From Photorhabdus laumondii subsp. laumondii (GTDB lineage Bacteria > Pseudomonadota > Gammaproteobacteria > Enterobacterales > Enterobacteriaceae), in contig NZ_CP024901.1 in assembly GCF_003343245.1 (NCBI RefSeq), forward strand, positions 5,518,001 through 5,582,000: DNA of 64,000 nt. Reading direction: 5' to 3'. A model generated the notes under the pieces. It searched no databases, was not told the DNA's origin, and worked only from the letters and a program-made list of their open reading frames with translations. The position numbers and the translations under genes were made by a program. Each line of letters begins with the position of its first letter. The first letter of the stretch is position 1. Positions 1-64,000 of this stretch are shown in pieces.

Positions 1-4
1 ATGA

Positions 5-1384
5 CTAACTTAATTTTAGCCTCTGTTTAGCCTCTACAATCGCTTTCATAACTTGTTTTGGCGATACGCCACCTTTTGCAAGGCGTTTGTCCAAGCAAGA
101 TTGCAGAGACAAAATATCATATACATCTTCAATAATTGCACTGCTGAACTTCTGCAACTCTGTCAATGGCAACGCTTCCAGAGCCTTACCCTGAGTAAGC
201 GCCATCATCACAATTTCCCCAACAATATGGTGGGCTTCACGGAATGGAACCCCTTTTGCAACCAAATAGTCAGCTAATTCAGTCGCGTTAGCATAACCCT
301 GTTTAGCTGCTTCTGCGCAACGTGAACGCCTGACCTGAATACCGTCTAACACCAACGCAGCCATATGCAAACAATCCAGCCAAATGTCCAGCGCATCAAA
401 CAACCCTTCTTTATCCTCCTGCATATCTTTATTATAAGCCAGCGGCAGACCTTTCAAGGTCATCATCATACCGGTTAATGCCCCCTGCACTCGGCCACAT
501 TTACCACGGATTAACTCCAGTGCATCCGGGTTTTTCTTCTGTGGCATCAGAGAAGAACCGGAAGTGACTCGATCTGACAGTTCAATAAATCCTGCTTCAC
601 CGCTATTAAAGAAAATGAGATCTTCCGCAAAACGGGAAAGATGGATCATACTAATGCTGGCATTAGATAGCAGTTCCAATACATGGTCACGATCTGAAAC
701 ACTATCTAGGCTGTTACGCGTCGCTGAAGCAAAACCTAGCCATGATGCTAGTTGTTCGCGGTCAATATCATAAGCGGTTCCAGCCAATGCACCGCACCCA
801 AGCGGGCTAGTATTCAGCCGTTTTAAAGTATCCTGTAACCGATTTTCATCACGGACCAACATTTCTACATATGCCAAGCACCAGTGAGCAAATGTAATAG
901 GCTGCGCTCTTTGCAGATGGGTATAACCCGGCATCACCGTATCCTGATTCTTCTCTGCGGTGATCACCAATACCTGTTGTAATTCCACAATTGCCTGATG
1001 GAGATGTGAAATGTATTCTTTACACCAAAGTTTAAGATCTGTTGCCACCTGATCGTTACGGCTACGACCAGTGTGAAGCTTCTTACCCAGCCCACCAACT
1101 TTACTGATCAACTGCCCTTCTACCCAACTATGGATATCTTCTGCATCACTTTGCAAGATGGCTTGTGGGTTAGCCTGAACCTCATTCAGCAATTCATTTA
1201 ATGCCAGCTCCAATCTTTGTTGTTCTTCAACGGTCAACACACCAACCGTTATCAACGCTTTCGACCATGCAACTGAACCGGTAATATCCTGTTCCGCTAA
1301 CCGGTAATCAAAGCGAAGTGAATCGTTAAATTGTTTGAACCGTTGATCTGCTTTCTGACTGAAACGCCCGCCCCAGAGTGCCAT
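5..1384 (-). CDS. argH: Argininosuccinate lyase
   Basis: Cytoplasmic enzyme that splits argininosuccinate into arginine and fumarate, the last step of arginine synthesis. The protein is near-identical in layout to E. coli ArgH: HTGRSRND at residues 104-111, the GYTHLQ catalytic-histidine segment near 155, and the lyase-superfamily signature [11 protein letters not shown] at 276-286. The reading frame is open upstream to 1456, but the MALWGGRF start at 1384 matches the family N-terminus and has an AGGAAC ribosome site just before it. It is the last gene of argCBGH, 152 bp after argG. Identification is secure. Confidence 0.97.
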
Positions 1385-1536
1385 ATTTTTGTTCCTGATT
1401 ATCTGATGTCTGAGTGATTGATTACCTTTCATAAACAGCAATTTCATTCGCAACATGGAGATAATAGACTCGAAAAATCAAATACAAGGATGAATTCACG
1501 ATCTGGTCATTACCTCCATAACTACGAACGATGAAA

Positions 1537-2751
1537 TTACTCTTTACTATTTAATGCCCGAATGCGCGAAGGGAGAGAATACAGACGGATAAATCCTGCT
1601 GCATGGCTGTGATCGTAAACCTCATCTTCACCAAACGTTGCAAACGCTTCAGAATAAAGGCTATTTGTTGATCTTTTCTGGATCGCTGTTACCTGCCCTT
1701 TATAGAGTTTCAGTACTACTTCACCGCTGACATCCGCAGCCAACGTCTCAGCCGCTGCCTGAATAGATCGACGTAGCGGGGCAAACCAACGTCCGTCATA
1801 AACGACATAAGACATTTCTAGCCCAAGCTGCTGACGCCATTTAAAGCTATCGCGGTCCAGAACCAGTTGTTCAACACCACGCAACGCAGCCATCATGATG
1901 GTTCCTCCCGGTGTTTCATAACAACCACGAGATTTCATTCCCACCAGCCGGTTTTCCACGATATCGATACGACCGATACCATGTTTTACTCCCAGAATAT
2001 TCAGCGCTTCAAGGCATTGATATGGAGACATTACTTTGCCGTTGACCCCAACAACCTCGCCTTTCTCAATCATGACACTAACCAATTCAGCTTCATCTGG
2101 TGCCTCTTCTGGATCGACTGTCCACACCCAACAATCTTTATTGGATGCATTCCAAGTGCTTTCCAGTACGCCACCTTCGGTAGAGATATGCCACGCATTC
2201 TCATCACGGCTGTAAATTTTCTCCAATGTTGCAGTGGTTGGAATATCTCGTGCTTTCAGATAATCCAGCAACGCTTCACGGGAACGTAAATCCCACTCTC
2301 TCCACGGTGCAACTACTTTTAGCTGAGGGGCTAATGCCGTATAAGTGCTTTCAAACCGAACCTGATCGTTACCCTTACCTGTTGCACCATGAGCAAGTGC
2401 ATCTGCTCCTACTTTCAGTGCCAATTCAACCTGTGCTTTAGCAATAATGGGGCGTGCCATTGAAGTGCCCAACAAATAGCTACCTTCATACAGAGCACCG
2501 GTTTTCAGTACCGGATAAACATAATCTTTAATGAATTCCTCACGCAGATCCACAACGTGACATTCTGACGCGCCAGAACGCAAAGCTTTCTGCTCCACGC
2601 CTTCCAAATCTTCACGGCTTTGCCCCACATCAGCAACAAACGCAACAACTTCACAGTTGCCATAATGCTCCTTCAGCCAAGGAATAATGGCAGAAGTATC
2701 CAGACCACCAGAATAGGCAAGAACGATTTTTTTGATATCTTTAGTATGCAT
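1537..2751 (-). CDS. argG: Argininosuccinate synthase
   Basis: Condenses citrulline and aspartate with ATP to argininosuccinate. The N-terminal PP-loop AYSGGLDTS (about residues 11-19) binds ATP, and the body follows the roughly 400-residue class of the family (404 aa here) rather than the longer, about 447-residue E. coli K-12 form. The start MHTKDIKK at 2751 is preferred to the upstream in-frame start at 2790 because it matches family length and follows an AAAGGG sequence. It sits between argB and argH, so all late arginine genes share the operon; in E. coli argG is elsewhere. Confidence 0.96.
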
Positions 2752-2819
2752 GAAGTTACCCTTTGAAATTCCGTTGTTATTTATCAGCAAAGCTTTGCCG
2801 AAAATTAATCAAACTTAAT

Positions 2820-3593
2820 TTAAGCCAGAATACGAGTACCGACGGGAACACCGTTAAATAGATCGGTCAGTTGATCTGCATGACGCCAACTGGCGATATC
2901 TACCGGACGATCTAATGTCCTGGCTGCATCTAGAGCGGCATTCACCTTCACAATCATACCGTCAGTAATGATGCCATGAGCAATAAGCTGTTCTGCTTTC
3001 TCAACATTTATGTCAGGGATTTTCTGCCCTTTACCATCCAAAATACCGCTAACATCAGAGAGCAATACCAAATCAGCACCTAGCGTCTGAGCTATCGCCG
3101 TTGCTGCTTGATCGGCATTCACATTCATCAGCTCCCCTTTATCCGTTACCCCAATCGAGCTGATAATGGGCATATAACCCGCATCCAATAACGTTTTCAG
3201 CAACTTAGCATCGCCCGGCATCGCTTTTCCCACATGCCCCAACTCTTCACTCAGTTGGGAAACCGTGACCACATTACCATCTCCTAAATATAATCCAACT
3301 GATGCAAGTTGATATTTAGTCGCCCACGACAACAAGGTCTTATTGGCGATACCAGCCAATGCGCCGGTGATAATCCCAATCTGATCAGCGGGTGTTACTC
3401 GTAATCCTTGTTCCTTCACTATCGGTAGCTGCAACTTCTCCATCAGCTCATCCACCAGATATCCCCCCCCATGAACAACAACCAACTGGCGTTCATGTGT
3501 TTGCCGATATTCCTGCAATGCAGTAAACACACGTTCCAATGCTTCTTCATTGTCCAGTAACACGCCACCTAACTTTATGACTAAAGGTTCCAT
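2820..3593 (-). CDS. argB: Acetylglutamate kinase
   Basis: Phosphorylates N-acetylglutamate, the second step of the acetylated ornithine pathway. The 257-aa protein begins [10 protein letters not shown] with the amino-acid-kinase KLGG loop, has the HGGG substrate loop near residue 41, and retains NVNADQAA and the ILDGKGQ segment of the family. Length equals that of E. coli ArgB (about 258 aa). It follows argC after 25 bp and precedes argG by 68 bp, consistent with co-transcription. Confidence 0.97.
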
Positions 3594-3618
3594 CTGCTCT
3601 ACTCCTTCACGTCAATAA

Positions 3619-4623
3619 TTAAAGTAATGCCTGAGTTTCTTCAAACCCAAAACGTATATTCATACACTGAACTGCCTGAGCTGCCGCGCCCTTCAAAAGA
3701 TTATCCTCAGTACCTACAACAATCAGATGGTCACCCTGTACAACAAAACCAATATCACAGAACGGTAACCCAACAACGGATTTCAATGCTGGTACTCCTT
3801 TGCTGTAAAGCCTTACCAATGGCTTATCTTTGTATGCTTGACGATACACCTCATCTATCTGTTCTGCGGTAACACCCGGCTTCAACTTACAGGTAATTGT
3901 GGCAAGAATACCCCGGGCGAAATTGCCAAGATGTGGAGTAAAAACCACTCTGGTTCCCAGATGTTCCTCAATCTCCGGTTGATGACGATGGGTAAATATT
4001 CCATAAGGTTGCAAACTGATTTCGCAGAAACTGTTGGTCATACTGGCTTTCCGGCCTGCTCCACTTACACCACTAGTCGCATTAATCACCGGCCAATAGC
4101 TGATATCCAGCAAACTATTTTCCAACAGCGGTTTCAGGCAGAGTTGAGAAACTGTTGGGTAACATCCCGGTACAGCAACTAATTGGGCCTGTTTGATGTT
4201 TTCAGCCTGCCATTCGGCAAGTCCATATACTGCTTGTGCTAACCATTCAGTATGCTTATGTTTGAATCCGTAGTATTGTTGATAAATCTGAGCATTTTGT
4301 ACGCGGTAGGCACCGGAGAGATCAAATACAGTGCAACCTGCTGCCAGAAATAGCGGCGCAATGTCATGACTAACTTCATGGGCGGTGGCAAGGAAAACCA
4401 CATCAATCCCTTTAGCAGCATTAATAATATCAGTCAGCGGTTGCAGCGGTAGATCAACAATGCCTTTATACTGTGGATGTAAATCTGAGAAGCATTTATC
4501 TGCATCAACGCTCTGAGCAGAAACCATGAGCCTAATCAGATTCATATGCGGATGACGATGCAGATATGCTGCCAGTTCTGCTCCGGTGTAACCACTTGCA
4601 CCAACAACCAGCGTATTCAACAT
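3619..4623 (-). CDS. argC: N-acetyl-gamma-glutamyl-phosphate reductase
   Basis: NADPH-dependent reductase making N-acetylglutamate semialdehyde. It has an N-terminal Rossmann segment [12 protein letters not shown] (residues 6-17) and the catalytic cysteine C154 within AVPGCYPT. The 334-aa length is typical of the family. This is the promoter-proximal gene of argCBGH, divergent from argE across a 102-bp spacer that contains a two-box ArgR operator. Confidence 0.97.
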
Positions 4624-4661
4624 AGGATATCGTTACCTTGTGCTCAGTATTTAAACGGGAT

Positions 4662-4700
4662 AATGTATTTTTATTCAAAAAAAATGCATGAATATTGATA
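4662..4700. promoter_or_regulatory. Tandem ARG boxes (ArgR operator) between argC and argE
   Basis: Two 18-bp boxes, 4662-4679 and 4683-4700, are separated by exactly 3 bp. Each matches the consensus AATGAATAATTATTCATA at 14 of 18 positions by direct comparison. Paired boxes with 3-bp spacing are the known binding platform of the ArgR hexamer, so arginine should repress both divergent transcripts from this site. Confidence 0.88.
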
Positions 4701-4725
4701 CTATCATGAATAAAGGCTGTCAACA

Positions 4726-5883
4726 GTGAATATTAAATTACCTCCATTTATTGAGCTATTTCGGCAATTAATCGCGACTCCATCTATCAGTGCCACCGAT
4801 ATCAGTATTGACCAAAGTAACGAGTCTCTCATCAACCTACTGGCAAGTTGGTTGAAAGAAATTGGTTTCGAAATTGAGATACAGCCCGTCCCCGAAACCC
4901 TCGGAAAATACAATCTACTAGCTACATTGGGACGTGGCCCAGGTGGATTACTATTGTGTGGACACACTGATACCGTACCCTTCGACGAAGGTCTCTGGAC
5001 GAAAGATCCTTTCACCCTGACAGAGCGCGATAACAAACTGTACGGTTTAGGTACAGCAGACATGAAAGGCTTTTTCGCCTTTATTATTGATGCGTTGCGG
5101 GACATTGATGTCAGCAAAATAACCCGTCCGCTGTACATTCTGGCAACCGCAGATGAAGAGACGACAATGGCGGGAGCCCGCTATTTTGCCGCAAGTACCA
5201 CTATCCGCCCAGATTTCGCTATTATTGGTGAACCCACTTCATTGCATCCTATCTGTGCACACAAAGGACATTTATCAAACGCTATCCGCATTGTTGGCCA
5301 ATCCGGGCACTCCAGTGATCCAGATCGTGGTATAAATGCCATTGACTTGATGCACGAATCTATTGGTCACCTGATTGAACTACGCAATACATTAAAAGAG
5401 CATTACAACAACCCGGCGTTTACCATTCCATACCCAACCATGAACTTCGGCTATATTCATGGAGGTGACGCAGTAAACCGTATTTGTGCCCATTGTGAAT
5501 TACATATGGATATTCGCCCATTACCGGGACTAACGCTACAGGATCTGAACGGACTGCTAAATGAAGCGCTAGAACCAATGAAGCAACGTTGGCCTGGCCG
5601 CTTAACTATCGATGAATTACATTCCCCTATTCCCGGTTATGAATGTCCAACCGATCACAAAATGGTTGACGTGATTGAAAAACTGCTAGGGCGCAAAGCT
5701 GAAACGGTCAATTACTGTACCGAAGCACCCTTCATTCAGAAAGTATGCCCAACTTTAGTCCTTGGCCCGGGCTCTATTGAACAAGCACATCAACCGGATG
5801 AGTTCATTGATATGTCATTTATTGGACCTACCAGAAAGATAATTTCCCAGTTAATAGATCATTTTTGTCTAAGCAATAATTAA
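4726..5883 (+). CDS. argE: Acetylornithine deacetylase
   Basis: Metallo-hydrolase of the M20 family that removes the acetyl group from N-acetylornithine to give ornithine. Visible metal-site features are GHTDTVPFD (H80, D82), LGTADMKG, the ADEE motif near residue 144 and the C-terminal HQPDE. The start is GTG at 4726, giving VNIKLPPF where E. coli has MKNKLPPF; AAAGG about 9 bp upstream serves as ribosome site. It is transcribed divergently from argCBGH under the shared ArgR operator. Confidence 0.96.
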
Positions 5884-5894
5884 TCGTTTTACTC

Positions 5895-5916
5895 GTCCCC
5901 CAAAAGTCAGGGGGAC
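5895..5916 (+). terminator. Hairpin after argE
   Basis: A perfect 7-bp stem GTCCCCC/GGGGGAC with an 8-nt loop begins 12 bp after the argE stop codon. There is no T-run after it, so it may act as an mRNA 3' stabiliser rather than a classical intrinsic terminator. Confidence 0.45.
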
Positions 5917-6165
5917 TCAAGCATCATAACAATCAACAAAAGTACTCCTCCCAAGCATTCTGATACATAAGCAATACTTATAGAGTATGACCTGCCATTA
6001 AATTTTAGAAATTTCGCCCAAACTGATTATTTTCTGATATGAATATGAGGGCTTAGGGTCAATGCAACACTGTGGCGCCACAAAAAATAACTTCCCGCCA
6101 CTTAAATAAAATTTTTCTACAGAAACAGAATCAACATTCTGCCAGCAATAAAGGCTAAGAGTCAC

Positions 6166-8802
6166 ATGAACCAACAATATTCTGCAATGCGTAGTAATGT
6201 CAGCATGCTAGGTAAGCTGCTCGGAGACACGATCAAAGAAGCTTTAGGAGAAGATATTCTCGATAAAGTTGAGACTATCCGCAAATTATCCAAATCATCC
6301 CGCGCAGGTAATGAAGCACACCGCCAGCAGCTATTATCTACATTGCAAAACCTATCTAATAATGAACTGTTACCAGTTGCCCGTGCTTTCAATCAATTTC
6401 TCAACCTGACAAACGTCGCAGAACAATATCACAGTATCTCCCCGCATGGTGAAGCTGCCAGCAACCCCGTTGCGTTAGCGAAATTATTCACTCGCTTAAA
6501 AGAAAAAAATTTCAATAATGGCGATCTGAAAAAAGCGGTAAATGAACTGTCTATTGAACTGGTTCTCACCGCTCACCCAACTGAAATCGCTCGTCGTACA
6601 TTGATCCATAAACTGGTAGCCGTTAACACCTGTCTATCGCAACTCGATCACGATGATCTAGCGGATTATGAGCGTAACAACATTATGCGCCGTCTGCGCC
6701 AGTTAGTTGCCCAGTCATGGCATACCGATGAAATCCGCAAAATCCGTCCTACCCCAATTGATGAAGCGAAATGGGGGTTTGCTATGGTGGAAAACAGCTT
6801 GTGGGAGGGTGTACCAGCATTCCTGCGTGAATTCAATGAACAACTGGAAGAGTCAATTGATTACAGCCTGCCAGTTGAAGCGGTACCTGTCCGCTTTACT
6901 TCTTGGATGGGCGGCGACCGGGACGGTAACCCGAATGTCACCGCTGAAGTCACTCGTCATGTATTACTGCTTAGCCGCTGGAAAGCAGCCGATCTATTCC
7001 TAAAAGATATTCAGGTTCTGGTTTCTGAGCTCTCCATGTCTGAATGCACACCAGAAGTTCGTAAACTAGCTGGGGGTGATGAAATTCTGGAACCTTACCG
7101 AGAAATTGCTAAAAAATTGCGGACACAACTCAGCAATACATTGACCTATTTGGAGAAGCAACTGAAAGGAGAGCAAGTTCTGCCACCAACTGATTTGCTG
7201 GTGGATAACGAACAGCTTTGGCAACCACTTTACGCCTGTTATCAGTCACTAAAAACCTGCGGGATGGAAATCATTGCCAACGGTCAATTATTAGATATCT
7301 TACGCCGTATCCGTTGTTTCGGCTTATCGCTGGTACGCATCGATGTACGTCAAGAAAGCACTCGCCATACAACTGCCATTTCTGAACTGACGCAATACCT
7401 GGAATTAGGTGACTACGCCAGTTGGTCAGAAGAAGAAAAACAGGCTTTCCTACTGTATGAATTACACTCCAAACGTCCATTGATTCCACACAACTGGCAG
7501 CCGAGCGCTGAAACGCAAGAAGTTTTCGCAACCTGTAAAGTGATTGCCGAGTCACCGCAAGACGCTATCGCCGCTTACGTTATCTCAATGGCTAAAGCAC
7601 CTTCTGACGTATTAGCAGTTCACTTGCTACTGAAAGAAGCCGGTTGTCCGTTCACTTTACCCGTTGCCCCATTGTTCGAAACCCTTGATGACCTGAATAA
7701 TGCTGAAAATATCATTCAGCAATTAATGAATATTCAATGGTATCGCGAACTGATTCATGACAAACAGATGGTGATGATTGGTTATTCTGACTCAGCAAAA
7801 GATGCCGGAGTGATGGCTGCGGCATGGGCACAATACCGAGCACAGGATGCCTTGATCAATGTTTGTGAAAAAGAGGGTATTACGCTGACCTTATTCCATG
7901 GTCGCGGCGGTACTATCGGCCGTGGCGGGGCGCCAGCACATGCAGCGCTGCTTTCCCAACCACCGGGAAGCCTGAAAGGTGGCCTACGTGTGACCGAGCA
8001 AGGCGAAATGATCCGCTTTAAATTCGGTCTGCCACAGGTCACTATCAGTAGCTTAGCCTTGTATGCCAGTGCGATTCTGGAAGCAAACCTCCTACCACCA
8101 CCGGAACCTAAACCAGAATGGCATCAGGTGATGGATACCCTATCTGATGTTTCCTGTAAGATGTATCGCGATTATGTGCGTGAACAGCCCGATTTTGTAC
8201 CTTATTTCCGCGCGGCAACACCAGAACAGGAATTAGCCAAACTGCCTTTAGGTTCTCGCCCAGCCAAACGTCATCCGGCGGGTGGTGTGGAAAGTTTACG
8301 CGCTATCCCGTGGATTTTCGCCTGGACACAAAATCGTCTAATGTTACCAGCCTGGTTAGGTGCAGGTGCCGCGCTACAACAAGTTGTAAATGATGGGAAA
8401 CAGGATGTACTAGCAGAAATGTGCCGTGATTGGCCTTTTTTCACCACTCGGATTGGTATGTTGGAAATGGTCTTCGCCAAAGCTGATTTGTGGTTGGCAG
8501 AATATTATGATCATCGTCTGGTAGATAAGAACTTATGGCCGCTAGGTCAGAAACTGCGCAAGCAACTCTCCGCGGATATTAAGACGGTATTAGCCATTTC
8601 CAAAGATGAACACCTAATGGCAGATTTACCGTGGATTGCAGAATCAATCGCCCTGCGTAATGTTTACACTGATCCATTAAACGTCCTACAGGTAGAACTA
8701 TTACTCCGTTCCCGTCAACAGCAATATTCTGATCCACAGGTTGAACAAGCGTTGATGGTCACCATTGCCGGTATCGCAGCAGGAATGCGAAATACAGGTT
8801 AG
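6166..8802 (+). CDS. ppc: Phosphoenolpyruvate carboxylase
   Basis: Carboxylates PEP with bicarbonate to oxaloacetate, refilling the TCA cycle. The 878-aa protein carries all family signatures: VLTAHPTE with the catalytic histidine at 137, [12 protein letters not shown], the glycine loop [12 protein letters not shown], and the C-terminal MRNTG tail. Length is that of the enterobacterial enzyme (883 aa in E. coli). It has its own 280-bp upstream region and lies next to argE, as in E. coli. Confidence 0.98.
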
Positions 8803-8846
8803 TCGCAGTCAGACAGGAGACAATCTCCGCACGACGGTAGTAACAC

Positions 8847-8907
8847 TATTGAGCACAGTACCGGTATCTTTTTTCTCCAGACAACCCCGTACAACATGTG
8901 CTCAATA
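8847..8907. repeat. Long imperfect stem-loop downstream of ppc
   Basis: TATTGAGCACA at 8847-8857 is exactly inverted as TGTGCTCAATA at 8897-8907. An inner partial match (GTACCGG against CCCCGTAC) shortens the apparent loop, and a run of T's lies in the loop. The 314-bp gap 8803-9116 contains no recognisable gene. It may be a ppc mRNA 3' structure or a binding site. Confidence 0.4.
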
Positions 8908-9116
8908 GACAACGAAAAAGAAGCCATTTTTCACCAGACGAAGCCTAATTTAAGAAAAATCCCTTATCACTTATCCAACCCTTTTTCCGCAGTAAAATAA
9001 GCACGGAAGCAATAACCCCCGCAAAAATTTCGATCATTACATAAATAAAATTTAATAATGTGATTTTCTCTCACTTCCCTAGAATTGTGCTTTTCCATTT
9101 CTAAGAGGATTCAGTC

Positions 9117-9698
9117 GTGAAGAAAAATAAACTTGCCATATTGCTATCTCTTGCTTCCTTGTTTGGCGTTAATGCCTATGCCCAAACAGAGCAACCGAAG
9201 GAGGTCCCTACTGCTCAAAATGCCCTGGCAGCTCAACCTCAGCTACTGCCTAACCCTGAGAGTCCTATTCGGGCTGAAGAAGATAAAAAGCTCGACATTA
9301 AATCTGGGGTAGCTTACGCCCCTGCACCTCCGCTAACCAATATGTGGGTCTATGCCGTTGGCTCAACGAATTGCGGATGGGAATACACTTCCAACTTGCC
9401 GGTGACAAACTGCAATCATGGAGGACAGCAGCTCCGCGCCGCCGTTCTGGAAGTTGGCTACGGCTATAACTCCTTTGCTTGGATGAACGGCGGCGCACTG
9501 CCATACTCGCTGTACTCTTCTACACCTGTTTGCATCACAAACGGGTACTACAATTGGCCATGTGCTGCGGGCCAAATTGTGGTTGGTTTCCTTAAGGAAT
9601 ACAGCCTCGATGGCTACCAGAACGGTATCTTCAGCTACCAGAACACTTCCGCTAATTGGCCTCGAAATACCATGTCAACGCAGATTAGCATTCTTTGA
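9117..9698 (+). CDS. Secreted protein of unknown function
   Basis: A 193-aa protein with a clear Sec signal peptide (MKKNKLAILLSLASLFGVNAYA, cut after about residue 22) starting at GTG 9117 behind AAGAGGA. A proline-rich linker (about 23-65) precedes a compact domain rich in Gly, Asn, Trp and Tyr with four cysteines (in STNCGWE, VTNCNHG, TPVCITN and WPCAAG), suggesting two disulfides formed outside the cytoplasm. The CGWE...AAVLEVGYG pattern faintly recalls small YolA/DUF4879-type secreted proteins, but this is memory only. It stands alone, with its own terminator, beside a probable effector locus; a role at the host interface is speculation. Confidence 0.75.
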   Translation: MKKNKLAILLSLASLFGVNAYAQTEQPKEVPTAQNALAAQPQLLPNPESPIRAEEDKKLDIKSGVAYAPAPPLTNMWVYAVGSTNCGWEYTSNLPVTNCNHGGQQLRAAVLEVGYGYNSFAWMNGGALPYSLYSSTPVCITNGYYNWPCAAGQIVVGFLKEYSLDGYQNGIFSYQNTSANWPRNTMSTQISIL

Positions 9699-9729
9699 TC
9701 TACTGCTGAAACCCGCTTAAGAGTCTGTA

Positions 9730-9759
9730 AAGGGCGGGAAACCGCCCTTGTTCATTTTT
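9730..9759 (+). terminator. Intrinsic terminator of the secreted-protein gene
   Basis: An 8-bp stem AAGGGCGG/CCGCCCTT capped by a GAAA tetraloop is followed by TGTTCATTTTT, 31 bp after the stop codon. The remaining gap to 9991 is AT-rich and shows no gene. Confidence 0.85.
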
Positions 9760-9991
9760 ACGAATAGATATCGACGCCGATGGTTTAGCCTCGTAATTAA
9801 GTAATTATATTAAATTAACTTAAAAGTTTACTTCTGTGAATTTTTCACAAATTATTTCCGTTAGGCTCCCTCTGTAGAAGTGCCTGTACCCAGTAATAAA
9901 GTCATTAATCAACGAATGCACAAAATAATATCGCTCGTGGCTTACAATAATACACCTGATTAATCTCTTAAAGCTTCTTAAGGTTTTTCGC

Positions 9992-10387
9992 CTAAACTTT
10001 ATGCCACGAACTCCCTTGAATACTTAACGGCGGCCATTCTTGGCTTTCAGTGATAGGTGCCGTAGCCGTAAGGTCCCTAGCTTGCTGTAACATCCGCTCG
10101 ACCAAGTTGGTCAACAGCTCAGCATCCAGCCTCTCCAACCATTCACGGCTCCAGAGCAGAGTCTCTCCCTCACCACTACGGCTCAGTTGCAATGATGGCC
10201 AATCGGCCAATGTAGCCAACGAACAAGGTTCGACATCACCTAGTGGAATAAACAAAGTTACCAACTCATCGCGTTGGCGGATATGCAAACTAAAAGGGCC
10301 GAGAGGTAGATCGAGCCCTTCCGCATGCAGAGATTCTTCGGTCTGCCCAAGGCGTCGGCACAGTTCCGATAATAAGGCATTAAACAT
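9992..10387 (-). CDS. Probable type III secretion chaperone
   Basis: A 131-aa, acidic, leucine-rich protein: an N-terminal amphipathic helix (MFNALLSELCRRLG), strand-like segments (FSLHIRQRDELVTLFIPLG), and a C-terminal helix (LDAELLTNLVERMLQQARDL). Size, charge and helix-sheet-helix order fit the class I (CesT/SycE-like) chaperone fold. It begins 2 bp after the larger gene upstream in the same operon, the usual arrangement of an effector and its dedicated chaperone. No specific family member is recognised; the assignment rests on architecture and context. Confidence 0.6.
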   Translation of the reverse strand: MFNALLSELCRRLGQTEESLHAEGLDLPLGPFSLHIRQRDELVTLFIPLGDVEPCSLATLADWPSLQLSRSGEGETLLWSREWLERLDAELLTNLVERMLQQARDLTATAPITESQEWPPLSIQGSSWHKV

Positions 10388-10389
10388 GG

Positions 10390-11340
10390 TTACTCTTTAT
10401 GGTTGTCAAACACAGATTCAGTCGGCGGCCACAGGTTAGCGATCGGTGGATTACTCGGCGTGCCTTGCAACCTACCACCTATGGTCGCAGCCCAAGGATC
10501 GATGACGTGTGCTTGCTTACCCCAAGTTTCGGGTTTGCTGAGTTCACTGTTGGGATCGCGACCGACCACTACAAAGCAGTGGGTCTGGCTATGCCCCTTG
10601 GCACCACGATGAGCGACTACCTCAATGCGCTGCTGGTTATCTTGATTGTGCTTCATCAGCTCGGCTGCCGCGGAGTAGGCAAAAGTCGTGCAGCAACCAG
10701 CTTGGGCTTGAGCGACACAGGCGGCAATAGATTTCAGTTGGTTAAGACTGACGTTTCCTCGTTTAGCGGCAATAGCCGCCATATTGGACATATCATTGGC
10801 CTGTTTGTTAGCAGCCTTGCGACTCTGACTGCCCCCAAATGAATCCAATCTCTCTTCAACCTGCCGACGATGAGAGCTGTGCTTTCCGACGAATGTAAGT
10901 CCATCAGTACATGCATAAGTTTCCATCTTCTGTAAGGCTGGCATAGCCTGCTTTAACATGGCCTGAGGGCTAGTCGTCGTCACCTTTGGCTGGAGGGTAC
11001 GCACCACAGCGCCTTGTTCTGCCAGAGCCTGTTTAAGCTCGGCAAGGCGGGTACTACGAGCCGCCACCTCTTTAGGGTGGTGGCTCTCCCAATGCTGGAT
11101 AGCATCCTGCACCCGTTGGGCCTGCGCACTGTTGGGAGCACTCTGCAACTGGCGCAATTCGGTGATCAAATGCTTGAGATCCGAGCTCTGGAAGTGCAGA
11201 GGGCCACGTCGGACAGACTGTTCGAACAAGCGGTTACCCTGTTCAAGTAGGGGAGAAGCTGCTGCGTGCTGAGGAACTTGCGTTTGGCTAAGCAGCGTAT
11301 GGCCGCTAATGGATGAAATTGGCATAACTTTTTCCAACAT
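10390..11340 (-). CDS. Putative type III effector with papain-like Cys-His-Asp triad
   Basis: A 316-aa protein with a Ser/Gln/Thr-rich N-terminus without a Sec signal (MPISSISGHTLLSQTQ), a helical middle part (about 50-140) and a C-terminal domain. That domain holds candidate catalytic residues C216/C217 (AQAGCCTTFAY), H254 (SQTHCFVVV) and D281 (HVIDPWA). The Cys-to-His spacing of 37-38 resembles that I recall for the deamidase fold of Pasteurella toxin and Salmonella SseI; the His-to-Asp spacing is longer. A start at 11325 (M6), preceded by GGAAAAAG, is as likely as 11340. The gene looks clearly richer in GC than its surroundings, pointing to transfer. It is not a YopT/LopT homologue by motif. 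Effector function is inferred from layout and the downstream chaperone-like gene. Confidence 0.6.
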   Translation of the reverse strand: MLEKVMPISSISGHTLLSQTQVPQHAAASPLLEQGNRLFEQSVRRGPLHFQSSDLKHLITELRQLQSAPNSAQAQRVQDAIQHWESHHPKEVAARSTRLAELKQALAEQGAVVRTLQPKVTTTSPQAMLKQAMPALQKMETYACTDGLTFVGKHSSHRRQVEERLDSFGGSQSRKAANKQANDMSNMAAIAAKRGNVSLNQLKSIAACVAQAQAGCCTTFAYSAAAELMKHNQDNQQRIEVVAHRGAKGHSQTHCFVVVGRDPNSELSKPETWGKQAHVIDPWAATIGGRLQGTPSNPPIANLWPPTESVFDNHKE

Positions 11341-11396
11341 AAATTGAATTAATTAAGGTCATCTTAGTATTTTTCCTACCCTACTTATGTAAAAAA

Positions 11397-11648
11397 GTGA
11401 CCCGATTTTTATCTGTTTTAGGTGTCAGAAGAGAAGGATTATCTGGGGATAGGTGCCTGGGATTATTGAAGCATAACAGTTCATACTGGACGAAGGCTTA
11501 TGGCGGACTTTACTTATTAAACCAAGATAATCTAACAATGACAGTCCAGGATTTTCAGGCATTCACAACCGCTTTGAATGACGCTTTCACTCCCAATACT
11601 GCTTTACAAAATGCAATAAATGCTGCGCGCAAGGTGAAACGTGTTTGA
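11397..11648 (+). pseudogene. C-terminal remnant of a DUF1778 (TacA-like) antitoxin
   Basis: Only the last 45 or so codons (from about 11508) look authentic: LYLLNQDNLTMTVQDFQAF followed by LNDAFTPNTALQNAI resembles the C-terminal toxin-wrapping tail of DUF1778 antitoxins. The first 37 residues of the reading frame do not resemble the RHH domain that should precede it, so the DNA-binding half is gone. The stop overlaps the start of a GNAT-like toxin fragment, as is normal for these pairs. Confidence 0.55.
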
Positions 11649-11781
11649 AGAGCAATTCCTTGATCCAAGCTACCATCAACACAAGGCTTTCACTTCTGGA
11701 GTAAACGAGCTTGACGATTACCTTCAACGCTTTGCCGTCCAACAAAGCAAAAATGGAATTACATTATCCAGCCACCGATAA
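11641..11781 (+). pseudogene. N-terminal remnant of a GNAT acetyltransferase toxin
   Basis: Starting at GTG 11641, overlapping the antitoxin end, the frame reads a GNAT-toxin N-terminus: FEEQFLDPSYHQHKAFTSG, then NELDDYLQRFAVQQSKNG. TacT-type toxins have the same F-x-CG-x(3)-LD-x-L layout, though the Cys is Ser here. The frame stops after 46 codons, just before the octamer array, so the acetyl-CoA-binding body is missing. Confidence 0.6.
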
Positions 11782-11801
11782 TTCGGTACTCCATACTTAT
11801 T

Positions 11802-12329
11802 AAGCAAATAAGCAAATAAGCAAATAAGCAAATAAGCAAATAAGCAAATAAGCAAATAAGCAAATAAGCAAATAAGCAAATAAGCAAATAAGCAAATAAG
11901 CAAATAAGCAAATAAGCAAATAAGCAAATAAGCAAATAAGCAAATAAGCAAATAAGCAAATAAGTAAATAAGTAAATAAGTAAATAAGTAAATAAGTAAA
12001 TAAGTAAATAAGTAAATAAGTAAATAAGTAAATAAGTAAATAAGTAAATAAGTAAATAAGTAAATAAGTAAATAAGTAAATAAGTAAATAAGTAAATAAG
12101 TAAATAAGTAAATAAGTAAATAAGTAAATAAGTAAATAAGTAAATAAGTAAATAAGTAAATAAGTAAATAAGTAAATAAGTAAATAAGTAAATAAGTAAA
12201 TAAGTAAATAAGTAAATAAGTAAATAAGTAAATAAGTAAATAAGTAAATAAGTAAATAAGTAAATAAGTAAATAAGTAAATAAGTAAATAAGTAAATAAG
12301 TAAATAAGTAAATAAGTAAATAAGTAAAT
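11802..12329. repeat. Octanucleotide tandem array, left part (66 units)
   Basis: Twenty uninterrupted copies of AAGCAAAT (11802-11961) are followed by 46 uninterrupted copies of AAGTAAAT (11962-12329), with no other variation seen. The plus strand has a TAA in every frame; the minus strand lacks stops in all three frames and would read an endless YLLIYLFT-type octapeptide, which produces spurious ORFs. The array continues on the far side of the IS element. Confidence 0.97.
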
Positions 12330-12330
12330 A

Positions 12331-13427
12331 TACCCAAGAAACTTCAAGATGCAGTTTTTAGCACCTGAAAATGGTCGTTAATTCTAGACATCAGCGAGTC
12401 CGCTATATCCGGTAGCGTTGTGGTGAAAAATTTGAAGACGTTGTCTCGAAATTCATGTTTATCCGCAAAATAACGGTTATTTCGAACCTGTTCATTCATG
12501 ACCTTCCATAATCGCTCTATTGGGTTTAAATTTGGGCTATAGGGAGGAAGGTAATGTAACTCAATATTGCTAACATAAGCCCACTCCTTAACAAGATGAG
12601 CTTTGTTGTAACCCGCCCCATCCACAATAAGATGAATTTTTTGATGATAGTCAGGATAAGACTTTCTTATTTCATTGAAAAAACAGCAAATATTGTAGTC
12701 ATTGATGGTTTGATATTCCTGGAACACCGTACGACCAATGGCATTCAGGTTGAGCGCGCCCAATATATTCAGGCGAGTCCGGCTTCCTGTTGTTTTGACT
12801 GTTTTTTTCTCGCCTTTTCGCATCCAGCCATAACCGAGTTTGGTGCCTTGAGTCGGGTGAACAGCATCAAGAAAAAGGATGGGTTCGTCTTTCGCTGTGA
12901 CTTTAAGATTCTCATAATATTCAATAAATTGTCGCTGTTTTTCTGCGTCGAATTTATGAGGGACGCCACAAGGTTTTTTATAAGAAAAACCCTGACGGTG
13001 TAGCCATTTATTCATGCCGGGAATGCTAAAGGTAATATTCCAGAGCTGAGCAACATAGGCCACGATTTCATGGGTGTGATGGAAAAGATGTTGAGATAAG
13101 TGATTGATTAAAAAATCAGTTTGTTCTTGAGAAAGCAAACTATCAGACCCCCCATTATCAGATTTAAGTTTACCTTGATTAAGGTAATCGCTGATATGAC
13201 GGTTAACGGTCATTTCATGAAGACGCAGGGCCTGAGCGATCATCACTGAACTCCAGCCTTCAGAGGCCAGCAGGACCGCTTTGATGCGATCACACTCCCT
13301 CTTATCACGGCAGGTGTGATGGAGATGTTCAAGTTCGGCTTTTTGTTCATCGGTAATGAATATTTTCATAGCGAGGATAATGATCTCCATTTCGGATAAA
13401 ATCAAGCATCTTCAATGATTACGGGTA
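12331..13427 (-). mobile_element. IS630-family insertion sequence inserted in the octamer array
   Basis: A 1097-bp element bounded by 22-bp imperfect inverted repeats of the form TACCC-N7-TT(C/G)AAGATGC. It encodes one DDE transposase. TA lies on both sides (12329-12330 and 13428-13429). Removing the element and one TA restores the AAGTAAAT repeat in perfect phase, so the target was a TA inside the array, as expected for IS630/Tc1-type transposition. Confidence 0.93.
12344..13369 (-). CDS. IS630-family transposase
   Basis: DDE transposase of about 341 aa from the start MKIFITDEQ at 13369; the frame is open to 13405. The N-terminal part is an HTH domain (CDRIKAVLLASEGW...MIAQALRLHEMTVNRHI). 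The catalytic domain shows the three acidic positions in FLDAVHPTQ, LIVDGAGYNK and the family signature YSPNLNPIERLW. No internal stop is present, so it is probably active and could drive the related truncated IS copy and the MITEs in this window. Confidence 0.93.
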   Translation of the reverse strand: MKIFITDEQKAELEHLHHTCRDKRECDRIKAVLLASEGWSSVMIAQALRLHEMTVNRHISDYLNQGKLKSDNGGSDSLLSQEQTDFLINHLSQHLFHHTHEIVAYVAQLWNITFSIPGMNKWLHRQGFSYKKPCGVPHKFDAEKQRQFIEYYENLKVTAKDEPILFLDAVHPTQGTKLGYGWMRKGEKKTVKTTGSRTRLNILGALNLNAIGRTVFQEYQTINDYNICCFFNEIRKSYPDYHQKIHLIVDGAGYNKAHLVKEWAYVSNIELHYLPPYSPNLNPIERLWKVMNEQVRNNRYFADKHEFRDNVFKFFTTTLPDIADSLMSRINDHFQVLKTAS

Positions 13428-13428
13428 T

Positions 13429-13604
13429 AAGTAAATAAGTAAATAAGTAAATAAGTAAATAAGTAAATAAGTAAATAAGTAAATAAGTAAATAAGTAAAT
13501 AAGTAAATAAGTAAATAAGTAAATAAGTAAATAAGTAAATAAGTAAATAAGTAAATAAGTAAATAAGTAAATAAGTAAATAAGTAAATAAGTAAATAAGT
13601 AAAT
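13429..13604. repeat. Octanucleotide tandem array, right part (22 units)
   Basis: Twenty-two perfect copies of AAGTAAAT continue the left array in phase after the IS insertion, so the ancestral array had 88 units (20 C-type, 68 T-type, 704 bp). Downstream to 13700 the sequence is AT-rich without recognisable features. Confidence 0.97.
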
Positions 13605-13700
13605 ATAAACCAAAAACCATATAAATTAAACTTAAATAATATAGAAACCTAAAGTTAATTTAAAATTTACCTTCTATAAATATCTCATAAATTGCTTCTA

Positions 13701-13823
13701 TACCCTATGGATTTCAAGATGCATCGCGGCGGCAAGGGAACGAATCCCCGGGAGCATAGACAACTATGTGACCGGGGTGAGTGAGTGCAGCCAACAAAGA
13801 AGCAACTTGAAAGATAACGGGTA
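13701..13823 (+). mobile_element. 123-bp MITE with IS630-type ends
   Basis: Flanked by TA dinucleotides, with terminal inverted repeats TACCC-N7-TTCAAG(A/T)TGC that use the same 22-bp spacing as the nearby IS630 element. The interior has an imperfect hairpin around CATAGACAACTATG and no coding capacity. A same-length copy lies in reverse orientation at 43881-44003 and a truncated one at 31909. It abuts the decayed IS copy, sharing a TA. Confidence 0.9.
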
Positions 13824-13825
13824 TA

Positions 13826-14567
13826 TACCCAAGAAACTTCAAGATGCAGTTTTTAGCACCTGAAAATGGTCGTTAATTCTAGACATCAGCGAGTCCGCTA
13901 TATCCGGTAGCGTTGTGGTGAAAAATTTGAATACTTTGTCTCGAAATTCATGTTCATCCGCGAAATAACGGTTATTTCGAACCTGTTCATTCATGACCTT
14001 CCATAATCGCTCTATCGGGTTTAAATTTGGGCTGTATGGCGGAAGGTAATGTCACTCAATATTGCTAACATAAGCCCACTCCTTCACAAGATGAGCTTTG
14101 TTGTAACCCGCCCCATCCACAATAAGATGAATTTTTTGATGGTAGTCAGGATAAGACTTTCTTATTTCATTGAAAAAACGGCAAATGCTGTCATCATTGA
14201 TGGTTTGATATTCTTGGAACACCGTACGACCAATGGCATTCAGGTTGAGCGCGCCCAATATATTCAGGCGAGTCCGGCTTCCTGTTGTTTTGACTGTTTT
14301 TTTCTCACCTTTTCGCATCCAGCCATAACTGATATGGCGGTCAACAGTGGTCTGATGGAGTCGCAATGCCTGGGCTATCATCATAGAACTCTACCCTTCA
14401 GAAACCAGAAGGATAGCTTTTATATTCTGTCTCGTACTTGACCATCGCGAGTGGTGTCGTGAAGACGTTCAAGTTTGATTTTTTGTTCTGATGTAATAAA
14501 TATTTTCATAGCGAGGATAATGATCTCCATTTCGGATAAAATCAAGCATCTTCAATGATTACGGGTA
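13826..14567 (-). mobile_element. Internally deleted second copy of the IS630-type element
   Basis: Both ends match the intact element at 12331-13427 (same TACCCAAG left end and ACGGGTA right end, TA on both sides). It is 742 bp because about 355 bp of the transposase middle is missing. Left and central parts remain very similar to the intact copy; the 5' end of the gene has diverged more. Confidence 0.92.
13839..14509 (-). pseudogene. Transposase remnant (deleted and nonsense-mutated)
   Basis: Compared with the intact transposase, the HTH region is fused directly to the catalytic region (RHIS joined to YGWMRKG), removing the first catalytic aspartate. A TTA-to-TGA change after VSNIE stops the frame at 14052. 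The N-terminal part also contains disrupted codons. It cannot make an active protein, but its ends could still be mobilised by the intact copy. Confidence 0.9.
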
Positions 14568-14762
14568 TATATTAAATAATTTAATTAATAACAAAGTTTT
14601 ATTTATTACTATCCTTACCCCCCATTCAACTCTATAAAATAAATATCAACAACATATTAATCCTAATTATCCAACGAGATAATAAAAATTTAAGCTTTAT
14701 AAAGATACAACAGATAAAAAAACATGCTCTCACCAAGGCATATCCTTAGTAAGAGCCAAAGA

Positions 14763-15710
<948 letters not shown>

Positions 15711-15712
15711 TT

Positions 15713-15744
15713 ACACATCTAAACACCTATACGTTTAGACGTCC
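15713..15744 (-). promoter_or_regulatory. MetJ operator (four met boxes) upstream of metF
   Basis: Four contiguous 8-bp units, ACACATCT, AAACACCT, ATACGTTT and AGACGTCC, match AGACGTCT at 6, 5, 6 and 7 positions. Tandem 8-bp boxes are the known cooperative target of MetJ-SAM, so metF should be repressed when methionine is plentiful. Confidence 0.85.
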
Positions 15745-15901
15745 AAAATAAGATGAAGGATCGGCATTTTTTAGTCAACAACAAATTTGAGTTAAATCGG
15801 TGAGGAATATTCACCATGAATCGGAAAAAAATTCATCAATGAATCTTTGGCTTTGTTTATATCGGCTTAGTGGATCGATAGCTAAGGCAGCAATGAGGAA
15901 A

Positions 15902-15921
15902 GATGCCCTGCTCAGGACATC
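15902..15921 (-). terminator. Possible terminator after metL
   Basis: A near-perfect palindrome (GATGCCCTG/CAGGACATC with one G-U pair) lies about 70 bp beyond the metL stop. On the minus strand it is followed by TTTCCTC, a weak T-tract. The 344-bp gap between metF start and metL end otherwise holds the metF promoter. Confidence 0.4.
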
Positions 15922-15991
15922 CCCCCTCTCGTTACCTCAAATATCAAGCGAAGGAAATCACATCTGATTTAGTCAGTGGAGGTTCGAAAGC

Positions 15992-18427
15992 TTAAAGCAG
16001 TTGTGACAAACGGTTAAGATCAGACTGAATCGCTCCGGCTGTCACGTCACGGCCTGCCCCCGGCCCACGGATCACTAACGGATTATCACGATACCAACGG
16101 CTCTCAATCGCAAACACGTTGTCGCACGGTAGCAAAGACGCCAATGGATGATCAGGACGTACCGCCTCAACACCCACCTTTGCCTTACCGTTCGCATTAA
16201 AACGGGCAACATAACGCAGCACCATGCCCATTTCCTGCGCCGCGGCTAATCGCTGTACCATCTGCTCATTGATAGCACCGCTATTATCAAAGAATTGTTC
16301 AATAGAGCCTGATTCTGCTTCTTTCGGCACCAGTGACTCAACACGCACTTGCTCTGGCTCAATCTCATACCCTGCTTCACGGGCAAGGATAATCAATTTA
16401 CGCATCACATCCTGACCAGACAAATCAATACGCGGATCAGGTTCTGTCAATCCCTGTTGCCACGCCTGTTCGACTAAATCACTAAATGGTACTGAACCAT
16501 CAAATTGCAGAAACAGCCAAGATAATGTGCCGGAGAAAATGCCACTAATGGACAAAATGGTATCACCACTCTCCCGTAAGTCCCTCACGGTATGATTGAT
16601 AGGTAAGCCAGCGCCAACTGTTGCATTGTAAAACCAATGGCGACCTGTTTTGGCAAATGCATCACGAATAAAACGATAATCGCGGCTACTGGAAGCACCC
16701 GCAATTTTATTGGCACTGATAACATGGAAACCATAGCTGGCAAAATCGCTGTAACATCGAGCGAGTTCTTCACTTGCCGTCACATCCAGAATCACCAAAT
16801 CGTCATAAGGATGTGCTCGCATCCAGAGAAATAATTCATCAACATCATATTCTGTCGCTTCGTCATCAAAAAAAGCTAACGCTCGACTAGCATCAATCCC
16901 TTGATAGTCGAGTAAACTCCGGCGACTATCCGCCACACCGGCCAGAACAAATTCAAAATCACTGCGAGCCGAAATGTTTTTCTGCTCACGAGCGAATAAC
17001 TCCAACCAACGAGAGCCAATATTTCCTTTACCAAACAAAATCAGACCAATCCGCTTTTCAGCACGGAACAAACTCTGATGCAATCCCTGAATCACATGTT
17101 CAGTCTGATTAGTCCGCAACACAGCGACAAGGCTGATGCCATCCTCCGCATGCCAGATAAATTCTACCGGCTGATCTTTAAGTTGCTGATAAAAACGGTG
17201 GCAATGTAATGGGTTCTTGCATACACCAGCGCCAACCAGTGCCACCAGCGCCAAACCTTCTCTAAGGGAAAGTTTCCCCGGAAGCGTAGCATCTTCCAGC
17301 ACACTCAGTGCACTATTCACCACTTCGGAGGTGTAACAGAGCTGAATCAAATTACAGTCTAGATGGATGCCTGTCGCCAATGGGCGAATTTGTTCTCGCT
17401 TTAACAACAGATCAATATCTTTGTATGTCTGTTTAAAATTATGATGAGCGGCCACATGCAACTCAATCAGGCAAACATCATCGTGACTAGTAACAATTTT
17501 TGCGCCAGTTCCAGAAGCCAAAACTCTTTCAATACGCGTTGATCCTTGCTCCGGCTGGTAACTGCAACGTAATAGCAAATCAATATCACTAAAGGAAACA
17601 GGCTGTAAGGTACGAGCATGCAACACGGGTGCGGCAAGACGAGCAAGCTCGCTGGCTTCATCCAAACGTAATAGTGGTAACAAACAGGCATCTTTGACTT
17701 TTCTCGGATCAGCACTGTAAACACCAGCAACATCACTCCAGATGGTTACCCGCCTCGCCCCTGCCAAAGCCCCAACCTGAGTTGCAGAGTAGTCACTGCC
17801 ATTTCGCCCCAATAACACTGTTTCTCCATCATGATTACTGGAGATAAAACCGGTCACCACCAGTCGTTTATTTAGATTTTGTGTTAGCAACTGATTTAGC
17901 AATGGTTGGGAAAGGGTAACATCAATTTGCGGCTGAGCCGCCCGTTCCGCGCGTAAAAACTGGCGGGCATCCACCCAAGCGCTAGGAATACCCTGAGCTT
18001 CAAGCACAGCCGACATCAAACGCGCAGACCAGATCTCTCCGTGCCCCACCACTTCTGCATAAGTCACATCACTAACTGGTTTATCCAGTAATGCACTTAG
18101 CTTTTCAAGATCGGCAATAAAACGCTTCACCAACTCTTCAGCAACAGTCTCAGGTAGCAAACCTCTAATCAGATCCTGCTGATAACGGCGCAGAACCTGC
18201 TGTACCTGATGAGCAGAAATACGGTCGCTCTGGCTAAGTTTAAGCCAATTAATTAACTGGTTAGTCGTGCTGCCTGCCGCGGATACCACCATTAAATCAC
18301 CGGGTTGGCTGTAATTAGCCATAATCTTGGCTACCCGTTGATAACATTTCACATCCGCGAGACTACTTCCACCAAACTTATGTAATTGGCGGTCATTTTC
18401 CGCCGTTGCAACTACCAGTGCACCCAT
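15992..18427 (-). CDS. metL: Bifunctional aspartokinase II / homoserine dehydrogenase II
   Basis: Phosphorylates aspartate and later reduces aspartate semialdehyde to homoserine in the methionine/threonine branch. The N-terminal kinase starts KFGGSSLAD (about 17-25 here) and carries GRNGSDYSA; after an ACT-like linker the dehydrogenase domain begins LILFGKGNIGSRW and contains NATVGAGLP. The ATG at 18427 has AAGGAG 5 bp upstream; a GTG two codons earlier (18433) is possible. It overlaps or abuts the metB stop (TGA at 18432-18430), so metBL is an operon. Confidence 0.96.
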   Translation of the reverse strand: MGALVVATAENDRQLHKFGGSSLADVKCYQRVAKIMANYSQPGDLMVVSAAGSTTNQLINWLKLSQSDRISAHQVQQVLRRYQQDLIRGLLPETVAEELVKRFIADLEKLSALLDKPVSDVTYAEVVGHGEIWSARLMSAVLEAQGIPSAWVDARQFLRAERAAQPQIDVTLSQPLLNQLLTQNLNKRLVVTGFISSNHDGETVLLGRNGSDYSATQVGALAGARRVTIWSDVAGVYSADPRKVKDACLLPLLRLDEASELARLAAPVLHARTLQPVSFSDIDLLLRCSYQPEQGSTRIERVLASGTGAKIVTSHDDVCLIELHVAAHHNFKQTYKDIDLLLKREQIRPLATGIHLDCNLIQLCYTSEVVNSALSVLEDATLPGKLSLREGLALVALVGAGVCKNPLHCHRFYQQLKDQPVEFIWHAEDGISLVAVLRTNQTEHVIQGLHQSLFRAEKRIGLILFGKGNIGSRWLELFAREQKNISARSDFEFVLAGVADSRRSLLDYQGIDASRALAFFDDEATEYDVDELFLWMRAHPYDDLVILDVTASEELARCYSDFASYGFHVISANKIAGASSSRDYRFIRDAFAKTGRHWFYNATVGAGLPINHTVRDLRESGDTILSISGIFSGTLSWLFLQFDGSVPFSDLVEQAWQQGLTEPDPRIDLSGQDVMRKLIILAREAGYEIEPEQVRVESLVPKEAESGSIEQFFDNSGAINEQMVQRLAAAQEMGMVLRYVARFNANGKAKVGVEAVRPDHPLASLLPCDNVFAIESRWYRDNPLVIRGPGAGRDVTAGAIQSDLNRLSQLL

Positions 18428-18429
18428 GG

Positions 18430-19590
18430 TCACTCCTTTACTACTGCCTGAAATGCATTTTCCAAATCAGCGATTAAATCCTGACTATCTTCAATACCCA
18501 CAGAAACACGCAATAGTGAATCCGTAATCCCCGCTTCCGCCCTTGCCTGTGCTGACATTCCAGCGTGAGTCATGGTAGCCGTATGAGAAATTAAGGTTTC
18601 CACACCGCCCAGTGATTCCGCCAAAGTAAATAACTTCAACTCAGACAGAAAACGGCGTATCGCCTGTTCACCACCATCGAACTCAAAGCTTATCATTGCG
18701 CCAAAACCAAATTGTTGCTTACAAGCAATTTCATGCCCAGGATGATCTTTCAAAGCAGGATAAAAAAGTTTTTTCACTAACGGTTGCTGTTGAAGATAAT
18801 TGACGAGTTCCAATGCATTCTTTTGCTGTAACAGGACCCGTGGCGATAAAGTGCGCATGCCACGCAACAGCAGGTAGCTATCAAACGCCGCACCGGTTAC
18901 ACCAATATTATTCGCCCACCAAGCGAGCTCCGTTGCAACCTCTTCATCCTTTGCAATAATAGCTCCGGCAATCACATCAGAATGTCCATTAAGATATTTA
19001 GTACAGGAATGCACAACCAGATCTGCCCCCAACGCCAAAGGCTTCTGTAGTACAGGACTCAGGAAAGTGTTATCAACAATGACTGTCGCACCTACCTCAT
19101 GGGAAAGCTGGCATATATGAGCAATATCGACAATACGCAATAAAGGATTACTGGGTGTTTCAATCAATACCAACTTTGGTTTTTTGGACAAGACTTGCTT
19201 TAATGCCTGTTCATCACTCTGATCGACAAAGGCCACTTCATAAGCACCGCGTTTAGTCTGGCTGTCAAATAAACGGTAACTGCCACCATAACAGTCATGA
19301 GGCGCAACCAACAGATCGCCAGGTTGAAGGAAAACCATGCATAACAGGTGAATAGCTGACATTCCACTGCTGGTCATGATAGCACCCGCTCCCCCCTCCA
19401 GCTCAGCTAATGCCTGTTGCACCATATCGCGGCCCGGATTACTCCTGCGGGAATAATCATGTGTCCTTGGCTGATTAAAATCAGTAAAGTTATATGTGCT
19501 GGAAAGATATATAGGCGGAACAACACAACCATACTGTTCATCATTATTCAGCCCATTGCGAACTGCTATTGTTGCCGGCTTGCGTGTCAT
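18430..19590 (-). CDS. metB: Cystathionine gamma-synthase
   Basis: PLP enzyme that condenses O-succinylhomoserine with cysteine. The family features are YSRRSNPGRD, GMSAIHLL, the aspartate in VDNTFLSP and the PLP lysine in HSCTKYLNGHSD (near residue 198). Start MTRKPATIAVRNGL (19590) matches E. coli; an upstream in-frame GTG at 19602 is the alternative. It is first in metBL and divergent from metJ across a region with a MetJ operator. Confidence 0.96.
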   Translation of the reverse strand: MTRKPATIAVRNGLNNDEQYGCVVPPIYLSSTYNFTDFNQPRTHDYSRRSNPGRDMVQQALAELEGGAGAIMTSSGMSAIHLLCMVFLQPGDLLVAPHDCYGGSYRLFDSQTKRGAYEVAFVDQSDEQALKQVLSKKPKLVLIETPSNPLLRIVDIAHICQLSHEVGATVIVDNTFLSPVLQKPLALGADLVVHSCTKYLNGHSDVIAGAIIAKDEEVATELAWWANNIGVTGAAFDSYLLLRGMRTLSPRVLLQQKNALELVNYLQQQPLVKKLFYPALKDHPGHEIACKQQFGFGAMISFEFDGGEQAIRRFLSELKLFTLAESLGGVETLISHTATMTHAGMSAQARAEAGITDSLLRVSVGIEDSQDLIADLENAFQAVVKE

Positions 19591-19647
19591 ATCAGCTACC
19601 ACTATCTGTCATAAATTAAGTCAGAGAAGAATATCCGCTACCAAAGT

Positions 19648-19679
19648 AGACGTCAACACATCTAGACATCTAAACCTCT
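19648..19679. promoter_or_regulatory. MetJ operator (met boxes) between metB and metJ
   Basis: Four adjacent 8-mers AGACGTCA, ACACATCT, AGACATCT and AAACCTCT match the met box AGACGTCT at 7, 6, 7 and 5 positions; a weaker fifth (TTACGGTT) follows. The site lies 58-89 bp before metB and can also act on the divergent metJ gene (autoregulation). Confidence 0.88.
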
Positions 19680-19877
19680 TTACGGTTAGATTAGACAATG
19701 GGATAATTATTCATCATAACTAATGCTGCTTTATTTATTAGTAGCCATTAGTTTATCGCATATACTATAACTGTATAATTGATAAGGAAATCACGATAAA
19801 ATGGCAATATGTCACAACGAAAGCTGGTGCTGTTATCTGGCTTAATTTTATGATTTTACGACTATTTAAGGTACCCC

Positions 19878-20195
19878 ATGGCTGAGTGGAACGGTGAATA
19901 TGTCAGCCCTTATGCTGAACATGGCAAAAAAAGCGAACAAGTGAAGAAAATCACAGTCTCAATTCCGTTGAAAGTGTTGAGAATCCTCACTGATGAACGC
20001 ACTCGTCGCCAGGTCAATAACCTGCGTCATGCAACTAATAGTGAATTGTTGTGTGAAGCATTCCTGCATGCATTTACTGGGCAGCCGCTGCCCGATGATG
20101 CTGATTTACGTAAAGAGCGTAATGATGAAATCCCAGAGGAAGCCAAAAAAATCATGCGGGAATTAGGTATTGATCCTGATACTTGGGAATATTGA
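19878..20195 (+). CDS. metJ: Methionine repressor MetJ
   Basis: A 105-aa ribbon-helix-helix repressor that binds DNA with S-adenosylmethionine as co-repressor. The DNA-contacting strand [12 protein letters not shown] and the following helices ([29 protein letters not shown]) are nearly the E. coli sequence, and length is identical. The operators it should bind are visible upstream of metB/metJ and metF. Confidence 0.98.
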
Positions 20196-20203
20196 TAGTA
20201 GCG

Positions 20204-20236
20204 AAAAAACTCCTGTAAAAATTCAGGGGTTTTTTA
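20204..20236 (+). terminator. Intrinsic terminator of metJ
   Basis: AAAACTCCTG pairs with CAGGGGTTTT (one G-U pair) around a short AT loop and is followed by a T-run, 9 bp after the metJ stop codon. Confidence 0.88.
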
Positions 20237-20252
20237 TATGGCTACAATGCAA

Positions 20253-20279
20253 AACGCCCGATGTAAAACACCGGGCGTT
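20253..20279 (-). terminator. Intrinsic terminator of rpmE
   Basis: AACGCCCG (20253-20260) pairs with CGGGCGTT (20272-20279). On the minus strand the stem is followed by TTTTGC, and it lies 44 bp beyond the rpmE stop. Confidence 0.8.
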
Positions 20280-20322
20280 AGTATCAGTTGGCCTGTTATT
20301 ACAGACAGGCGCAATTCTGCAA

Positions 20323-20538
20323 TTACTTGCTGACACCTGGAACGTTGAAACGTTTCTTGAAGCGATCAACACGACCACCAGTAGCAACATCACGTTGTTT
20401 ACCCGTATAGAATGGGTGGCATTGGCCGCATACGTCCAGGTTCAGAGCGTGACCAGCGGTAGATCTGACTTGTATTACACTACCGCAAGAGCAGGTTGCA
20501 GTAATTTCTTCATATTTAGGATGAATACCTTTTTTCAT
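20323..20538 (-). CDS. rpmE: 50S ribosomal protein L31 (zinc-binding type)
   Basis: A 71-aa ribosomal protein starting [12 protein letters not shown], almost identical to E. coli L31. Cysteines C16, C18, C37 and C40 form the zinc ribbon, marking this as the zinc-containing paralogue. It is divergent from priA, as in E. coli, and has its own terminator. Confidence 0.98.
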
Positions 20539-20615
20539 GGGATAACCTCTGTTAAGGCCGTGTCGCTATCCAGCCCTGTTGCCGCCAGACACCACACGTC
20601 GTGTTGATAAAATGA

Positions 20616-22946
<2,331 letters not shown>

Positions 22947-23272
22947 TAATTAATCGCCTCTATTTTAAAACACATAACCTGAGCAGATTAAACATACTCT
23001 TATTTACTATTTAAAAAATCACACCCGACAATCCGTAATCAATGAAAAATTACTCACTAATTTGCGAGCCATATCGAATAAATGATTTATATCACACTTT
23101 TTTACAAACTAAGGAATAAATGAATTTGCCAAACTGTTTAGAATGATCTCTTAATAACATTGTCATAACCTTAAACCGCATGTCGTTACTTTCCTTAAAG
23201 TCACTGACGGTTTCCCGGCAACCAGAAAATGACAATCATTTAACTAATCAGTCAGGAAATGAGGAGTGAGTT
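22947..23272 (+). promoter_or_regulatory. priA-cytR intergenic region
   Basis: This 326-bp AT-rich stretch has no gene. It must hold the cytR promoter. A TATATCACA half-site near 23090 resembles one arm of a CRP site, but the other arm is poor. No convincing priA terminator is visible. Confidence 0.4.
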
Positions 23273-24301
23273 TTGGAGCAGAAAAAGAATGGCACCTCCG
23301 CAACAATGAAAGATGTCGCTGAAGTGGCTGGCGTTTCTACCGCAACAGTATCGAGAACACTCATGAATCCAGAAAAGGTTTCTTCCCAGACCCGACAAAA
23401 AGTGGAACAAGCTGTACTGGCTGTGGGTTATTATCCAAATAATTTATCCCGTAATCTTAAACGCGGTGAGTCAAAAACTATTTTAGTGATAGTGCCAAAT
23501 ATCAGCGATCCCTTTTTCACTGATGTGATTTGCGGCATTGAGGAGACAGCGGAACAACATGGCTATCTGGTTTTAATCGGTGATTGCCAACATCAGCAAA
23601 AACAGGAACACGCGTTTCTCAACCTGATTGCCACCAAACAAATTGATGGTCTGTTACTACTGGGTTCGAATATCCCGTTTGATGCCAGCAAAGAAGAACA
23701 AAAAAACCTGCCACCAATGGTAATGGCAAACGAATTTTCACCAGAGCTAGAGCTGCCGACTATTCACATTGATAACCTGACCGCGGCATTCAATGCGACT
23801 CATTATCTACAAACATTGGGGCATAAACGCATTGCCTGCCTCTCCGGCCCGGAAAATATACCGATTTGCCGCTATCGCCGTCAGGGATATATCCAAGCAT
23901 TGCGTCGCTCTGGTGGGACAATTCGTGAAGATTATATTGTCCAAGGTAACTTTACCCATGAAAGCGGGGCAAAGCTGACTGAACAGTTGCTCTCTCTGCT
24001 GGATCCTCCTACAGCCATCTTCTGCCACAGCGATGTCATGGCGATTGGCGTAATGTGGCAGGCTAAAAGAATGGGCTTAAAAATACCGGAAGATTTATCA
24101 ATCATTGGTTTTGATAACTTAAGTCTCGCCATGTACAGCGATCCGCCGTTGACAACCGTTGGACAGCCCAGTTATCAAATTGGTCACAAGGCCATGTTAC
24201 TGTTGCTAGATCAAATCCAGGGTCACACAACTTCTGGCGGGTCTCAGTTACTGGAATCGGAATTAATTATTCGGCAAAGCACCTGTTCGCCTAAAAGCTA
24301 G
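23273..24301 (+). CDS. cytR: Transcriptional repressor CytR (LacI family)
   Basis: Cytidine-responsive repressor of nucleoside uptake and catabolism, acting with CRP. The N-terminal HTH MKDVAEVAGVSTATVSRTLMNPEKVS (from residue 12) is followed by the periplasmic-binding-protein-like ligand domain (ILVIVPNISDPFF, MANEFSPELELP, FCHSDVMAIG, IIGFDNLSL). Start is TTG at 23273, 8 bp after GAGGAG; no better ATG precedes the HTH. It is followed by ftsN as in E. coli. Confidence 0.93.
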   Translation: MEQKKNGTSATMKDVAEVAGVSTATVSRTLMNPEKVSSQTRQKVEQAVLAVGYYPNNLSRNLKRGESKTILVIVPNISDPFFTDVICGIEETAEQHGYLVLIGDCQHQQKQEHAFLNLIATKQIDGLLLLGSNIPFDASKEEQKNLPPMVMANEFSPELELPTIHIDNLTAAFNATHYLQTLGHKRIACLSGPENIPICRYRRQGYIQALRRSGGTIREDYIVQGNFTHESGAKLTEQLLSLLDPPTAIFCHSDVMAIGVMWQAKRMGLKIPEDLSIIGFDNLSLAMYSDPPLTTVGQPSYQIGHKAMLLLLDQIQGHTTSGGSQLLESELIIRQSTCSPKS

Positions 24302-24370
24302 TCAAATAACCGCAGGTTAAGTAACATATCGTTTATTTTCTTTTACTTAAATTACTCAGCGAATTAGACA

Positions 24371-25198
24371 GTGGCACAACGAGATTATGTGAGTCGCGGG
24401 CGTTCAAACACCCGCCGTAAAAATACCGATAAGAAAAAATACCAAGCCCAAGGGCTGCCAAAAGCAACGCTGGCCGTCGCGGTAGCCTTAGTCGCTATCT
24501 TTATTGGTGGCCTTTACTTTATTACCCACAATAAACAGAAAAGCGAACCAGAAATACTGCCAAAACATTCTCAACAAAACAATGGGTTACCGCCAAAACC
24601 AGAAGAACGCTGGCGCTATATCAAAGAATTGGAAAATCGCCCCGTTGGCGTTGAGACACCACGTGATCCCTCATCCGGGGGGCAAATCAATTCACAAACC
24701 CAGTTGACCGCCGAGCAACGGCAGTTACTTGAACAAATGCAGGCGGATATGCGCCAACCGACGACTTCGCTGCCAGAAGTGCCATACAATGGCGTTCAAG
24801 TGCCGCGTTCACAAGTAATCATCAAGCCATCAGCGGAGACACAAAAACCGCTGGAAGCAAGACCACAACCCCAGCCTCAACAAACGTTACCACAACAACC
24901 AATGCAGACTCAGCCAGTTCAGCCACAAACTCTACCACCGGCTGAAACCAGTAAACCTAAGCCCGTAGAAAAGGCACAGCGTATGATTTTACAATGTGGT
25001 TCATTCCGCAATATGGATCAAGCTGAATCAGTACGTGCCAATCTGGCATTTGCGGGTATTGAAAGCCAGATCACAACGGGAGACGGCTGGCATCGTGTTG
25101 TTCTTGGTCCCTACAGTAAAAACACCGCAGAAAAAATGCGGGAACGTCTGAAAGGCGCTGGCGTATCAGGTTGCATTCTCCGTGTTACAGGGGGTTGA
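24371..25198 (+). CDS. ftsN: Cell division protein FtsN
   Basis: Late divisome activator that triggers septal peptidoglycan synthesis. It has a short basic cytoplasmic tail (MAQRDYVSRGRS), one membrane span (about 32-52, ending IFIGGLYFIT), the LPPKPEERWRYIKELE activator segment, a Pro/Gln-rich linker, and a C-terminal SPOR domain (about 201-275: MILQCGSFRNMDQAESVR). At 275 aa it is shorter than E. coli FtsN (319) because the linker is shorter. It starts with GTG. The stop codon overlaps the -35 of the hslV promoter. Confidence 0.96.
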   Translation: MAQRDYVSRGRSNTRRKNTDKKKYQAQGLPKATLAVAVALVAIFIGGLYFITHNKQKSEPEILPKHSQQNNGLPPKPEERWRYIKELENRPVGVETPRDPSSGGQINSQTQLTAEQRQLLEQMQADMRQPTTSLPEVPYNGVQVPRSQVIIKPSAETQKPLEARPQPQPQQTLPQQPMQTQPVQPQTLPPAETSKPKPVEKAQRMILQCGSFRNMDQAESVRANLAFAGIESQITTGDGWHRVVLGPYSKNTAEKMRERLKGAGVSGCILRVTGG

Positions 25199-25221
25199 AA
25201 AATGATAATTCTCCCCCATCT
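25195..25221 (+). promoter_or_regulatory. Sigma-32 (RpoH) promoter of hslVU
   Basis: TTGAAA (25195-25200), a 13-bp spacer and CCCCATCT (25214-25221) match the heat-shock consensus TTGAAA-N13/14-CCCCATNT almost perfectly. The -35 overlaps the ftsN TGA. hslVU is a known RpoH regulon member in E. coli. Confidence 0.9.
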
Positions 25222-25237
25222 ATACTGCTAACACCGT

Positions 25238-25286
25238 GCACACGGTATTTTCGATAGCCGTATACCCTGTCGAAAGTACCGTGCGT
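25238..25286 (+). promoter_or_regulatory. 5'UTR stem-loop of hslVU
   Basis: Seventeen contiguous pairs (two of them G-U as RNA) form between 25241-25257 and 25267-25283, with a 9-nt loop; pairing extends beyond one mismatch. It lies between the heat-shock promoter and the hslV start. A 20-bp inverted repeat in the E. coli hslVU leader is reported to stabilise the message, and this is probably its equivalent. Confidence 0.85.
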
Positions 25287-25321
25287 CACATTTATCTATT
25301 TTTGTAACCAAGGGCTTACTC

Positions 25322-25852
25322 GTGACTACAATCGTAAGTGTTCGCCGTAATGGCCAAGTCGTAATCGGTGGTGATGGACAGGCAACGATGGGTAATACCG
25401 TCATGAAAGGCAATGTCCGTAAAGTTCGCCGCCTCTATAATGACAAAGTAATCGCGGGTTTTGCCGGCGGTACAGCAGACGCTTTTACTCTGTTTGAACT
25501 GTTTGAACGTAAACTTGAAATGCACCAAGGGCATCTGACCAAAGCAGCGGTTGAACTTGCTAAAGACTGGCGCACTGATCGCATGTTACGCAAACTGGAA
25601 GCTCTGCTGGCAGTCGCAGATGAAAATACCTCCCTAATCATTACAGGTAACGGCGATGTCATTCAGCCAGAAAATGACCTAATTGCCATTGGTTCCGGTG
25701 GCCCATTCGCCCAATCTGCCGCACGGGCAATGCTGGAGAATACCGATCTCGGCGCCAGACAAATTGCAGAGAAAGCGTTAACCATTGCCGGTGATATCTG
25801 CATTTATACCAACCATAATCACAACTTCGAAGAACTTCCTTCAAAAGCGTAA
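25322..25852 (+). CDS. hslV: ATP-dependent protease subunit HslV (ClpQ)
   Basis: Proteasome-like peptidase of the HslVU protease. After removal of Met the N-terminal Thr ([19 protein letters not shown]) is the nucleophile; the [11 protein letters not shown] and [11 protein letters not shown] segments are typical. The 176-aa length matches the family. Start is GTG at 25322. It is followed 11 bp later by its ATPase partner hslU. Confidence 0.98.
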
Positions 25853-25863
25853 GGGTAGATAGT

Positions 25864-27195
25864 ATGTCTGAAATGACTCCACGCGAAATTGTCAGCGAAC
25901 TTGACAAACACATTATTGGTCAGGATAAAGCGAAACGCGCTGTAGCTATCGCACTCCGTAACCGCTGGCGTCGTATGCAGCTAGATGAAACGCTGCGCTA
26001 CGAAGTAACGCCTAAAAATATCCTAATGATTGGCCCGACTGGGGTAGGTAAAACCGAAATCGCCCGTCGCCTGGCAAAACTGGCAAATGCGCCGTTTATC
26101 AAAGTCGAAGCGACCAAATTCACCGAAGTTGGCTATGTTGGTAAAGAAGTCGACTCTATCATCCGTGATCTGACCGATGCCGCGGTTAAAATGGTCCGCC
26201 TGCAATCCATCGAACAAAACCGTTATCGAGCAGAAGAACTGGCAGAAGAGCGTATTCTGGATGTCTTGATCCCACCAGCAAAAAATAACTGGGGACAAAC
26301 GGAGACACAAGTTGAGCCATCAGCCGCACGCCAGGCATTCCGTAAGAAACTACGTGAAGGTCAACTTGATGATAAAGAAATCGAAATTGATGTTGCTACC
26401 ACACCTGTGGGCGTCGAGATCATGGCACCTCCGGGTATGGAAGAGATGACAAATCAGTTGCAATCTATGTTCCAGAACCTTGCCGGTCAGAAACACAAAT
26501 CTCGTAAGCTAAAAATCAAAGATGCTTTCAAGCTACTGATCGAAGAAGAAGCCTCTAAACTGGTTAACCCGGAAGAATTAAAACAACAGGCTATTGATTC
26601 CGTTGAACAACACGGCATTGTCTTCATTGATGAAATCGACAAAATCTGCAAACGAGGTCAGACTTCAGGCCCTGATGTTTCCCGTGAAGGTGTTCAGCGT
26701 GACCTGTTACCATTGGTGGAAGGTTGTACGGTATCCACTAAACACGGCATGGTAAAAACAGACCACATCCTGTTTATCGCCTCAGGTGCATTCCAGGTTG
26801 CCAGTCCTTCCGATCTGATCCCTGAATTACAAGGGCGTCTGCCGATCCGAGTGGAGTTACAGGCACTCACTACAAAAGATTTTGAGCGTATTCTGACTGA
26901 ACCGAGTGCATCCCTGACGGAACAGTACAAAGCATTGATGGAAACGGAAGGTATGATCATCAGTTTCACGGATGATGGCATTAGCAAAATTGCAGAATCC
27001 GCATGGCAGGTAAATGAATCAACCGAAAATATCGGGGCCCGTCGCCTACATACTGTGCTTGAGCGGCTGATAGAAGATATCTCTTTCGAAGCCAGCGAAC
27101 GTCGTGGTCAATCAGTTGATATTGATGCCGACTATGTTAAAAAGCATCTAGATGAATTGGTTGCAGATGAAGATCTGAGCCGCTTTATCCTATAA
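25864..27195 (+). CDS. hslU: ATPase subunit HslU (ClpY)
   Basis: AAA+ unfoldase that feeds substrates to HslV. The N-terminus [24 protein letters not shown], Walker [10 protein letters not shown] (about 58-66), the I-domain insertion and Walker [11 protein letters not shown] are all present, and the C-terminus ends LSRFIL, the tail that docks into HslV. Length 443 aa equals E. coli HslU. Confidence 0.98.
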
Positions 27196-27231
27196 TCGGT
27201 ATATACGATTTCTGATCCGCTATAATTAATG

Positions 27232-27260
27232 ATGGGAGGCTTGCCTCCCATTCGTTTTTT
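27232..27260 (+). terminator. Intrinsic terminator of hslVU
   Basis: ATGGGAGG/CCTCCCAT stem with a CTTG loop followed by TCGTTTTTT, 36 bp after the hslU stop. Confidence 0.92.
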
Positions 27261-27278
27261 ATAAGCCTACAGGAGTAA

Positions 27279-28208
27279 GTGAACGCAGAAATGAACTCAT
27301 CAACTTCTATCAGTCAAACTCAAGCATGGCTGGAAAGTTTGCGTCCTAAAACGCTACCACTCGCCCTTGCTGCCATTATTACTGGCTCAGCCCTTGCTGC
27401 CTGGACAGGGCATTTCAAGCTACCGGTTGCCTTACTGGCTCTATTAACAGCAGCCATATTGCAAATCCTGTCCAATCTCGCCAATGATTACGGTGATGTT
27501 ATCAAAGGCAGTGATACTGAAAAGCGTATCGGGCCACTACGTGGTATGCAAAAAGGCATTATTACCCCCTCACAGATGAAAAAAGCGCTGAAGATTATTG
27601 TCCTGCTAACTTGCCTGTCTGGTAGCGCCTTGATTGCTGTTGCCTGTGAAGAACCTAGCGATATATTCGGTTTTTTGGCACTTGGCCTGCTAGCAATTAT
27701 TGCCGCAATTACCTATACAGTCGGTGCAAAACCTTATGGCTATATGGGACTTGGCGATATTTCAGTACTGATTTTCTTTGGCTGGTTAAGTGTTGCCGGT
27801 ACTTATTATCTTCAAGCAGGTTTTTTTGACTCAGTTGTCATACTCCCGGCGACAGCCTGTGGTCTTCTCTCTGCTGCTGTTTTAAATATCAATAACCTGC
27901 GTGATATTGAAGATGACAGACGGCATGGCAAAAACACCCTAGCTGTCCGTCTCGGCCCTAAAAAAGCCCGTTATTATCACGGATGTTTAATAATTACAGC
28001 AATACTCTGCTTGGTATTATTCACCATACAAAACCCGTCTGGCTGGTCAAGCTGGTTGTTCCTGCTCGCTCTGCCTTGGTTGTTCAAACATATGTGGTAT
28101 GTACTTAATGAACCCACACCAGAGGGAATGCGGCCAATGCTGGGACAGATGGTTAAGGCGGCATTATTGACTAATATTCTATTTTCAGTTGGTCTTATTT
28201 TTAATTAG
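27279..28208 (+). CDS. menA: 1,4-dihydroxy-2-naphthoate octaprenyltransferase
   Basis: Integral membrane UbiA-family prenyltransferase that attaches the octaprenyl chain in menaquinone synthesis. The first aspartate-rich motif is NDYGDVIKGSD (about 69-79) and the second is NNLRDIEDDRRHGKNT (near 206-221), with about eight hydrophobic spans. GTG at 27279 follows AGGAG closely; ATG four codons later (27291) is an alternative. Gene order hslU-menA-rraA matches E. coli. Confidence 0.95.
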   Translation: MNAEMNSSTSISQTQAWLESLRPKTLPLALAAIITGSALAAWTGHFKLPVALLALLTAAILQILSNLANDYGDVIKGSDTEKRIGPLRGMQKGIITPSQMKKALKIIVLLTCLSGSALIAVACEEPSDIFGFLALGLLAIIAAITYTVGAKPYGYMGLGDISVLIFFGWLSVAGTYYLQAGFFDSVVILPATACGLLSAAVLNINNLRDIEDDRRHGKNTLAVRLGPKKARYYHGCLIITAILCLVLFTIQNPSGWSSWLFLLALPWLFKHMWYVLNEPTPEGMRPMLGQMVKAALLTNILFSVGLIFN

Positions 28209-28357
28209 ACAGTATTTGCGCTGTTTTTCCGAAGGTGTTGTAACTTAATCATTCTGGGTACCTGTTAACAATATCAATTTAATAATTGATGATTTTGCTA
28301 ACATTGGCCTGAAAGGGATATACTTACCGTTCCATACCTTAACCAGACGTAAATCCT

Positions 28358-28867
28358 ATGAAATATGATACTTCCGAGCTTTGTGACATCTATCAAGAAG
28401 AAGTAAATGTGGTAGAGCCTATGTTCTCCAATTTTGGCGGGCGTACTTCATTTGGTGGTCAAATCATCACGGTTAAATGCTTTGAAGACAACGGGCTACT
28501 TTACGACCTGCTTGAAGACAACGGTCATGGACGCATTTTACTGGTAGATGGTGGTGGTTCTGTACGCCAAGCATTAATTAACGCTGAGCTGGCACAACTC
28601 GCTGTGCAAAATGGATGGGAGGGCATTGTTGTTTACGGTGCTGTACGTCAGGTTGACCAATTAGCAGAGTTCGACCTCGGCATTCAAGCTATAGCCGCTA
28701 TTCCGGCTGGCTGTCGTGATGAAGGAACCGGCGCAAGCGATATCCGGGTGAATTTTGGTGGTGTCACCTTCTTCTCTGGCGATTATTTGTATGCCGATAA
28801 CACCGGTATCATTTTGTCTGAAGAACCGTTGGAACTTGATGACAACGAAGAAGATGAGATCATCTGA
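28358..28867 (+). CDS. rraA: Ribonuclease E activity regulator RraA
   Basis: A 169-aa trimeric protein that binds RNase E and damps mRNA decay. It has the RraA/HMG-aldolase fold signatures: [37 protein letters not shown] and the DNTGIILS end. The C-terminal acidic tail is a little longer than in E. coli (161 aa). It is co-oriented with menA, with a 149-bp gap. Confidence 0.96.
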
Positions 28868-28879
28868 TGATATAAAACT

Positions 28880-28904
28880 AAGGGCGATTTTTCAGATCGC
28901 CCTT
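28880..28904. terminator. Bidirectional terminator between rraA and zapB
   Basis: Perfect 9-bp stem AAGGGCGAT/ATCGCCCTT with a 7-nt loop between convergent genes. CTTTTG follows on the plus strand and AGTTTTAT on the minus strand. Confidence 0.85.
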
Positions 28905-28927
28905 CTTTTGTCTGCTGGAAATTTCAA

Positions 28928-29170
28928 TTACTGAACATCTTCCATTTTGCCTAACAAGGCACGCAAACGTTCTTGCCATACTTGTTGCTCTTGTTTTAAT
29001 TGCTCATTTTCATGAGCCAGAGACTCACGGCCGCTGGTTGCATTCTGAATTTCCTGAGACAAAGATCGATTTTTTTCTTTTAATTCTTCAATTTCCATTT
29101 GTAGCAGGGTAATAGTATCAATCGCCTGCTGAACCTTGGCTTCCAGCTTTTCAAAAACTTCAAATGACAT
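28928..29170 (-). CDS. zapB: Cell division protein ZapB
   Basis: An 80-aa coiled-coil protein that stabilises the Z-ring with ZapA and Mat[21 protein letters not shown] and the heptad-rich remainder match E. coli ZapB along its whole length. The start at 29170 has GGGGAACCGAG just upstream; the longer open frame to 29263 encodes nothing conserved. Its position between rraA and glpF matches E. coli. Confidence 0.96.
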
Positions 29171-29475
29171 TCTCGGTTCCCCCTTGTAAGCAATTGTCTG
29201 ATTGTATGTAGCCAAAGCGCCCCTGTCTAGCAACATCCCCAACACATGAAAAATAACTACCAAATAAAAAGCTCAATAGTGTCTCACACTTTAATTTTTA
29301 GCAAAATAGCGGATAAATGCGGATTCGCTCATTTTGTTGACACAACACACACATTTCAATTTCGCTATTTCTCGTTTCCGCGCATTAACGATAAATTTAC
29401 ATAATCCCCTTTTCAATTTCTGAAAGGTGACAATAATAATTACGCCTCTAAAATCTTCTTTGTAGGATAGAACAT

Positions 29476-30306
29476 ATGAGCCAAACCACTAGCACGACAT
29501 TAACCGGACAATGTATCTCTGAGTTTCTTGGTACCGCACTATTGGTTTTCCTTGGAGTAGGCTGTGTTGCCGCAGCACGTATTGCCGGCGCACAATTAGG
29601 CTTATGGGAAATCAGTATTATTTGGGGTATGAGCGTTGCGTTGGCTGTTTATCTCACCGCAGGTGTTTCCGGTGCTCACCTTAACCCGGCAGTGACGATT
29701 GCCCTATGGTTGTTTGCCCGCTTTGATGGCAAAAAGGTTATCCCTTTCATTATTGCCCAAATGATTGGTGGCTTCATCGCTGCCGCTCTCATTTACATGA
29801 TGTACTACAGCGTATTCCTTGATTACGAACAGGTACACAATATCGTTCGTGGTACGCCAGAAAGCCTGTTTACCGCAGGTGTATTCTCTACTTACCCAAT
29901 GGCGTCACTGTCCATTTCTCAGGCTTTTATGATAGAAGTTATCATTGCCGCCATTCTGCTCTGTTTGATTCTGTCGCTGACTGACGATGGCAATGGTATT
30001 CCCCGCGGTCCTCTGGCCCCGTTACTGATTGGTATTGTGATTGCCGTTATCGGCGGTGCATTTGGCCCATTAACCGGTTTCGCGCTGAACCCAGCCCGTG
30101 ACTTTGGTCCCAAATTAATTGCTTATCTGGCCGGTTGGGGAGATATTGCCCTGACGGGTGGGCGTGAAATCCCTTACTGTCTGGTTACTCTGACCGCCCC
30201 CATTATCGGCGGTATTGTGGGAGCATTTGGCTACCGCAAACTTATTGGTCGCAATTTACCATCTGATGTTCACAAGACTGAAGATCAGAAGAAAAAGAAA
30301 GCCTAA
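29476..30306 (+). CDS. glpF: Glycerol facilitator (aquaglyceroporin)
   Basis: Inner-membrane channel for glycerol entry. Six spans are predicted, with the two pore NPA boxes visible in GAHLNPAVTIAL and FALNPARDFGPK. At 276 aa it is close to E. coli GlpF (281). It is 30 bp ahead of glpK, forming the usual glpFK operon; glpX, third gene in E. coli, is absent. The 300-bp upstream region is AT-rich and should hold the GlpR/CRP-controlled promoter, though no clear operator was recognised. Confidence 0.96.
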   Translation: MSQTTSTTLTGQCISEFLGTALLVFLGVGCVAAARIAGAQLGLWEISIIWGMSVALAVYLTAGVSGAHLNPAVTIALWLFARFDGKKVIPFIIAQMIGGFIAAALIYMMYYSVFLDYEQVHNIVRGTPESLFTAGVFSTYPMASLSISQAFMIEVIIAAILLCLILSLTDDGNGIPRGPLAPLLIGIVIAVIGGAFGPLTGFALNPARDFGPKLIAYLAGWGDIALTGGREIPYCLVTLTAPIIGGIVGAFGYRKLIGRNLPSDVHKTEDQKKKKA

Positions 30307-30336
30307 AGTAGAGCATTACCAGAACAGGTTATTATC

Positions 30337-31860
30337 ATGACAACAGAAAATATGATTGAGAAAAAGTATATTGTCGCCCTTGATCAGGGAACCACCAGTT
30401 CCCGAGCAATAATTCTTGATCACGACGCCAATATTATCTCAATTTCCCAAAGAGAGTTTACGCAAATTTATCCTAAACCGGGTTGGGTAGAACACGATCC
30501 AATGGAAATCTGGGCAACCCAAAGCTCAACGCTGGTAGAAGTATTGGCGAAAGCGGATATTAGTTCTGATCAGATTGCCGGTATTGGTATTACCAACCAA
30601 CGTGAAACAACGATTATTTGGGAAAAAGAGACCGGTAAACCTATCTACAATGCCATCGTTTGGCAATGTCGCCGTACCGCGGACGCGTGTACTAAACTAA
30701 AACAAAAAGAGGGATTGGAAGAATATATTCGCCAGAATACAGGGCTGGTAGTAGACCCTTATTTCTCCGGCACCAAAGTAAAATGGATCTTAGATAACGT
30801 CGCAGGTGCCCGTGAACGGGCTGAAAAAGGTGAGCTCCTATTCGGTACTGTGGATACTTGGCTGGTATGGAAAATGACTCAAGGCCGAGTCCACGTTACC
30901 GATTTCACAAACGCCTCCCGAACGATGCTGTTCAATATTCACAATCTGGAGTGGGATCAGCATATTCTTGATGAATTACAAATCCCTCGTTCCCTACTGC
31001 CTAGCGTTCATTCATCTTCTGAGATTTATGGTCAGACCAACATCGGCGGTAAAGGCGGCACTCGGATCCCTATCTCAGGTATCGCAGGTGATCAACAAGC
31101 TGCTCTATATGGTCAACTTTGTGTCCAACCGGGTATGGCGAAAAACACCTACGGGACAGGCTGTTTCCTGCTGATGAACACGGGTACAGATGCCGTACGC
31201 TCCAATCACGGCCTACTGACAACCATTGCCTGTGGTCCTCGCGGCGAAGTGAACTATGCGCTTGAAGGTGCGGTTTTCGTTGGTGGTGCCTCTATTCAGT
31301 GGTTGCGTGATGAACTGAAACTTATTGCAGATGCGGCTGACTCCGAATATTTTGCCACTAAAGTTAAAAATAGTAACGGCGTGTATGTGGTCCCTGCTTT
31401 TACCGGCCTTGGTGCCCCCTATTGGGACCCCTACGCCCGAGGGTCAATTTTCGGCCTAACCCGCGGTACCAACAGTAATCACATCATTCGTGCGACGCTG
31501 GAATCTATCGCCTATCAGACCCGTGATGTACTGGATGCTATGCAAGCTGATGCAGGCACCCGGCTGCAAGCACTACGGGTAGATGGCGGAGCCGTTGCCA
31601 ATAACTTCCTGATGCAATTCCAATCAGATATTCTTGGCACCCGGGTAGAACGCCCTGTGGTGCGTGAAAGCACAGCATTGGGCGCAGCATTCCTCGCAGG
31701 ATTGGCAGTTGGCTACTGGAAAGACCTGGATGAAGTGAAAAGTAAAGCCACCATTGAGAAAGAATTCCGTCCGGGTATTGAAACCACCGAGCGTAATTAC
31801 AAATACAATGGCTGGAAAAAAGCAGTTGCCCGTGCGCAGGATTGGGAAGATAAAGGCTAA
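30337..31860 (+). CDS. glpK: Glycerol kinase
   Basis: Phosphorylates glycerol to glycerol-3-phosphate, trapping what GlpF admits. The FGGY-family N-terminus [17 protein letters not shown], the NQRETT segment and the C-terminal ATP-site [16 protein letters not shown] are all present in 507 aa. The first ATG (30337) has an AACAGG sequence upstream; ATG at 30352 would match the E. coli N-terminus better. Confidence 0.97.
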
Positions 31861-31873
31861 CGCATTCTAATAT

Positions 31874-31904
31874 AAAGAAAGGGTGAAATTACCACCCTTT
31901 CTTT
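31874..31904 (+). terminator. Intrinsic terminator of glpFK
   Basis: Perfect 12-bp stem AAAGAAAGGGTG/CACCCTTTCTTT with a 7-nt loop, 13 bp after the glpK stop. Confidence 0.9.
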
Positions 31905-31908
31905 ACTA

Positions 31909-32007
31909 TACCCAATGGATTTCAAGATGCATCGCGACGGCAAGGGAGCGAATCTCCGGGAGCATAGATAATGATGTGACCGGGGTGAGTGAGTGCAGCC
32001 AACAAAG
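31909..32007 (+). mobile_element. Truncated MITE copy downstream of glpK
   Basis: Starts TACCCAATGG after a TA and follows the 123-bp MITE sequence (closely matching 13701-13807) up to the AACAAAG near its right end, where the second inverted repeat is missing. It lies directly behind the glpK terminator. The rest of the 408-bp gap up to fpr is AT-rich without a recognisable gene. Confidence 0.88.
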
Positions 32008-32268
32008 CAAGATCAAAACTGACGTAAAGAACATCAGCATTCCTGTACCAAAGAAAAAAATAGTGCACAATTTTATTTTTAGAAAAAATTACAGTCAATT
32101 ACGCCATATCTGGCAACAAATATGTACATATAAACCAAGCATTAATAAACTAATGGTTAATTTTTCTATGACACAGAATCGATAATGGTATTTATCTCTA
32201 TAGGACTAAAATAGCGACGTAAAAACGAACTGTTCGGAGATTTCTTTCGGGATAGGAGATAAGTTCCA

Positions 32269-33015
32269 ATGGCAAACTGGGTTACAGGAAAAGTTACACA
32301 AGTTATTCACTGGACGAATACCTTATTCAGCATCAGGATACATGCACCGGTTGAAAAATTTACTGCGGGCCAGTTTGCAAAACTGGCGATGGAAATAGAT
32401 GATGAACGGGTACAACGGGCCTACTCTTATGTTAATGCCCCGATAGATAATAATCTTGAATTCTACTTAGTGACGGTTCCTGAAGGCAAACTCAGCCCAC
32501 AATTAGCAGCTCTGCAACCGGGTGATGATCTCTTAGTAACAGAACAAGCCGCAGGCTTTTTTATTCTTGATGAAATACCTGATTGTGAAACATTATGGAT
32601 GCTTTCAACAGGGACCGCCATTGGCCCTTATCTGTCAATCCTCCAGCAAGGAGATCATCTGGATAGATTCAAAAACATCGTATTGGTGCATGCCGTCAGA
32701 CTAACACAAGATTTAAGCTATCTGCCCTTAATGCAGCAATTAGTTGAACGTCTCAATGGCAAGTTACGAATTCAGACTATCGTCAGCCGTGAACAAAACC
32801 TCGGCTCATTGACTGGCCGTATCCCGACATTGATCGAGAATGGCGAACTTGAGTCCGCTGTCGGACTTACGATGAGCAGTGACAACAGCCATATTATGTT
32901 ATGTGGTAACCCTCAAATGGTGAAAGATACCCAGCAACTGCTAAAAGAGCAGCGTGGAATGGCAAAACACTTACGCCGCAAACCGGGGCATATCACCAGT
33001 GAACAATATTGGTAA
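32269..33015 (+). CDS. fpr: Ferredoxin/flavodoxin-NADP+ reductase
   Basis: FAD enzyme moving electrons between NADPH and flavodoxin or ferredoxin. Visible are the FAD motif RAYSYVNAP (near 50-58), the NADP-binding segment STGTAIGPYLS, and the C-terminal tail ending EQYW whose aromatic residue typically stacks on the flavin. At 248 aa it equals E. coli Fpr. Start ATG 32269 follows TAGGAG. In E. coli glpX separates it from glpK. Confidence 0.95.
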   Translation: MANWVTGKVTQVIHWTNTLFSIRIHAPVEKFTAGQFAKLAMEIDDERVQRAYSYVNAPIDNNLEFYLVTVPEGKLSPQLAALQPGDDLLVTEQAAGFFILDEIPDCETLWMLSTGTAIGPYLSILQQGDHLDRFKNIVLVHAVRLTQDLSYLPLMQQLVERLNGKLRIQTIVSREQNLGSLTGRIPTLIENGELESAVGLTMSSDNSHIMLCGNPQMVKDTQQLLKEQRGMAKHLRRKPGHITSEQYW

Positions 33016-33017
33016 TT

Positions 33018-33452
33018 TCAATCATCTTTGACAGAAATAAAATCCACTTTCTCTGTCGCCTCACCAAATCGGTTTGGCCCATCCGTACCACGGAATACAC
33101 CGCAATCAAGCACCATCATTACAATGATCAATGTGGGGATAAAACGGCCGATCCCCCATTGCCAGAACGGAGCCAGGCCACCCCAGTCAACAGCAACCAA
33201 CAACCCTGCCAGTAATAAAAGCAGCGACCAACCTCCCCGCTTATTTCGATCATGCAGACGCTTAACCATCATTGCCGCTACGGGATACATCACCAAGACA
33301 AGTGCAAAAACAGCATAGTGCATGGTCAAAGAACTCATACCCTGAATAGTCAAGATAACAAACATCAAGGCCAGGCAAACACCAATGCCAATCCAGAATT
33401 CACGCCGCCCAATTCGTCCTTTGAATGAAAAACCCCATTGTTGTAATGTCAT
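33018..33452 (-). CDS. yiiR: DUF805 inner-membrane protein (YiiR)
   Basis: A 144-aa protein with four hydrophobic segments and the DUF805 hallmark start WGFSFKGRIGRREFWIG plus KRLHDRNKRGGW. Function is unknown in the family. It is convergent with fpr (2-bp gap) and divergent from yiiQ, the E. coli arrangement, which supports the name. Confidence 0.85.
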   Translation of the reverse strand: MTLQQWGFSFKGRIGRREFWIGIGVCLALMFVILTIQGMSSLTMHYAVFALVLVMYPVAAMMVKRLHDRNKRGGWSLLLLLAGLLVAVDWGGLAPFWQWGIGRFIPTLIIVMMVLDCGVFRGTDGPNRFGEATEKVDFISVKDD

Positions 33453-33513
33453 CTATTCTTTTCCAATCGTGTATTCTGTTTTCCAGCGCAGTTTAACCTA
33501 AGCGAGCGGCAAC

Positions 33514-34122
33514 ATGAAAATGGACGTTAATAAATTTCTAGCCATAATATTAGCGGCAAGCAGTGTCGGTTTGCCATTGGTAGCCAATGCTGATAAATCC
33601 ACAACCACAGAACCCACAGTACAAGCGACCTATCTTCTGCCTAATGCCCCCTCTTTCGATGAAACTATCCCGCGATTTCGCGAAAAATATAATCGCTGCA
33701 ACCCGACATTGCCACTACGCGAATATCGGGTAATCATAAGTAAAAACATTTATCCGCCACTGACACGAGCTGCCAGCAAAATCAATGAAAAACTCTATTC
33801 TTCCGCCGTACTTGAGCGAGGAAGCGAAAAAATCAAAAGCCTGCAACTGACATTACTACCATCAGAAAATACCGCTGAAACTCAGCAAAACCAAATGCTG
33901 GCAGAGCAGTACATGACCGCCCTAATGCGCCACTTTAACCCAACGCTTTCACAGGAACAAAGCAAAGAGAATATTGATAACTTACTCATAAACAGCAAAA
34001 AATCGCCATTTTACAGCCACAACATCGGCGCTATTCGCTATATTGTAGTAAATAGTAGTGAAAAAACGCTTACTTTCGCTATTGAACCGATTAAGCTATG
34101 GTTATTTGAACCCGATAACTAA
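33514..34122 (+). CDS. yiiQ: DUF1454 periplasmic protein (YiiQ)
   Basis: A 202-aa exported protein: signal peptide to about residue 26 (MKMDVNKFLAIILAAS...LVANA), then a conserved soluble domain (APSFDETIPRFREKYN; FYSHNIGAIRYIVVN). Size and position just before tpiA match E. coli YiiQ, whose role is not established. Confidence 0.85.
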   Translation: MKMDVNKFLAIILAASSVGLPLVANADKSTTTEPTVQATYLLPNAPSFDETIPRFREKYNRCNPTLPLREYRVIISKNIYPPLTRAASKINEKLYSSAVLERGSEKIKSLQLTLLPSENTAETQQNQMLAEQYMTALMRHFNPTLSQEQSKENIDNLLINSKKSPFYSHNIGAIRYIVVNSSEKTLTFAIEPIKLWLFEPDN

Positions 34123-34256
34123 TCAAACTTAGCAATAAAAAAAAGCTATTGTTGGCAATGATCACTATACTGTGGAGCGCCGAACTACCGAATCAATCTT
34201 AAGAATGAATTTCATTCAACTCACTACTTAAACATTCTCTGATTGGAGGAAAAAAC

Positions 34257-35024
34257 ATGCGACATCCATTAGTTATGGGTAACTGGAAATTGAATGGCAG
34301 CACCCATATGGTTAACGAACTCATCACTGGCCTGCGTCAAGAATTAAGCAGTGTTACCGGCTGTGACGTCGCTATCGCGCCACCAGCGCTTTATCTCTCT
34401 CAGGCTAAACAAGCACTGGCTGGCAGCCGCATTGCTCTAGGTGCACAGGACGTTGACGTTAACCTGTCTGGTGCATTTACCGGTGAAACTTCCGCCACAA
34501 TGTTGAAAGACATTGGCGCAGAATACATTATTATCGGCCACTCTGAACGCCGTACTTACCACCAAGAAAGTGACGAATTCATTGCGAAAAAATTTGCCAT
34601 TCTTAAACAACAAGGTCTAATCCCTGTTTTGTGCATCGGCGAAACTGAACAGGAAAATGAAGCCGGCCAAACTGAAAGTGTATGTGCAAGGCAAATTGAT
34701 GCAGTTCTGAACACATTGGGAGTAGCAGCCTTCCAAGGTGCGGTCATCGCTTACGAACCTGTTTGGGCAATTGGTACAGGCAAATCAGCAACACCGGCAC
34801 AAGCTCAAGCTGTGCATAAATTCATCCGTGATCATATTGCGCAGAAAGATGCAGCAATCGCACAACAAATCATTATCCAGTACGGTGGCTCTGTGAACGC
34901 AGATAATGCCGCTGAGCTATTCTCTCAGCCAGACATTGACGGTGCATTAGTCGGCGGTGCATCTCTAAAAGCTAACGCTTTCGCTGTTATCGTAAAAGCC
35001 GCAGCCGCTGCGAAAAAAGCCTAA
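34257..35024 (+). CDS. tpiA: Triosephosphate isomerase
   Basis: Glycolytic enzyme interconverting dihydroxyacetone phosphate and glyceraldehyde-3-phosphate. The barrel shows MGNWKLNGS (Lys near 11), GHSERR with the catalytic His near 95 and [11 protein letters not shown] with the catalytic Glu near 167, followed by the GGSVNADNA phosphate loop. A GGAGG-type site precedes the ATG at 34257. In E. coli cdh lies between this gene and sbp; it is missing here. Confidence 0.98.
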
Positions 35025-35045
35025 TTCATATTTCAACGATAATTG

Positions 35046-35078
35046 ACCGCCGTACATCTACGGCGGTTACTCATTTTT
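35046..35078. terminator. Terminator between tpiA and sbp
   Basis: Perfect 9-bp stem ACCGCCGTA/TACGGCGGT with a CATC loop, followed by TACTCATTTTT, 21 bp after tpiA. It lies between convergent genes. Confidence 0.88.
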
Positions 35079-36072
35079 ATCGCTGAATAATCTCATCGAA
35101 CACACCGCCAGTCGCAAAATGCACTTTTTGAGCTTCACCCCAACCGCCGAATATCTTATCGACAGTAAATAATTCCAACGCAGGAAAAGAAGAGCGGTAC
35201 TTATCGGCAACCACTTTATCACGTGGTCGATAATAGTTTTTAGCCGCTATCTCCTGCCCAACGGGTGAGTAAAGGTATTGCAGATATTCTGTTGCTAACT
35301 CACGGCTATGACGTTTATCAACAACCTTATCAACAACAGAAACCGTCGGCTCAGCCAGAATTGAAAGACTAGGTGTCACAATTTCAAATTTATCTTTATC
35401 AAGCGCATTAATCGCTAATAATGCCTCATTCTCCCAGGCAATTAATACATCACCGATGCCACGCTCGACAAAAGTGCTGGTCGCTCCTCTTGCGCCAGAA
35501 TCGAGCACTTCAACATTCTGGTAAAGGGCTTTAACAAATGCTTTCGCTTTGTCCTGTTCCTGATTGTTATGAATCAACCCATAACCCCATGCAGCCAGAT
35601 AATTCCAGCGTGCACCGCCCGATGTTTTTGGATTAGGTGTCACAACAGATACTCCTGGACGAACTAAATCTGACCAGTCTTTAATTTGCTTTGGATTACC
35701 TTTCCGCACTAAAAAAACAATAGTTGAAGTATAGGGAGCAGAATTCTCTGGCAAACGCTTAATCCATGCTTTCGCTATCCGGCCACGTTCCGCAATGGCA
35801 TCCACATCATAGGCCAAAGCCAGTGTCACCACATCCGCCTCAAGGCCGTTGATAACAGAAGTTGCCTGTTTACCCGAACCACCATGAGATTGCCGGATTA
35901 TCACTTTATCCCCTGTCTTCTGCTGCCAATAATCGCTAAAAGCCCGATTATACTGCTGATATAACTCACGGGTTGGATCATAGGAAACATTAAGAAGTTG
36001 AAGATCTTTTGCCCAGACGCTGCTATTGGTAATCAATAGTAACGCCAATGCCACACGCCATCTGACTTTCAT
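35077..36072 (-). CDS. sbp: Periplasmic sulfate-binding protein
   Basis: Captures sulfate for the CysTWA transporter. A Sec signal peptide (to about residue 21, ending VWA) precedes the mature [16 protein letters not shown], and the family motifs QSHGGSGKQ and [20 protein letters not shown] line the ligand pocket. Start at 36072 is chosen for the signal peptide and TGGAGAG upstream, although the frame is open to 36114. Confidence 0.95.
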
Positions 36073-36194
36073 TTGAATCTCTCCACAAGCTGTTTTAACT
36101 GTTATGAAATTCAAGGCTGACAGAAAGCGTTATCACTCAGAAATAATTAAAAGCATTTATTTATATGTGAAAGGAATATCTAAAGATAAATTAC

Positions 36195-36210
36195 AGCCTC
36201 CAACGAGGCT
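36195..36210 (-). terminator. Hairpin after pfkA
   Basis: AGCCTC/GAGGCT stem with a 4-nt loop, about 35 bp beyond the pfkA stop. On the minus strand TAATTTATC follows, so the T-tract is weak. Confidence 0.5.
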
Positions 36211-36243
36211 GCAACAGATTTAGATTTGCCAGTATTGACGTGA

Positions 36244-37215
36244 TCAATACAACTTTTTCGCGGTTTCCAACCAATCCTGTTTAAACACACGTTTCATATT
36301 TTGCACTGCATCAATGATGTCATGATGAACAAGTTTCTCGTTCTGAATACCAACACAACGACCACCATAACCTTCCAACAGTAATTGAATGGAATATGCC
36401 CCCATACGGGAAGCCAGAATACGATCATAGGCAACTGGGGAACCACCACGCTGAACATGGCCTAAGACTGTGGCACGGGTTTCATGATGCGTCTCTTTTT
36501 CGATATGTTTCGCAAGTTCATAAACATCACAAACATGTTCGGTAATTGCAACGATGGCGTGGCGTTTGCCTTTATCGATACCCGCTTTAATTTCAGCTAC
36601 GAGCTCATCACAACTAAATGAGACTTCCGGTAAAACAATAAACTCACAACCGCCTGCAATAGCGGCTGACAAAGTGAGATCACCACAATAACGTCCCATT
36701 ACTTCAACAATGGAAATACGTTTGTGGGAAGTCGAGGTATCACGCAGACGGTCAATCGCTTCAACCACAGTTTCCAGCGCAGTGAAATAGCCGATGGTAT
36801 AGTCGGTACCCGCCACATCATTATCAATAGTGCCCGGCAGGCCAATGCAGGGGAAACCCGCTTCTGTCAGTTTTTTCGCGCCAAGATAGGAACCGTCACC
36901 GCCGATAACGACCAGAGCATCAAGACCATTTTTTCTCATGTTCTCAATAGCGACAGTACGAACCTTCTCATCCCTGAACTCAGGGAAACGGGCTGAACCT
37001 AGAAAAGTACCACCACGGTTAATCATGTCGGATACACTAAAACGGTCAAGTTTCTTCATACGGTTTTCATACAAGCCAAGATAGCCATCATAAATACCGA
37101 AAACTTCCAACCCTTCGGTTAATCCCGCACGAACCACACCACGAATAGCTGCATTCATACCCGGCGCATCACCGCCACTCGTTAAGACACCGATTCTTTT
37201 GATCTCATTGCTCAT
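36244..37215 (-). CDS. pfkA: 6-phosphofructokinase I
   Basis: ATP-dependent phosphofructokinase, the committed glycolytic step. It starts [26 protein letters not shown] and has [12 protein letters not shown] (ATP/Mg), the catalytic [11 protein letters not shown] and the effector-site MGRYCGDL. At 323 aa it is three residues longer than E. coli PfkA. In E. coli fieF and cpxP follow upstream; here a roughly 10-kb island separates pfkA from cpxP. Confidence 0.98.
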
Positions 37216-37596
37216 GATGACCTCTGACTTGTAGATGTAATTAATTGCAAACCCGCTAACGGCGGACTCCGTATGCGATCACTTTGCCTGAGAAATCTGC
37301 CTTTTTAACCTGTTACCATCCGACGTACTGAAACAATCAAGCTGAATTGATTCAACTTTTCATATAATACGGTAAAAACCAAGTCTGTATTAACAATAAG
37401 TCCCTTTTTTGAGATCAAGTTAGCTAAAAAACCATTTAATATCCCCGCTCACACTGGACAAGGGGTTACGTTTTAGATCGGTAATACTCGCCACTGTATT
37501 TGTTAAGATTTGATATGCCATACACCACCTCATACAATTATATAATTCAACATTAGATCATTTAAGAGCACCCTTAAATGATCTTTTATTTAATCT
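37216..37596. other. Intergenic region at the left edge of the pfkA-cpxP island
   Basis: Contains the pfkA promoter area (right part of the gene's upstream) and, at 37555-37584, a perfect 12-bp hairpin AGATCATTTAAG/CTTAAATGATCT with a 6-nt loop. This lies just beyond the phospholipid operon and may end its transcript. No gene was recognised; fieF, expected here from E. coli, is absent. Confidence 0.6.
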
Positions 37597-38541
37597 TTAT
37601 GTATAAAAATAACGTGTCAGATGGAAAAAGACTGGGGCGGCAAAACATAACGAATCGATCCTATCTAACATGCCACCATGACCTTCAATCATTTCACCGA
37701 AATCTTTAATGCCACTATCACGTTTTATCGCCGACATACACAAGCCACCAATAAAGCCCATCAGCGTAATCGCTAATGACATCAAACCTGCCTCCCACGG
37801 AGAAAATGGCGTTACCCAATAAAGTGACATTCCTAATAACACTGAAACCAAAATGCCACCAACAAAACCTTCAACTGTTTTATTCGGACTCAATTTAGGC
37901 ACAATAGGATGTTTACCAAATAATTTACCAAACACATATTGCAAGACATCTGACATCTGCACCACAATCATTAAAAACAACAATAATTCGACATTCTCCC
38001 CTTCATAACCAGGAATATCTAACATCAATAAAGCGGGGGCATGGCTAATACAGAATACAGCAACTAACATTCCCCACTGTATTTTAGCTGTCCGTTCCAG
38101 AAAGTTCGTTGTATCCCCTGCTAATGCAATACGAGCAGGTAAAAACAGGAACACATAAACAGGAATGAAAATAGAAAACACGCCATACCACTCAATACCA
38201 ACGGCAATGTATTGCAATGGCATGAAAATAAAGAAACACCAGAACATCGCCTCATGGTCACTTCGTCGTGTTGGTGTCAAAGTGAAAAATTCCCGTAAAG
38301 CGAAAAATGACATACTCGCAAATAATAACACTGAACCAATTGGCCCAATAATCACCGACAACACACAAATAATACACATCCCCCACCAGCCACGGATGCG
38401 GGCATTCAGATTATCGATTGTCGCATTACTGTTATCCATTGAATATTTGGAGGAGAGTATTGCACCAACAATACTGGCAATAATTAACGGCACGAACATT
38501 CCCCCCAACAACAGGATTAGTTTATTATTAAGCATAGTCAT
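37597..38541 (-). CDS. Phosphatidate cytidylyltransferase (CdsA/YnbB type)
   Basis: Predicted to make CDP-diacylglycerol from phosphatidic acid and CTP. The 314-aa protein has about eight membrane spans and ends with the CTP-transferase signature: SAIKRDSGIKDFGEMIEGHGG followed by MLDRIDS. It is shaped like E. coli YnbB rather than the essential CdsA, so it is probably a second, specialised enzyme. Its ATG overlaps the stop of the upstream acyltransferase (ATGA), with GGAGGCG before it. Confidence 0.9.
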   Translation of the reverse strand: MTMLNNKLILLLGGMFVPLIIASIVGAILSSKYSMDNSNATIDNLNARIRGWWGMCIICVLSVIIGPIGSVLLFASMSFFALREFFTLTPTRRSDHEAMFWCFFIFMPLQYIAVGIEWYGVFSIFIPVYVFLFLPARIALAGDTTNFLERTAKIQWGMLVAVFCISHAPALLMLDIPGYEGENVELLLFLMIVVQMSDVLQYVFGKLFGKHPIVPKLSPNKTVEGFVGGILVSVLLGMSLYWVTPFSPWEAGLMSLAITLMGFIGGLCMSAIKRDSGIKDFGEMIEGHGGMLDRIDSLCFAAPVFFHLTRYFYT

Positions 38542-39179
38542 AATATTAACGCCTCCAATGCCTGACGAGCTCTCTGTAAAAAGTCAGCTTTTTCCTCTTT
38601 TGCACCTAACTTTTCCAAAGGTTGCCCAAATGTTGCCGAGCAAATAACAGGAACAACAAGTGCCGAGCCTTTTGGCAAAACCTTGTTTAAATTTTCCAGA
38701 TAAACTGGAATAAGCTCAATATCAGGATATTTCTTCGCTAAATAATATAGCCCCCCTTTAAACTTATTAATTTGCTCCCCACTCCCTCGCGTTCCTTCCG
38801 GGAACAAAATTAAAGATTCGCCTCGTTTTAATACATCCTCCATTGGTGTCAGGGTATTTCCCTTTAAACAATCTTCTCCTTTACGATCAATAAGCACAGC
38901 CCGAAAAACTTTATTAATAAAATATCTGCGCAGATAAGTTTTACTCCAATAATCACGCGCAGCAACTGGATGCACCCGAGAACGTAACACCCGAGGAAAC
39001 CCAGCCCAAATAACTAACCCATCCAGATGACTGCTATGATTAGCATAATAAATTCGGGAAACTACCGATGGCTTACACCCAATCCAACGAATTCTCACTC
39101 CTGTTAACAAACGGCAAAGCCCAGACAGAAACGAACCCATACCTTTACTTACCAGTGTCACTTCTTGTGGTTTATTCAT
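38538..39179 (-). CDS. 1-acylglycerol-3-phosphate acyltransferase-like protein (PlsC domain)
   Basis: Predicted to acylate lysophosphatidic acid to phosphatidic acid at the inner membrane. The catalytic HX4D box is NHSSHLDG and the substrate box is FPEGTRGS. From the ATG at 39179, preceded by AAGGA, the protein is 213 aa; the frame is open to 39206. It overlaps the genes on both sides by a few bases, so the three lipid genes form one tight operon. Confidence 0.88.
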   Translation of the reverse strand: MNKPQEVTLVSKGMGSFLSGLCRLLTGVRIRWIGCKPSVVSRIYYANHSSHLDGLVIWAGFPRVLRSRVHPVAARDYWSKTYLRRYFINKVFRAVLIDRKGEDCLKGNTLTPMEDVLKRGESLILFPEGTRGSGEQINKFKGGLYYLAKKYPDIELIPVYLENLNKVLPKGSALVVPVICSATFGQPLEKLGAKEEKADFLQRARQALEALIL

Positions 39180-39846
39180 TACAAGCATCCTTCTCCTGTA
39201 ATTCATTCAATATGACTCTGGTTCGCCGAATACATGTCCAGAGACAACCCAACGTGATAACGACTAATACCGCCAATAAAAGATACTGGCTCCATAACTG
39301 AGGTAAAAAAGCGGCAACAATTGAACTAACGGTAATTAATGCCATCCGATGCTGTTTCGCCATCGGCCCCAGGAAACGCTGAGGTAAACCACAAGTCCCA
39401 CCTAACAAGCGAATATAAGCAGTCAAAACAGCGAATAATGCAGCAATACAGCCAAGAGAAATCGCAAATGGAAAAAGTGTTAAACCATACCCCACCCCAA
39501 TCAGAATAAAAGAATCAGCAATACGATCAGGAAGATCATTAAAAACAGTACCGGCAGCCGTCTTCAATCCCCCTTCAACAGCAACCATGCCATCCAATAA
39601 ATTACACATTAGTCGGCCTTGAATAAGCAAGGCACCAATAATCAATAAAATTGAAGTCAACCAAAAAGACTCGACTAAAAAACACACGGCAAAACACACG
39701 CCAGCGAATACAGCAAAAACAACGCTGGCAACAGATATGCCATTTGGTGTCGCCCCTTTATATTGCAACCACTTAGCCATCTTACTGGCCCACACGGCAT
39801 TGCGTGTTTTGATCGGACGCCGATCTTTTACCTCGTTACCAGACAT
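39172..39846 (-). CDS. CDP-alcohol phosphatidyltransferase-like protein (YnbA type)
   Basis: A 224-aa membrane protein with about six spans, expected to transfer a phosphatidyl group from CDP-diacylglycerol to an alcohol. The motif region reads NLLDGMVAVEGGLKTAAGTV then FNDLPDRIAD. It keeps DG, the glycine and later aspartates, but the usual first Asp is Asn and the AR pair is AV. Since the arginine is normally conserved, the acceptor or even activity is uncertain. Start at 39846 follows GGGAAAAGG; GTG at 39867 is possible. First gene of the operon. Confidence 0.82.
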   Translation of the reverse strand: MSGNEVKDRRPIKTRNAVWASKMAKWLQYKGATPNGISVASVVFAVFAGVCFAVCFLVESFWLTSILLIIGALLIQGRLMCNLLDGMVAVEGGLKTAAGTVFNDLPDRIADSFILIGVGYGLTLFPFAISLGCIAALFAVLTAYIRLLGGTCGLPQRFLGPMAKQHRMALITVSSIVAAFLPQLWSQYLLLAVLVVITLGCLWTCIRRTRVILNELQEKDACNE

Positions 39847-39867
39847 ACCTTTTCCCTTTTTGAGCAC

Positions 39868-40330
39868 AAATGAACAATCAAATCTACTTAAGTTAAATGA
39901 AATAAGATAAACAGGATTGGTTAGAATAACAACAATAAAAAAACCTGCCGATAGGAGGAGCGAGAAACGGAGGTGACATCAATCTCTCCTTGTTGATTAA
40001 TTTGAAATAACAGAATTTATTTCAACAAGTGCCCACTCATTGACCACTAGAAGGCAGAGGGAAAGACAGAGATAGCGTTCGTTTTCACAACACAACACTA
40101 TGTAATAAAAGGATTTATTTAAAGGAATGCTCAACTTTTTGGGTATAGTTCAATTGGGACTTATCAATTCAGAGCGTCATAAAAAATCTTAATCAAAATT
40201 AACTATCACTACAACAAGTACACTAATCTCCCGATCTTACAACTGCCTTTAAATTGCATTACATACAAAATTACCTCTTGATCTATATTACCCTAAAGGC
40301 TAATATTTGCTGTGAAATGGGAGATTAACC
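39868..40330. other. Non-coding stretch between lipid operon and toxin-antitoxin genes
   Basis: A 463-bp AT-rich region. It contains an extended hairpin at 39989-40029 (TTGAAATAA/TTATTTCAA with outer CTTGTTG/CAACAAG) and at about 40101-40120 a TGTAATAAAAGGATTTATT segment. That segment recurs at 42904, beside one of the CpxQ-like repeats, suggesting an old element edge. No gene recognised. Confidence 0.5.
40285..40306 (+). promoter_or_regulatory. Inverted repeat upstream of the first HigBA locus
   Basis: ATATTA and TAATAT are separated by 10 bp, 25 bp before the toxin start. Position and symmetry suit an autoregulatory operator for the HTH antitoxin, but the repeat is short. Confidence 0.4.
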
Positions 40331-40681
40331 ATGATAGAAATTTTTTTCCATCCATCCGCAAACTCTGAAATAGATGGATTATCAGAAGAATTACAAGGTA
40401 AGTTTTATGCGTTGATAGACACTTTATCTGATAAACCGCATGATTTACGAGAACCACACTGCAAACTACTTGAAAAAAGAAACAAAATTTTTGAATTAAG
40501 AACAAGTAACGGAGACAACATAGCACGGGGTACATGGTGCTACGGGGAAGAAAAGAACACTATTTACATGCTTAGTTTCTTTATTAAAAAATCACAAAAA
40601 ACAGACGTAAGAGACAAACAAACAGCTATAAATAGAAAAAAAGACATGATTAAAATGCATAAAAGAGAGGATCTAAGATGA
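40331..40681 (+). CDS. HigB/RelE-like toxin (Gp49 family)
   Basis: A 116-aa predicted mRNA-interferase-type toxin. The pattern FHPSANSEIDGL near the N-terminus, LREPHCKLLEKRNKIFELRT in the middle, and YMLSFFIKKSQKT towards the C-terminus fit the phage-derived Gp49-like HigB family. It overlaps the following HTH gene by 4 bp (ATGA), the standard toxin-first HigBA arrangement. Reading frame is intact. Confidence 0.85.
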   Translation: MIEIFFHPSANSEIDGLSEELQGKFYALIDTLSDKPHDLREPHCKLLEKRNKIFELRTSNGDNIARGTWCYGEEKNTIYMLSFFIKKSQKTDVRDKQTAINRKKDMIKMHKREDLR

Positions 40682-40983
40682 GTAAAGTAATGACTTTCCG
40701 CGAAAAATTGGAAGCAAAGAAAAGAGAGAAAAACCCTGAATTTATCAAAGCATTTGAAGAAACAAAACAGACTTTAGACCTACATATTCAACTGCAAGAG
40801 GAAATGAGATCATGGAGAGAACAGGCGGGGTTAACAAGTGCACAAGTAGCCGAAAGAATGGGAGTTAAGCCTCCCACAATTTCAAGACTTGAAAAAAACG
40901 CAGATAGGGCAAGCATTGAGAGAATTTTAAAATATGCTAGCGTTTGTGGAATAAAAGAAATCAAACTTACTATTGCATCGTAA
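40678..40983 (+). CDS. HTH (XRE-family) antitoxin
   Basis: A 101-aa protein with a C-terminal helix-turn-helix (WREQAGLTSAQVAERMGVKP then PTISRLEKNADRASIERILKYA). It is translationally coupled to the upstream toxin and should neutralise it and repress the operon. It appears intact, so this is probably a working type II module. Confidence 0.87.
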   Translation: MSKVMTFREKLEAKKREKNPEFIKAFEETKQTLDLHIQLQEEMRSWREQAGLTSAQVAERMGVKPPTISRLEKNADRASIERILKYASVCGIKEIKLTIAS

Positions 40984-41023
40984 AAAGCCACCTCTAAATG
41001 AGGTAATGCTGCTCAGTTAAGGT

Positions 41024-41149
41024 TTGAACTACTACATGGGTGAACAGCTTGACCGGTTCGTACAGCACATGATTGAAAGTGGCCGTTATGGAAATGCCAG
41101 TGAAGTTATACGTTCGGCGCTGCGTTTGCTGGAGCAACAAGAAGCTTAC
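41024..41149 (+). pseudogene. Truncated ParD antitoxin fragment
   Basis: 114 bp (41036-41149) are identical to the middle of the intact parD at 43072-43185. The fragment lacks the first eight or so codons and everything after LLEQQEAY, and there is no parE. It is joined directly to a 52-bp segment that follows parE in the intact locus (43618-43668), so it looks like a duplicate with an internal deletion. Confidence 0.9.
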
Positions 41150-41201
41150 GCCCTTTGCGGGAGAAATTTTTTAACAAAGCCCTCATGGGGAATAATCATA
41201 C
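41150..41201. repeat. 52-bp repeat (copy 1) bordering prophage debris
   Basis: Near-identical to 43618-43668 (one extra T and one C-to-T change). Here it connects the ParD fragment to a broken phage tail-sheath gene; there it follows the parDE terminator. Confidence 0.85.
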
Positions 41202-41590
41202 AAAATACGCGGTCTGATGCCGAGCTGACCTTGTGCCGCAAGCAGCGCCTGCATTCCCGTTTTTTTGCCCTCGTCGGTAACGCCGCCAATGATATTCGAC
41301 GTGGTTTCTGCTTCAGTTTTCCCCTGAGCCACACGCACAACAACAGTCACGGGTTTGGACTGGTCGGCAATCGCTCGCAGAGCATGGAACAATGTGCCCG
41401 TTTTACCGGCCTTACTACTGGCAGTCAGAACATCGGTTAACAAGACTGGCATGTTTAAGGAAAAAGGTTTGGTGTCAGCATCATCCGCTGTGCAGACTAG
41501 CCCGACAATAGCGGTGCTGACAGTGGTAATAGTGCGCGTGCCCTCGTTGATTTCCTGCACGCAGACACCATGATGATAATCTTGTGCCAT
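41183..41590 (-). pseudogene. P2-type phage tail sheath protein, N-terminal fragment
   Basis: From [20 protein letters not shown] (start 41590, GGGAG upstream) the frame follows the P2 FI contractile-sheath N-terminus ([56 protein letters not shown]). It is cut after about 130 residues at PRIL, where the 52-bp repeat begins. Intact sheath proteins are near 390 residues. It is a relic of a P2-like prophage. Confidence 0.88.
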
Positions 41591-41785
41591 AGCGAAAGAC
41601 TCCCGTAATGATGATTTCGCCATGGTGATCACTGTGACAATAAAATTCAGTTGATTGGGTAAGTATCAGGGATAGCACAAAGTGGAGGATATAAAAAGAG
41701 TATTAGAGATGTTCATCCTTGAGTAATCAAAAGACTCATGCCGCGCACGATAAATGAAGCGACAATTCTTGTAACTTTGCACAGA

Positions 41786-41807
41786 ATTGTATAAAATTTT
41801 ATACAAT
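41786..41807 (+). promoter_or_regulatory. 22-bp perfect palindrome, probable operator of second HigBA locus
   Basis: Perfect palindrome centred at 41796/41797 (half-site TTTTATACAAT), 20 bp before the toxin ATG. A site of this symmetry in front of a toxin-antitoxin pair is expected for the HTH antitoxin. Confidence 0.75.
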
Positions 41808-41826
41808 CAGGTAAGGAAGGAAAACT

Positions 41827-42187
41827 ATGACGAAAATCAGGAGCGGTACAGGGAAAGAAATTGCCTGGATTGGCTCTTCTTATTGAAGATTTGTTAGCCT
41901 TCCCTACAGATGCACGTAAAGACGCAGGCTATCAGCTTCATAGAATACAGCATGGAATAGATCCTGAAGATTGGAAACCCTTTTCTGACATCGGTTCTGG
42001 CGTAAAAGAAATACGGCTAAGAGACAATACAGGTATTTATCGTATTATGTATGTTGCTAAATTCGATGAAGCTATTTATGTATTGCATAGTTTTCAGAAA
42101 AAAACTCAACAAACGAGTAAACATGATAAGGATATCGCTAAAGTACGATACAACGCAGTTATCCAGCAACGGAGAAATATCAAATGA
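41827..42187 (+). pseudogene. HigB-like (Gp49 family) toxin with +1 frameshift
   Basis: The frame from ATG 41827 reads MTKIRSGTGKEIAWIGSSY and then stops at TGA 41884; shifting by one base continues EDLLAFPTDARKDAGYQLHR to the end. Family members read WIGSS(Y/L)xDLxAFP without interruption, so one extra T near 41883 inactivates the gene. A TTG at 41861 could start a shortened protein lacking the first 20 residues. The 3' end overlaps the antitoxin by 4 bp. Confidence 0.85.
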
Positions 42188-42522
42188 CCACTAAAATTGA
42201 CACTGAAATTCGTAGGGTAACTCCAGCCGGACATAATATATTTTCTGAGTTAGGTTTTACTGAGCAAGAGGCTCAGCAACTTCATGCAACCTCTTTACGA
42301 GAAATAGAAAATACATTGCAAATCAAAGAACAGCTAATGGAAGAAATTACTTTATGGATTGCAGATAAAAAAATGAAACAAACTGAAGTAGCAACGGTGT
42401 TGCACATTTCTCGTCCAAGAGTATCTGACGTTGTGAATAAAAAGGTAAATAAATTCACCATTGACGCATTAGTTAATATGTTAACCCGTATAGGAAAACC
42501 TGTTCAAATTACGGTAGGCTAA
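42184..42522 (+). CDS. XRE-family antitoxin (HigA-like)
   Basis: A 112-aa protein whose C-terminal half is a clear HTH (LWIADKKMKQTEVATVLHIS then RPRVSDVVNKKVNKFTIDALV). Frame is intact, coupled by ATGA to a toxin gene that carries a frameshift. A 22-bp palindromic operator precedes the pair. Confidence 0.88.
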   Translation: MTTKIDTEIRRVTPAGHNIFSELGFTEQEAQQLHATSLREIENTLQIKEQLMEEITLWIADKKMKQTEVATVLHISRPRVSDVVNKKVNKFTIDALVNMLTRIGKPVQITVG

Positions 42523-42557
42523 GACCCACATATAAAGGTGTTAGAGCAATTCAAAAC

Positions 42558-42584
42558 AAGAGGCACCTAGAATGGGTGCCTCTT
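42558..42584 (+). terminator. Hairpin after the second HigBA locus
   Basis: Perfect 10-bp stem AAGAGGCACC/GGTGCCTCTT with a 7-nt loop, 35 bp after the antitoxin stop. It is also downstream of the convergent Arc-like fragment. Confidence 0.7.
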
Positions 42585-42599
42585 GGCATTTCACAAGAT

Positions 42600-42734
42600 T
42601 CAACCTTTCGGTTCAATACCTCGTTCCCGTAGTTCTTTACGCAAAATCCGCTTGATCCATGTTACAAGAGAAAAATCACCGTCTCTACACGCTTGTTCTT
42701 CTAATTGCTCGCGAAATTTTTCTGGAAGGCGCAT
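42600..42734 (-). CDS. Arc-family DNA-binding protein, probably N-terminally truncated
   Basis: A 44-aa frame reading MRLPEKFREQLEEQACRDGD, then LVTWIKRILRKELRERGIEP. This is the ribbon-helix-helix of phage Arc/Mnt-type repressors. Upstream codons continue SPQYQ before running into the CpxQ-linked repeat at 42743, so the natural N-terminus may have been replaced. It is too short to be listed by usual cut-offs. Confidence 0.65.
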   Translation of the reverse strand: MRLPEKFREQLEEQACRDGDFSLVTWIKRILRKELRERGIEPKG

Positions 42735-42742
42735 CTGATATT

Positions 42743-42882
42743 GTGGCGAGCATCCACACTCAAAAACTTTCGTATACTTTCTAACCCCTTCATACTTTTT
42801 TATGTTTTTGTTTTACAAAGAAATACGTTGTAAATGACTGAAAAAAAGTTCTAAAAAGGGCCTGAAAGACAGGATGGTGTTT
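42743..42882. repeat. CpxQ-linked attachment-type repeat, copy C
   Basis: About 140 bp nearly match 47083-47235 next to cpxP, including CAAAAACTTTCGTATACTTT, a run of A's, a decayed hairpin (GTTCTAAAAAGGGCC) and the core GACAGGATGGTGTTT. Copies at 45769 and 47221 carry the same core. The pattern suggests an att site left by successive integrations. Confidence 0.8.
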
Positions 42883-42955
42883 GCTTTTAAAGCATAACAT
42901 ATTGTAATAAAAGGATTTATTAAAATAAGTGTCCAGACCTTGACCACATCGACAT

Positions 42956-42978
42956 AAGCCCCGATTTTTTCGGGGCTT
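42956..42978 (+). terminator. Hairpin upstream of parDE
   Basis: AAGCCCCG/CGGGGCTT perfect 8-bp stem with an all-T/A loop. No intact plus-strand gene lies directly before it, so it is probably a relic of a lost transcript. Confidence 0.55.
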
Positions 42979-43017
42979 CAGAACGTTGGTAATGCGGCCT
43001 GATTTACTGCATACTTG

Positions 43018-43038
43018 ATGTATTAACTATTAATACAT
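43018..43038 (+). promoter_or_regulatory. Inverted repeat operator of parDE
   Basis: ATGTATTAA-CTA-TTAATACAT, a perfect 9-bp inverted repeat, lies 9 bp before parD. ParD-type RHH antitoxins bind such palindromes to autoregulate. Confidence 0.75.
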
Positions 43039-43047
43039 TGGTGAGAT

Positions 43048-43290
43048 ATGAGAAAAATTACTACTGTCAGTATGGGTGAACAGCTTGACCGGTTCGTACA
43101 GCACATGATTGAAAGTGGCCGTTATGGAAATGCCAGTGAAGTTATACGTTCGGCGCTGCGTTTGCTGGAGCAACAAGAAGCTTACGATGAGATTGTACGC
43201 AAGGCGGTTATTACTGGCTTGGAAAGTGGGGAAAGCTCGCTGACCCTACGGGATATAGCGGAACAACGGAAACACAGACATCATGTATAA
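43048..43290 (+). CDS. parD: ParD-family antitoxin
   Basis: An 80-aa ribbon-helix-helix protein: the N-terminal strand KITTVSMGEQLDRFVQHMIE and the NASEVIRSALRLLEQQEAY helix are classic CopG/ParD. The C-terminal tail should wrap the toxin. It overlaps parE by 8 bp, with an operator palindrome just upstream. A 114-bp fragment of the gene is duplicated at 41036. Confidence 0.92.
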   Translation: MRKITTVSMGEQLDRFVQHMIESGRYGNASEVIRSALRLLEQQEAYDEIVRKAVITGLESGESSLTLRDIAEQRKHRHHV

Positions 43291-43585
43291 GCTCACGGAT
43301 CAGGCTGCTGAAGATTTTGCTGGGATTTATGATTATACATTTTTGCAGTTCGGTGAAACTCAGGCTGACCATTATACGGAGGCACTGGAAGCATTTTTTG
43401 ACACACTAGCTGAGATGCCACATATAGGGAGGGAATACCCATCTGTCCCAGGTGTCATGCTGGTTGAGTTTCACCGTCACACGGTTTTCTATACTATCCG
43501 GGATACCGATATTCTGATTGCGAGTATCCTTCATCAACAGATGAATCACCCCCGTTATTTTCAACGAAGTTTGTCAGCGATCTGA
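43283..43585 (+). CDS. parE: ParE-family toxin
   Basis: A 100-aa toxin of the RelE/ParE fold, reported to target DNA gyrase in its family. It shows YKLTDQAAEDFAGIYDYTF, the LAEMPHIGREYPSVPG loop and FHRHTVFYTIRDTDILIASI. The frame is intact, so parDE is probably functional. A strong hairpin follows 3 bp after the stop. Confidence 0.92.
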   Translation: MYKLTDQAAEDFAGIYDYTFLQFGETQADHYTEALEAFFDTLAEMPHIGREYPSVPGVMLVEFHRHTVFYTIRDTDILIASILHQQMNHPRYFQRSLSAI

Positions 43586-43588
43586 AAT

Positions 43589-43611
43589 CCCCTCATACTA
43601 TGTATGAGGGG
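43589..43611 (+). terminator. Terminator of parDE
   Basis: Perfect 10-bp stem CCCCTCATAC/GTATGAGGGG with a TAT loop, immediately after parE. Confidence 0.75.
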
Positions 43612-43617
43612 TTATAA

Positions 43618-43668
43618 GCCCTTTGCGGGAGAAATTTTTAACAAAGCCCTCACGGGGAATAATCATAC
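43618..43668. repeat. 52-bp repeat (copy 2) downstream of parDE
   Basis: Counterpart of 41150-41201. Between here and the MITE (43669-43880) the minus strand has a 40-codon stretch ending at 43691 (RYFSYERFQQYLTCEDIEKI...) that may be a gene tail, but no start or family was recognised. Confidence 0.75.
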
Positions 43669-43880
43669 TCTAGTTGATAAAATCCAAAAGTCAACTTTCA
43701 GATTTACCGATAAGATTTGATGCGCCGATGATTTTGATTGTTGCACGTTGTATCTTTTCAATATCTTCACACGTCAAATATTGCTGAAATCGTTCATAGC
43801 TAAAATAACGTGCTCAAGCACCAAAAATATTCGTTTTTAGTAACTGATATTCATGTCACTTCACCTTGCCAAAAAATTTA

Positions 43881-44003
43881 TACCCGTCATCTTTCAAGCT
43901 GCCTCTTTGTTGGCTGCACTCACTCACCCCGGTCACATAGTTATCTATGCTCCCGGGGATTCGCTCCCTTGCCGTCGCGATGCAACTTGAAATCCATAGG
44001 GTA
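43881..44003 (-). mobile_element. 123-bp MITE, reverse orientation
   Basis: Full-length copy of the element at 13701-13823, inverted: ends TACCCGTCATCTTTCAAGCTGC and, on the other strand, TACCCTATGGATTTCAAGTTGC. TA flanks both sides (43879-43880, 44004-44005). The 44006-44369 stretch that follows shows no convincing gene. Confidence 0.9.
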
Positions 44004-44311
44004 TATACACAAGCCATCTTTGTATAAATCAACCAGATCAAATAAAACATATAGCAACTAAATCTTTAATTATCATTAAAATAGGTAGCTGCCGGGTAGT
44101 TACGATAACTGCCAACTTTTCTCTACACCAACCATAAGAACAAAAACATTCGTTTGTACAATTCCATTCTTCTAACCGTATAGATCCGTGGTTTATCCAT
44201 TGCAAAAAGCTATTGCCAAATCTCCTCAAATGGCAATGAGTTAAACAACCATTGCCTGCAAAATTTTTTGAGATTTGGGGTTAAGGCCCTTGGTTATTTA
44301 TTGTTGGCGTT

Positions 44312-44357
44312 GCATGGCGTGTAACAACGGCGTATAGTGTTACGCATGGTGTAACAA
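44312..44357 (+). promoter_or_regulatory. Repeat cluster upstream of the third HigBA locus
   Basis: GTAACA at 44321 and its inverse TGTTAC at 44338, plus a second direct GTAACA at 44351, each near GCATGG. The cluster ends 13 bp before the toxin ATG and is a plausible HigA operator. Confidence 0.45.
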
Positions 44358-44369
44358 GGACGGGAGCAA

Positions 44370-44649
44370 ATGATTAAGTCATTTAAACACAAAGAGCTGA
44401 AACAACTTTTTGAAAAAGGAGTTATTTCAGGCATCCCGGCGCAGGATGCTGTCCGAATCAATGACCGCTTACAGGCCATCGACACGGCTAGCATGATTAG
44501 AAGATTTAAATATTCATGCCTACAAGTTACACCCCTTGAAAGGGGATCGGGCTGACATATGGTCAATTACTGTCAGAGCTAACTGGCGCATCACATTCGA
44601 ATTTAAAAATGGTGATGCTTACATTTTAAACCTAGAGGATTATCACTAA
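44370..44649 (+). pseudogene. higB: HigB (plasmid-maintenance type) toxin with +1 frameshift
   Basis: The N-terminal 42 codons (MIKSFKHKELKQLFEKGVIS...IDTASMI) follow HigB. An extra A near 44499 then shifts the frame, and in the +1 frame the protein resumes [40 protein letters not shown] and YILNLEDYH to TAA 44649. Both halves are well conserved, so the break is recent. The stop overlaps the antitoxin ATG by one base. Confidence 0.9.
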
Positions 44650-44963
44650 TGATACAGGCTATTGTTTCTCATCCGGGCGTTATGGTATCCAACATGCTGG
44701 AGGATTTAGGGGTTGGCGTTCGCCAGTTTGCTAAAAACATCGGCGTAACTCCAGCGACGGTTTCCCGCTTTCTTTCGGGCAAAACGGCGTTAACCCCGGC
44801 ACTTGCCATCCGACTGTCTGCTGCGCTGGGGAGTAATCCGGCGTTTTGGATGCGCTTACAGACGAACTACGACTTGCGCCAACTGGAAGATGAGATCGAC
44901 ACGTCAGGGATCATTCTATACGGCGACAATGACAAAACGCCGCAGCTCACTTCAAAGCATTAA
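44649..44963 (+). CDS. higA: HigA-type antitoxin
   Basis: A 104-aa XRE protein of the HigA/VapI class: [40 protein letters not shown] and the signature [18 protein letters not shown]. Frame is intact behind a frameshifted higB, leaving an orphan antitoxin that can still autoregulate or counter related toxins. Confidence 0.93.
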
Positions 44964-44987
44964 GCAATAGTAATAAAGCTAACAAAT

Positions 44988-45176
44988 GTGGAGGCCAGTG
45001 TAGCCCGCATTTGTTGGCAGTTATCGCAGCTACCCGATAACCCCAAATTTGAAAAATACACACTCTGGCTAATGACGGGAAAGATTGCCCCAGAATCTGG
45101 GCAAATTAGCCCAACTCTCTCCCCTGATGGTGTAGACATCAAAACGTCACACCACTCAGACCGGAAAACTGGCTAA
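44988..45176 (+). CDS. Small phage-like protein of unknown function
   Basis: A 62-aa frame starting GTG (an ATG overlaps it out of frame): MEASVARICWQLSQLPDNPK...YTLWLMTGKIAPESG. Composition looks like a real coding sequence and it sits directly before an integrase remnant, so it may belong to the lost P2-like element. No family was recognised. An overlapping frame (RPENWLTLHEELKAAMSQ) also looks coding and may be a neighbouring gene cut by the integrase junction at about 45208. Confidence 0.5.
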   Translation: MEASVARICWQLSQLPDNPKFEKYTLWLMTGKIAPESGQISPTLSPDGVDIKTSHHSDRKTG

Positions 45177-45194
45177 CGCTACATGAGGAATTAA

Positions 45195-45620
45195 AAGCTG
45201 CTATGTCTCAGCACGGGTGCCAGATGGGGAGAAGCATCAACCTTAAAAAGCGCCCAAGTAAAGAGTTACCGAGTGACATTTTTAAAAACCAAAAATGGCA
45301 AGCAAAGGGCTATTCCGATATCAAAAGAGTTAGAAAAGGAAATCAAACAGAAGTCAGGGGAATTATTTGACGTTGATTACGAAAGCTTTCGTACAAAGTT
45401 AAAATCAATAAAACCTGATTTACCAGAAGGACAAGCAACGCACGTTCTACGCCACACATTCGCGAGTCATTTTGTGATGAAAGGTGGAAACATTGTTGCA
45501 CTGCAACAAATACTCGGTCATGCCAATATACAACAAACTATGGCGTATGCTCATCTGGCACCCGACTATTTGCAATTTGCAATCATGTTAAACCCACTGA
45601 ATGGCGGCATGGAAATTTAG
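45195..45620 (+). pseudogene. Tyrosine integrase remnant 1 (catalytic domain only)
   Basis: An open frame from a stop at 45192 reads LLCLSTGARWGEASTLKSAQ onward. It includes the first catalytic Arg, HVLRHTFASHF (HxxR), the LGH histidine and YAHLAPDYL tyrosine region. This is the C-terminal half of a P2-type integrase; the N-terminal arm-binding and core-binding domains are missing. The largest start-to-stop ORF begins at 45273 (GTG), after the first Arg. Confidence 0.88.
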
Positions 45621-45746
45621 CAATCATAAGCAACCGTAGCACTCAAAAGTGTCCACACTTGAAAATTTCCACGCTACTTACAGTTGCTTGTAAAAATTTT
45701 ATCTGGTTGATTTTAAAGTGAATTAATCTTAGCCAGATAAAAAAAT

Positions 45747-45790
45747 CCCGCCATAAGGCGGGGGAAAAGACAAGGATGGTGTCTACATAC
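45747..45790 (-). repeat. CpxQ-like repeat with terminator, copy B
   Basis: On the minus strand: AGACACCATCCTTGTC (core, 45769-45784), then CCCCCGCC...GGCGGG and a seven-T run. This resembles the 3' half of CpxQ with a canonical GC-rich terminator. Upstream of it on the minus strand no gene is intact. The plus-strand 487 bp between the integrase remnant and hicB (45621-46107) also has a hairpin at 45859-45880 and nothing else recognised. Confidence 0.75.
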
Positions 45791-46107
45791 AACTCATAAC
45801 ATATTGAAAATAAATATACTTTTTCTATCATCGTCCACCCAATGTCCATATTGACGACAAAGCCCCTTAAACGGGGCTTTCACCACAAATTACTTTCATA
45901 AGAAATACTTAATTAAAAGTTAACCATCACCTTAACAGATCTATCAATCCCACATACTGTAGGCTTTTTCATTTATCAAGGCCGAACAGGAAAGTATCCT
46001 CGATAAGTCACTATTGCAGTATCTGTTATCGCTGGGGTGGTTGAGTAGACCTCAAAACCCCAAACAGCAATAAAAACAAGTTTTGTCACTGTCCGACGTT
46101 ATCTATT

Positions 46108-46455
46108 TTATTGAAGTTCTCGCTCAAGCAGCTGAACTATGAATTGGTTCTTTGAGACTGCGTGTGATATTGCCGCCGCAGTCAAGCGAGCTTCCAGCCA
46201 GCCAGGATAACGAAGAGTAAAAGATTTTAGCTTGTCCTCTTCTTTGAATGGGTTAATTCCCTCTTCCTCGCACGTTTCTATATATTCAGCCAGTGAGATT
46301 TGTCCCTCTTTTTCAAGCCCGTCAATACTGTTTGATACGAAATCACAATATCCGGTGACATCCAGAAACTTGCCGCGAAAGGCCCCAATTTCTGCTTCGT
46401 AGGTAACAGAAGCGGGATGGCCGTCGATAGTCATAATGTTGTTGCTTTTAATCAT
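46108..46455 (-). CDS. hicB: HicB-family antitoxin
   Basis: A 115-aa protein with the HicB partial RNase-H-like fold (DGHPASVTYEAEIGAFRGKF...GYCDFVSNSIDGLEKEGQIS) and a C-terminal helix/RHH segment (FTLRYPGWLEARLTAAAISH). It overlaps the upstream hicA remnant by 8 bp, the normal hicAB order. Confidence 0.9.
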   Translation of the reverse strand: MIKSNNIMTIDGHPASVTYEAEIGAFRGKFLDVTGYCDFVSNSIDGLEKEGQISLAEYIETCEEEGINPFKEEDKLKSFTLRYPGWLEARLTAAAISHAVSKNQFIVQLLERELQ

Positions 46456-46639
46456 GTTCGACCCCTATTACATTTTCGAACCACTCACGAAGGCCATTTA
46501 CTGCGCCTTTATCCATTACGTTACCAGGATGAGGTTGATGAGTCTGATAGACTGAGCCCATGAGGATAAACTTCCGGCGTGATCCGTTGCCGTTCTTGAT
46601 CTTCCCCCCTAGTTTGTTAATCAGGGTTTGGCGAGAGTG
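46448..46639 (-). pseudogene. hicA: HicA toxin, 5'-truncated
   Basis: The frame reads LINKLGGKIKNGNGSRRKFI and HQPHPGNVMDKGAVNGLREW, which matches the HicA dsRBD-like fold including the HxPHP catalytic-histidine region. It has no start codon: about ten N-terminal residues are replaced by the junction with an HTH-integrase chimera at about 46630. The catalytic part remains but translation is unlikely. Confidence 0.78.
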
Positions 46640-47071
46640 TCACAGTATGAAAATGGAACTCATCAGCCAACCTTTGAAACAATGTGTGCGTTCTCCAAGA
46701 TATTAAAAGGCCGTGTAATTTTTCTAAATACCAAAAATGGAGATCAACGCATTGTTCCCATTTCTGACAAATTAGAGAAAGAAATTCGTGGTAAAAAGAA
46801 AATGGGCAAGCTGTTCAATGTTGACTACATAAATTTCTGTAAGATCTTACATGTAGTAAAGCCCGACTTACCTAAAGGACAAGCAACTCATGTCCTCAGG
46901 CACACTTTTGCCAGCCACTTCATGATGAATGGAGGGAATATAATTGCATTACAACAGATATTAGGGCACGCCAGCATAATCCAAACAATGGTCTATGCAC
47001 ACCTTGCCCCGGACTATCTGCAACATGCCATTACATTAAACCCTCTTAAGGGTGGGATAGAAGTAGAATAA
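46628..47071 (+). pseudogene. Chimeric remnant: XRE repressor fused to integrase C-terminus
   Basis: Residues 2-27 (ARVSQYENGTHQPTFETMCA) are the recognition half of an XRE repressor. From about residue 28 (GRVIFLNTKNGDQRIVPISD) the frame continues in phase as a P2-type integrase with HVLRHTFASHF, LGH and the YAHLAPDYL tyrosine. The first catalytic Arg is lost at the junction (about 46709), so recombinase activity is not expected. The start (TTG) is weak. It ends 12 bp before the CpxQ-linked repeat. Confidence 0.85.
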
Positions 47072-47082
47072 AGCTAGAGAGT

Positions 47083-47236
47083 GTGGCGAGCGTCCACCAA
47101 GCGTCCACACTCAAAAACTTTCGTATACTTTCTAACCCCTTCATACTTTTTTATGTTGTTGTTTTACAAAGAAATGTGTTGTAAGTGACTGAAAAAAAAG
47201 GCCCTAAAAAGGGCCTGAAAGACAGGGATGGTGTCT
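47083..47236. repeat. CpxQ-linked attachment-type repeat, copy A (at cpxP)
   Basis: Runs from directly behind the integrase remnant into the CpxQ gene and matches copy C (42743-42882). The core GACAGGGATGGTGTCT is at 47221-47236. An integrase gene ending beside a repeat that is found again kilobases away is the usual picture of an attachment site. Confidence 0.82.
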
Positions 47237-47250
47237 ATGGCAAGGAAAAA
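47192..47250 (-). ncRNA. cpxQ: CpxQ small RNA (cpxP 3'UTR)
   Basis: On the minus strand, 64 nt after the cpxP stop, TTTTTCCTTGCCATAGACACC continues to CATCCCTGTCTTTC and a terminator stem GGCCCT/AGGGCC with eight T's. As I recall it, this equals the conserved 5' part and seed of enterobacterial CpxQ, the Hfq-bound sRNA cut from cpxP mRNA that represses envelope-protein mRNAs. The terminator differs from the usual C-rich one and is shared with repeat copy C, suggesting it was replaced by integration. Confidence 0.82.
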
Positions 47251-47256
47251 TTCTCG

Positions 47257-47289
47257 TTTGCTACTACTTTGCTACTACTTTGCTACTAC
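47257..47289. repeat. Three 11-bp tandem repeats between cpxP and CpxQ
   Basis: TTTGCTACTAC is repeated three times without change (47257-47267, 47268-47278, 47279-47289), followed by a degenerate unit. It lies within the mRNA linker between the cpxP stop and the CpxQ 5' end. Confidence 0.85.
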
Positions 47290-47313
47290 ATTTGCTGCTA
47301 TGGGTATTACAAA

Positions 47314-47808
47314 TCAGTTCGGTAACTGAGACATACGCTGCCGATAATGTTGTTCCAATTGTGCTTGTTGCTCAGGCGTCAACAGTTGGTACATCTGGTG
47401 ATGGATACGTGCCATTTCTACCTGATGCTCCACATTACATCTGATCATCCTTTCAATCAGAGCCTTTACTGCCACGCCATCAAAATCCTTCGCAGTGACC
47501 AGCTTACGCATCTCTTCTCGCTCTGTGGGACTCATTGACATCGATGAACGCGGTTGATGTTTCTGCCCTACCAAATCACGCATCTGTTGACGCTGCTGCT
47601 CAGTTAAAGTGATACCGTTAAACATATGGTCATTATCACCAATATCGTTATTATTACGATAATGATAACTTCCTACATTTTTATATTCACAAGGTGCACA
47701 ATTACCAGGTACCGTAGCAGCGTGCATTGTACTTGCTGTTCCAGCTAAAGATGCCGTCGAGCTAAGAACAAACATTGACGCTAAAACTAACGCTGCTATG
47801 TTACGCAT
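47314..47808 (-). CDS. cpxP: Periplasmic stress adaptor CpxP
   Basis: Exported inhibitor of the CpxA sensor and chaperone-like adaptor. A signal peptide (MRNIAALVLASMF...ASLA) precedes two LTxxQ motifs, LTEQQRQQM and LTPEQQAQL, characteristic of the Spy/CpxP family. The start at 47808 follows AGGAG; the open frame extends to 47859. It is divergent from cpxRA across a CpxR box. Its 3'UTR encodes CpxQ. Confidence 0.94.
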   Translation of the reverse strand: MRNIAALVLASMFVLSSTASLAGTASTMHAATVPGNCAPCEYKNVGSYHYRNNNDIGDNDHMFNGITLTEQQRQQMRDLVGQKHQPRSSMSMSPTEREEMRKLVTAKDFDGVAVKALIERMIRCNVEHQVEMARIHHQMYQLLTPEQQAQLEQHYRQRMSQLPN

Positions 47809-47896
47809 TAAACAACTCCTCGTTTCCCCGAACGATGCTATTAGGTTCAATGTGGACAACTATACTTACTCGGCTGCAAACTAGCGTCAGAGGCTT

Positions 47897-47911
47897 GTAA
47901 AAGAACGTAAA
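47897..47911. promoter_or_regulatory. CpxR box between cpxP and cpxR
   Basis: GTAAA-AGAAC-GTAAA is a perfect GTAAA-N5-GTAAA tandem site, placed 89 bp before cpxP and 55 bp before cpxR. It should give phospho-CpxR activation of cpxP and autoregulation of cpxRA. Confidence 0.92.
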
Positions 47912-47965
47912 GTCGTGGAATAGCAAAGTTTGTTATCGTATTTTTGCTCTTGGAGGAAGTAATCA

Positions 47966-48661
47966 ATGCATAAAATCCTATTAGTTGATGATGACCGTGA
48001 ACTGACATCACTATTAAAAGAATTACTTGAAATGGAAGGATTTAACGTTGTTATCGCTCATGACGGAGAGCAGGCATTAAAATTCCTTGACGATTCGATC
48101 GACTTATTACTACTTGATATTATGATGCCGCGTAAAAATGGCATTACGACGTTAAAGGAGCTTCGTCTACACCATCAAACGCCAGTTATTATGCTGACAG
48201 CGCGAGGAAGTGATTTGGATCGTGTTCTGGGGCTAGAATTAGGGGCAGATGACTATCTTGCCAAACCATTTAATGATCGTGAGCTAGTGGCACGTATACG
48301 TGCTATTCTTCGCCGCTCAAACTGGAGTGAACAACAGCAAACAGACAATGGCCCACCCACGCTTCAGGTCGATAACCTACAATTGAACCCTGGCCGACAG
48401 GAAGCCAACTTTGCTAATCAAATTCTCGATTTAACCGGTACCGAATTTACTTTGCTCTATCTATTAGCTCAACATTTAGGTCAAGTTGTCTCCCGTGAAC
48501 ATTTGAGCCAAGAAGTATTAGGTAAGCGACTCACGCCATTTGACCGCGCAATTGATATGCATATTTCTAACCTACGCCGTAAATTACCTGAGCGGGAAGA
48601 TGGGCTCCCTTGGTTTAAGACCTTACGTGGCCGAGGATATTTAATGGTTTCTGCGACATGA
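47966..48661 (+). CDS. cpxR: Response regulator CpxR
   Basis: OmpR-family regulator of envelope stress. Receiver domain MHKILLVDDDREL with the phospho-acceptor D51 (LLLLDIMMPRKNG), then a winged-helix output domain (LTGTEFTLLYLLAQHLGQVV and FDRAIDMHISNLRRKLP). At 231 aa it matches E. coli (232). GGAGG precedes the ATG. The stop overlaps cpxA by 4 bp. Confidence 0.98.
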   Translation: MHKILLVDDDRELTSLLKELLEMEGFNVVIAHDGEQALKFLDDSIDLLLLDIMMPRKNGITTLKELRLHHQTPVIMLTARGSDLDRVLGLELGADDYLAKPFNDRELVARIRAILRRSNWSEQQQTDNGPPTLQVDNLQLNPGRQEANFANQILDLTGTEFTLLYLLAQHLGQVVSREHLSQEVLGKRLTPFDRAIDMHISNLRRKLPEREDGLPWFKTLRGRGYLMVSAT

Positions 48662-50028
48662 TAAACAGTTTGACGGCACGCATCTTCGCAATTTTCTGGT
48701 TTACTCTGGCATTAGTCCTAATGTTGGTATTAATGGTGCCGAAACTGGATTCCAGACAATTGACCTCTCTGCTGGAAAATGAATACCGGCAGGGAGTCAT
48801 GCTGGAACAACATATCGAAGCTGAATTAGCTCAAGATCCCGCTAACGATTTACTTTGGTGGCGTCGTTTATTTCGCGCGGTTGAAAAATGGGCCCCTCCG
48901 GGTCAGCGCCTAATACTGGTCACCAGCGAAGGGCGCGTTATTGGCGCACAAAGAAGTGAAATGCAAGTTGTCCGTAACTTTATTGGACAATCAGATAACG
49001 CAGATCATCCTAAAAAGAAAAAATATGGCCGCTCTGAAATGCTAGGGCCCTTTTCCATTCGAGATGGAGAAGATCATTATCAACTTTATTTAGTTCGTCC
49101 CGCGAATAGCCCACAATCGGATTTTATTAATCTGATGTTTGACCGGCCACTATTATTATTAACTGCTACCATGTTAATCAGTGCGCCACTCCTATTATGG
49201 CTGGCATGGAGTTTGGCTAAGCCTGCCCGTAAATTAAAAAATGCCGCAGACGATGTTGCTAAAGGTAACTTACGCCAACATCCAGAACTGGAAGCCGGCC
49301 CACAAGAATTTCTGGCCGCCGGTAACAGCTTCAACCAGATGATCAGTGTATTGGAAAGAATGGTTATCGCACAACAACGGTTAATTTCCGATATCTCCCA
49401 TGAACTACGCACGCCTCTCACCCGCTTACAGCTTGCAACAGCATTACTTCGCCGCCGTCATGGTGAAAATAAAGAGCTAGAAAGAATAGAGACAGAAGCC
49501 CAACGGCTAGACAGCATGATTAACGATCTGTTAGTACTCTCCCGCAGTCAGCATAAAAATGAACTGTTGAGAGAAAACATTAAAATGACAGATTTATGGA
49601 ACGATATTCTTGACAATGCTCGCTTCGAAGCTGAACAGATGGATAAAACCCTTGAAGCAACCTTACCACCGAGTTCTTGGGCAATTTACTGCAACCCATT
49701 AGCACTTGGCAGTGCTTTTGAAAATATCGTGCGTAATGCCTTACGCTACTCCCACCACCATATTGCGGTCGCATTTCACGCCGATAATCAAGGGATCACT
49801 ATTACCGTTGATGATGACGGCCCGGGCGTCAACCCGGAAGACCGTGAACACATATTCCGCCCTTTCTACCGTACAGACGAAGCCCGCGATCGGGAATCCG
49901 GCGGCACTGGCCTTGGCTTAGCCATTGTTGAAACCGCGATTAACCAACACCGCGGTTGGGTTCGTGCTGAAGACAGCCCACTCGGCGGCTTACGCTTGGT
50001 TATTTGGCTACCACTTCATGGCCGGTAA
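48658..50028 (+). CDS. cpxA: Sensor histidine kinase CpxA
   Basis: Inner-membrane sensor of envelope damage. TM1 (about 8-28), a periplasmic sensor region, TM2 (about 165-185), HAMP, the dimerisation box LISDISHELRTPLTRLQ with the phospho-His near 248, and ATPase boxes N (NIVRNALRYS), G1 (DDDGPGV) and G2 (GGTGLGLAI). Length 456 aa equals the E. coli protein within one residue. Translationally coupled to cpxR. Confidence 0.98.
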   Translation: MINSLTARIFAIFWFTLALVLMLVLMVPKLDSRQLTSLLENEYRQGVMLEQHIEAELAQDPANDLLWWRRLFRAVEKWAPPGQRLILVTSEGRVIGAQRSEMQVVRNFIGQSDNADHPKKKKYGRSEMLGPFSIRDGEDHYQLYLVRPANSPQSDFINLMFDRPLLLLTATMLISAPLLLWLAWSLAKPARKLKNAADDVAKGNLRQHPELEAGPQEFLAAGNSFNQMISVLERMVIAQQRLISDISHELRTPLTRLQLATALLRRRHGENKELERIETEAQRLDSMINDLLVLSRSQHKNELLRENIKMTDLWNDILDNARFEAEQMDKTLEATLPPSSWAIYCNPLALGSAFENIVRNALRYSHHHIAVAFHADNQGITITVDDDGPGVNPEDREHIFRPFYRTDEARDRESGGTGLGLAIVETAINQHRGWVRAEDSPLGGLRLVIWLPLHGR

Positions 50029-50221
50029 TACAGATTTCTGCTAAGCTTATTCTACAAATTCATTAAACAAATAAATTTTATTTATACTTGACCCGGCGAG
50101 TCTGACGGTTTAACCTCCCCTGTTATTCATTAAAAAACCTTATATTTTATTGCTTTTTTATTACAGCAGACAAAAGCATTGAAAAATCAAAACAGTAGAT
50201 AAAATTATAACATTCTATGGA

Positions 50222-50254
50222 GTTCTGGGAGCCAATAACCTAGTGCGGTAGCTT
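50222..50254 (+). promoter_or_regulatory. JUMPStart/ops-like element upstream of the O-antigen operon
   Basis: GTTCTGGGAGCC...AGTGCGGTAGCTTTG aligns with the JUMPStart consensus with one gap, ending in TGCGGTAGCTT, a close match to the ops hexamer region GGCGGTAGCGT. It lies 175 bp before the first O-antigen gene, in an otherwise empty 401-bp gap (50029-50429). It suggests RfaH-dependent anti-termination. Confidence 0.7.
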
Positions 50255-50429
50255 TGTTATTACCTTATTTATTATTTCAGCAATATATCTTACACAACCT
50301 ATTTAAAAAGCTTGTTAAATTTTCACCTGCCAAATAAAACTTATGGAAATAGATAGCACCCTATTAAAAACCAAATGTAATTTATTTTCATAAGTTTTAT
50401 TTTTAAGTCATCATCTTAAAAGGCAAAAT

Positions 50430-51740
50430 ATGTCCTCACTCAACATTCTCACCGAGAAATTTGATAATAAAACCGCCACCATTGCCATTGTTGGCCTGGG
50501 TTATGTTGGCTTACCGCTCATGCTCAGATATAACGATATTGGTTTTAAAGTGATGGGTTTCGATATCGATAAAGAAAAAACAGATAAACTCAATCAAGGT
50601 CAAAGTTACATTGAACATATTCCCTCCGCCAAAATCAGTCACGCGATAAAGACCGGTTTTGAAGCCACGACGGATTTCACCAACATCGCGCAATGCGATG
50701 CCATTATTCTTTGCGTCCCAACGCCGTTAAATAAATACCGTGAACCTGATATTAGTTTCGTGATTAACACCACCGACAGGGTAAAACCGTATTTAAGGGC
50801 CGGGCAAGTCCTCTCCTTAGAAAGTACAACTTATCCGGGCACCACCGAAGAAGAGTTACTCCCCCGGGTTGAAGAAAGCGGGTTAACCGTCGGTGAAGAT
50901 ATCTTTCTGGTCTATTCACCTGAACGAGAAGACCCGGGTAACCCCGATTTCGAAACCCGCACCATTCCTAAAGTCATAGGCGGCCACACAGAAAACTGCT
51001 TAAAAGCGGGGATCGCCGTTTATCAACACGCGATTGATCAGGTTGTTCCGGTCAGCTCAACCAAAGCGGCAGAGATGACAAAACTGCTGGAGAATATCCA
51101 TCGGGCGGTCAATATCGGCTTAGTCAACGAAATGAAACTGGTTGCCGATAAAATGGGCATTGATATTCACGAAGTGATTAGAGCCGCAGCAACCAAACCT
51201 TTCGGCTTTGTTCCCTATTATCCCGGCCCCGGATTAGGCGGGCACTGTATTCCCATTGATCCTTTCTATTTAACCTGGAAAGCCCGAGAATATGGTATCA
51301 ATACCCGCTTTATTGAACTCTCCGGTGAAGTCAATTCCTCCATGCCCGATTATGTGGTCACTAAAACCGTATTAGCCCTGAACAAAGCGAATAAATCCAT
51401 TAATGGCAGCCACATATTAATCCTCGGCATCGCCTATAAAAAGAATGTGGATGATATGCGAGAAAGCCCCTCAGTACATATTATGGAAAAATTAAGCGAA
51501 TTAGGGGCCAATATTGAATATGCCGATCCGCATGTCCCGGTCTTTCCGAAGATGCGGGAACATCATTTTAATTTAATCAGCCAGCCCATCACGGAAAATA
51601 GTCTCAAAACCTTCGACTGCGTTATTTTAGCCACCGATCACGACAAATTTGATTATGAATTAATTATCAATCACGCCAAATTAGTTGTCGATACTCGTGG
51701 CAAATACTCTCCCAATCACAAAAACATTATCAAAGCTTAA
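50430..51740 (+). CDS. wbpA: UDP-N-acetylglucosamine 6-dehydrogenase (WbpA type)
   Basis: NAD-dependent oxidation of UDP-GlcNAc to UDP-GlcNAcA, opening the diacetamido-uronate pathway. The Rossmann glycine motif is VGLGYVGLP (21-29), the catalytic cysteine C273 lies in [15 protein letters not shown], and the C-terminal domain has [16 protein letters not shown]. The 436-aa size suits WbpA/WecC-like dehydrogenases. Specificity is inferred from the following genes, which form the WbpB-D-E set. Confidence 0.88.
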
Positions 51741-51754
51741 CTTAGGATAAGATT

Positions 51755-52804
51755 ATGCTGAGCACTATCAACGACAGAAAGATAAAATTTGCTTTAGTCG
51801 GTTGTGGACGGATCGCTAAAAATCATTTCAATTCTCTGGAAGTACATCAAGAAGCAGCCGAATTAGTCGCCGTCTGTGATAACGATCAAGAAGCATTAAA
51901 CGCAGCAGTAGAAAAAACCGGCGTCCCGGGTTTCAGCGACTTCAATACAATGTTGGATAACATCACCGCGGATATCATTATCCTGACCACTCCCTCTGGC
52001 CTTCATCCAGCACAGGCGATGACCTGCTTTGATAAAGGCTTTCACGTCGTCACCGAAAAGCCAATGGCAACCCGGCTGGCTGAGGGGGAAAACATGGTCA
52101 AAGCGGCAGATAAAGCCGGAAAACACCTGTTTGTCGTCAAACAAAACCGCTTAAATGCCACCTTACAATTGCTGAAACGGGCGGTCAGTGAAAAACGGTT
52201 TGGCAAAATCCACCTGGTCCACCTGAATGTTTTCTGGACCCGTCCCCAGGCTTATTACGATCAAGCCGCCTGGCGGGGCACCTGGGAATTTGATGGCGGT
52301 GCCTTCATGAATCAGGCGAGCCACTATGTTGATTTAATTGAATGGCTAATCGGCCCGGTCAAAGATGTTCAGGCCATGACATCAACCCACTTAGATATCG
52401 AAACAGAAGATACCGGGGTACTCAATATCCGCTGGCGGGATGGCACATTAGGCTCAATGGCTGTCACCATGTGCACTTATCCGCAAAATCTCGAAGGTTC
52501 CATCACCATCTTGGGGGAAAAAGGCACGGTCAGAGTGGGGGGTTTAGCCGTCAATGAAATCCAGGAATGGCATTTCGCTGACGAAAAAGAGTATGACCAA
52601 CAAGTCAAAACCGCCAATTACGAAACCACTTCTGTTTATGGCTTTGGCCATCCGCTTTATTACAAAAATGTCATTGAGGTGATGAAAGGCGAAGCCCAAC
52701 CCATCACTGATGGCCGGGAAGGCTTAAAATCCTTAGAGCTGCTTATCGCCGCCTACCTGTCAGCCAGAGATAACAAAACCATTTCTTTGCCTTTAACCTA
52801 TTAA
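51755..52804 (+). CDS. wbpB: UDP-GlcNAcA 3-dehydrogenase (WbpB type, Gfo/Idh/MocA family)
   Basis: Oxidises C3 of UDP-GlcNAcA so that WbpE can aminate it. The 349-aa protein begins with a nucleotide-binding fold (FALVGCGRIAKNHF), has the family EKP motif (VVTEKPMATR, near 96) and the active-site segment NQASHYVDLIEWLIG. It follows the dehydrogenase by 14 bp. Family is certain; substrate follows from gene order. Confidence 0.87.
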   Translation: MLSTINDRKIKFALVGCGRIAKNHFNSLEVHQEAAELVAVCDNDQEALNAAVEKTGVPGFSDFNTMLDNITADIIILTTPSGLHPAQAMTCFDKGFHVVTEKPMATRLAEGENMVKAADKAGKHLFVVKQNRLNATLQLLKRAVSEKRFGKIHLVHLNVFWTRPQAYYDQAAWRGTWEFDGGAFMNQASHYVDLIEWLIGPVKDVQAMTSTHLDIETEDTGVLNIRWRDGTLGSMAVTMCTYPQNLEGSITILGEKGTVRVGGLAVNEIQEWHFADEKEYDQQVKTANYETTSVYGFGHPLYYKNVIEVMKGEAQPITDGREGLKSLELLIAAYLSARDNKTISLPLTY

Positions 52805-52822
52805 ATCAATGGAACCGGTCTC

Positions 52823-53410
52823 ATGTCAGCAGAACACATAATGATACATCCCAGTGCCATCGTTGATGAAGGGGCTCAAATCGGCAAAAACAGCCGTATC
52901 TGGCATTTCACCCACGTCTGCTCAGGTGCTCAAATTGGCGAAGGCTGTTCTCTGGGCCAAAATGTCTTTATTGGCAATCAAGTCACTATCGGCAATCACT
53001 GCAAAATACAAAATAATGTTTCTGTTTATGACAATGTTCATCTGGAAGATGGGGTATTTTGTGGCCCAAGCATGGTGTTCACCAATGTTTATAATCCGCG
53101 TTCATTGATTGAAAGAAAAAGTGAATATCAAAACACCTGGGTAAAAAAAGGCGCCACCTTAGGTGCCAACTGTACCATTGTTTGTGGCACCACCATTGGC
53201 GCTTATGCTTTTATTGGTGCCGGCGCGGTGGTGAATAAAGATGTTCCTGATTATGCCCTGATGGTGGGTGTGCCGGCTAAACACATTGGCTGGATGAGTG
53301 AATTTGGTGAACAATTAGATTTACCGCTACACGGACAAGCCACCGCCACCTGTCCTCACACTCAGCATATTTATCAACTCAATAACCATATTGTCGTGCG
53401 AATTAAATAA
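52823..53410 (+). CDS. wbpD: UDP-2-acetamido-3-amino-uronate N-acetyltransferase (WbpD type)
   Basis: Left-handed beta-helix acetyltransferase adding the C3 N-acetyl group. Hexapeptide repeats are plain ([40 protein letters not shown]), and SRIWHFTHV plus FTNVYNPRS are typical of WbpD/WlbB. The frame starts at 52823, but ATG 52841 ([15 protein letters not shown]) is also plausible. It lies between the WbpB- and WbpE-type genes. Confidence 0.88.
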
Positions 53411-53424
53411 TCAAGGATAAAGGC

Positions 53425-54495
53425 ATGCAATTTACCGATCTGGCAGCACAGCAACTTAAAATTAAAGATAAAATTGACGCGAATATCCAGAAAGTCCTCG
53501 CACATGGAAAATATATTTTAGGGCCTGAAGTCGACGAATTAGAAGCAAAGCTGATTGCCTACACCGGCGCGCCATATTGCATTACCTGCGCCAATGGCAC
53601 CGATGCCTTGCAAATTGCCTTAATGGCGATTGGCATTAAACCCGGCGACGAAGTGATTACCGCCGGCTTTACCTACATTGCCACCGCTGAAACCGTTGCG
53701 CTACTGGGCGGGGTTCCAGTTTATGTTGACGTCAAACCCACCACGTATAACTTAGATCCAACGCAACTCGAAGCGGCGATTACCCCAAAAACCAAAGCGA
53801 TCATTCCGGTTTCCTTATTTGGTCAATGTGCCGATTTTGACGAAATTAATGCCATCGCAGCAAAACATAACCTGATCGTAATAGAAGACGCGGCCCAAAG
53901 TTTTGGCGCGACTTATAAAGGCAAACGTTCCTGTAACTTAACGACCATCTCATGTACCAGTTTCTTCCCTAGCAAACCGTTGGGATGTTACGGCGATGGC
54001 GGCGCTATTTTCACCCGTGATGAAGAACTGGCGAAAATTATTCGTCAAATTGCCCGTCATGGACAAGACCGACGATACCACCATATCCGGATCGGAATTA
54101 ATAGCCGCTTAGATACCCTGCAAGCAGCTATCCTGTTACCCAAACTGGAGATATTCGATGAAGAAATGGCATTACGTCAGCAGGTGGCAGAAAACTACAA
54201 TAACGCATTGAACGGCATCGGTATCACGACCACGCCCTATATTGAGCCACACAATCTTTCGGCCTATGCGCAATATACTCTCCGCATTAAAAACCGTGAT
54301 GAATTACAACGCAGATTAAAAGAACAGGGTATTCCCACCGCCATTCATTACCCGATCCCGCTAAATAAACAACCCGCGGTGGCCAGCAATATTGCTCTGC
54401 CTATAGGAGACGAAATCGCACAAGAAGTCATTAGCTTGCCGATGCATCCTTATTTATCCATAGATATAATTAATAAAATTGCCAGTTCAATTTAA
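53425..54495 (+). CDS. wbpE: UDP-2-acetamido-3-keto-uronate aminotransferase (WbpE type)
   Basis: PLP aminotransferase of the DegT/DnrJ/EryC1 family placing an amino group on C3. It starts MQFTDLAAQQLKIKDKID, has the CANGTDALQIALMAIGIKPG segment, an aspartate in VIEDAAQSFG and the PLP lysine in FFPSKPLGCYGDGGA (near 188). With the three preceding genes it yields UDP-GlcNAc3NAcA. Gene order A-B-D-E is that of Pseudomonas wbp and Bordetella wlb clusters. Confidence 0.9.
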   Translation: MQFTDLAAQQLKIKDKIDANIQKVLAHGKYILGPEVDELEAKLIAYTGAPYCITCANGTDALQIALMAIGIKPGDEVITAGFTYIATAETVALLGGVPVYVDVKPTTYNLDPTQLEAAITPKTKAIIPVSLFGQCADFDEINAIAAKHNLIVIEDAAQSFGATYKGKRSCNLTTISCTSFFPSKPLGCYGDGGAIFTRDEELAKIIRQIARHGQDRRYHHIRIGINSRLDTLQAAILLPKLEIFDEEMALRQQVAENYNNALNGIGITTTPYIEPHNLSAYAQYTLRIKNRDELQRRLKEQGIPTAIHYPIPLNKQPAVASNIALPIGDEIAQEVISLPMHPYLSIDIINKIASSI

Positions 54496-54500
54496 AATCC

Positions 54501-55718
54501 ATGAATCATAAATTATTGAGGAATATATCTGGCTTATTACTCTCATCATTATTCAGCCAGATATTATTATTACTATCAACACCCGTATTAACAAGACTAT
54601 TTTCACCGGAAGAATTAGGTATTTACGCTTCATTTTCATCGCTTTTAAGTGTTTTTGCCGTAGGTGCTTGTCTTCGATATGAATTTTCAATAAGTTCATC
54701 AGGGAAAAGTCGTGAAATTAACTCATTAGTCACATTATCTTGCATTATTCCAATAACCATTAGCCTAATCGTTATCACTGTTTTTGCAATATCTAACACA
54801 CCAGAAAAAATAATTATAGGAAACTATATATACTATATCCCGCTAGGTATTATCACTTATGGATTTTATCGAGCAGTGAGTTTCAATAGTATAAGAGAAA
54901 AACAATACCATGCACTCTCTATCACTAAAATAACGCAAACCGTTGCCATGATTAGCACCCAAATCATTGGCGGCATTGCCCATTTAGGCGCAAGCAGTCT
55001 CATCTTAGGCCAAATATTAGGCCAATCATTAGGTGTTCTATTTTTAAGTAAAAGATCCAAATATCGTTTAATTATCAGCAAACATGAACTTAGAAAAATA
55101 AGACTACTGGCTAAGAAATATTATCGATTTCCCGTTTATGATTTTCCTGCGGCTTCAATTAACACATTGAGTAATGAACTGCCCCAATTATTTATCATGT
55201 CCACCTATGGGCTAAAATCGGCAGGATTTTATTTAATTGCATCCAGAATATCAGGAGCCCCAATTACACTATTATCCCAAACCGTTTCATCTATATTACA
55301 AGGATATTTAAAAGACACGCTTATATCACCTTTCTTAAAGATAAAAAAAACATTTTATTGCCTAACACTGATTGCTATTTTATTTGCTATAGTGACATAC
55401 TTCACGGGCATACCCATCATAACCTTTATCTTCGGTGAAGAGTGGCGAGAATCAGGTAAATATCTATTATGCTTAATACCACACTTATGCGGGCAAATAA
55501 TATACTCATCGTTATCGGTATATTTATCAATTTATGAACATCAGAAAAGCAATTTATTTATTCAGACAACATCGATTATATTAAGATTAATCGCCCTCCT
55601 TACTGGATATCTATTAGGCGATATTTACCTTACCCTATTATTATTTTCACTCACAAGTTTTGTTCTCTATATGACAAGTACGGCTTATATTTTAAAATTA
55701 TCTTTCATGCGTCAATAA
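54501..55718 (+). CDS. wzx: O-antigen flippase Wzx
   Basis: A 405-aa membrane protein with about 12 hydrophobic spans and the polysaccharide-flippase N-terminus NISGLLLSSLFSQILLLLST followed by LTRLFSPEELGIYASF. It should move lipid-linked O-units to the periplasmic face. It follows the aminotransferase by 5 bp. Base composition becomes markedly more AT-rich from here on. Confidence 0.9.
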   Translation: MNHKLLRNISGLLLSSLFSQILLLLSTPVLTRLFSPEELGIYASFSSLLSVFAVGACLRYEFSISSSGKSREINSLVTLSCIIPITISLIVITVFAISNTPEKIIIGNYIYYIPLGIITYGFYRAVSFNSIREKQYHALSITKITQTVAMISTQIIGGIAHLGASSLILGQILGQSLGVLFLSKRSKYRLIISKHELRKIRLLAKKYYRFPVYDFPAASINTLSNELPQLFIMSTYGLKSAGFYLIASRISGAPITLLSQTVSSILQGYLKDTLISPFLKIKKTFYCLTLIAILFAIVTYFTGIPIITFIFGEEWRESGKYLLCLIPHLCGQIIYSSLSVYLSIYEHQKSNLFIQTTSIILRLIALLTGYLLGDIYLTLLLFSLTSFVLYMTSTAYILKLSFMRQ

Positions 55719-55725
55719 GGTTAAC

Positions 55726-56832
55726 ATGAAGAAAATCATAATAAAAATAATTCCCTATATCATTATCGTGATGATTGTCAGCTATACATTCAATAAATAT
55801 GCTTATGAGCTAGATGAATTCAATGGCAATGTGAGAAACTTAGTCATGAAAGGGAAATTCACGCAACGCGAATTTAATAGCAATGGCTTTCCTTTATCTC
55901 ACTCACCTCATATTCCAGAGCCATTCTTATCCCCATTTTATGTTGTTCACTATGGCCTGATATACTCTTCTTTAGGCTTAAATCAAGATAACGCCAATAT
56001 ATTATGGCGAACCGATTCATCCTTACCCGGATGGAATGTACCGCCACCTCAATTCAATCAAAACGAATTGATTGCTAATTTTAAATTTTCAGCCGATTGG
56101 TTATTAAATAATATAAAATCATTTCATGGTGAAAGTCATTACTTATATGATTTTGATTGGTCATATAAAGGCTACAAAAATAATAAACTCTCTGCCCCCT
56201 GGTGGTCTGGACTAACCGATGCCTATGCCATTATTCTCTTATTAAGAGCTTATGACCATTTTGACGATGATAAATATCTACTCACGTCGAAACGACTATA
56301 CCAATCATCACTCGCACCTATCCATAAAGGCGGCAGTTTAACAACATTAGATAATATGCCTTGGATTGAAGAGTACGTTGATCCTCAAGCCAATTCAGAC
56401 CAATTGGCTTTTGTATTAAACGGCATGATCTATTCTACTTATGGTATTGAGTCATTTGAAACTTATTTAAATACAGATGAAAACACCAGAATATCCGATA
56501 AATTATATCAATCAATCAGCCATAATATATTTAAGTTCGACATAAAAAATGAATGGTCCAGCTATGATTTAATTGGCAACCCAAGCAATATTAAATATCA
56601 CAAAATACATACTCTTCTTTTAAAAGATCTGATAGCTAGAAATCAAAATTTTAAAAATAAAGAAATAATAGATTTATATAATAATTGGAATAAATCCGCC
56701 GCTAATAGCGGATATTATTACATAAAACATGGCCCTACGAGTTGGGCATACTATCAATTTATCACTATGTATTTCCTGTCTATCTTAGTATTATCATTCA
56801 TTTACTTCTTTATCCGCAAAAATGCAAAATAA
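55726..56832 (+). CDS. Membrane-anchored D-glucuronyl C5-epimerase-domain protein
   Basis: A 368-aa protein with one N-terminal span (about 5-22) and one C-terminal span (about 344-363), placing the large middle domain probably in the periplasm. The domain has the order of motifs seen in heparan/heparosan glucuronyl C5-epimerases: SAPWWSGLTDAYAI (156-169), WIEEYV (213-218), VLNGMIYSTYGIESF (230-244), WSSYDL (277-282) and YHKIH (291-295). It sits between wzx and wzy and overlaps wzy by 11 bp. Inferred role: C5-epimerisation of a uronic acid, perhaps ManNAc3NAcA to its L-gulo form, in the O-antigen. Activity and substrate are not proven. Confidence 0.75.
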   Translation: MKKIIIKIIPYIIIVMIVSYTFNKYAYELDEFNGNVRNLVMKGKFTQREFNSNGFPLSHSPHIPEPFLSPFYVVHYGLIYSSLGLNQDNANILWRTDSSLPGWNVPPPQFNQNELIANFKFSADWLLNNIKSFHGESHYLYDFDWSYKGYKNNKLSAPWWSGLTDAYAIILLLRAYDHFDDDKYLLTSKRLYQSSLAPIHKGGSLTTLDNMPWIEEYVDPQANSDQLAFVLNGMIYSTYGIESFETYLNTDENTRISDKLYQSISHNIFKFDIKNEWSSYDLIGNPSNIKYHKIHTLLLKDLIARNQNFKNKEIIDLYNNWNKSAANSGYYYIKHGPTSWAYYQFITMYFLSILVLSFIYFFIRKNAK

Positions 56833-58051
56833 TATTAAAATAATCCTGAAAATATTTATCTATCAGGTTATTATCTACCTGAATTCAATACTTATATTAG
56901 ATACATTCCATGAGGTAAGAGGCTATAATATTACCCCACAAGGTTACTTAAGTATTATTTTCTGTTGGATATCATTTTTACCACTCATTTTACTCAACAA
57001 CCAAAAAAATCCCGTGATGGTTTTTTTATGGTTAATCTATATCACTTACATTATACCGGTATCAATTATATTCCCACTGATTAATTCAGCTTCTGTCTAT
57101 TCAATCATTTTCGTCTGCACAATAAACATATTATTTTTCTCATCTATATTATTCTTTCGGATAATAGATAGAATAACAATACCGAAACTAAAAATCCCGT
57201 GGGATTTATATAAAATACTGATAATAGGATGTGGTATTATTGTCCTCTTATTCGTCATTAGCAATCCTGGATTAAGTTTAATACCCCCTAATATATTTAA
57301 AGTTTATTCCGTGAGACAGCACTTTAAAGACAACACACCGCTACTCACGATGTACATCATCACCAATGGGGGATATGTTATCTCGCCATTGCTATTACTA
57401 GCTTCACTCTATATTAGAGGTCCGATAAAATATCTGCTCATTACAATAAGTATTTTGATTTCCTATTTAATCTACAGCTCCTCAGGATTAAAAAGCATCG
57501 CATTCATGAATCTCGCGGTTATCATTCTATACTTCTATATAAAAGGAACAAAATCGATAAGTAACTCGGTGATAAATATCATCCTCTATTTATTCCTGAC
57601 CGCCGGGATATTATATTTAATTTTCGATTTTTATGACCCACTGATCCATTGGCTACGCAGAGTATTCTTCACACCGACATTAAATACCTATTATTTTTAT
57701 GATTATATCTACAACAACAATAGTGAATTTACGACAGAAGCGCCGCAAATAGTTTCTCAAATCTATTATGGCACCTCAGGTTCGGCTAATACTGGCTTTA
57801 TTGGAGACGGTATCGCCAGATACGGTACACTGGGTTTAATAATAAACTTTTTTATATTTAATATATTAATCTTTGCAATGAACCTGAGCTCAAAAAAGGT
57901 TCCATTTGAACTTTCAACGACACTCTATTTACCCTTCGTATACACAATATCAAACTCAGCGATTACAGCACTACTACTGACCTATGGGCTGCTGGCATTA
58001 AGCATATTATTATTTTTATTCCCAACGAAAACTAACAAAATACCCTTATGA
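56822..58051 (+). CDS. wzy: O-antigen polymerase Wzy
   Basis: A 409-aa protein with about ten to eleven spans and a large periplasmic loop in the second half (about 280-330, with TEAPQIVSQIYYGTSGSANT then GFIGDGIARYG), the usual layout of Wzy. Sequence is poorly conserved in this family, so the call rests on topology and position after wzx. It overlaps both neighbours by a few bases. Confidence 0.8.
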   Translation: MQNNIKIILKIFIYQVIIYLNSILILDTFHEVRGYNITPQGYLSIIFCWISFLPLILLNNQKNPVMVFLWLIYITYIIPVSIIFPLINSASVYSIIFVCTINILFFSSILFFRIIDRITIPKLKIPWDLYKILIIGCGIIVLLFVISNPGLSLIPPNIFKVYSVRQHFKDNTPLLTMYIITNGGYVISPLLLLASLYIRGPIKYLLITISILISYLIYSSSGLKSIAFMNLAVIILYFYIKGTKSISNSVINIILYLFLTAGILYLIFDFYDPLIHWLRRVFFTPTLNTYYFYDYIYNNNSEFTTEAPQIVSQIYYGTSGSANTGFIGDGIARYGTLGLIINFFIFNILIFAMNLSSKKVPFELSTTLYLPFVYTISNSAITALLLTYGLLALSILLFLFPTKTNKIPL

Positions 58052-59151
58052 AAATCACACATATGACCTCGGTACATCCACGTTTCGACACCCGTATTTT
58101 CCTAAAAGAATGTTCTGCCTTACAAAAAGAACATGAGGTCTCACTTATTGTTGCAGATGGTAAAGGTAATGAAGTCAAGAATAACATTGCTATCATTGAT
58201 GTCGGTATATTGCCCGGTCGATTAAATAGAATTTTTAAAACAACCGATAAAGTTTATAAAAAAGCATTAGAATTAGACGCCGACTTATATCATTTTCATG
58301 ATCCAGAACTCATCCCTATCGGGCTAAAACTGAAAAGGAAAGGTAAAATAGTCATTTTTGATTCCCATGAAGATGTCCCTAAACAAATTTTTAGCAAACC
58401 TTACTTAAATAAATTTACCCGGGTTATTATCTCTAAACTATTCGCCCTCTACGAGAAGTATTCTACACCTAAATTTGATGGCATTATTACAGCCACACCC
58501 TCAATAAGAGACAAATTCTTAAAACTCAATAACAACACCATAGATATTAATAACTATCCTATATTAGGTGAGTTGCATAATAAACATGCCAACTGGCATG
58601 AAAAAGAAAAACAAGTCTGCTATGTCGGCGGTATTTCCGACATTAGAGGTATAGCCGAAATGGTTGAGTCCCTCTCTCACCTCACAACAAATACAACAAT
58701 GAAACTCGCGGGCAATTTTTCAGATACAGAACTCGAGAACAAAATAAAAAATATGAAAAATTGGCACAAAATAGATGCACTGGGATTTTTAAATCGCATA
58801 GAAACCAAAGAGCTTTTATCTAAATCTATTGCAGGTATTGTTCTATATCACCCACTTCCCAATCATATCGATGCCCAACCCAATAAAATATTCGAATATA
58901 TGAGTGCGGGTATCCCGGTCATCGCTTCAAATTTCACATTATGGAAAGATATAGTTGTAAAAAACCATTGTGGCATTTGTGTTGACCCATTAAACCCTAA
59001 GCAAATAGCTGATGCAATAGATTACCTATCAAATAACCCTGATATAGCAGAAGAAATGGGTAACAATGGGCTTCTGGCAGTCAATGAAAAATACAATTGG
59101 GATATTGAACAAAATAAACTAACCAAATTTTATCAACACATTGGACGTTAA
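58048..59151 (+). CDS. Glycosyltransferase, family 4
   Basis: A 367-aa cytoplasmic GT-B enzyme. The N-terminal domain starts MKITHMTSVHPRFDTRIFLK and contains HFHDPELIPIG and DSHEDVPKQ. The C-terminal domain has the E-x7-E donor motif region NKIFEYMSAGIPVIASNF. It is coupled to wzy (ATGA) and precedes wbpI by 5 bp. The sugar transferred is unknown; it may be the N-acetylated uronate made by the cluster. Confidence 0.85.
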   Translation: MKITHMTSVHPRFDTRIFLKECSALQKEHEVSLIVADGKGNEVKNNIAIIDVGILPGRLNRIFKTTDKVYKKALELDADLYHFHDPELIPIGLKLKRKGKIVIFDSHEDVPKQIFSKPYLNKFTRVIISKLFALYEKYSTPKFDGIITATPSIRDKFLKLNNNTIDINNYPILGELHNKHANWHEKEKQVCYVGGISDIRGIAEMVESLSHLTTNTTMKLAGNFSDTELENKIKNMKNWHKIDALGFLNRIETKELLSKSIAGIVLYHPLPNHIDAQPNKIFEYMSAGIPVIASNFTLWKDIVVKNHCGICVDPLNPKQIADAIDYLSNNPDIAEEMGNNGLLAVNEKYNWDIEQNKLTKFYQHIGR

Positions 59152-59156
59152 TCGAT

Positions 59157-60227
59157 ATGAAAAAAATCATCACCGTATTAGGTGCCAGACCACAATTCAT
59201 TAAAGCAAGCCCAGTCTCTCGCGCTTTAAAAAATAATAACAAATTTAAAGAAATTATCATTCATACCGGTCAACATTTTGATACTAATATGTCTGATGTC
59301 TTCTTCAATGATTTAGCCATTCCCAAACCGGATTACACACTCAATATTCACGGTGGTTCACACGGTGACATGACAGGTAGAATGCTCATCGAAATTGAAA
59401 AAGTACTCATCACAGAAAAACCGGATGCCGTCATGGTATATGGCGACACAAACTCGACTTTAGCTGGTGCATTAGCCGCATCTAAATTACATATTCCGAT
59501 TATCCATGTTGAAGCCGGTTTACGTAGCTTTAATATGCAGATGCCAGAAGAGATAAACAGAATATTAACCGATAATGTGAGTTCAATTCTTTTCTGTCCA
59601 ACAGACACTGCCATCAATAACCTACAAAAAGAAGGCTTCGGTTCAAAGCCCGTTAATATCAAACAAGTCGGTGATGTGATGGAAGACGCCGCTTTATATT
59701 TTAGCCAAATGGCGAAAAAACCTGATGGGCTGGATGCGATACCAAACTTTATATTAACCACGCTCCATCGTGCTGAAAATACCGATAATCAGGAACGTCT
59801 AACTGAAATAGTAAACGCCTTAAATAATATACATAAAAGAACTGCTATTGTTGTTATGCCAATTCACCCAAGAACTAAAAAAATGTTAGCACAATACGAC
59901 TTACATTTAGATGTTCATTTAATTGAGCCAGTAGGATATTTAGAGATGATCTGGCTACTCAAAAACACCGCCCTGATTATTACCGATAGCGGTGGACTGC
60001 AAAAAGAGGCTTTTTTCTTCAAGAAACCTTGTGTGACTGTGAGGGATCAAACTGAATGGGTAGAATTAATTGCCGCGGGCGTAAACAAACTCTCGGAGGC
60101 TGACAGTAACAAAATAACCCAAGCCGTTCATGACATGATTGGAATTGACATGGACTCGATTCAATCCATGTATGGTGGTGGTATCGCTGCGACAAGAATT
60201 GCTGACGAACTAGAAAAATCACTATGA
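59157..60227 (+). CDS. wbpI: UDP-GlcNAc3NAcA 2-epimerase (WbpI type, non-hydrolysing)
   Basis: Inverts C2 of UDP-2,3-diacetamido-glucuronate to give UDP-ManNAc3NAcA. It has the non-hydrolysing 2-epimerase signatures VLGARPQFIKASPVSRAL, HTGQHFD, VYGDTNSTLAGALAA, HVEAGLRSFNMQMPEEINR and SGGLQKEAFF. The choice of WbpI over WecB is based on the co-encoded WbpA/B/D/E set. Confidence 0.87.
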   Translation: MKKIITVLGARPQFIKASPVSRALKNNNKFKEIIIHTGQHFDTNMSDVFFNDLAIPKPDYTLNIHGGSHGDMTGRMLIEIEKVLITEKPDAVMVYGDTNSTLAGALAASKLHIPIIHVEAGLRSFNMQMPEEINRILTDNVSSILFCPTDTAINNLQKEGFGSKPVNIKQVGDVMEDAALYFSQMAKKPDGLDAIPNFILTTLHRAENTDNQERLTEIVNALNNIHKRTAIVVMPIHPRTKKMLAQYDLHLDVHLIEPVGYLEMIWLLKNTALIITDSGGLQKEAFFFKKPCVTVRDQTEWVELIAAGVNKLSEADSNKITQAVHDMIGIDMDSIQSMYGGGIAATRIADELEKSL

Positions 60228-61462
60228 ATATCGTCTATATAAACCACTATGCCGGCTCACCGGATCTTGGGATGGAATTTCGTCCATATCATTTAGGACA
60301 AGAATGGATTAAATCGGGACATAATATTACCCTACTTGCAGCCTCTTATTCTCATGTACGGACCAAACAACCCAAACTGATAGAGAATAAAAAAACCACC
60401 GAAAATATTAACGGATTAGAATATATCTGGTATCCAACCCCGAGTTATAATGGAAATGGATTATCCAGAGTCAAAAATATTTTCTCTTTTTTACGGCAAA
60501 TTTGGCTTGATAGCCATAACTTAGTCAAAAAATATCGACCTGATGTTGTTATTGCTTCAAGTACATATCCAATGGATATCTGGATTGCCAAACGTCTTGC
60601 CAAAAAAGCCAATGCCAAACTGGTTTTTGAACTGCATGATTTATGGCCGCTTTCACCCATAGAATTAGGTGGAATGTCACCTAAACATCCATTTATTCAA
60701 TTATGCCAACTTGCTGAAAACACAGCTTATAAACATGCTGATGTGGTTATTTCCATGCTTCCTAAAGTACAAGAACATACGAAAGCACATGGATTAGATC
60801 TCAATAAACTACATATTATCCCTAATGGCGTGGTTATAAAGGATTGGATAAATCAACTTACTCCATTAAACCGTTCACTAGAAAAACTTATTATAACTGA
60901 AAAAAATAAAGGGCATAAAATTGTATGCTATAGCGGTGCCCATGGCCGCCCAAATGCGCTAGAAAAACTACTCAAAACGGCTTCACTGCTTCATGATAAA
61001 CCGATAACCTTCTTATTAGTCGGCACGGGCCTTGAAAAAGATAACTTAATAAAGGAGTCTCAATCACTGAGAACAAATAACGTTATATTCTTTGATCCGA
61101 TCCCCAAAACTCAAATCCCAACACTACTCAATAAAATTGACATTGCCTATATAGGGTTACAAAAGCAATCATTATTCAGATTTGGCATCAGCCCCAATAA
61201 ACTCATTGATTACATGATGGCGGGCAAACCCATTTTATGTGCGATTGATGCCGGTAATGATCCTGTTTCTGACGTGAATTGCGGTATCACCGTTAAATCA
61301 GGCAAGCCAGAAGAGATTGCTCGGGCCTTATTAAAACTCAGTGAATTATCAACTGACGAATTAAACCAAATGGGGAAAAAAGGTAAAATTTACGCTTTAG
61401 AAAATCACGCTTATTCCGTATTAGCAGACAATTTCATCAAGGCCATCATCAATCATGAATAA
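60224..61462 (+). CDS. Glycosyltransferase, family 4 (WbuB-like)
   Basis: A 412-aa GT-B enzyme of the WbuB/WbpH type: MNIVYINHYAGSPDLGMEFR, the conserved FELHDLWPLSP and IIPNGV in the N-terminal half, and the donor-site FGISPNKLIDYMMAGKPIL in the C-terminal half. It overlaps wbpI by 4 bp. It probably adds an amino sugar or uronate to the O-unit. Its 3' end overlaps the start of a duplicated aminotransferase fragment. Confidence 0.85.
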   Translation: MNIVYINHYAGSPDLGMEFRPYHLGQEWIKSGHNITLLAASYSHVRTKQPKLIENKKTTENINGLEYIWYPTPSYNGNGLSRVKNIFSFLRQIWLDSHNLVKKYRPDVVIASSTYPMDIWIAKRLAKKANAKLVFELHDLWPLSPIELGGMSPKHPFIQLCQLAENTAYKHADVVISMLPKVQEHTKAHGLDLNKLHIIPNGVVIKDWINQLTPLNRSLEKLIITEKNKGHKIVCYSGAHGRPNALEKLLKTASLLHDKPITFLLVGTGLEKDNLIKESQSLRTNNVIFFDPIPKTQIPTLLNKIDIAYIGLQKQSLFRFGISPNKLIDYMMAGKPILCAIDAGNDPVSDVNCGITVKSGKPEEIARALLKLSELSTDELNQMGKKGKIYALENHAYSVLADNFIKAIINHE

Positions 61463-61574
61463 TAAATTCCTTCCTTTTGCATTACCTGAAATTGGACAAT
61501 CCGAAATTGATGAAATCATTGACTTACTTAAAACAGTGATGGATAACCACCCGACCTAAAACCAGAAGATTTAA
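61455..61574 (+). pseudogene. Duplicated 5' fragment of the DegT aminotransferase gene
   Basis: The 34-codon frame MNNKFLPFALPEIGQSEIDE...LLKTVMDNHPT and the following bases match the first 120 bp of the intact gene at 62653 with several changes and small indels. Its ATG overlaps the preceding glycosyltransferase stop. It marks the ancestral start position of the aminotransferase before the 1.1-kb glycosyltransferase segment was inserted. Confidence 0.9.
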
Positions 61575-61631
61575 ATAAAACATAGGAATTAATAACTATC
61601 ATTACACTCTAAATAAAGTGACTATTCAACC

Positions 61632-62642
61632 ATGATAAATATATCAGTTATTTGCCCTATATTAAATGAAGAAAAATATATAAAAGGGTGTATTGAATCA
61701 CTGCTAAAACAAGATTACCCTACCGGGCAATTAGAGATTATTTTTATAGATGGTTGTAGTTCAGATAGTACTTTAAAAGTAATTCAGAGTTATACTGAAA
61801 AATATGAGTTCATAAAATTACTATATAACCCTGCAAAACATGTTCCTACTGCTCTGAATATTGGTATAAAAAACTCATTAGGGGAATATATAGCCAGAAT
61901 CGATGCTCACTCCAGCTATCCCAGTAGCTACTTATCCAAACTATATAACTTATCAAAAAAACTTGATGCTGATAATATAGGTGGGATTGTTAATACAAAA
62001 CCATGTAATTCTACAACCATTTCCCACAATATTGCATATGCCTTAAGTAGTCGCTTTGGAATGGGTAATTCCTATTTTCGAATTGGCATTAATAATATAA
62101 AAAAAGTTGATACAGTACCTTTCGGCTTTTTCAAAAGAACACTATTCGATAAAATAGGGCTATTTGATGAAGATTTAATTAGAAACCAAGATGATGAGTT
62201 TAACAACAGAATTATAAAGCATGGAGGTAATATATACCTTTCCCCAGATATTATTATTGATTATTACCCCAGAGATTCAATTAAAAAAATCTGTTCTATG
62301 TTCTACCAATACGGTTTATTTAAACCATTAGTCAATGCCAAATTGAAAAAAATAACATCATTCTGGCAATTAATACCACCAATTTTTGTCTTAGGGTTAA
62401 TCCTAGGATTAATCCTCTCATTCACTAGCTCAATATTTTTATATCTATATATAGGTTGTATTTTTATCTATTTCTTCTTAACTTTACTGGTATCAATAAG
62501 AGCCCATTTAAAAAATAAAAAAAACTATATTTTCTTACCATTAATATTTCTGTACATACATTTATCTTATGGATCAGGGTATCTCATTGGAATAATGAAA
62601 ATTATATTCAATAAGAAATTCCACGTAAAAAACAAAAGATAA
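61632..62642 (+). CDS. Glycosyltransferase, family 2 (ExoA-like)
   Basis: A 336-aa protein with a GT-A domain (ISVICPILNEEKYIKGCIES, LEIIFIDGCSSDST, IARIDAHSSYP as the DxD-like site) and two to three C-terminal spans (about 252-330) anchoring it to the inner membrane. The sequence is very AT-rich. It lies between a duplicated piece of the aminotransferase gene and the intact copy, showing later insertion into the cluster. Confidence 0.88.
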   Translation: MINISVICPILNEEKYIKGCIESLLKQDYPTGQLEIIFIDGCSSDSTLKVIQSYTEKYEFIKLLYNPAKHVPTALNIGIKNSLGEYIARIDAHSSYPSSYLSKLYNLSKKLDADNIGGIVNTKPCNSTTISHNIAYALSSRFGMGNSYFRIGINNIKKVDTVPFGFFKRTLFDKIGLFDEDLIRNQDDEFNNRIIKHGGNIYLSPDIIIDYYPRDSIKKICSMFYQYGLFKPLVNAKLKKITSFWQLIPPIFVLGLILGLILSFTSSIFLYLYIGCIFIYFFLTLLVSIRAHLKNKKNYIFLPLIFLYIHLSYGSGYLIGIMKIIFNKKFHVKNKR

Positions 62643-62652
62643 GGATTATATC

Positions 62653-63810
62653 ATGAACTCTTCTTTTCTCCCTTTCGCACTCCCAGAAATCAGCCAAGAA
62701 GAAATTGATGAAGTCATTGACTCACTTAAAACAGGCTGGATAACCACCGGACCTAAAACCAGAAGATTTGAACAAGATTTTGCGCAATATTTAGGTTCCG
62801 ATGTTGAAGCCATAGCGGTAAATTCAGCCACGGCAGGGTTGCATTTAGCATTAGAAGCCATTGGTATTCAGCCGGGTGATGAAGTCATCGTTCCGACCTA
62901 TACCTTTACGGCAACCGCAGAAGTTGTCCGTTATTTGGGAGCTCACCCTATTTTTGTTGATTCTTTACCTGACAGCCTGAATATTGACCCAATAGCAATA
63001 GAAAAAGCCATAACCGCCAAAACTAAAGCAATTATGCCGGTACACTTTGCAGGTTTATCCTGTGATATGGATGCCATTATTGCAATAGCTAAAAAATTCA
63101 ATCTACGAATCATTGAAGATGCCGCCCATTCATTTCCGACTTTATATAAGGGAAAGAAAATTGGCACGCTAGATACCGATGTCACCGTATTCAGCTTTTA
63201 CGCGAATAAAACCATGACGACAGCGGAAGGTGGCATGCTAGTCTCCAGACATCCAGATATCATAAAAAGAGCAAAAATAATGCGCCTCCACGGCATTAGC
63301 AAAGACGCCTTTGATCGATATCAATCTAAAATACCTGCCTGGTATTATGAAGTGATTGAACCAGGCTATAAATATAACATGCCCGATATTTGTGCATCTA
63401 TCGGCATCCATCAATTACAGAAAATAGACACTTTCCACAAGAAAAGAGAGGCAATGGCTAAACTCTATGATGATGAATTAAAAGATCTACCGATTATCTT
63501 ACCCACTAAACCTCAAGAATCTAATAGCCAACACGCCTGGCATCTATATACCATTAGATTAAATGATCAAGTCAAAATATCCAGAGATGACTTTATTATA
63601 AAAATGGCAGAAAAAAATATCGGCTGCTCTGTCCATTTTATTCCACTACACAAACAACCCATCTGGAAAAATACCTATTCTCTTAACGAAAACAACTTCC
63701 CAGTCGCAGAAGAAAACTTTAAAAGAATTGTATCCATCCCTTTATATACAAAAATGACCAAAGAAGACCAAATATACGTTATCAAAACAATTAAAGAGAT
63801 CTTGGCATAA
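62653..63810 (+). CDS. DegT/DnrJ/EryC1 nucleotide-sugar aminotransferase
   Basis: A 385-aa PLP enzyme: VNSATAGLHLALEAIGIQPG, VIVPTYTFTATAEVVRYLGA, IIEDAAHSF and the PLP lysine in FYANKTMTTAEGGM (near 187). It resembles the PglE/VioA type that aminates C4 of UDP-4-keto-6-deoxy sugars. Being directly followed by a PglC-like initiating transferase, it may make UDP-bacillosamine or a similar first sugar, but the dehydratase and acetyltransferase would lie beyond the window. Confidence 0.85.
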   Translation: MNSSFLPFALPEISQEEIDEVIDSLKTGWITTGPKTRRFEQDFAQYLGSDVEAIAVNSATAGLHLALEAIGIQPGDEVIVPTYTFTATAEVVRYLGAHPIFVDSLPDSLNIDPIAIEKAITAKTKAIMPVHFAGLSCDMDAIIAIAKKFNLRIIEDAAHSFPTLYKGKKIGTLDTDVTVFSFYANKTMTTAEGGMLVSRHPDIIKRAKIMRLHGISKDAFDRYQSKIPAWYYEVIEPGYKYNMPDICASIGIHQLQKIDTFHKKREAMAKLYDDELKDLPIILPTKPQESNSQHAWHLYTIRLNDQVKISRDDFIIKMAEKNIGCSVHFIPLHKQPIWKNTYSLNENNFPVAEENFKRIVSIPLYTKMTKEDQIYVIKTIKEILA

Positions 63811-64000
63811 ATGATGACATATTATTTAGCTATAAAAAGGCTTTTTGATTTTACTTCTTCTCTCATTGGAATCATCCTACTATTCCCTATTTTAATCACG
63901 ATTGCTATCTGGATAAAAATCGATTCGAAAGGACCTATTTTTTTCCGACAAAAACGAGTAGGCCAATATAATCAAGATTTTTATATTCATAAATTTAGGA
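63811..64000 (+). CDS. Initiating sugar-phosphate transferase (PglC/WcaJ-like), 5' part
   Basis: The window ends inside this gene. The visible 63 codons read a membrane re-entrant helix (LIGIILLFPILITIAIWIKI) followed by GPIFFRQKRVGQYNQDFYIH, the hallmark start of bacterial sugar transferases that put the first sugar phosphate on undecaprenyl phosphate. It is therefore the likely first enzyme of O-unit assembly. Confidence 0.85.
   Translation, partial: MMTYYLAIKRLFDFTSSLIGIILLFPILITIAIWIKIDSKGPIFFRQKRVGQYNQDFYIHKFR

Follow-up and report, generated by a model that had tools for sequence, protein, structure and literature searches.

The vertebrate enzyme GLCE acts on its polymer outside the cytosol. 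Inversion at C5 of a uronate within an existing chain is said to be rare, the cases given being heparan/dermatan sulfate, alginate and one archaeal glycan (available text of PMC13308652), and a bacterial GLCE-like glucuronyl C5-epimerase, RED65_08024 of Bermanella marisrubri, is reported as characterised (available portions of PMC4432689 and PMC13308652). For VPS, an L-gulo amino-uronate has been proposed to derive from the D-manno form by inversion at C5 (PMC3901696, in part), through an epimerase that a review calls unknown (PMC4432689, in part). What was already known thus comprises the family name D-glucuronyl C5-epimerase in databases and the characterisation of the Bermanella enzyme; what is new here is the operon slot of the gene, its link to a diacetamido-mannuronate and its genus-core status. 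A literature search found no paper in which a C5-epimerase appears alongside Photorhabdus or Wzy, a search that would miss spellings such as 'C-5 epimerase', and none in which Photorhabdus occurs together with a wbl operon or cluster, wblD or wblF. The Photorhabdus protein may possibly have been listed earlier as a putative epimerase in Raedts 2011/2013.

Photorhabdus laumondii is an insect-killing bacterium. In the stretch of its DNA analysed here (64,000 nucleotides, hereafter the window), a GLCE-type gene lies within a polysaccharide operon. We lean slightly towards the reading that its product is a periplasm-facing, inner-membrane-anchored GLCE epimerase of a Wzx/Wzy operon, inverting ManNAc3NAcA to L-GulNAc3NAcA.

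The GLCE-type protein and its operon

The gene at 55726..56832 (forward strand, as are all window features below) encodes a 368-aa protein that profile, structure model and alignment identify as a C5-epimerase of the GLCE type, with membrane spans at both termini. Its C5-epim_C domain (residues 137–323; 56134..56694) matches PF06662 at 8.5e-52, scoring 175.8 bits against a curated cut-off of 23.3. The structure model has the GLCE fold, with 22–24% identity to the GLCE structures 6hzz and 4pw2 across the aligned part. The alignment places the catalytic pair at E216/Y217 (56371..56376; human E499/Y500) and the remaining catalytic residues at N232 (56419..56421; human N510), Y280 (56563..56565; human Y560) and Y291 (56596..56598; human Y578); all five are invariant in the 43 rows of the epimerase alignment. 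A relative of the protein is named WblE in the database. By sequence profile and model, then, the protein is a member of the GLCE (PF06662) C5-epimerase family. An earlier note, made from the letters of the sequence, had proposed such a domain here and had named an unrelated fold or loss of the catalytic tyrosines as grounds for giving it up; the modelled fold is of the GLCE type, and Y217, Y280 and Y291 are all retained.

Inspection of the model shows a helix at each terminus, spanning residues 2–24 (55729..55797; hydropathy 2.32) and residues 340–367 (56743..56826; hydropathy 2.35). A hydropathy scan of the 43 rows found the N-terminal span in 39 and the C-terminal span in 41, and the outer flanks are net-positive in 39 rows at the N-terminal side and 40 at the C-terminal side, both ends being positive in the Photorhabdus protein. 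Under the positive-inside rule these flanks predict that the catalytic domain resides in the periplasm, so that the double anchor and periplasmic domain of the earlier note hold as a prediction. The epimerase of locus L053 lacks a predicted span, which suits a cytoplasmic site in that locus, and that of L052 has the N-terminal span only; the double anchor is therefore a property of this branch and not of every relative.

The gene is part of a co-directional series from 50430 to 63810 in which gaps are shorter than 20 nt save one of 169 nt. A 21-nt block ending in GCGGTAGC (50232..50252) precedes the first gene of the cluster by 177 nt and is identical in all 13 Photorhabdus sequences compared (the window and 12 loci). 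Around this block 85% of the columns are invariant, against 50% across the whole aligned intergenic stretch, and the extended pattern of the block has a single occurrence in the genome. It resembles a JUMPstart/ops (RfaH) element.

The first four cluster genes encode a wbpA-like nucleotide-sugar dehydrogenase (UDP-GlcNAc C6 oxidation; 50430..51740; TIGR03026, 454 bits), a wbpB/wlbA-like 3-dehydrogenase (51755..52804; 3q2i 'dehydrogenase', 7.5e-166), a wbpD/wlbB-like N-acetyltransferase (52823..53410; 3mqg 'lipopolysaccharides biosynthesis acetyltransferase', 1.2e-97) and a wbpE/wlbC-like aminotransferase (53425..54495; WbpE, 3nu7, 3.7e-172). We take 3q2i to be WlbA and 3mqg to be WlbB. The nearest solved structures to the wbpA-like enzyme are Cap5O and a UDP-ManNAcA dehydrogenase, and the models leave its substrate ambiguous. 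A wzx flippase gene (54501..55718; PF13440, 3.9e-18) precedes the epimerase gene, the end of which is overlapped by 11 nt by the start of a wzy-like gene (56822..58051). The latter encodes nine TM-like segments and is named from topology and position, no Pfam family being above cut-off. The epimerase gene thus does lie between wzx and a wzy-like gene, as had been claimed for it.

Downstream are a glycosyltransferase, A8 (58048..59151; PF00534/PF13439), which adjoins the 2-epimerase gene in Photorhabdus, L014–L017 and L052; the wbpI-like UDP-GlcNAc3NAcA 2-epimerase A9 (59157..60227); a second glycosyltransferase, A10 (60224..61462), identified by its domain match (PF00534/PF13579) and conserved in Photorhabdus and other-lineage loci; an optional GT2-type glycosyltransferase, A11 (61632..62642), likewise identified by domain match (PF00535); and a DegT-type aminotransferase recognised by profile (62653..63810) that probably serves to make the first amino sugar. 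The genes that come next, outside the window, encode a phosphoglycosyltransferase (PF02397) and a WbpM-like dehydratase, which together with the DegT aminotransferase suggest a first sugar of the bacillosamine or FucNAc4N type; a PglD-type acetyltransferase is added in L014, L017, L052 and L053. Flippase, initiating transferase, glycosyltransferases and a polymerase called by topology and position thus stand together, as in a Wzx/Wzy operon. The genome has one Wza-type and three Wzz-type places, none inside the window cluster.

A11 is present in 7 of the 12 Photorhabdus loci and absent from 5, and may give rise to a variable side branch on a polymer that is constant in other respects. A10 is only 62–63% identical, with dS of 2.2–2.8, in L010–L012 (three species), where other cluster genes are 82–93% identical, a disparity that suggests gene replacement.

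A9 matches the UDP-GlcNAc3NAcA 2-epimerase 8sxv at 6.5e-115 and the E. coli-type enzyme 1f6d at 2.3e-45. Trp307, Ala18 and Tyr96 are given as setting UDP-GlcNAc3NAcA 2-epimerases apart from UDP-GlcNAc 2-epimerases (PMC10622841, in part). A9 carries W301, A17 and Y95 at these sites and lacks the Arg that the available text of the same paper gives as conserved in UDP-GlcNAc-using enzymes. The NCBIfam wecB model (TIGR00236) also passes (337.8 against a cut-off of 210.15) and alone would name A9 a UDP-GlcNAc 2-epimerase; the model fails to separate the two activities. A WecB-type, ManNAc-forming assignment is disfavoured by the 8sxv match and by A17, Y95 and W301, despite the wecB model pass. Enzymes of the WbpA, B, D, E and I types are therefore found together and would constitute a UDP-ManNAc3NAcA pathway, in keeping with the earlier proposal that the neighbouring genes make this nucleotide sugar. 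The cluster encodes these genes and amino-sugar initiation rather than a GlcA-GlcNAc polymer system, and a second uronate gene set was not found among the scanned cluster genes.

The gene arrangement in other bacteria

The order of a flippase-like protein, a GLCE-type protein and a polytopic Wzy-like protein recurs in seven of the eight lineages that could be read on both sides (Photorhabdus, L015, L016, L017, L018, L052 and L053, the miss being L051), with flanking proteins called by topology only upstream in L053 and downstream in L018 and L052. The contig of L014 begins at the epimerase gene, and its downstream side agrees with the same slot. A WbpI-type gene is nearby in seven of nine lineages (Photorhabdus, L014–L017, L052 and L053); the contig of L018 is too short to show one, and none is present in L051. 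The 2-epimerases of the six non-Photorhabdus loci keep the diagnostic Trp and Ala, with Tyr at the third site in five and Phe in one (L017). The epimerases of L052 and L053 are 24% identical to the Photorhabdus one over 40–54% of its length and retain all five catalytic residues. With identity this low, at least two diverged lineages of the epimerase share that slot alongside the same sugar pathway. By these comparisons of gene content, the epimerase appears tied to one sugar pathway in unrelated bacteria, which strengthens the first reading.

A counterpoint is provided by L051 (genome G217), a PF06662 lineage without such a cluster that has also lost the catalytic Glu and Tyr: its C5-epim_C protein (L051:9523-10359) has Lys and Phe at these sites, and the 20 kb read there contain no sugar cluster, no cluster genes and neither a flippase- nor a polymerase-like flank. 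The L051 gene is near an inverse autotransporter. The lineage counts leave aside L019 and L020 (short contigs; 27–28% identity over 40–44%) and weak PF06662 matches in G314, G357, G418 and G442. In L016, a Hydrogenothermus MAG, the wbpA-like UDP-sugar dehydrogenase (L016:650-3340) is interrupted by a LAGLIDADG-domain intein.

Association between the two genes was measured in an even sample of 369 gammaproteobacterial genomes. A9 matches at 1e-80 occur in 16, of which 12 (our own included) have the diagnostic Trp and 4 have Arg. PF06662 occurs in 8 at 1e-3, in 6 above cut-off and in 4 as a strong match, and three of these four strong genomes are among the 12 Trp-type ones (Fisher p 1.0e-4). With our own genome removed the count is two of three (p 2.4e-3), and two of seven when weak and strong matches are pooled under the Trp filter (p 0.016). 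When all 16 A9 matches replace the Trp-type set, the corresponding values are 2.6e-4, 4.6e-3 without our own genome and 0.029 with weak matches. All these p values are guides: the sampled genomes share ancestry, and both the strong class and the Trp filter were defined once the hits had been seen. PF06662 is missing from nine of the 12 Trp-type genomes; the epimerase is thus added to some ManNAc3NAcA polymers without being their constant partner. Four of the nine were read over 20 kb (L061–L064): one or two of the glycosyltransferases are kept, and four GLCE queries found nothing at 1e-3.

On a broader scale, among 198 genomes of the family PF06662 was found in two, each a Photorhabdus; the A1 profile matched 4 of the 369 genomes of the class sample; and the phylum sample at 1e-20 yielded 1 of 398, our own genome. 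A phage or plasmid origin of the gene was considered and rejected: no plasmid matched the epimerase, 16 phage records match weakly (23–27% identity over 45–63% of the query), and the 44 stretches of viral contigs that fit a pattern encode no relative. Fifteen of the matching records are from P. aeruginosa phages. In one, vB_Pae_CF57a, a 560-aa C5-epim_C protein (L021:8737-10419), with Met at the Tyr500 position, is encoded beside tail genes and after a tail protein that carries a pectate-lyase-like domain; a Bradyrhizobium phage has a 361-aa C5-epim_C protein (L022:5626-6711), also beside tail genes. These phage proteins may serve to attack or modify sugars on the host surface.

Two adjoining polysaccharide clusters in Photorhabdus

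The epimerase gene is present in all 12 Photorhabdus species genomes, our own included (E <1e-146), and the other cluster genes are 62–99% identical in all 12 loci, except for the optional A11. In the six loci of these 12 that were compared, the epimerase dN/dS is 0.09–0.13, indicative of purifying selection. A second cluster (L026) lies just beyond the window, ∼14–31 kb downstream of the epimerase gene, and encodes HddA-, GmhA-, HddC- and GmhB-like proteins (GDP-D,D-heptose-type), a DegT aminotransferase and a formyltransferase-like protein; GmhB is the only one of its heptose proteins above an NCBIfam cut-off. Among the 12 Photorhabdus genomes its Wzx has a full match in our own alone. The matches in the other 11 are at 28–31% and presumably represent a WzxE belonging to a different pathway; one of these genomes has a 36% match as well. 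Its HddA is likewise fully matched in our own genome alone, with a 79-residue piece at 72% in G572 and short matches at 35–38% elsewhere. The formyltransferase-like protein of the second cluster (L026:16312-17484) has a C-terminal part resembling ankyrin-repeat proteins, and a transposase-like ORF, named from reading the sequence, lies within that cluster (L026:3435-4496).

In 2010 the Photorhabdus O-antigen structure was stated as not known (PMC2907834, in part). The stretch plu4796–plu4811 is described as common to P. luminescens TT01 and a second "P." organism (available text of PMC2717986). We infer that the window cluster lies in that common stretch. O-antigen structures have been published since 2010, and the title of a paper on the laumondii O-chain reportedly names D-glycero-D-manno-heptose and 3-formamido-3,6-dideoxyglucose, a pair of sugars that would match the gene content of the second cluster.

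The window cluster does not vary between strains and species as a serotype-specific O-antigen cluster would. Because its gene is genus-core while the adjacent cluster varies, the window cluster probably directs synthesis of a second polysaccharide that is genus-core and separate from the serotype O-antigen. The earlier note had placed the epimerase in a strain-variable O-antigen cluster; that setting is not supported, given the presence in 12 of 12 species genomes, a dN/dS of about 0.1 and the heptose/formyltransferase cluster being the variable one, and strain-specific O-antigen variation is rejected on the same grounds. The family, slot and sugar genes put forward in that note stand, as does its topology as a prediction. 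That the window cluster nonetheless makes the O-antigen or part of it, which the neighbouring cluster would modify or extend, is doubtful in our view. Such a role would accord with the Wzx and Wzy-like genes, with the lack of Wza- and Wzz-type genes in the cluster and with an upstream block similar to those of O-antigen and capsule operons; the genus-core epimerase gene, the fact that adjacent-cluster genes are not common to the species (the matches above and PMC2717986, in part) and the fit of the reported laumondii O-chain sugars to the other cluster argue against it.

Proposed pathway and comparison with known systems

In the pathway that we propose, WbpA/B/E/D/I-like enzymes, so assigned by homology and specificity residues, would make UDP-ManNAc3NAcA in the cytoplasm. 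Judging from gene content, the phosphoglycosyltransferase would start a lipid-linked unit with a bacillosamine- or FucNAc4N-type sugar, two or three glycosyltransferases would complete it, and Wzx would then flip it. The conserved Tyr/Glu pair of the epimerase would remove and re-add the C5 proton, presumably converting ManNAc3NAcA, in the lipid-linked unit or in the nascent chain, to L-GulNAc3NAcA, and Wzy would polymerise the units, at a point before or after epimerisation. We judge the chances to be evenly balanced that this is a scattered, hitherto unrecognised bacterial system, in which a GLCE enzyme encoded between flippase and polymerase carries out periplasmic conversion of ManNAc3NAcA to L-GulNAc3NAcA during Wzx/Wzy assembly.

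Different substrates, sites and chemistries can be weighed against this pathway. The enzyme could act on another uronate of the repeat, GlcA or GlcNAc3NAcA, and yield an L-ido sugar; known GLCE enzymes are described as acting on GlcA (available text of PMC13308652 and PMC4432689), and UDP-GlcNAc3NAcA is what the final enzyme of the UDP-ManNAc3NAcA pathway acts on (PMC10622841, in part). We consider this unlikely, since a 2-epimerase with the diacetamido-type Trp and Ala accompanies the epimerase in seven of nine lineages, so that a manno residue is expected, and since the scanned cluster genes hold no second uronate set. Less probable again is action on a lipid-linked oligosaccharide before flipping, either in the cytoplasm or on the inner side of the membrane: the archaeal enzyme Agl32 is said to act on a lipid-linked glycan before its transfer across the membrane (PMC13308652, in part) and the L053 homologue has no predicted span, but Agl32 lacks the GLCE catalytic residues according to the same source, and here both outer ends are positive, with spans in 39 (N) and 41 (C) of 43 rows. 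The helical barrel is also found in GH8 and GH76 enzymes and in unsaturated glucuronyl hydrolases, and on that scaffold a lyase or hydrolase could trim or edit the nascent polymer, an option to which we give very little weight.

If the proposed C5 inversion of ManNAc3NAcA is correct, the protein would be, to our knowledge, the first GLCE enzyme known to act on a 2,3-diamino uronate, and its reaction the first uronate C5 inversion placed in a Wzx/Wzy pathway. The enzyme family known from animal heparan sulfate would then include a bacterial branch that is linked to an operon and uses another sugar, Photorhabdus species would have in common a conserved acidic polysaccharide adjoining the variable O-antigen, and a gene in a genetically accessible genus would make the question of VPS-type C5 inversion testable.

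With vertebrate GLCE (6hzz, 4pw2) the Photorhabdus enzyme has in common the fold, the five catalytic residues and a membrane tether, but it is 22–24% identical, much shorter (368 aa) and endowed with an extra C-terminal span, and its gene belongs to a diacetamido-mannuronate/Wzx/Wzy operon whereas the vertebrate enzyme belongs to a GlcA-GlcNAc system. The mannuronan C5-epimerases AlgG and AlgE, of the alginate system, have an unrelated fold, the right-handed beta-helix. Their reaction is nevertheless alike, taking a D-manno to an L-gulo uronate on the polymer, in the periplasm or outside (available text of PMC4432689). The UDP-ManNAc3NAcA (Wbp/Wlb) pathway of Pseudomonas, Bordetella, Chromobacterium and Thermus employs the same kinds of enzymes; a GLCE-type gene lies between wzx and the wzy-like gene here, whereas the available text on that pathway mentions none (PMC10622841). 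Archaeal Agl32 is likewise a C5-epimerase of a lipid-linked oligosaccharide, but it is described as working before export and without the GLCE catalytic residues (PMC13308652, in part). Bermanella RED65_08024, likened here by description, is another bacterial GLCE-like C5-epimerase and the sole characterised one that the available text names, but acts on desulfated heparan-type chains and on GlcA (PMC4432689, in part). The presence of a membrane-anchored GLCE relative in an operon for an acidic sugar and for surface-polymer assembly suggests that the Photorhabdus sugar is inverted after export, akin to what takes place in alginate and heparan sulfate.
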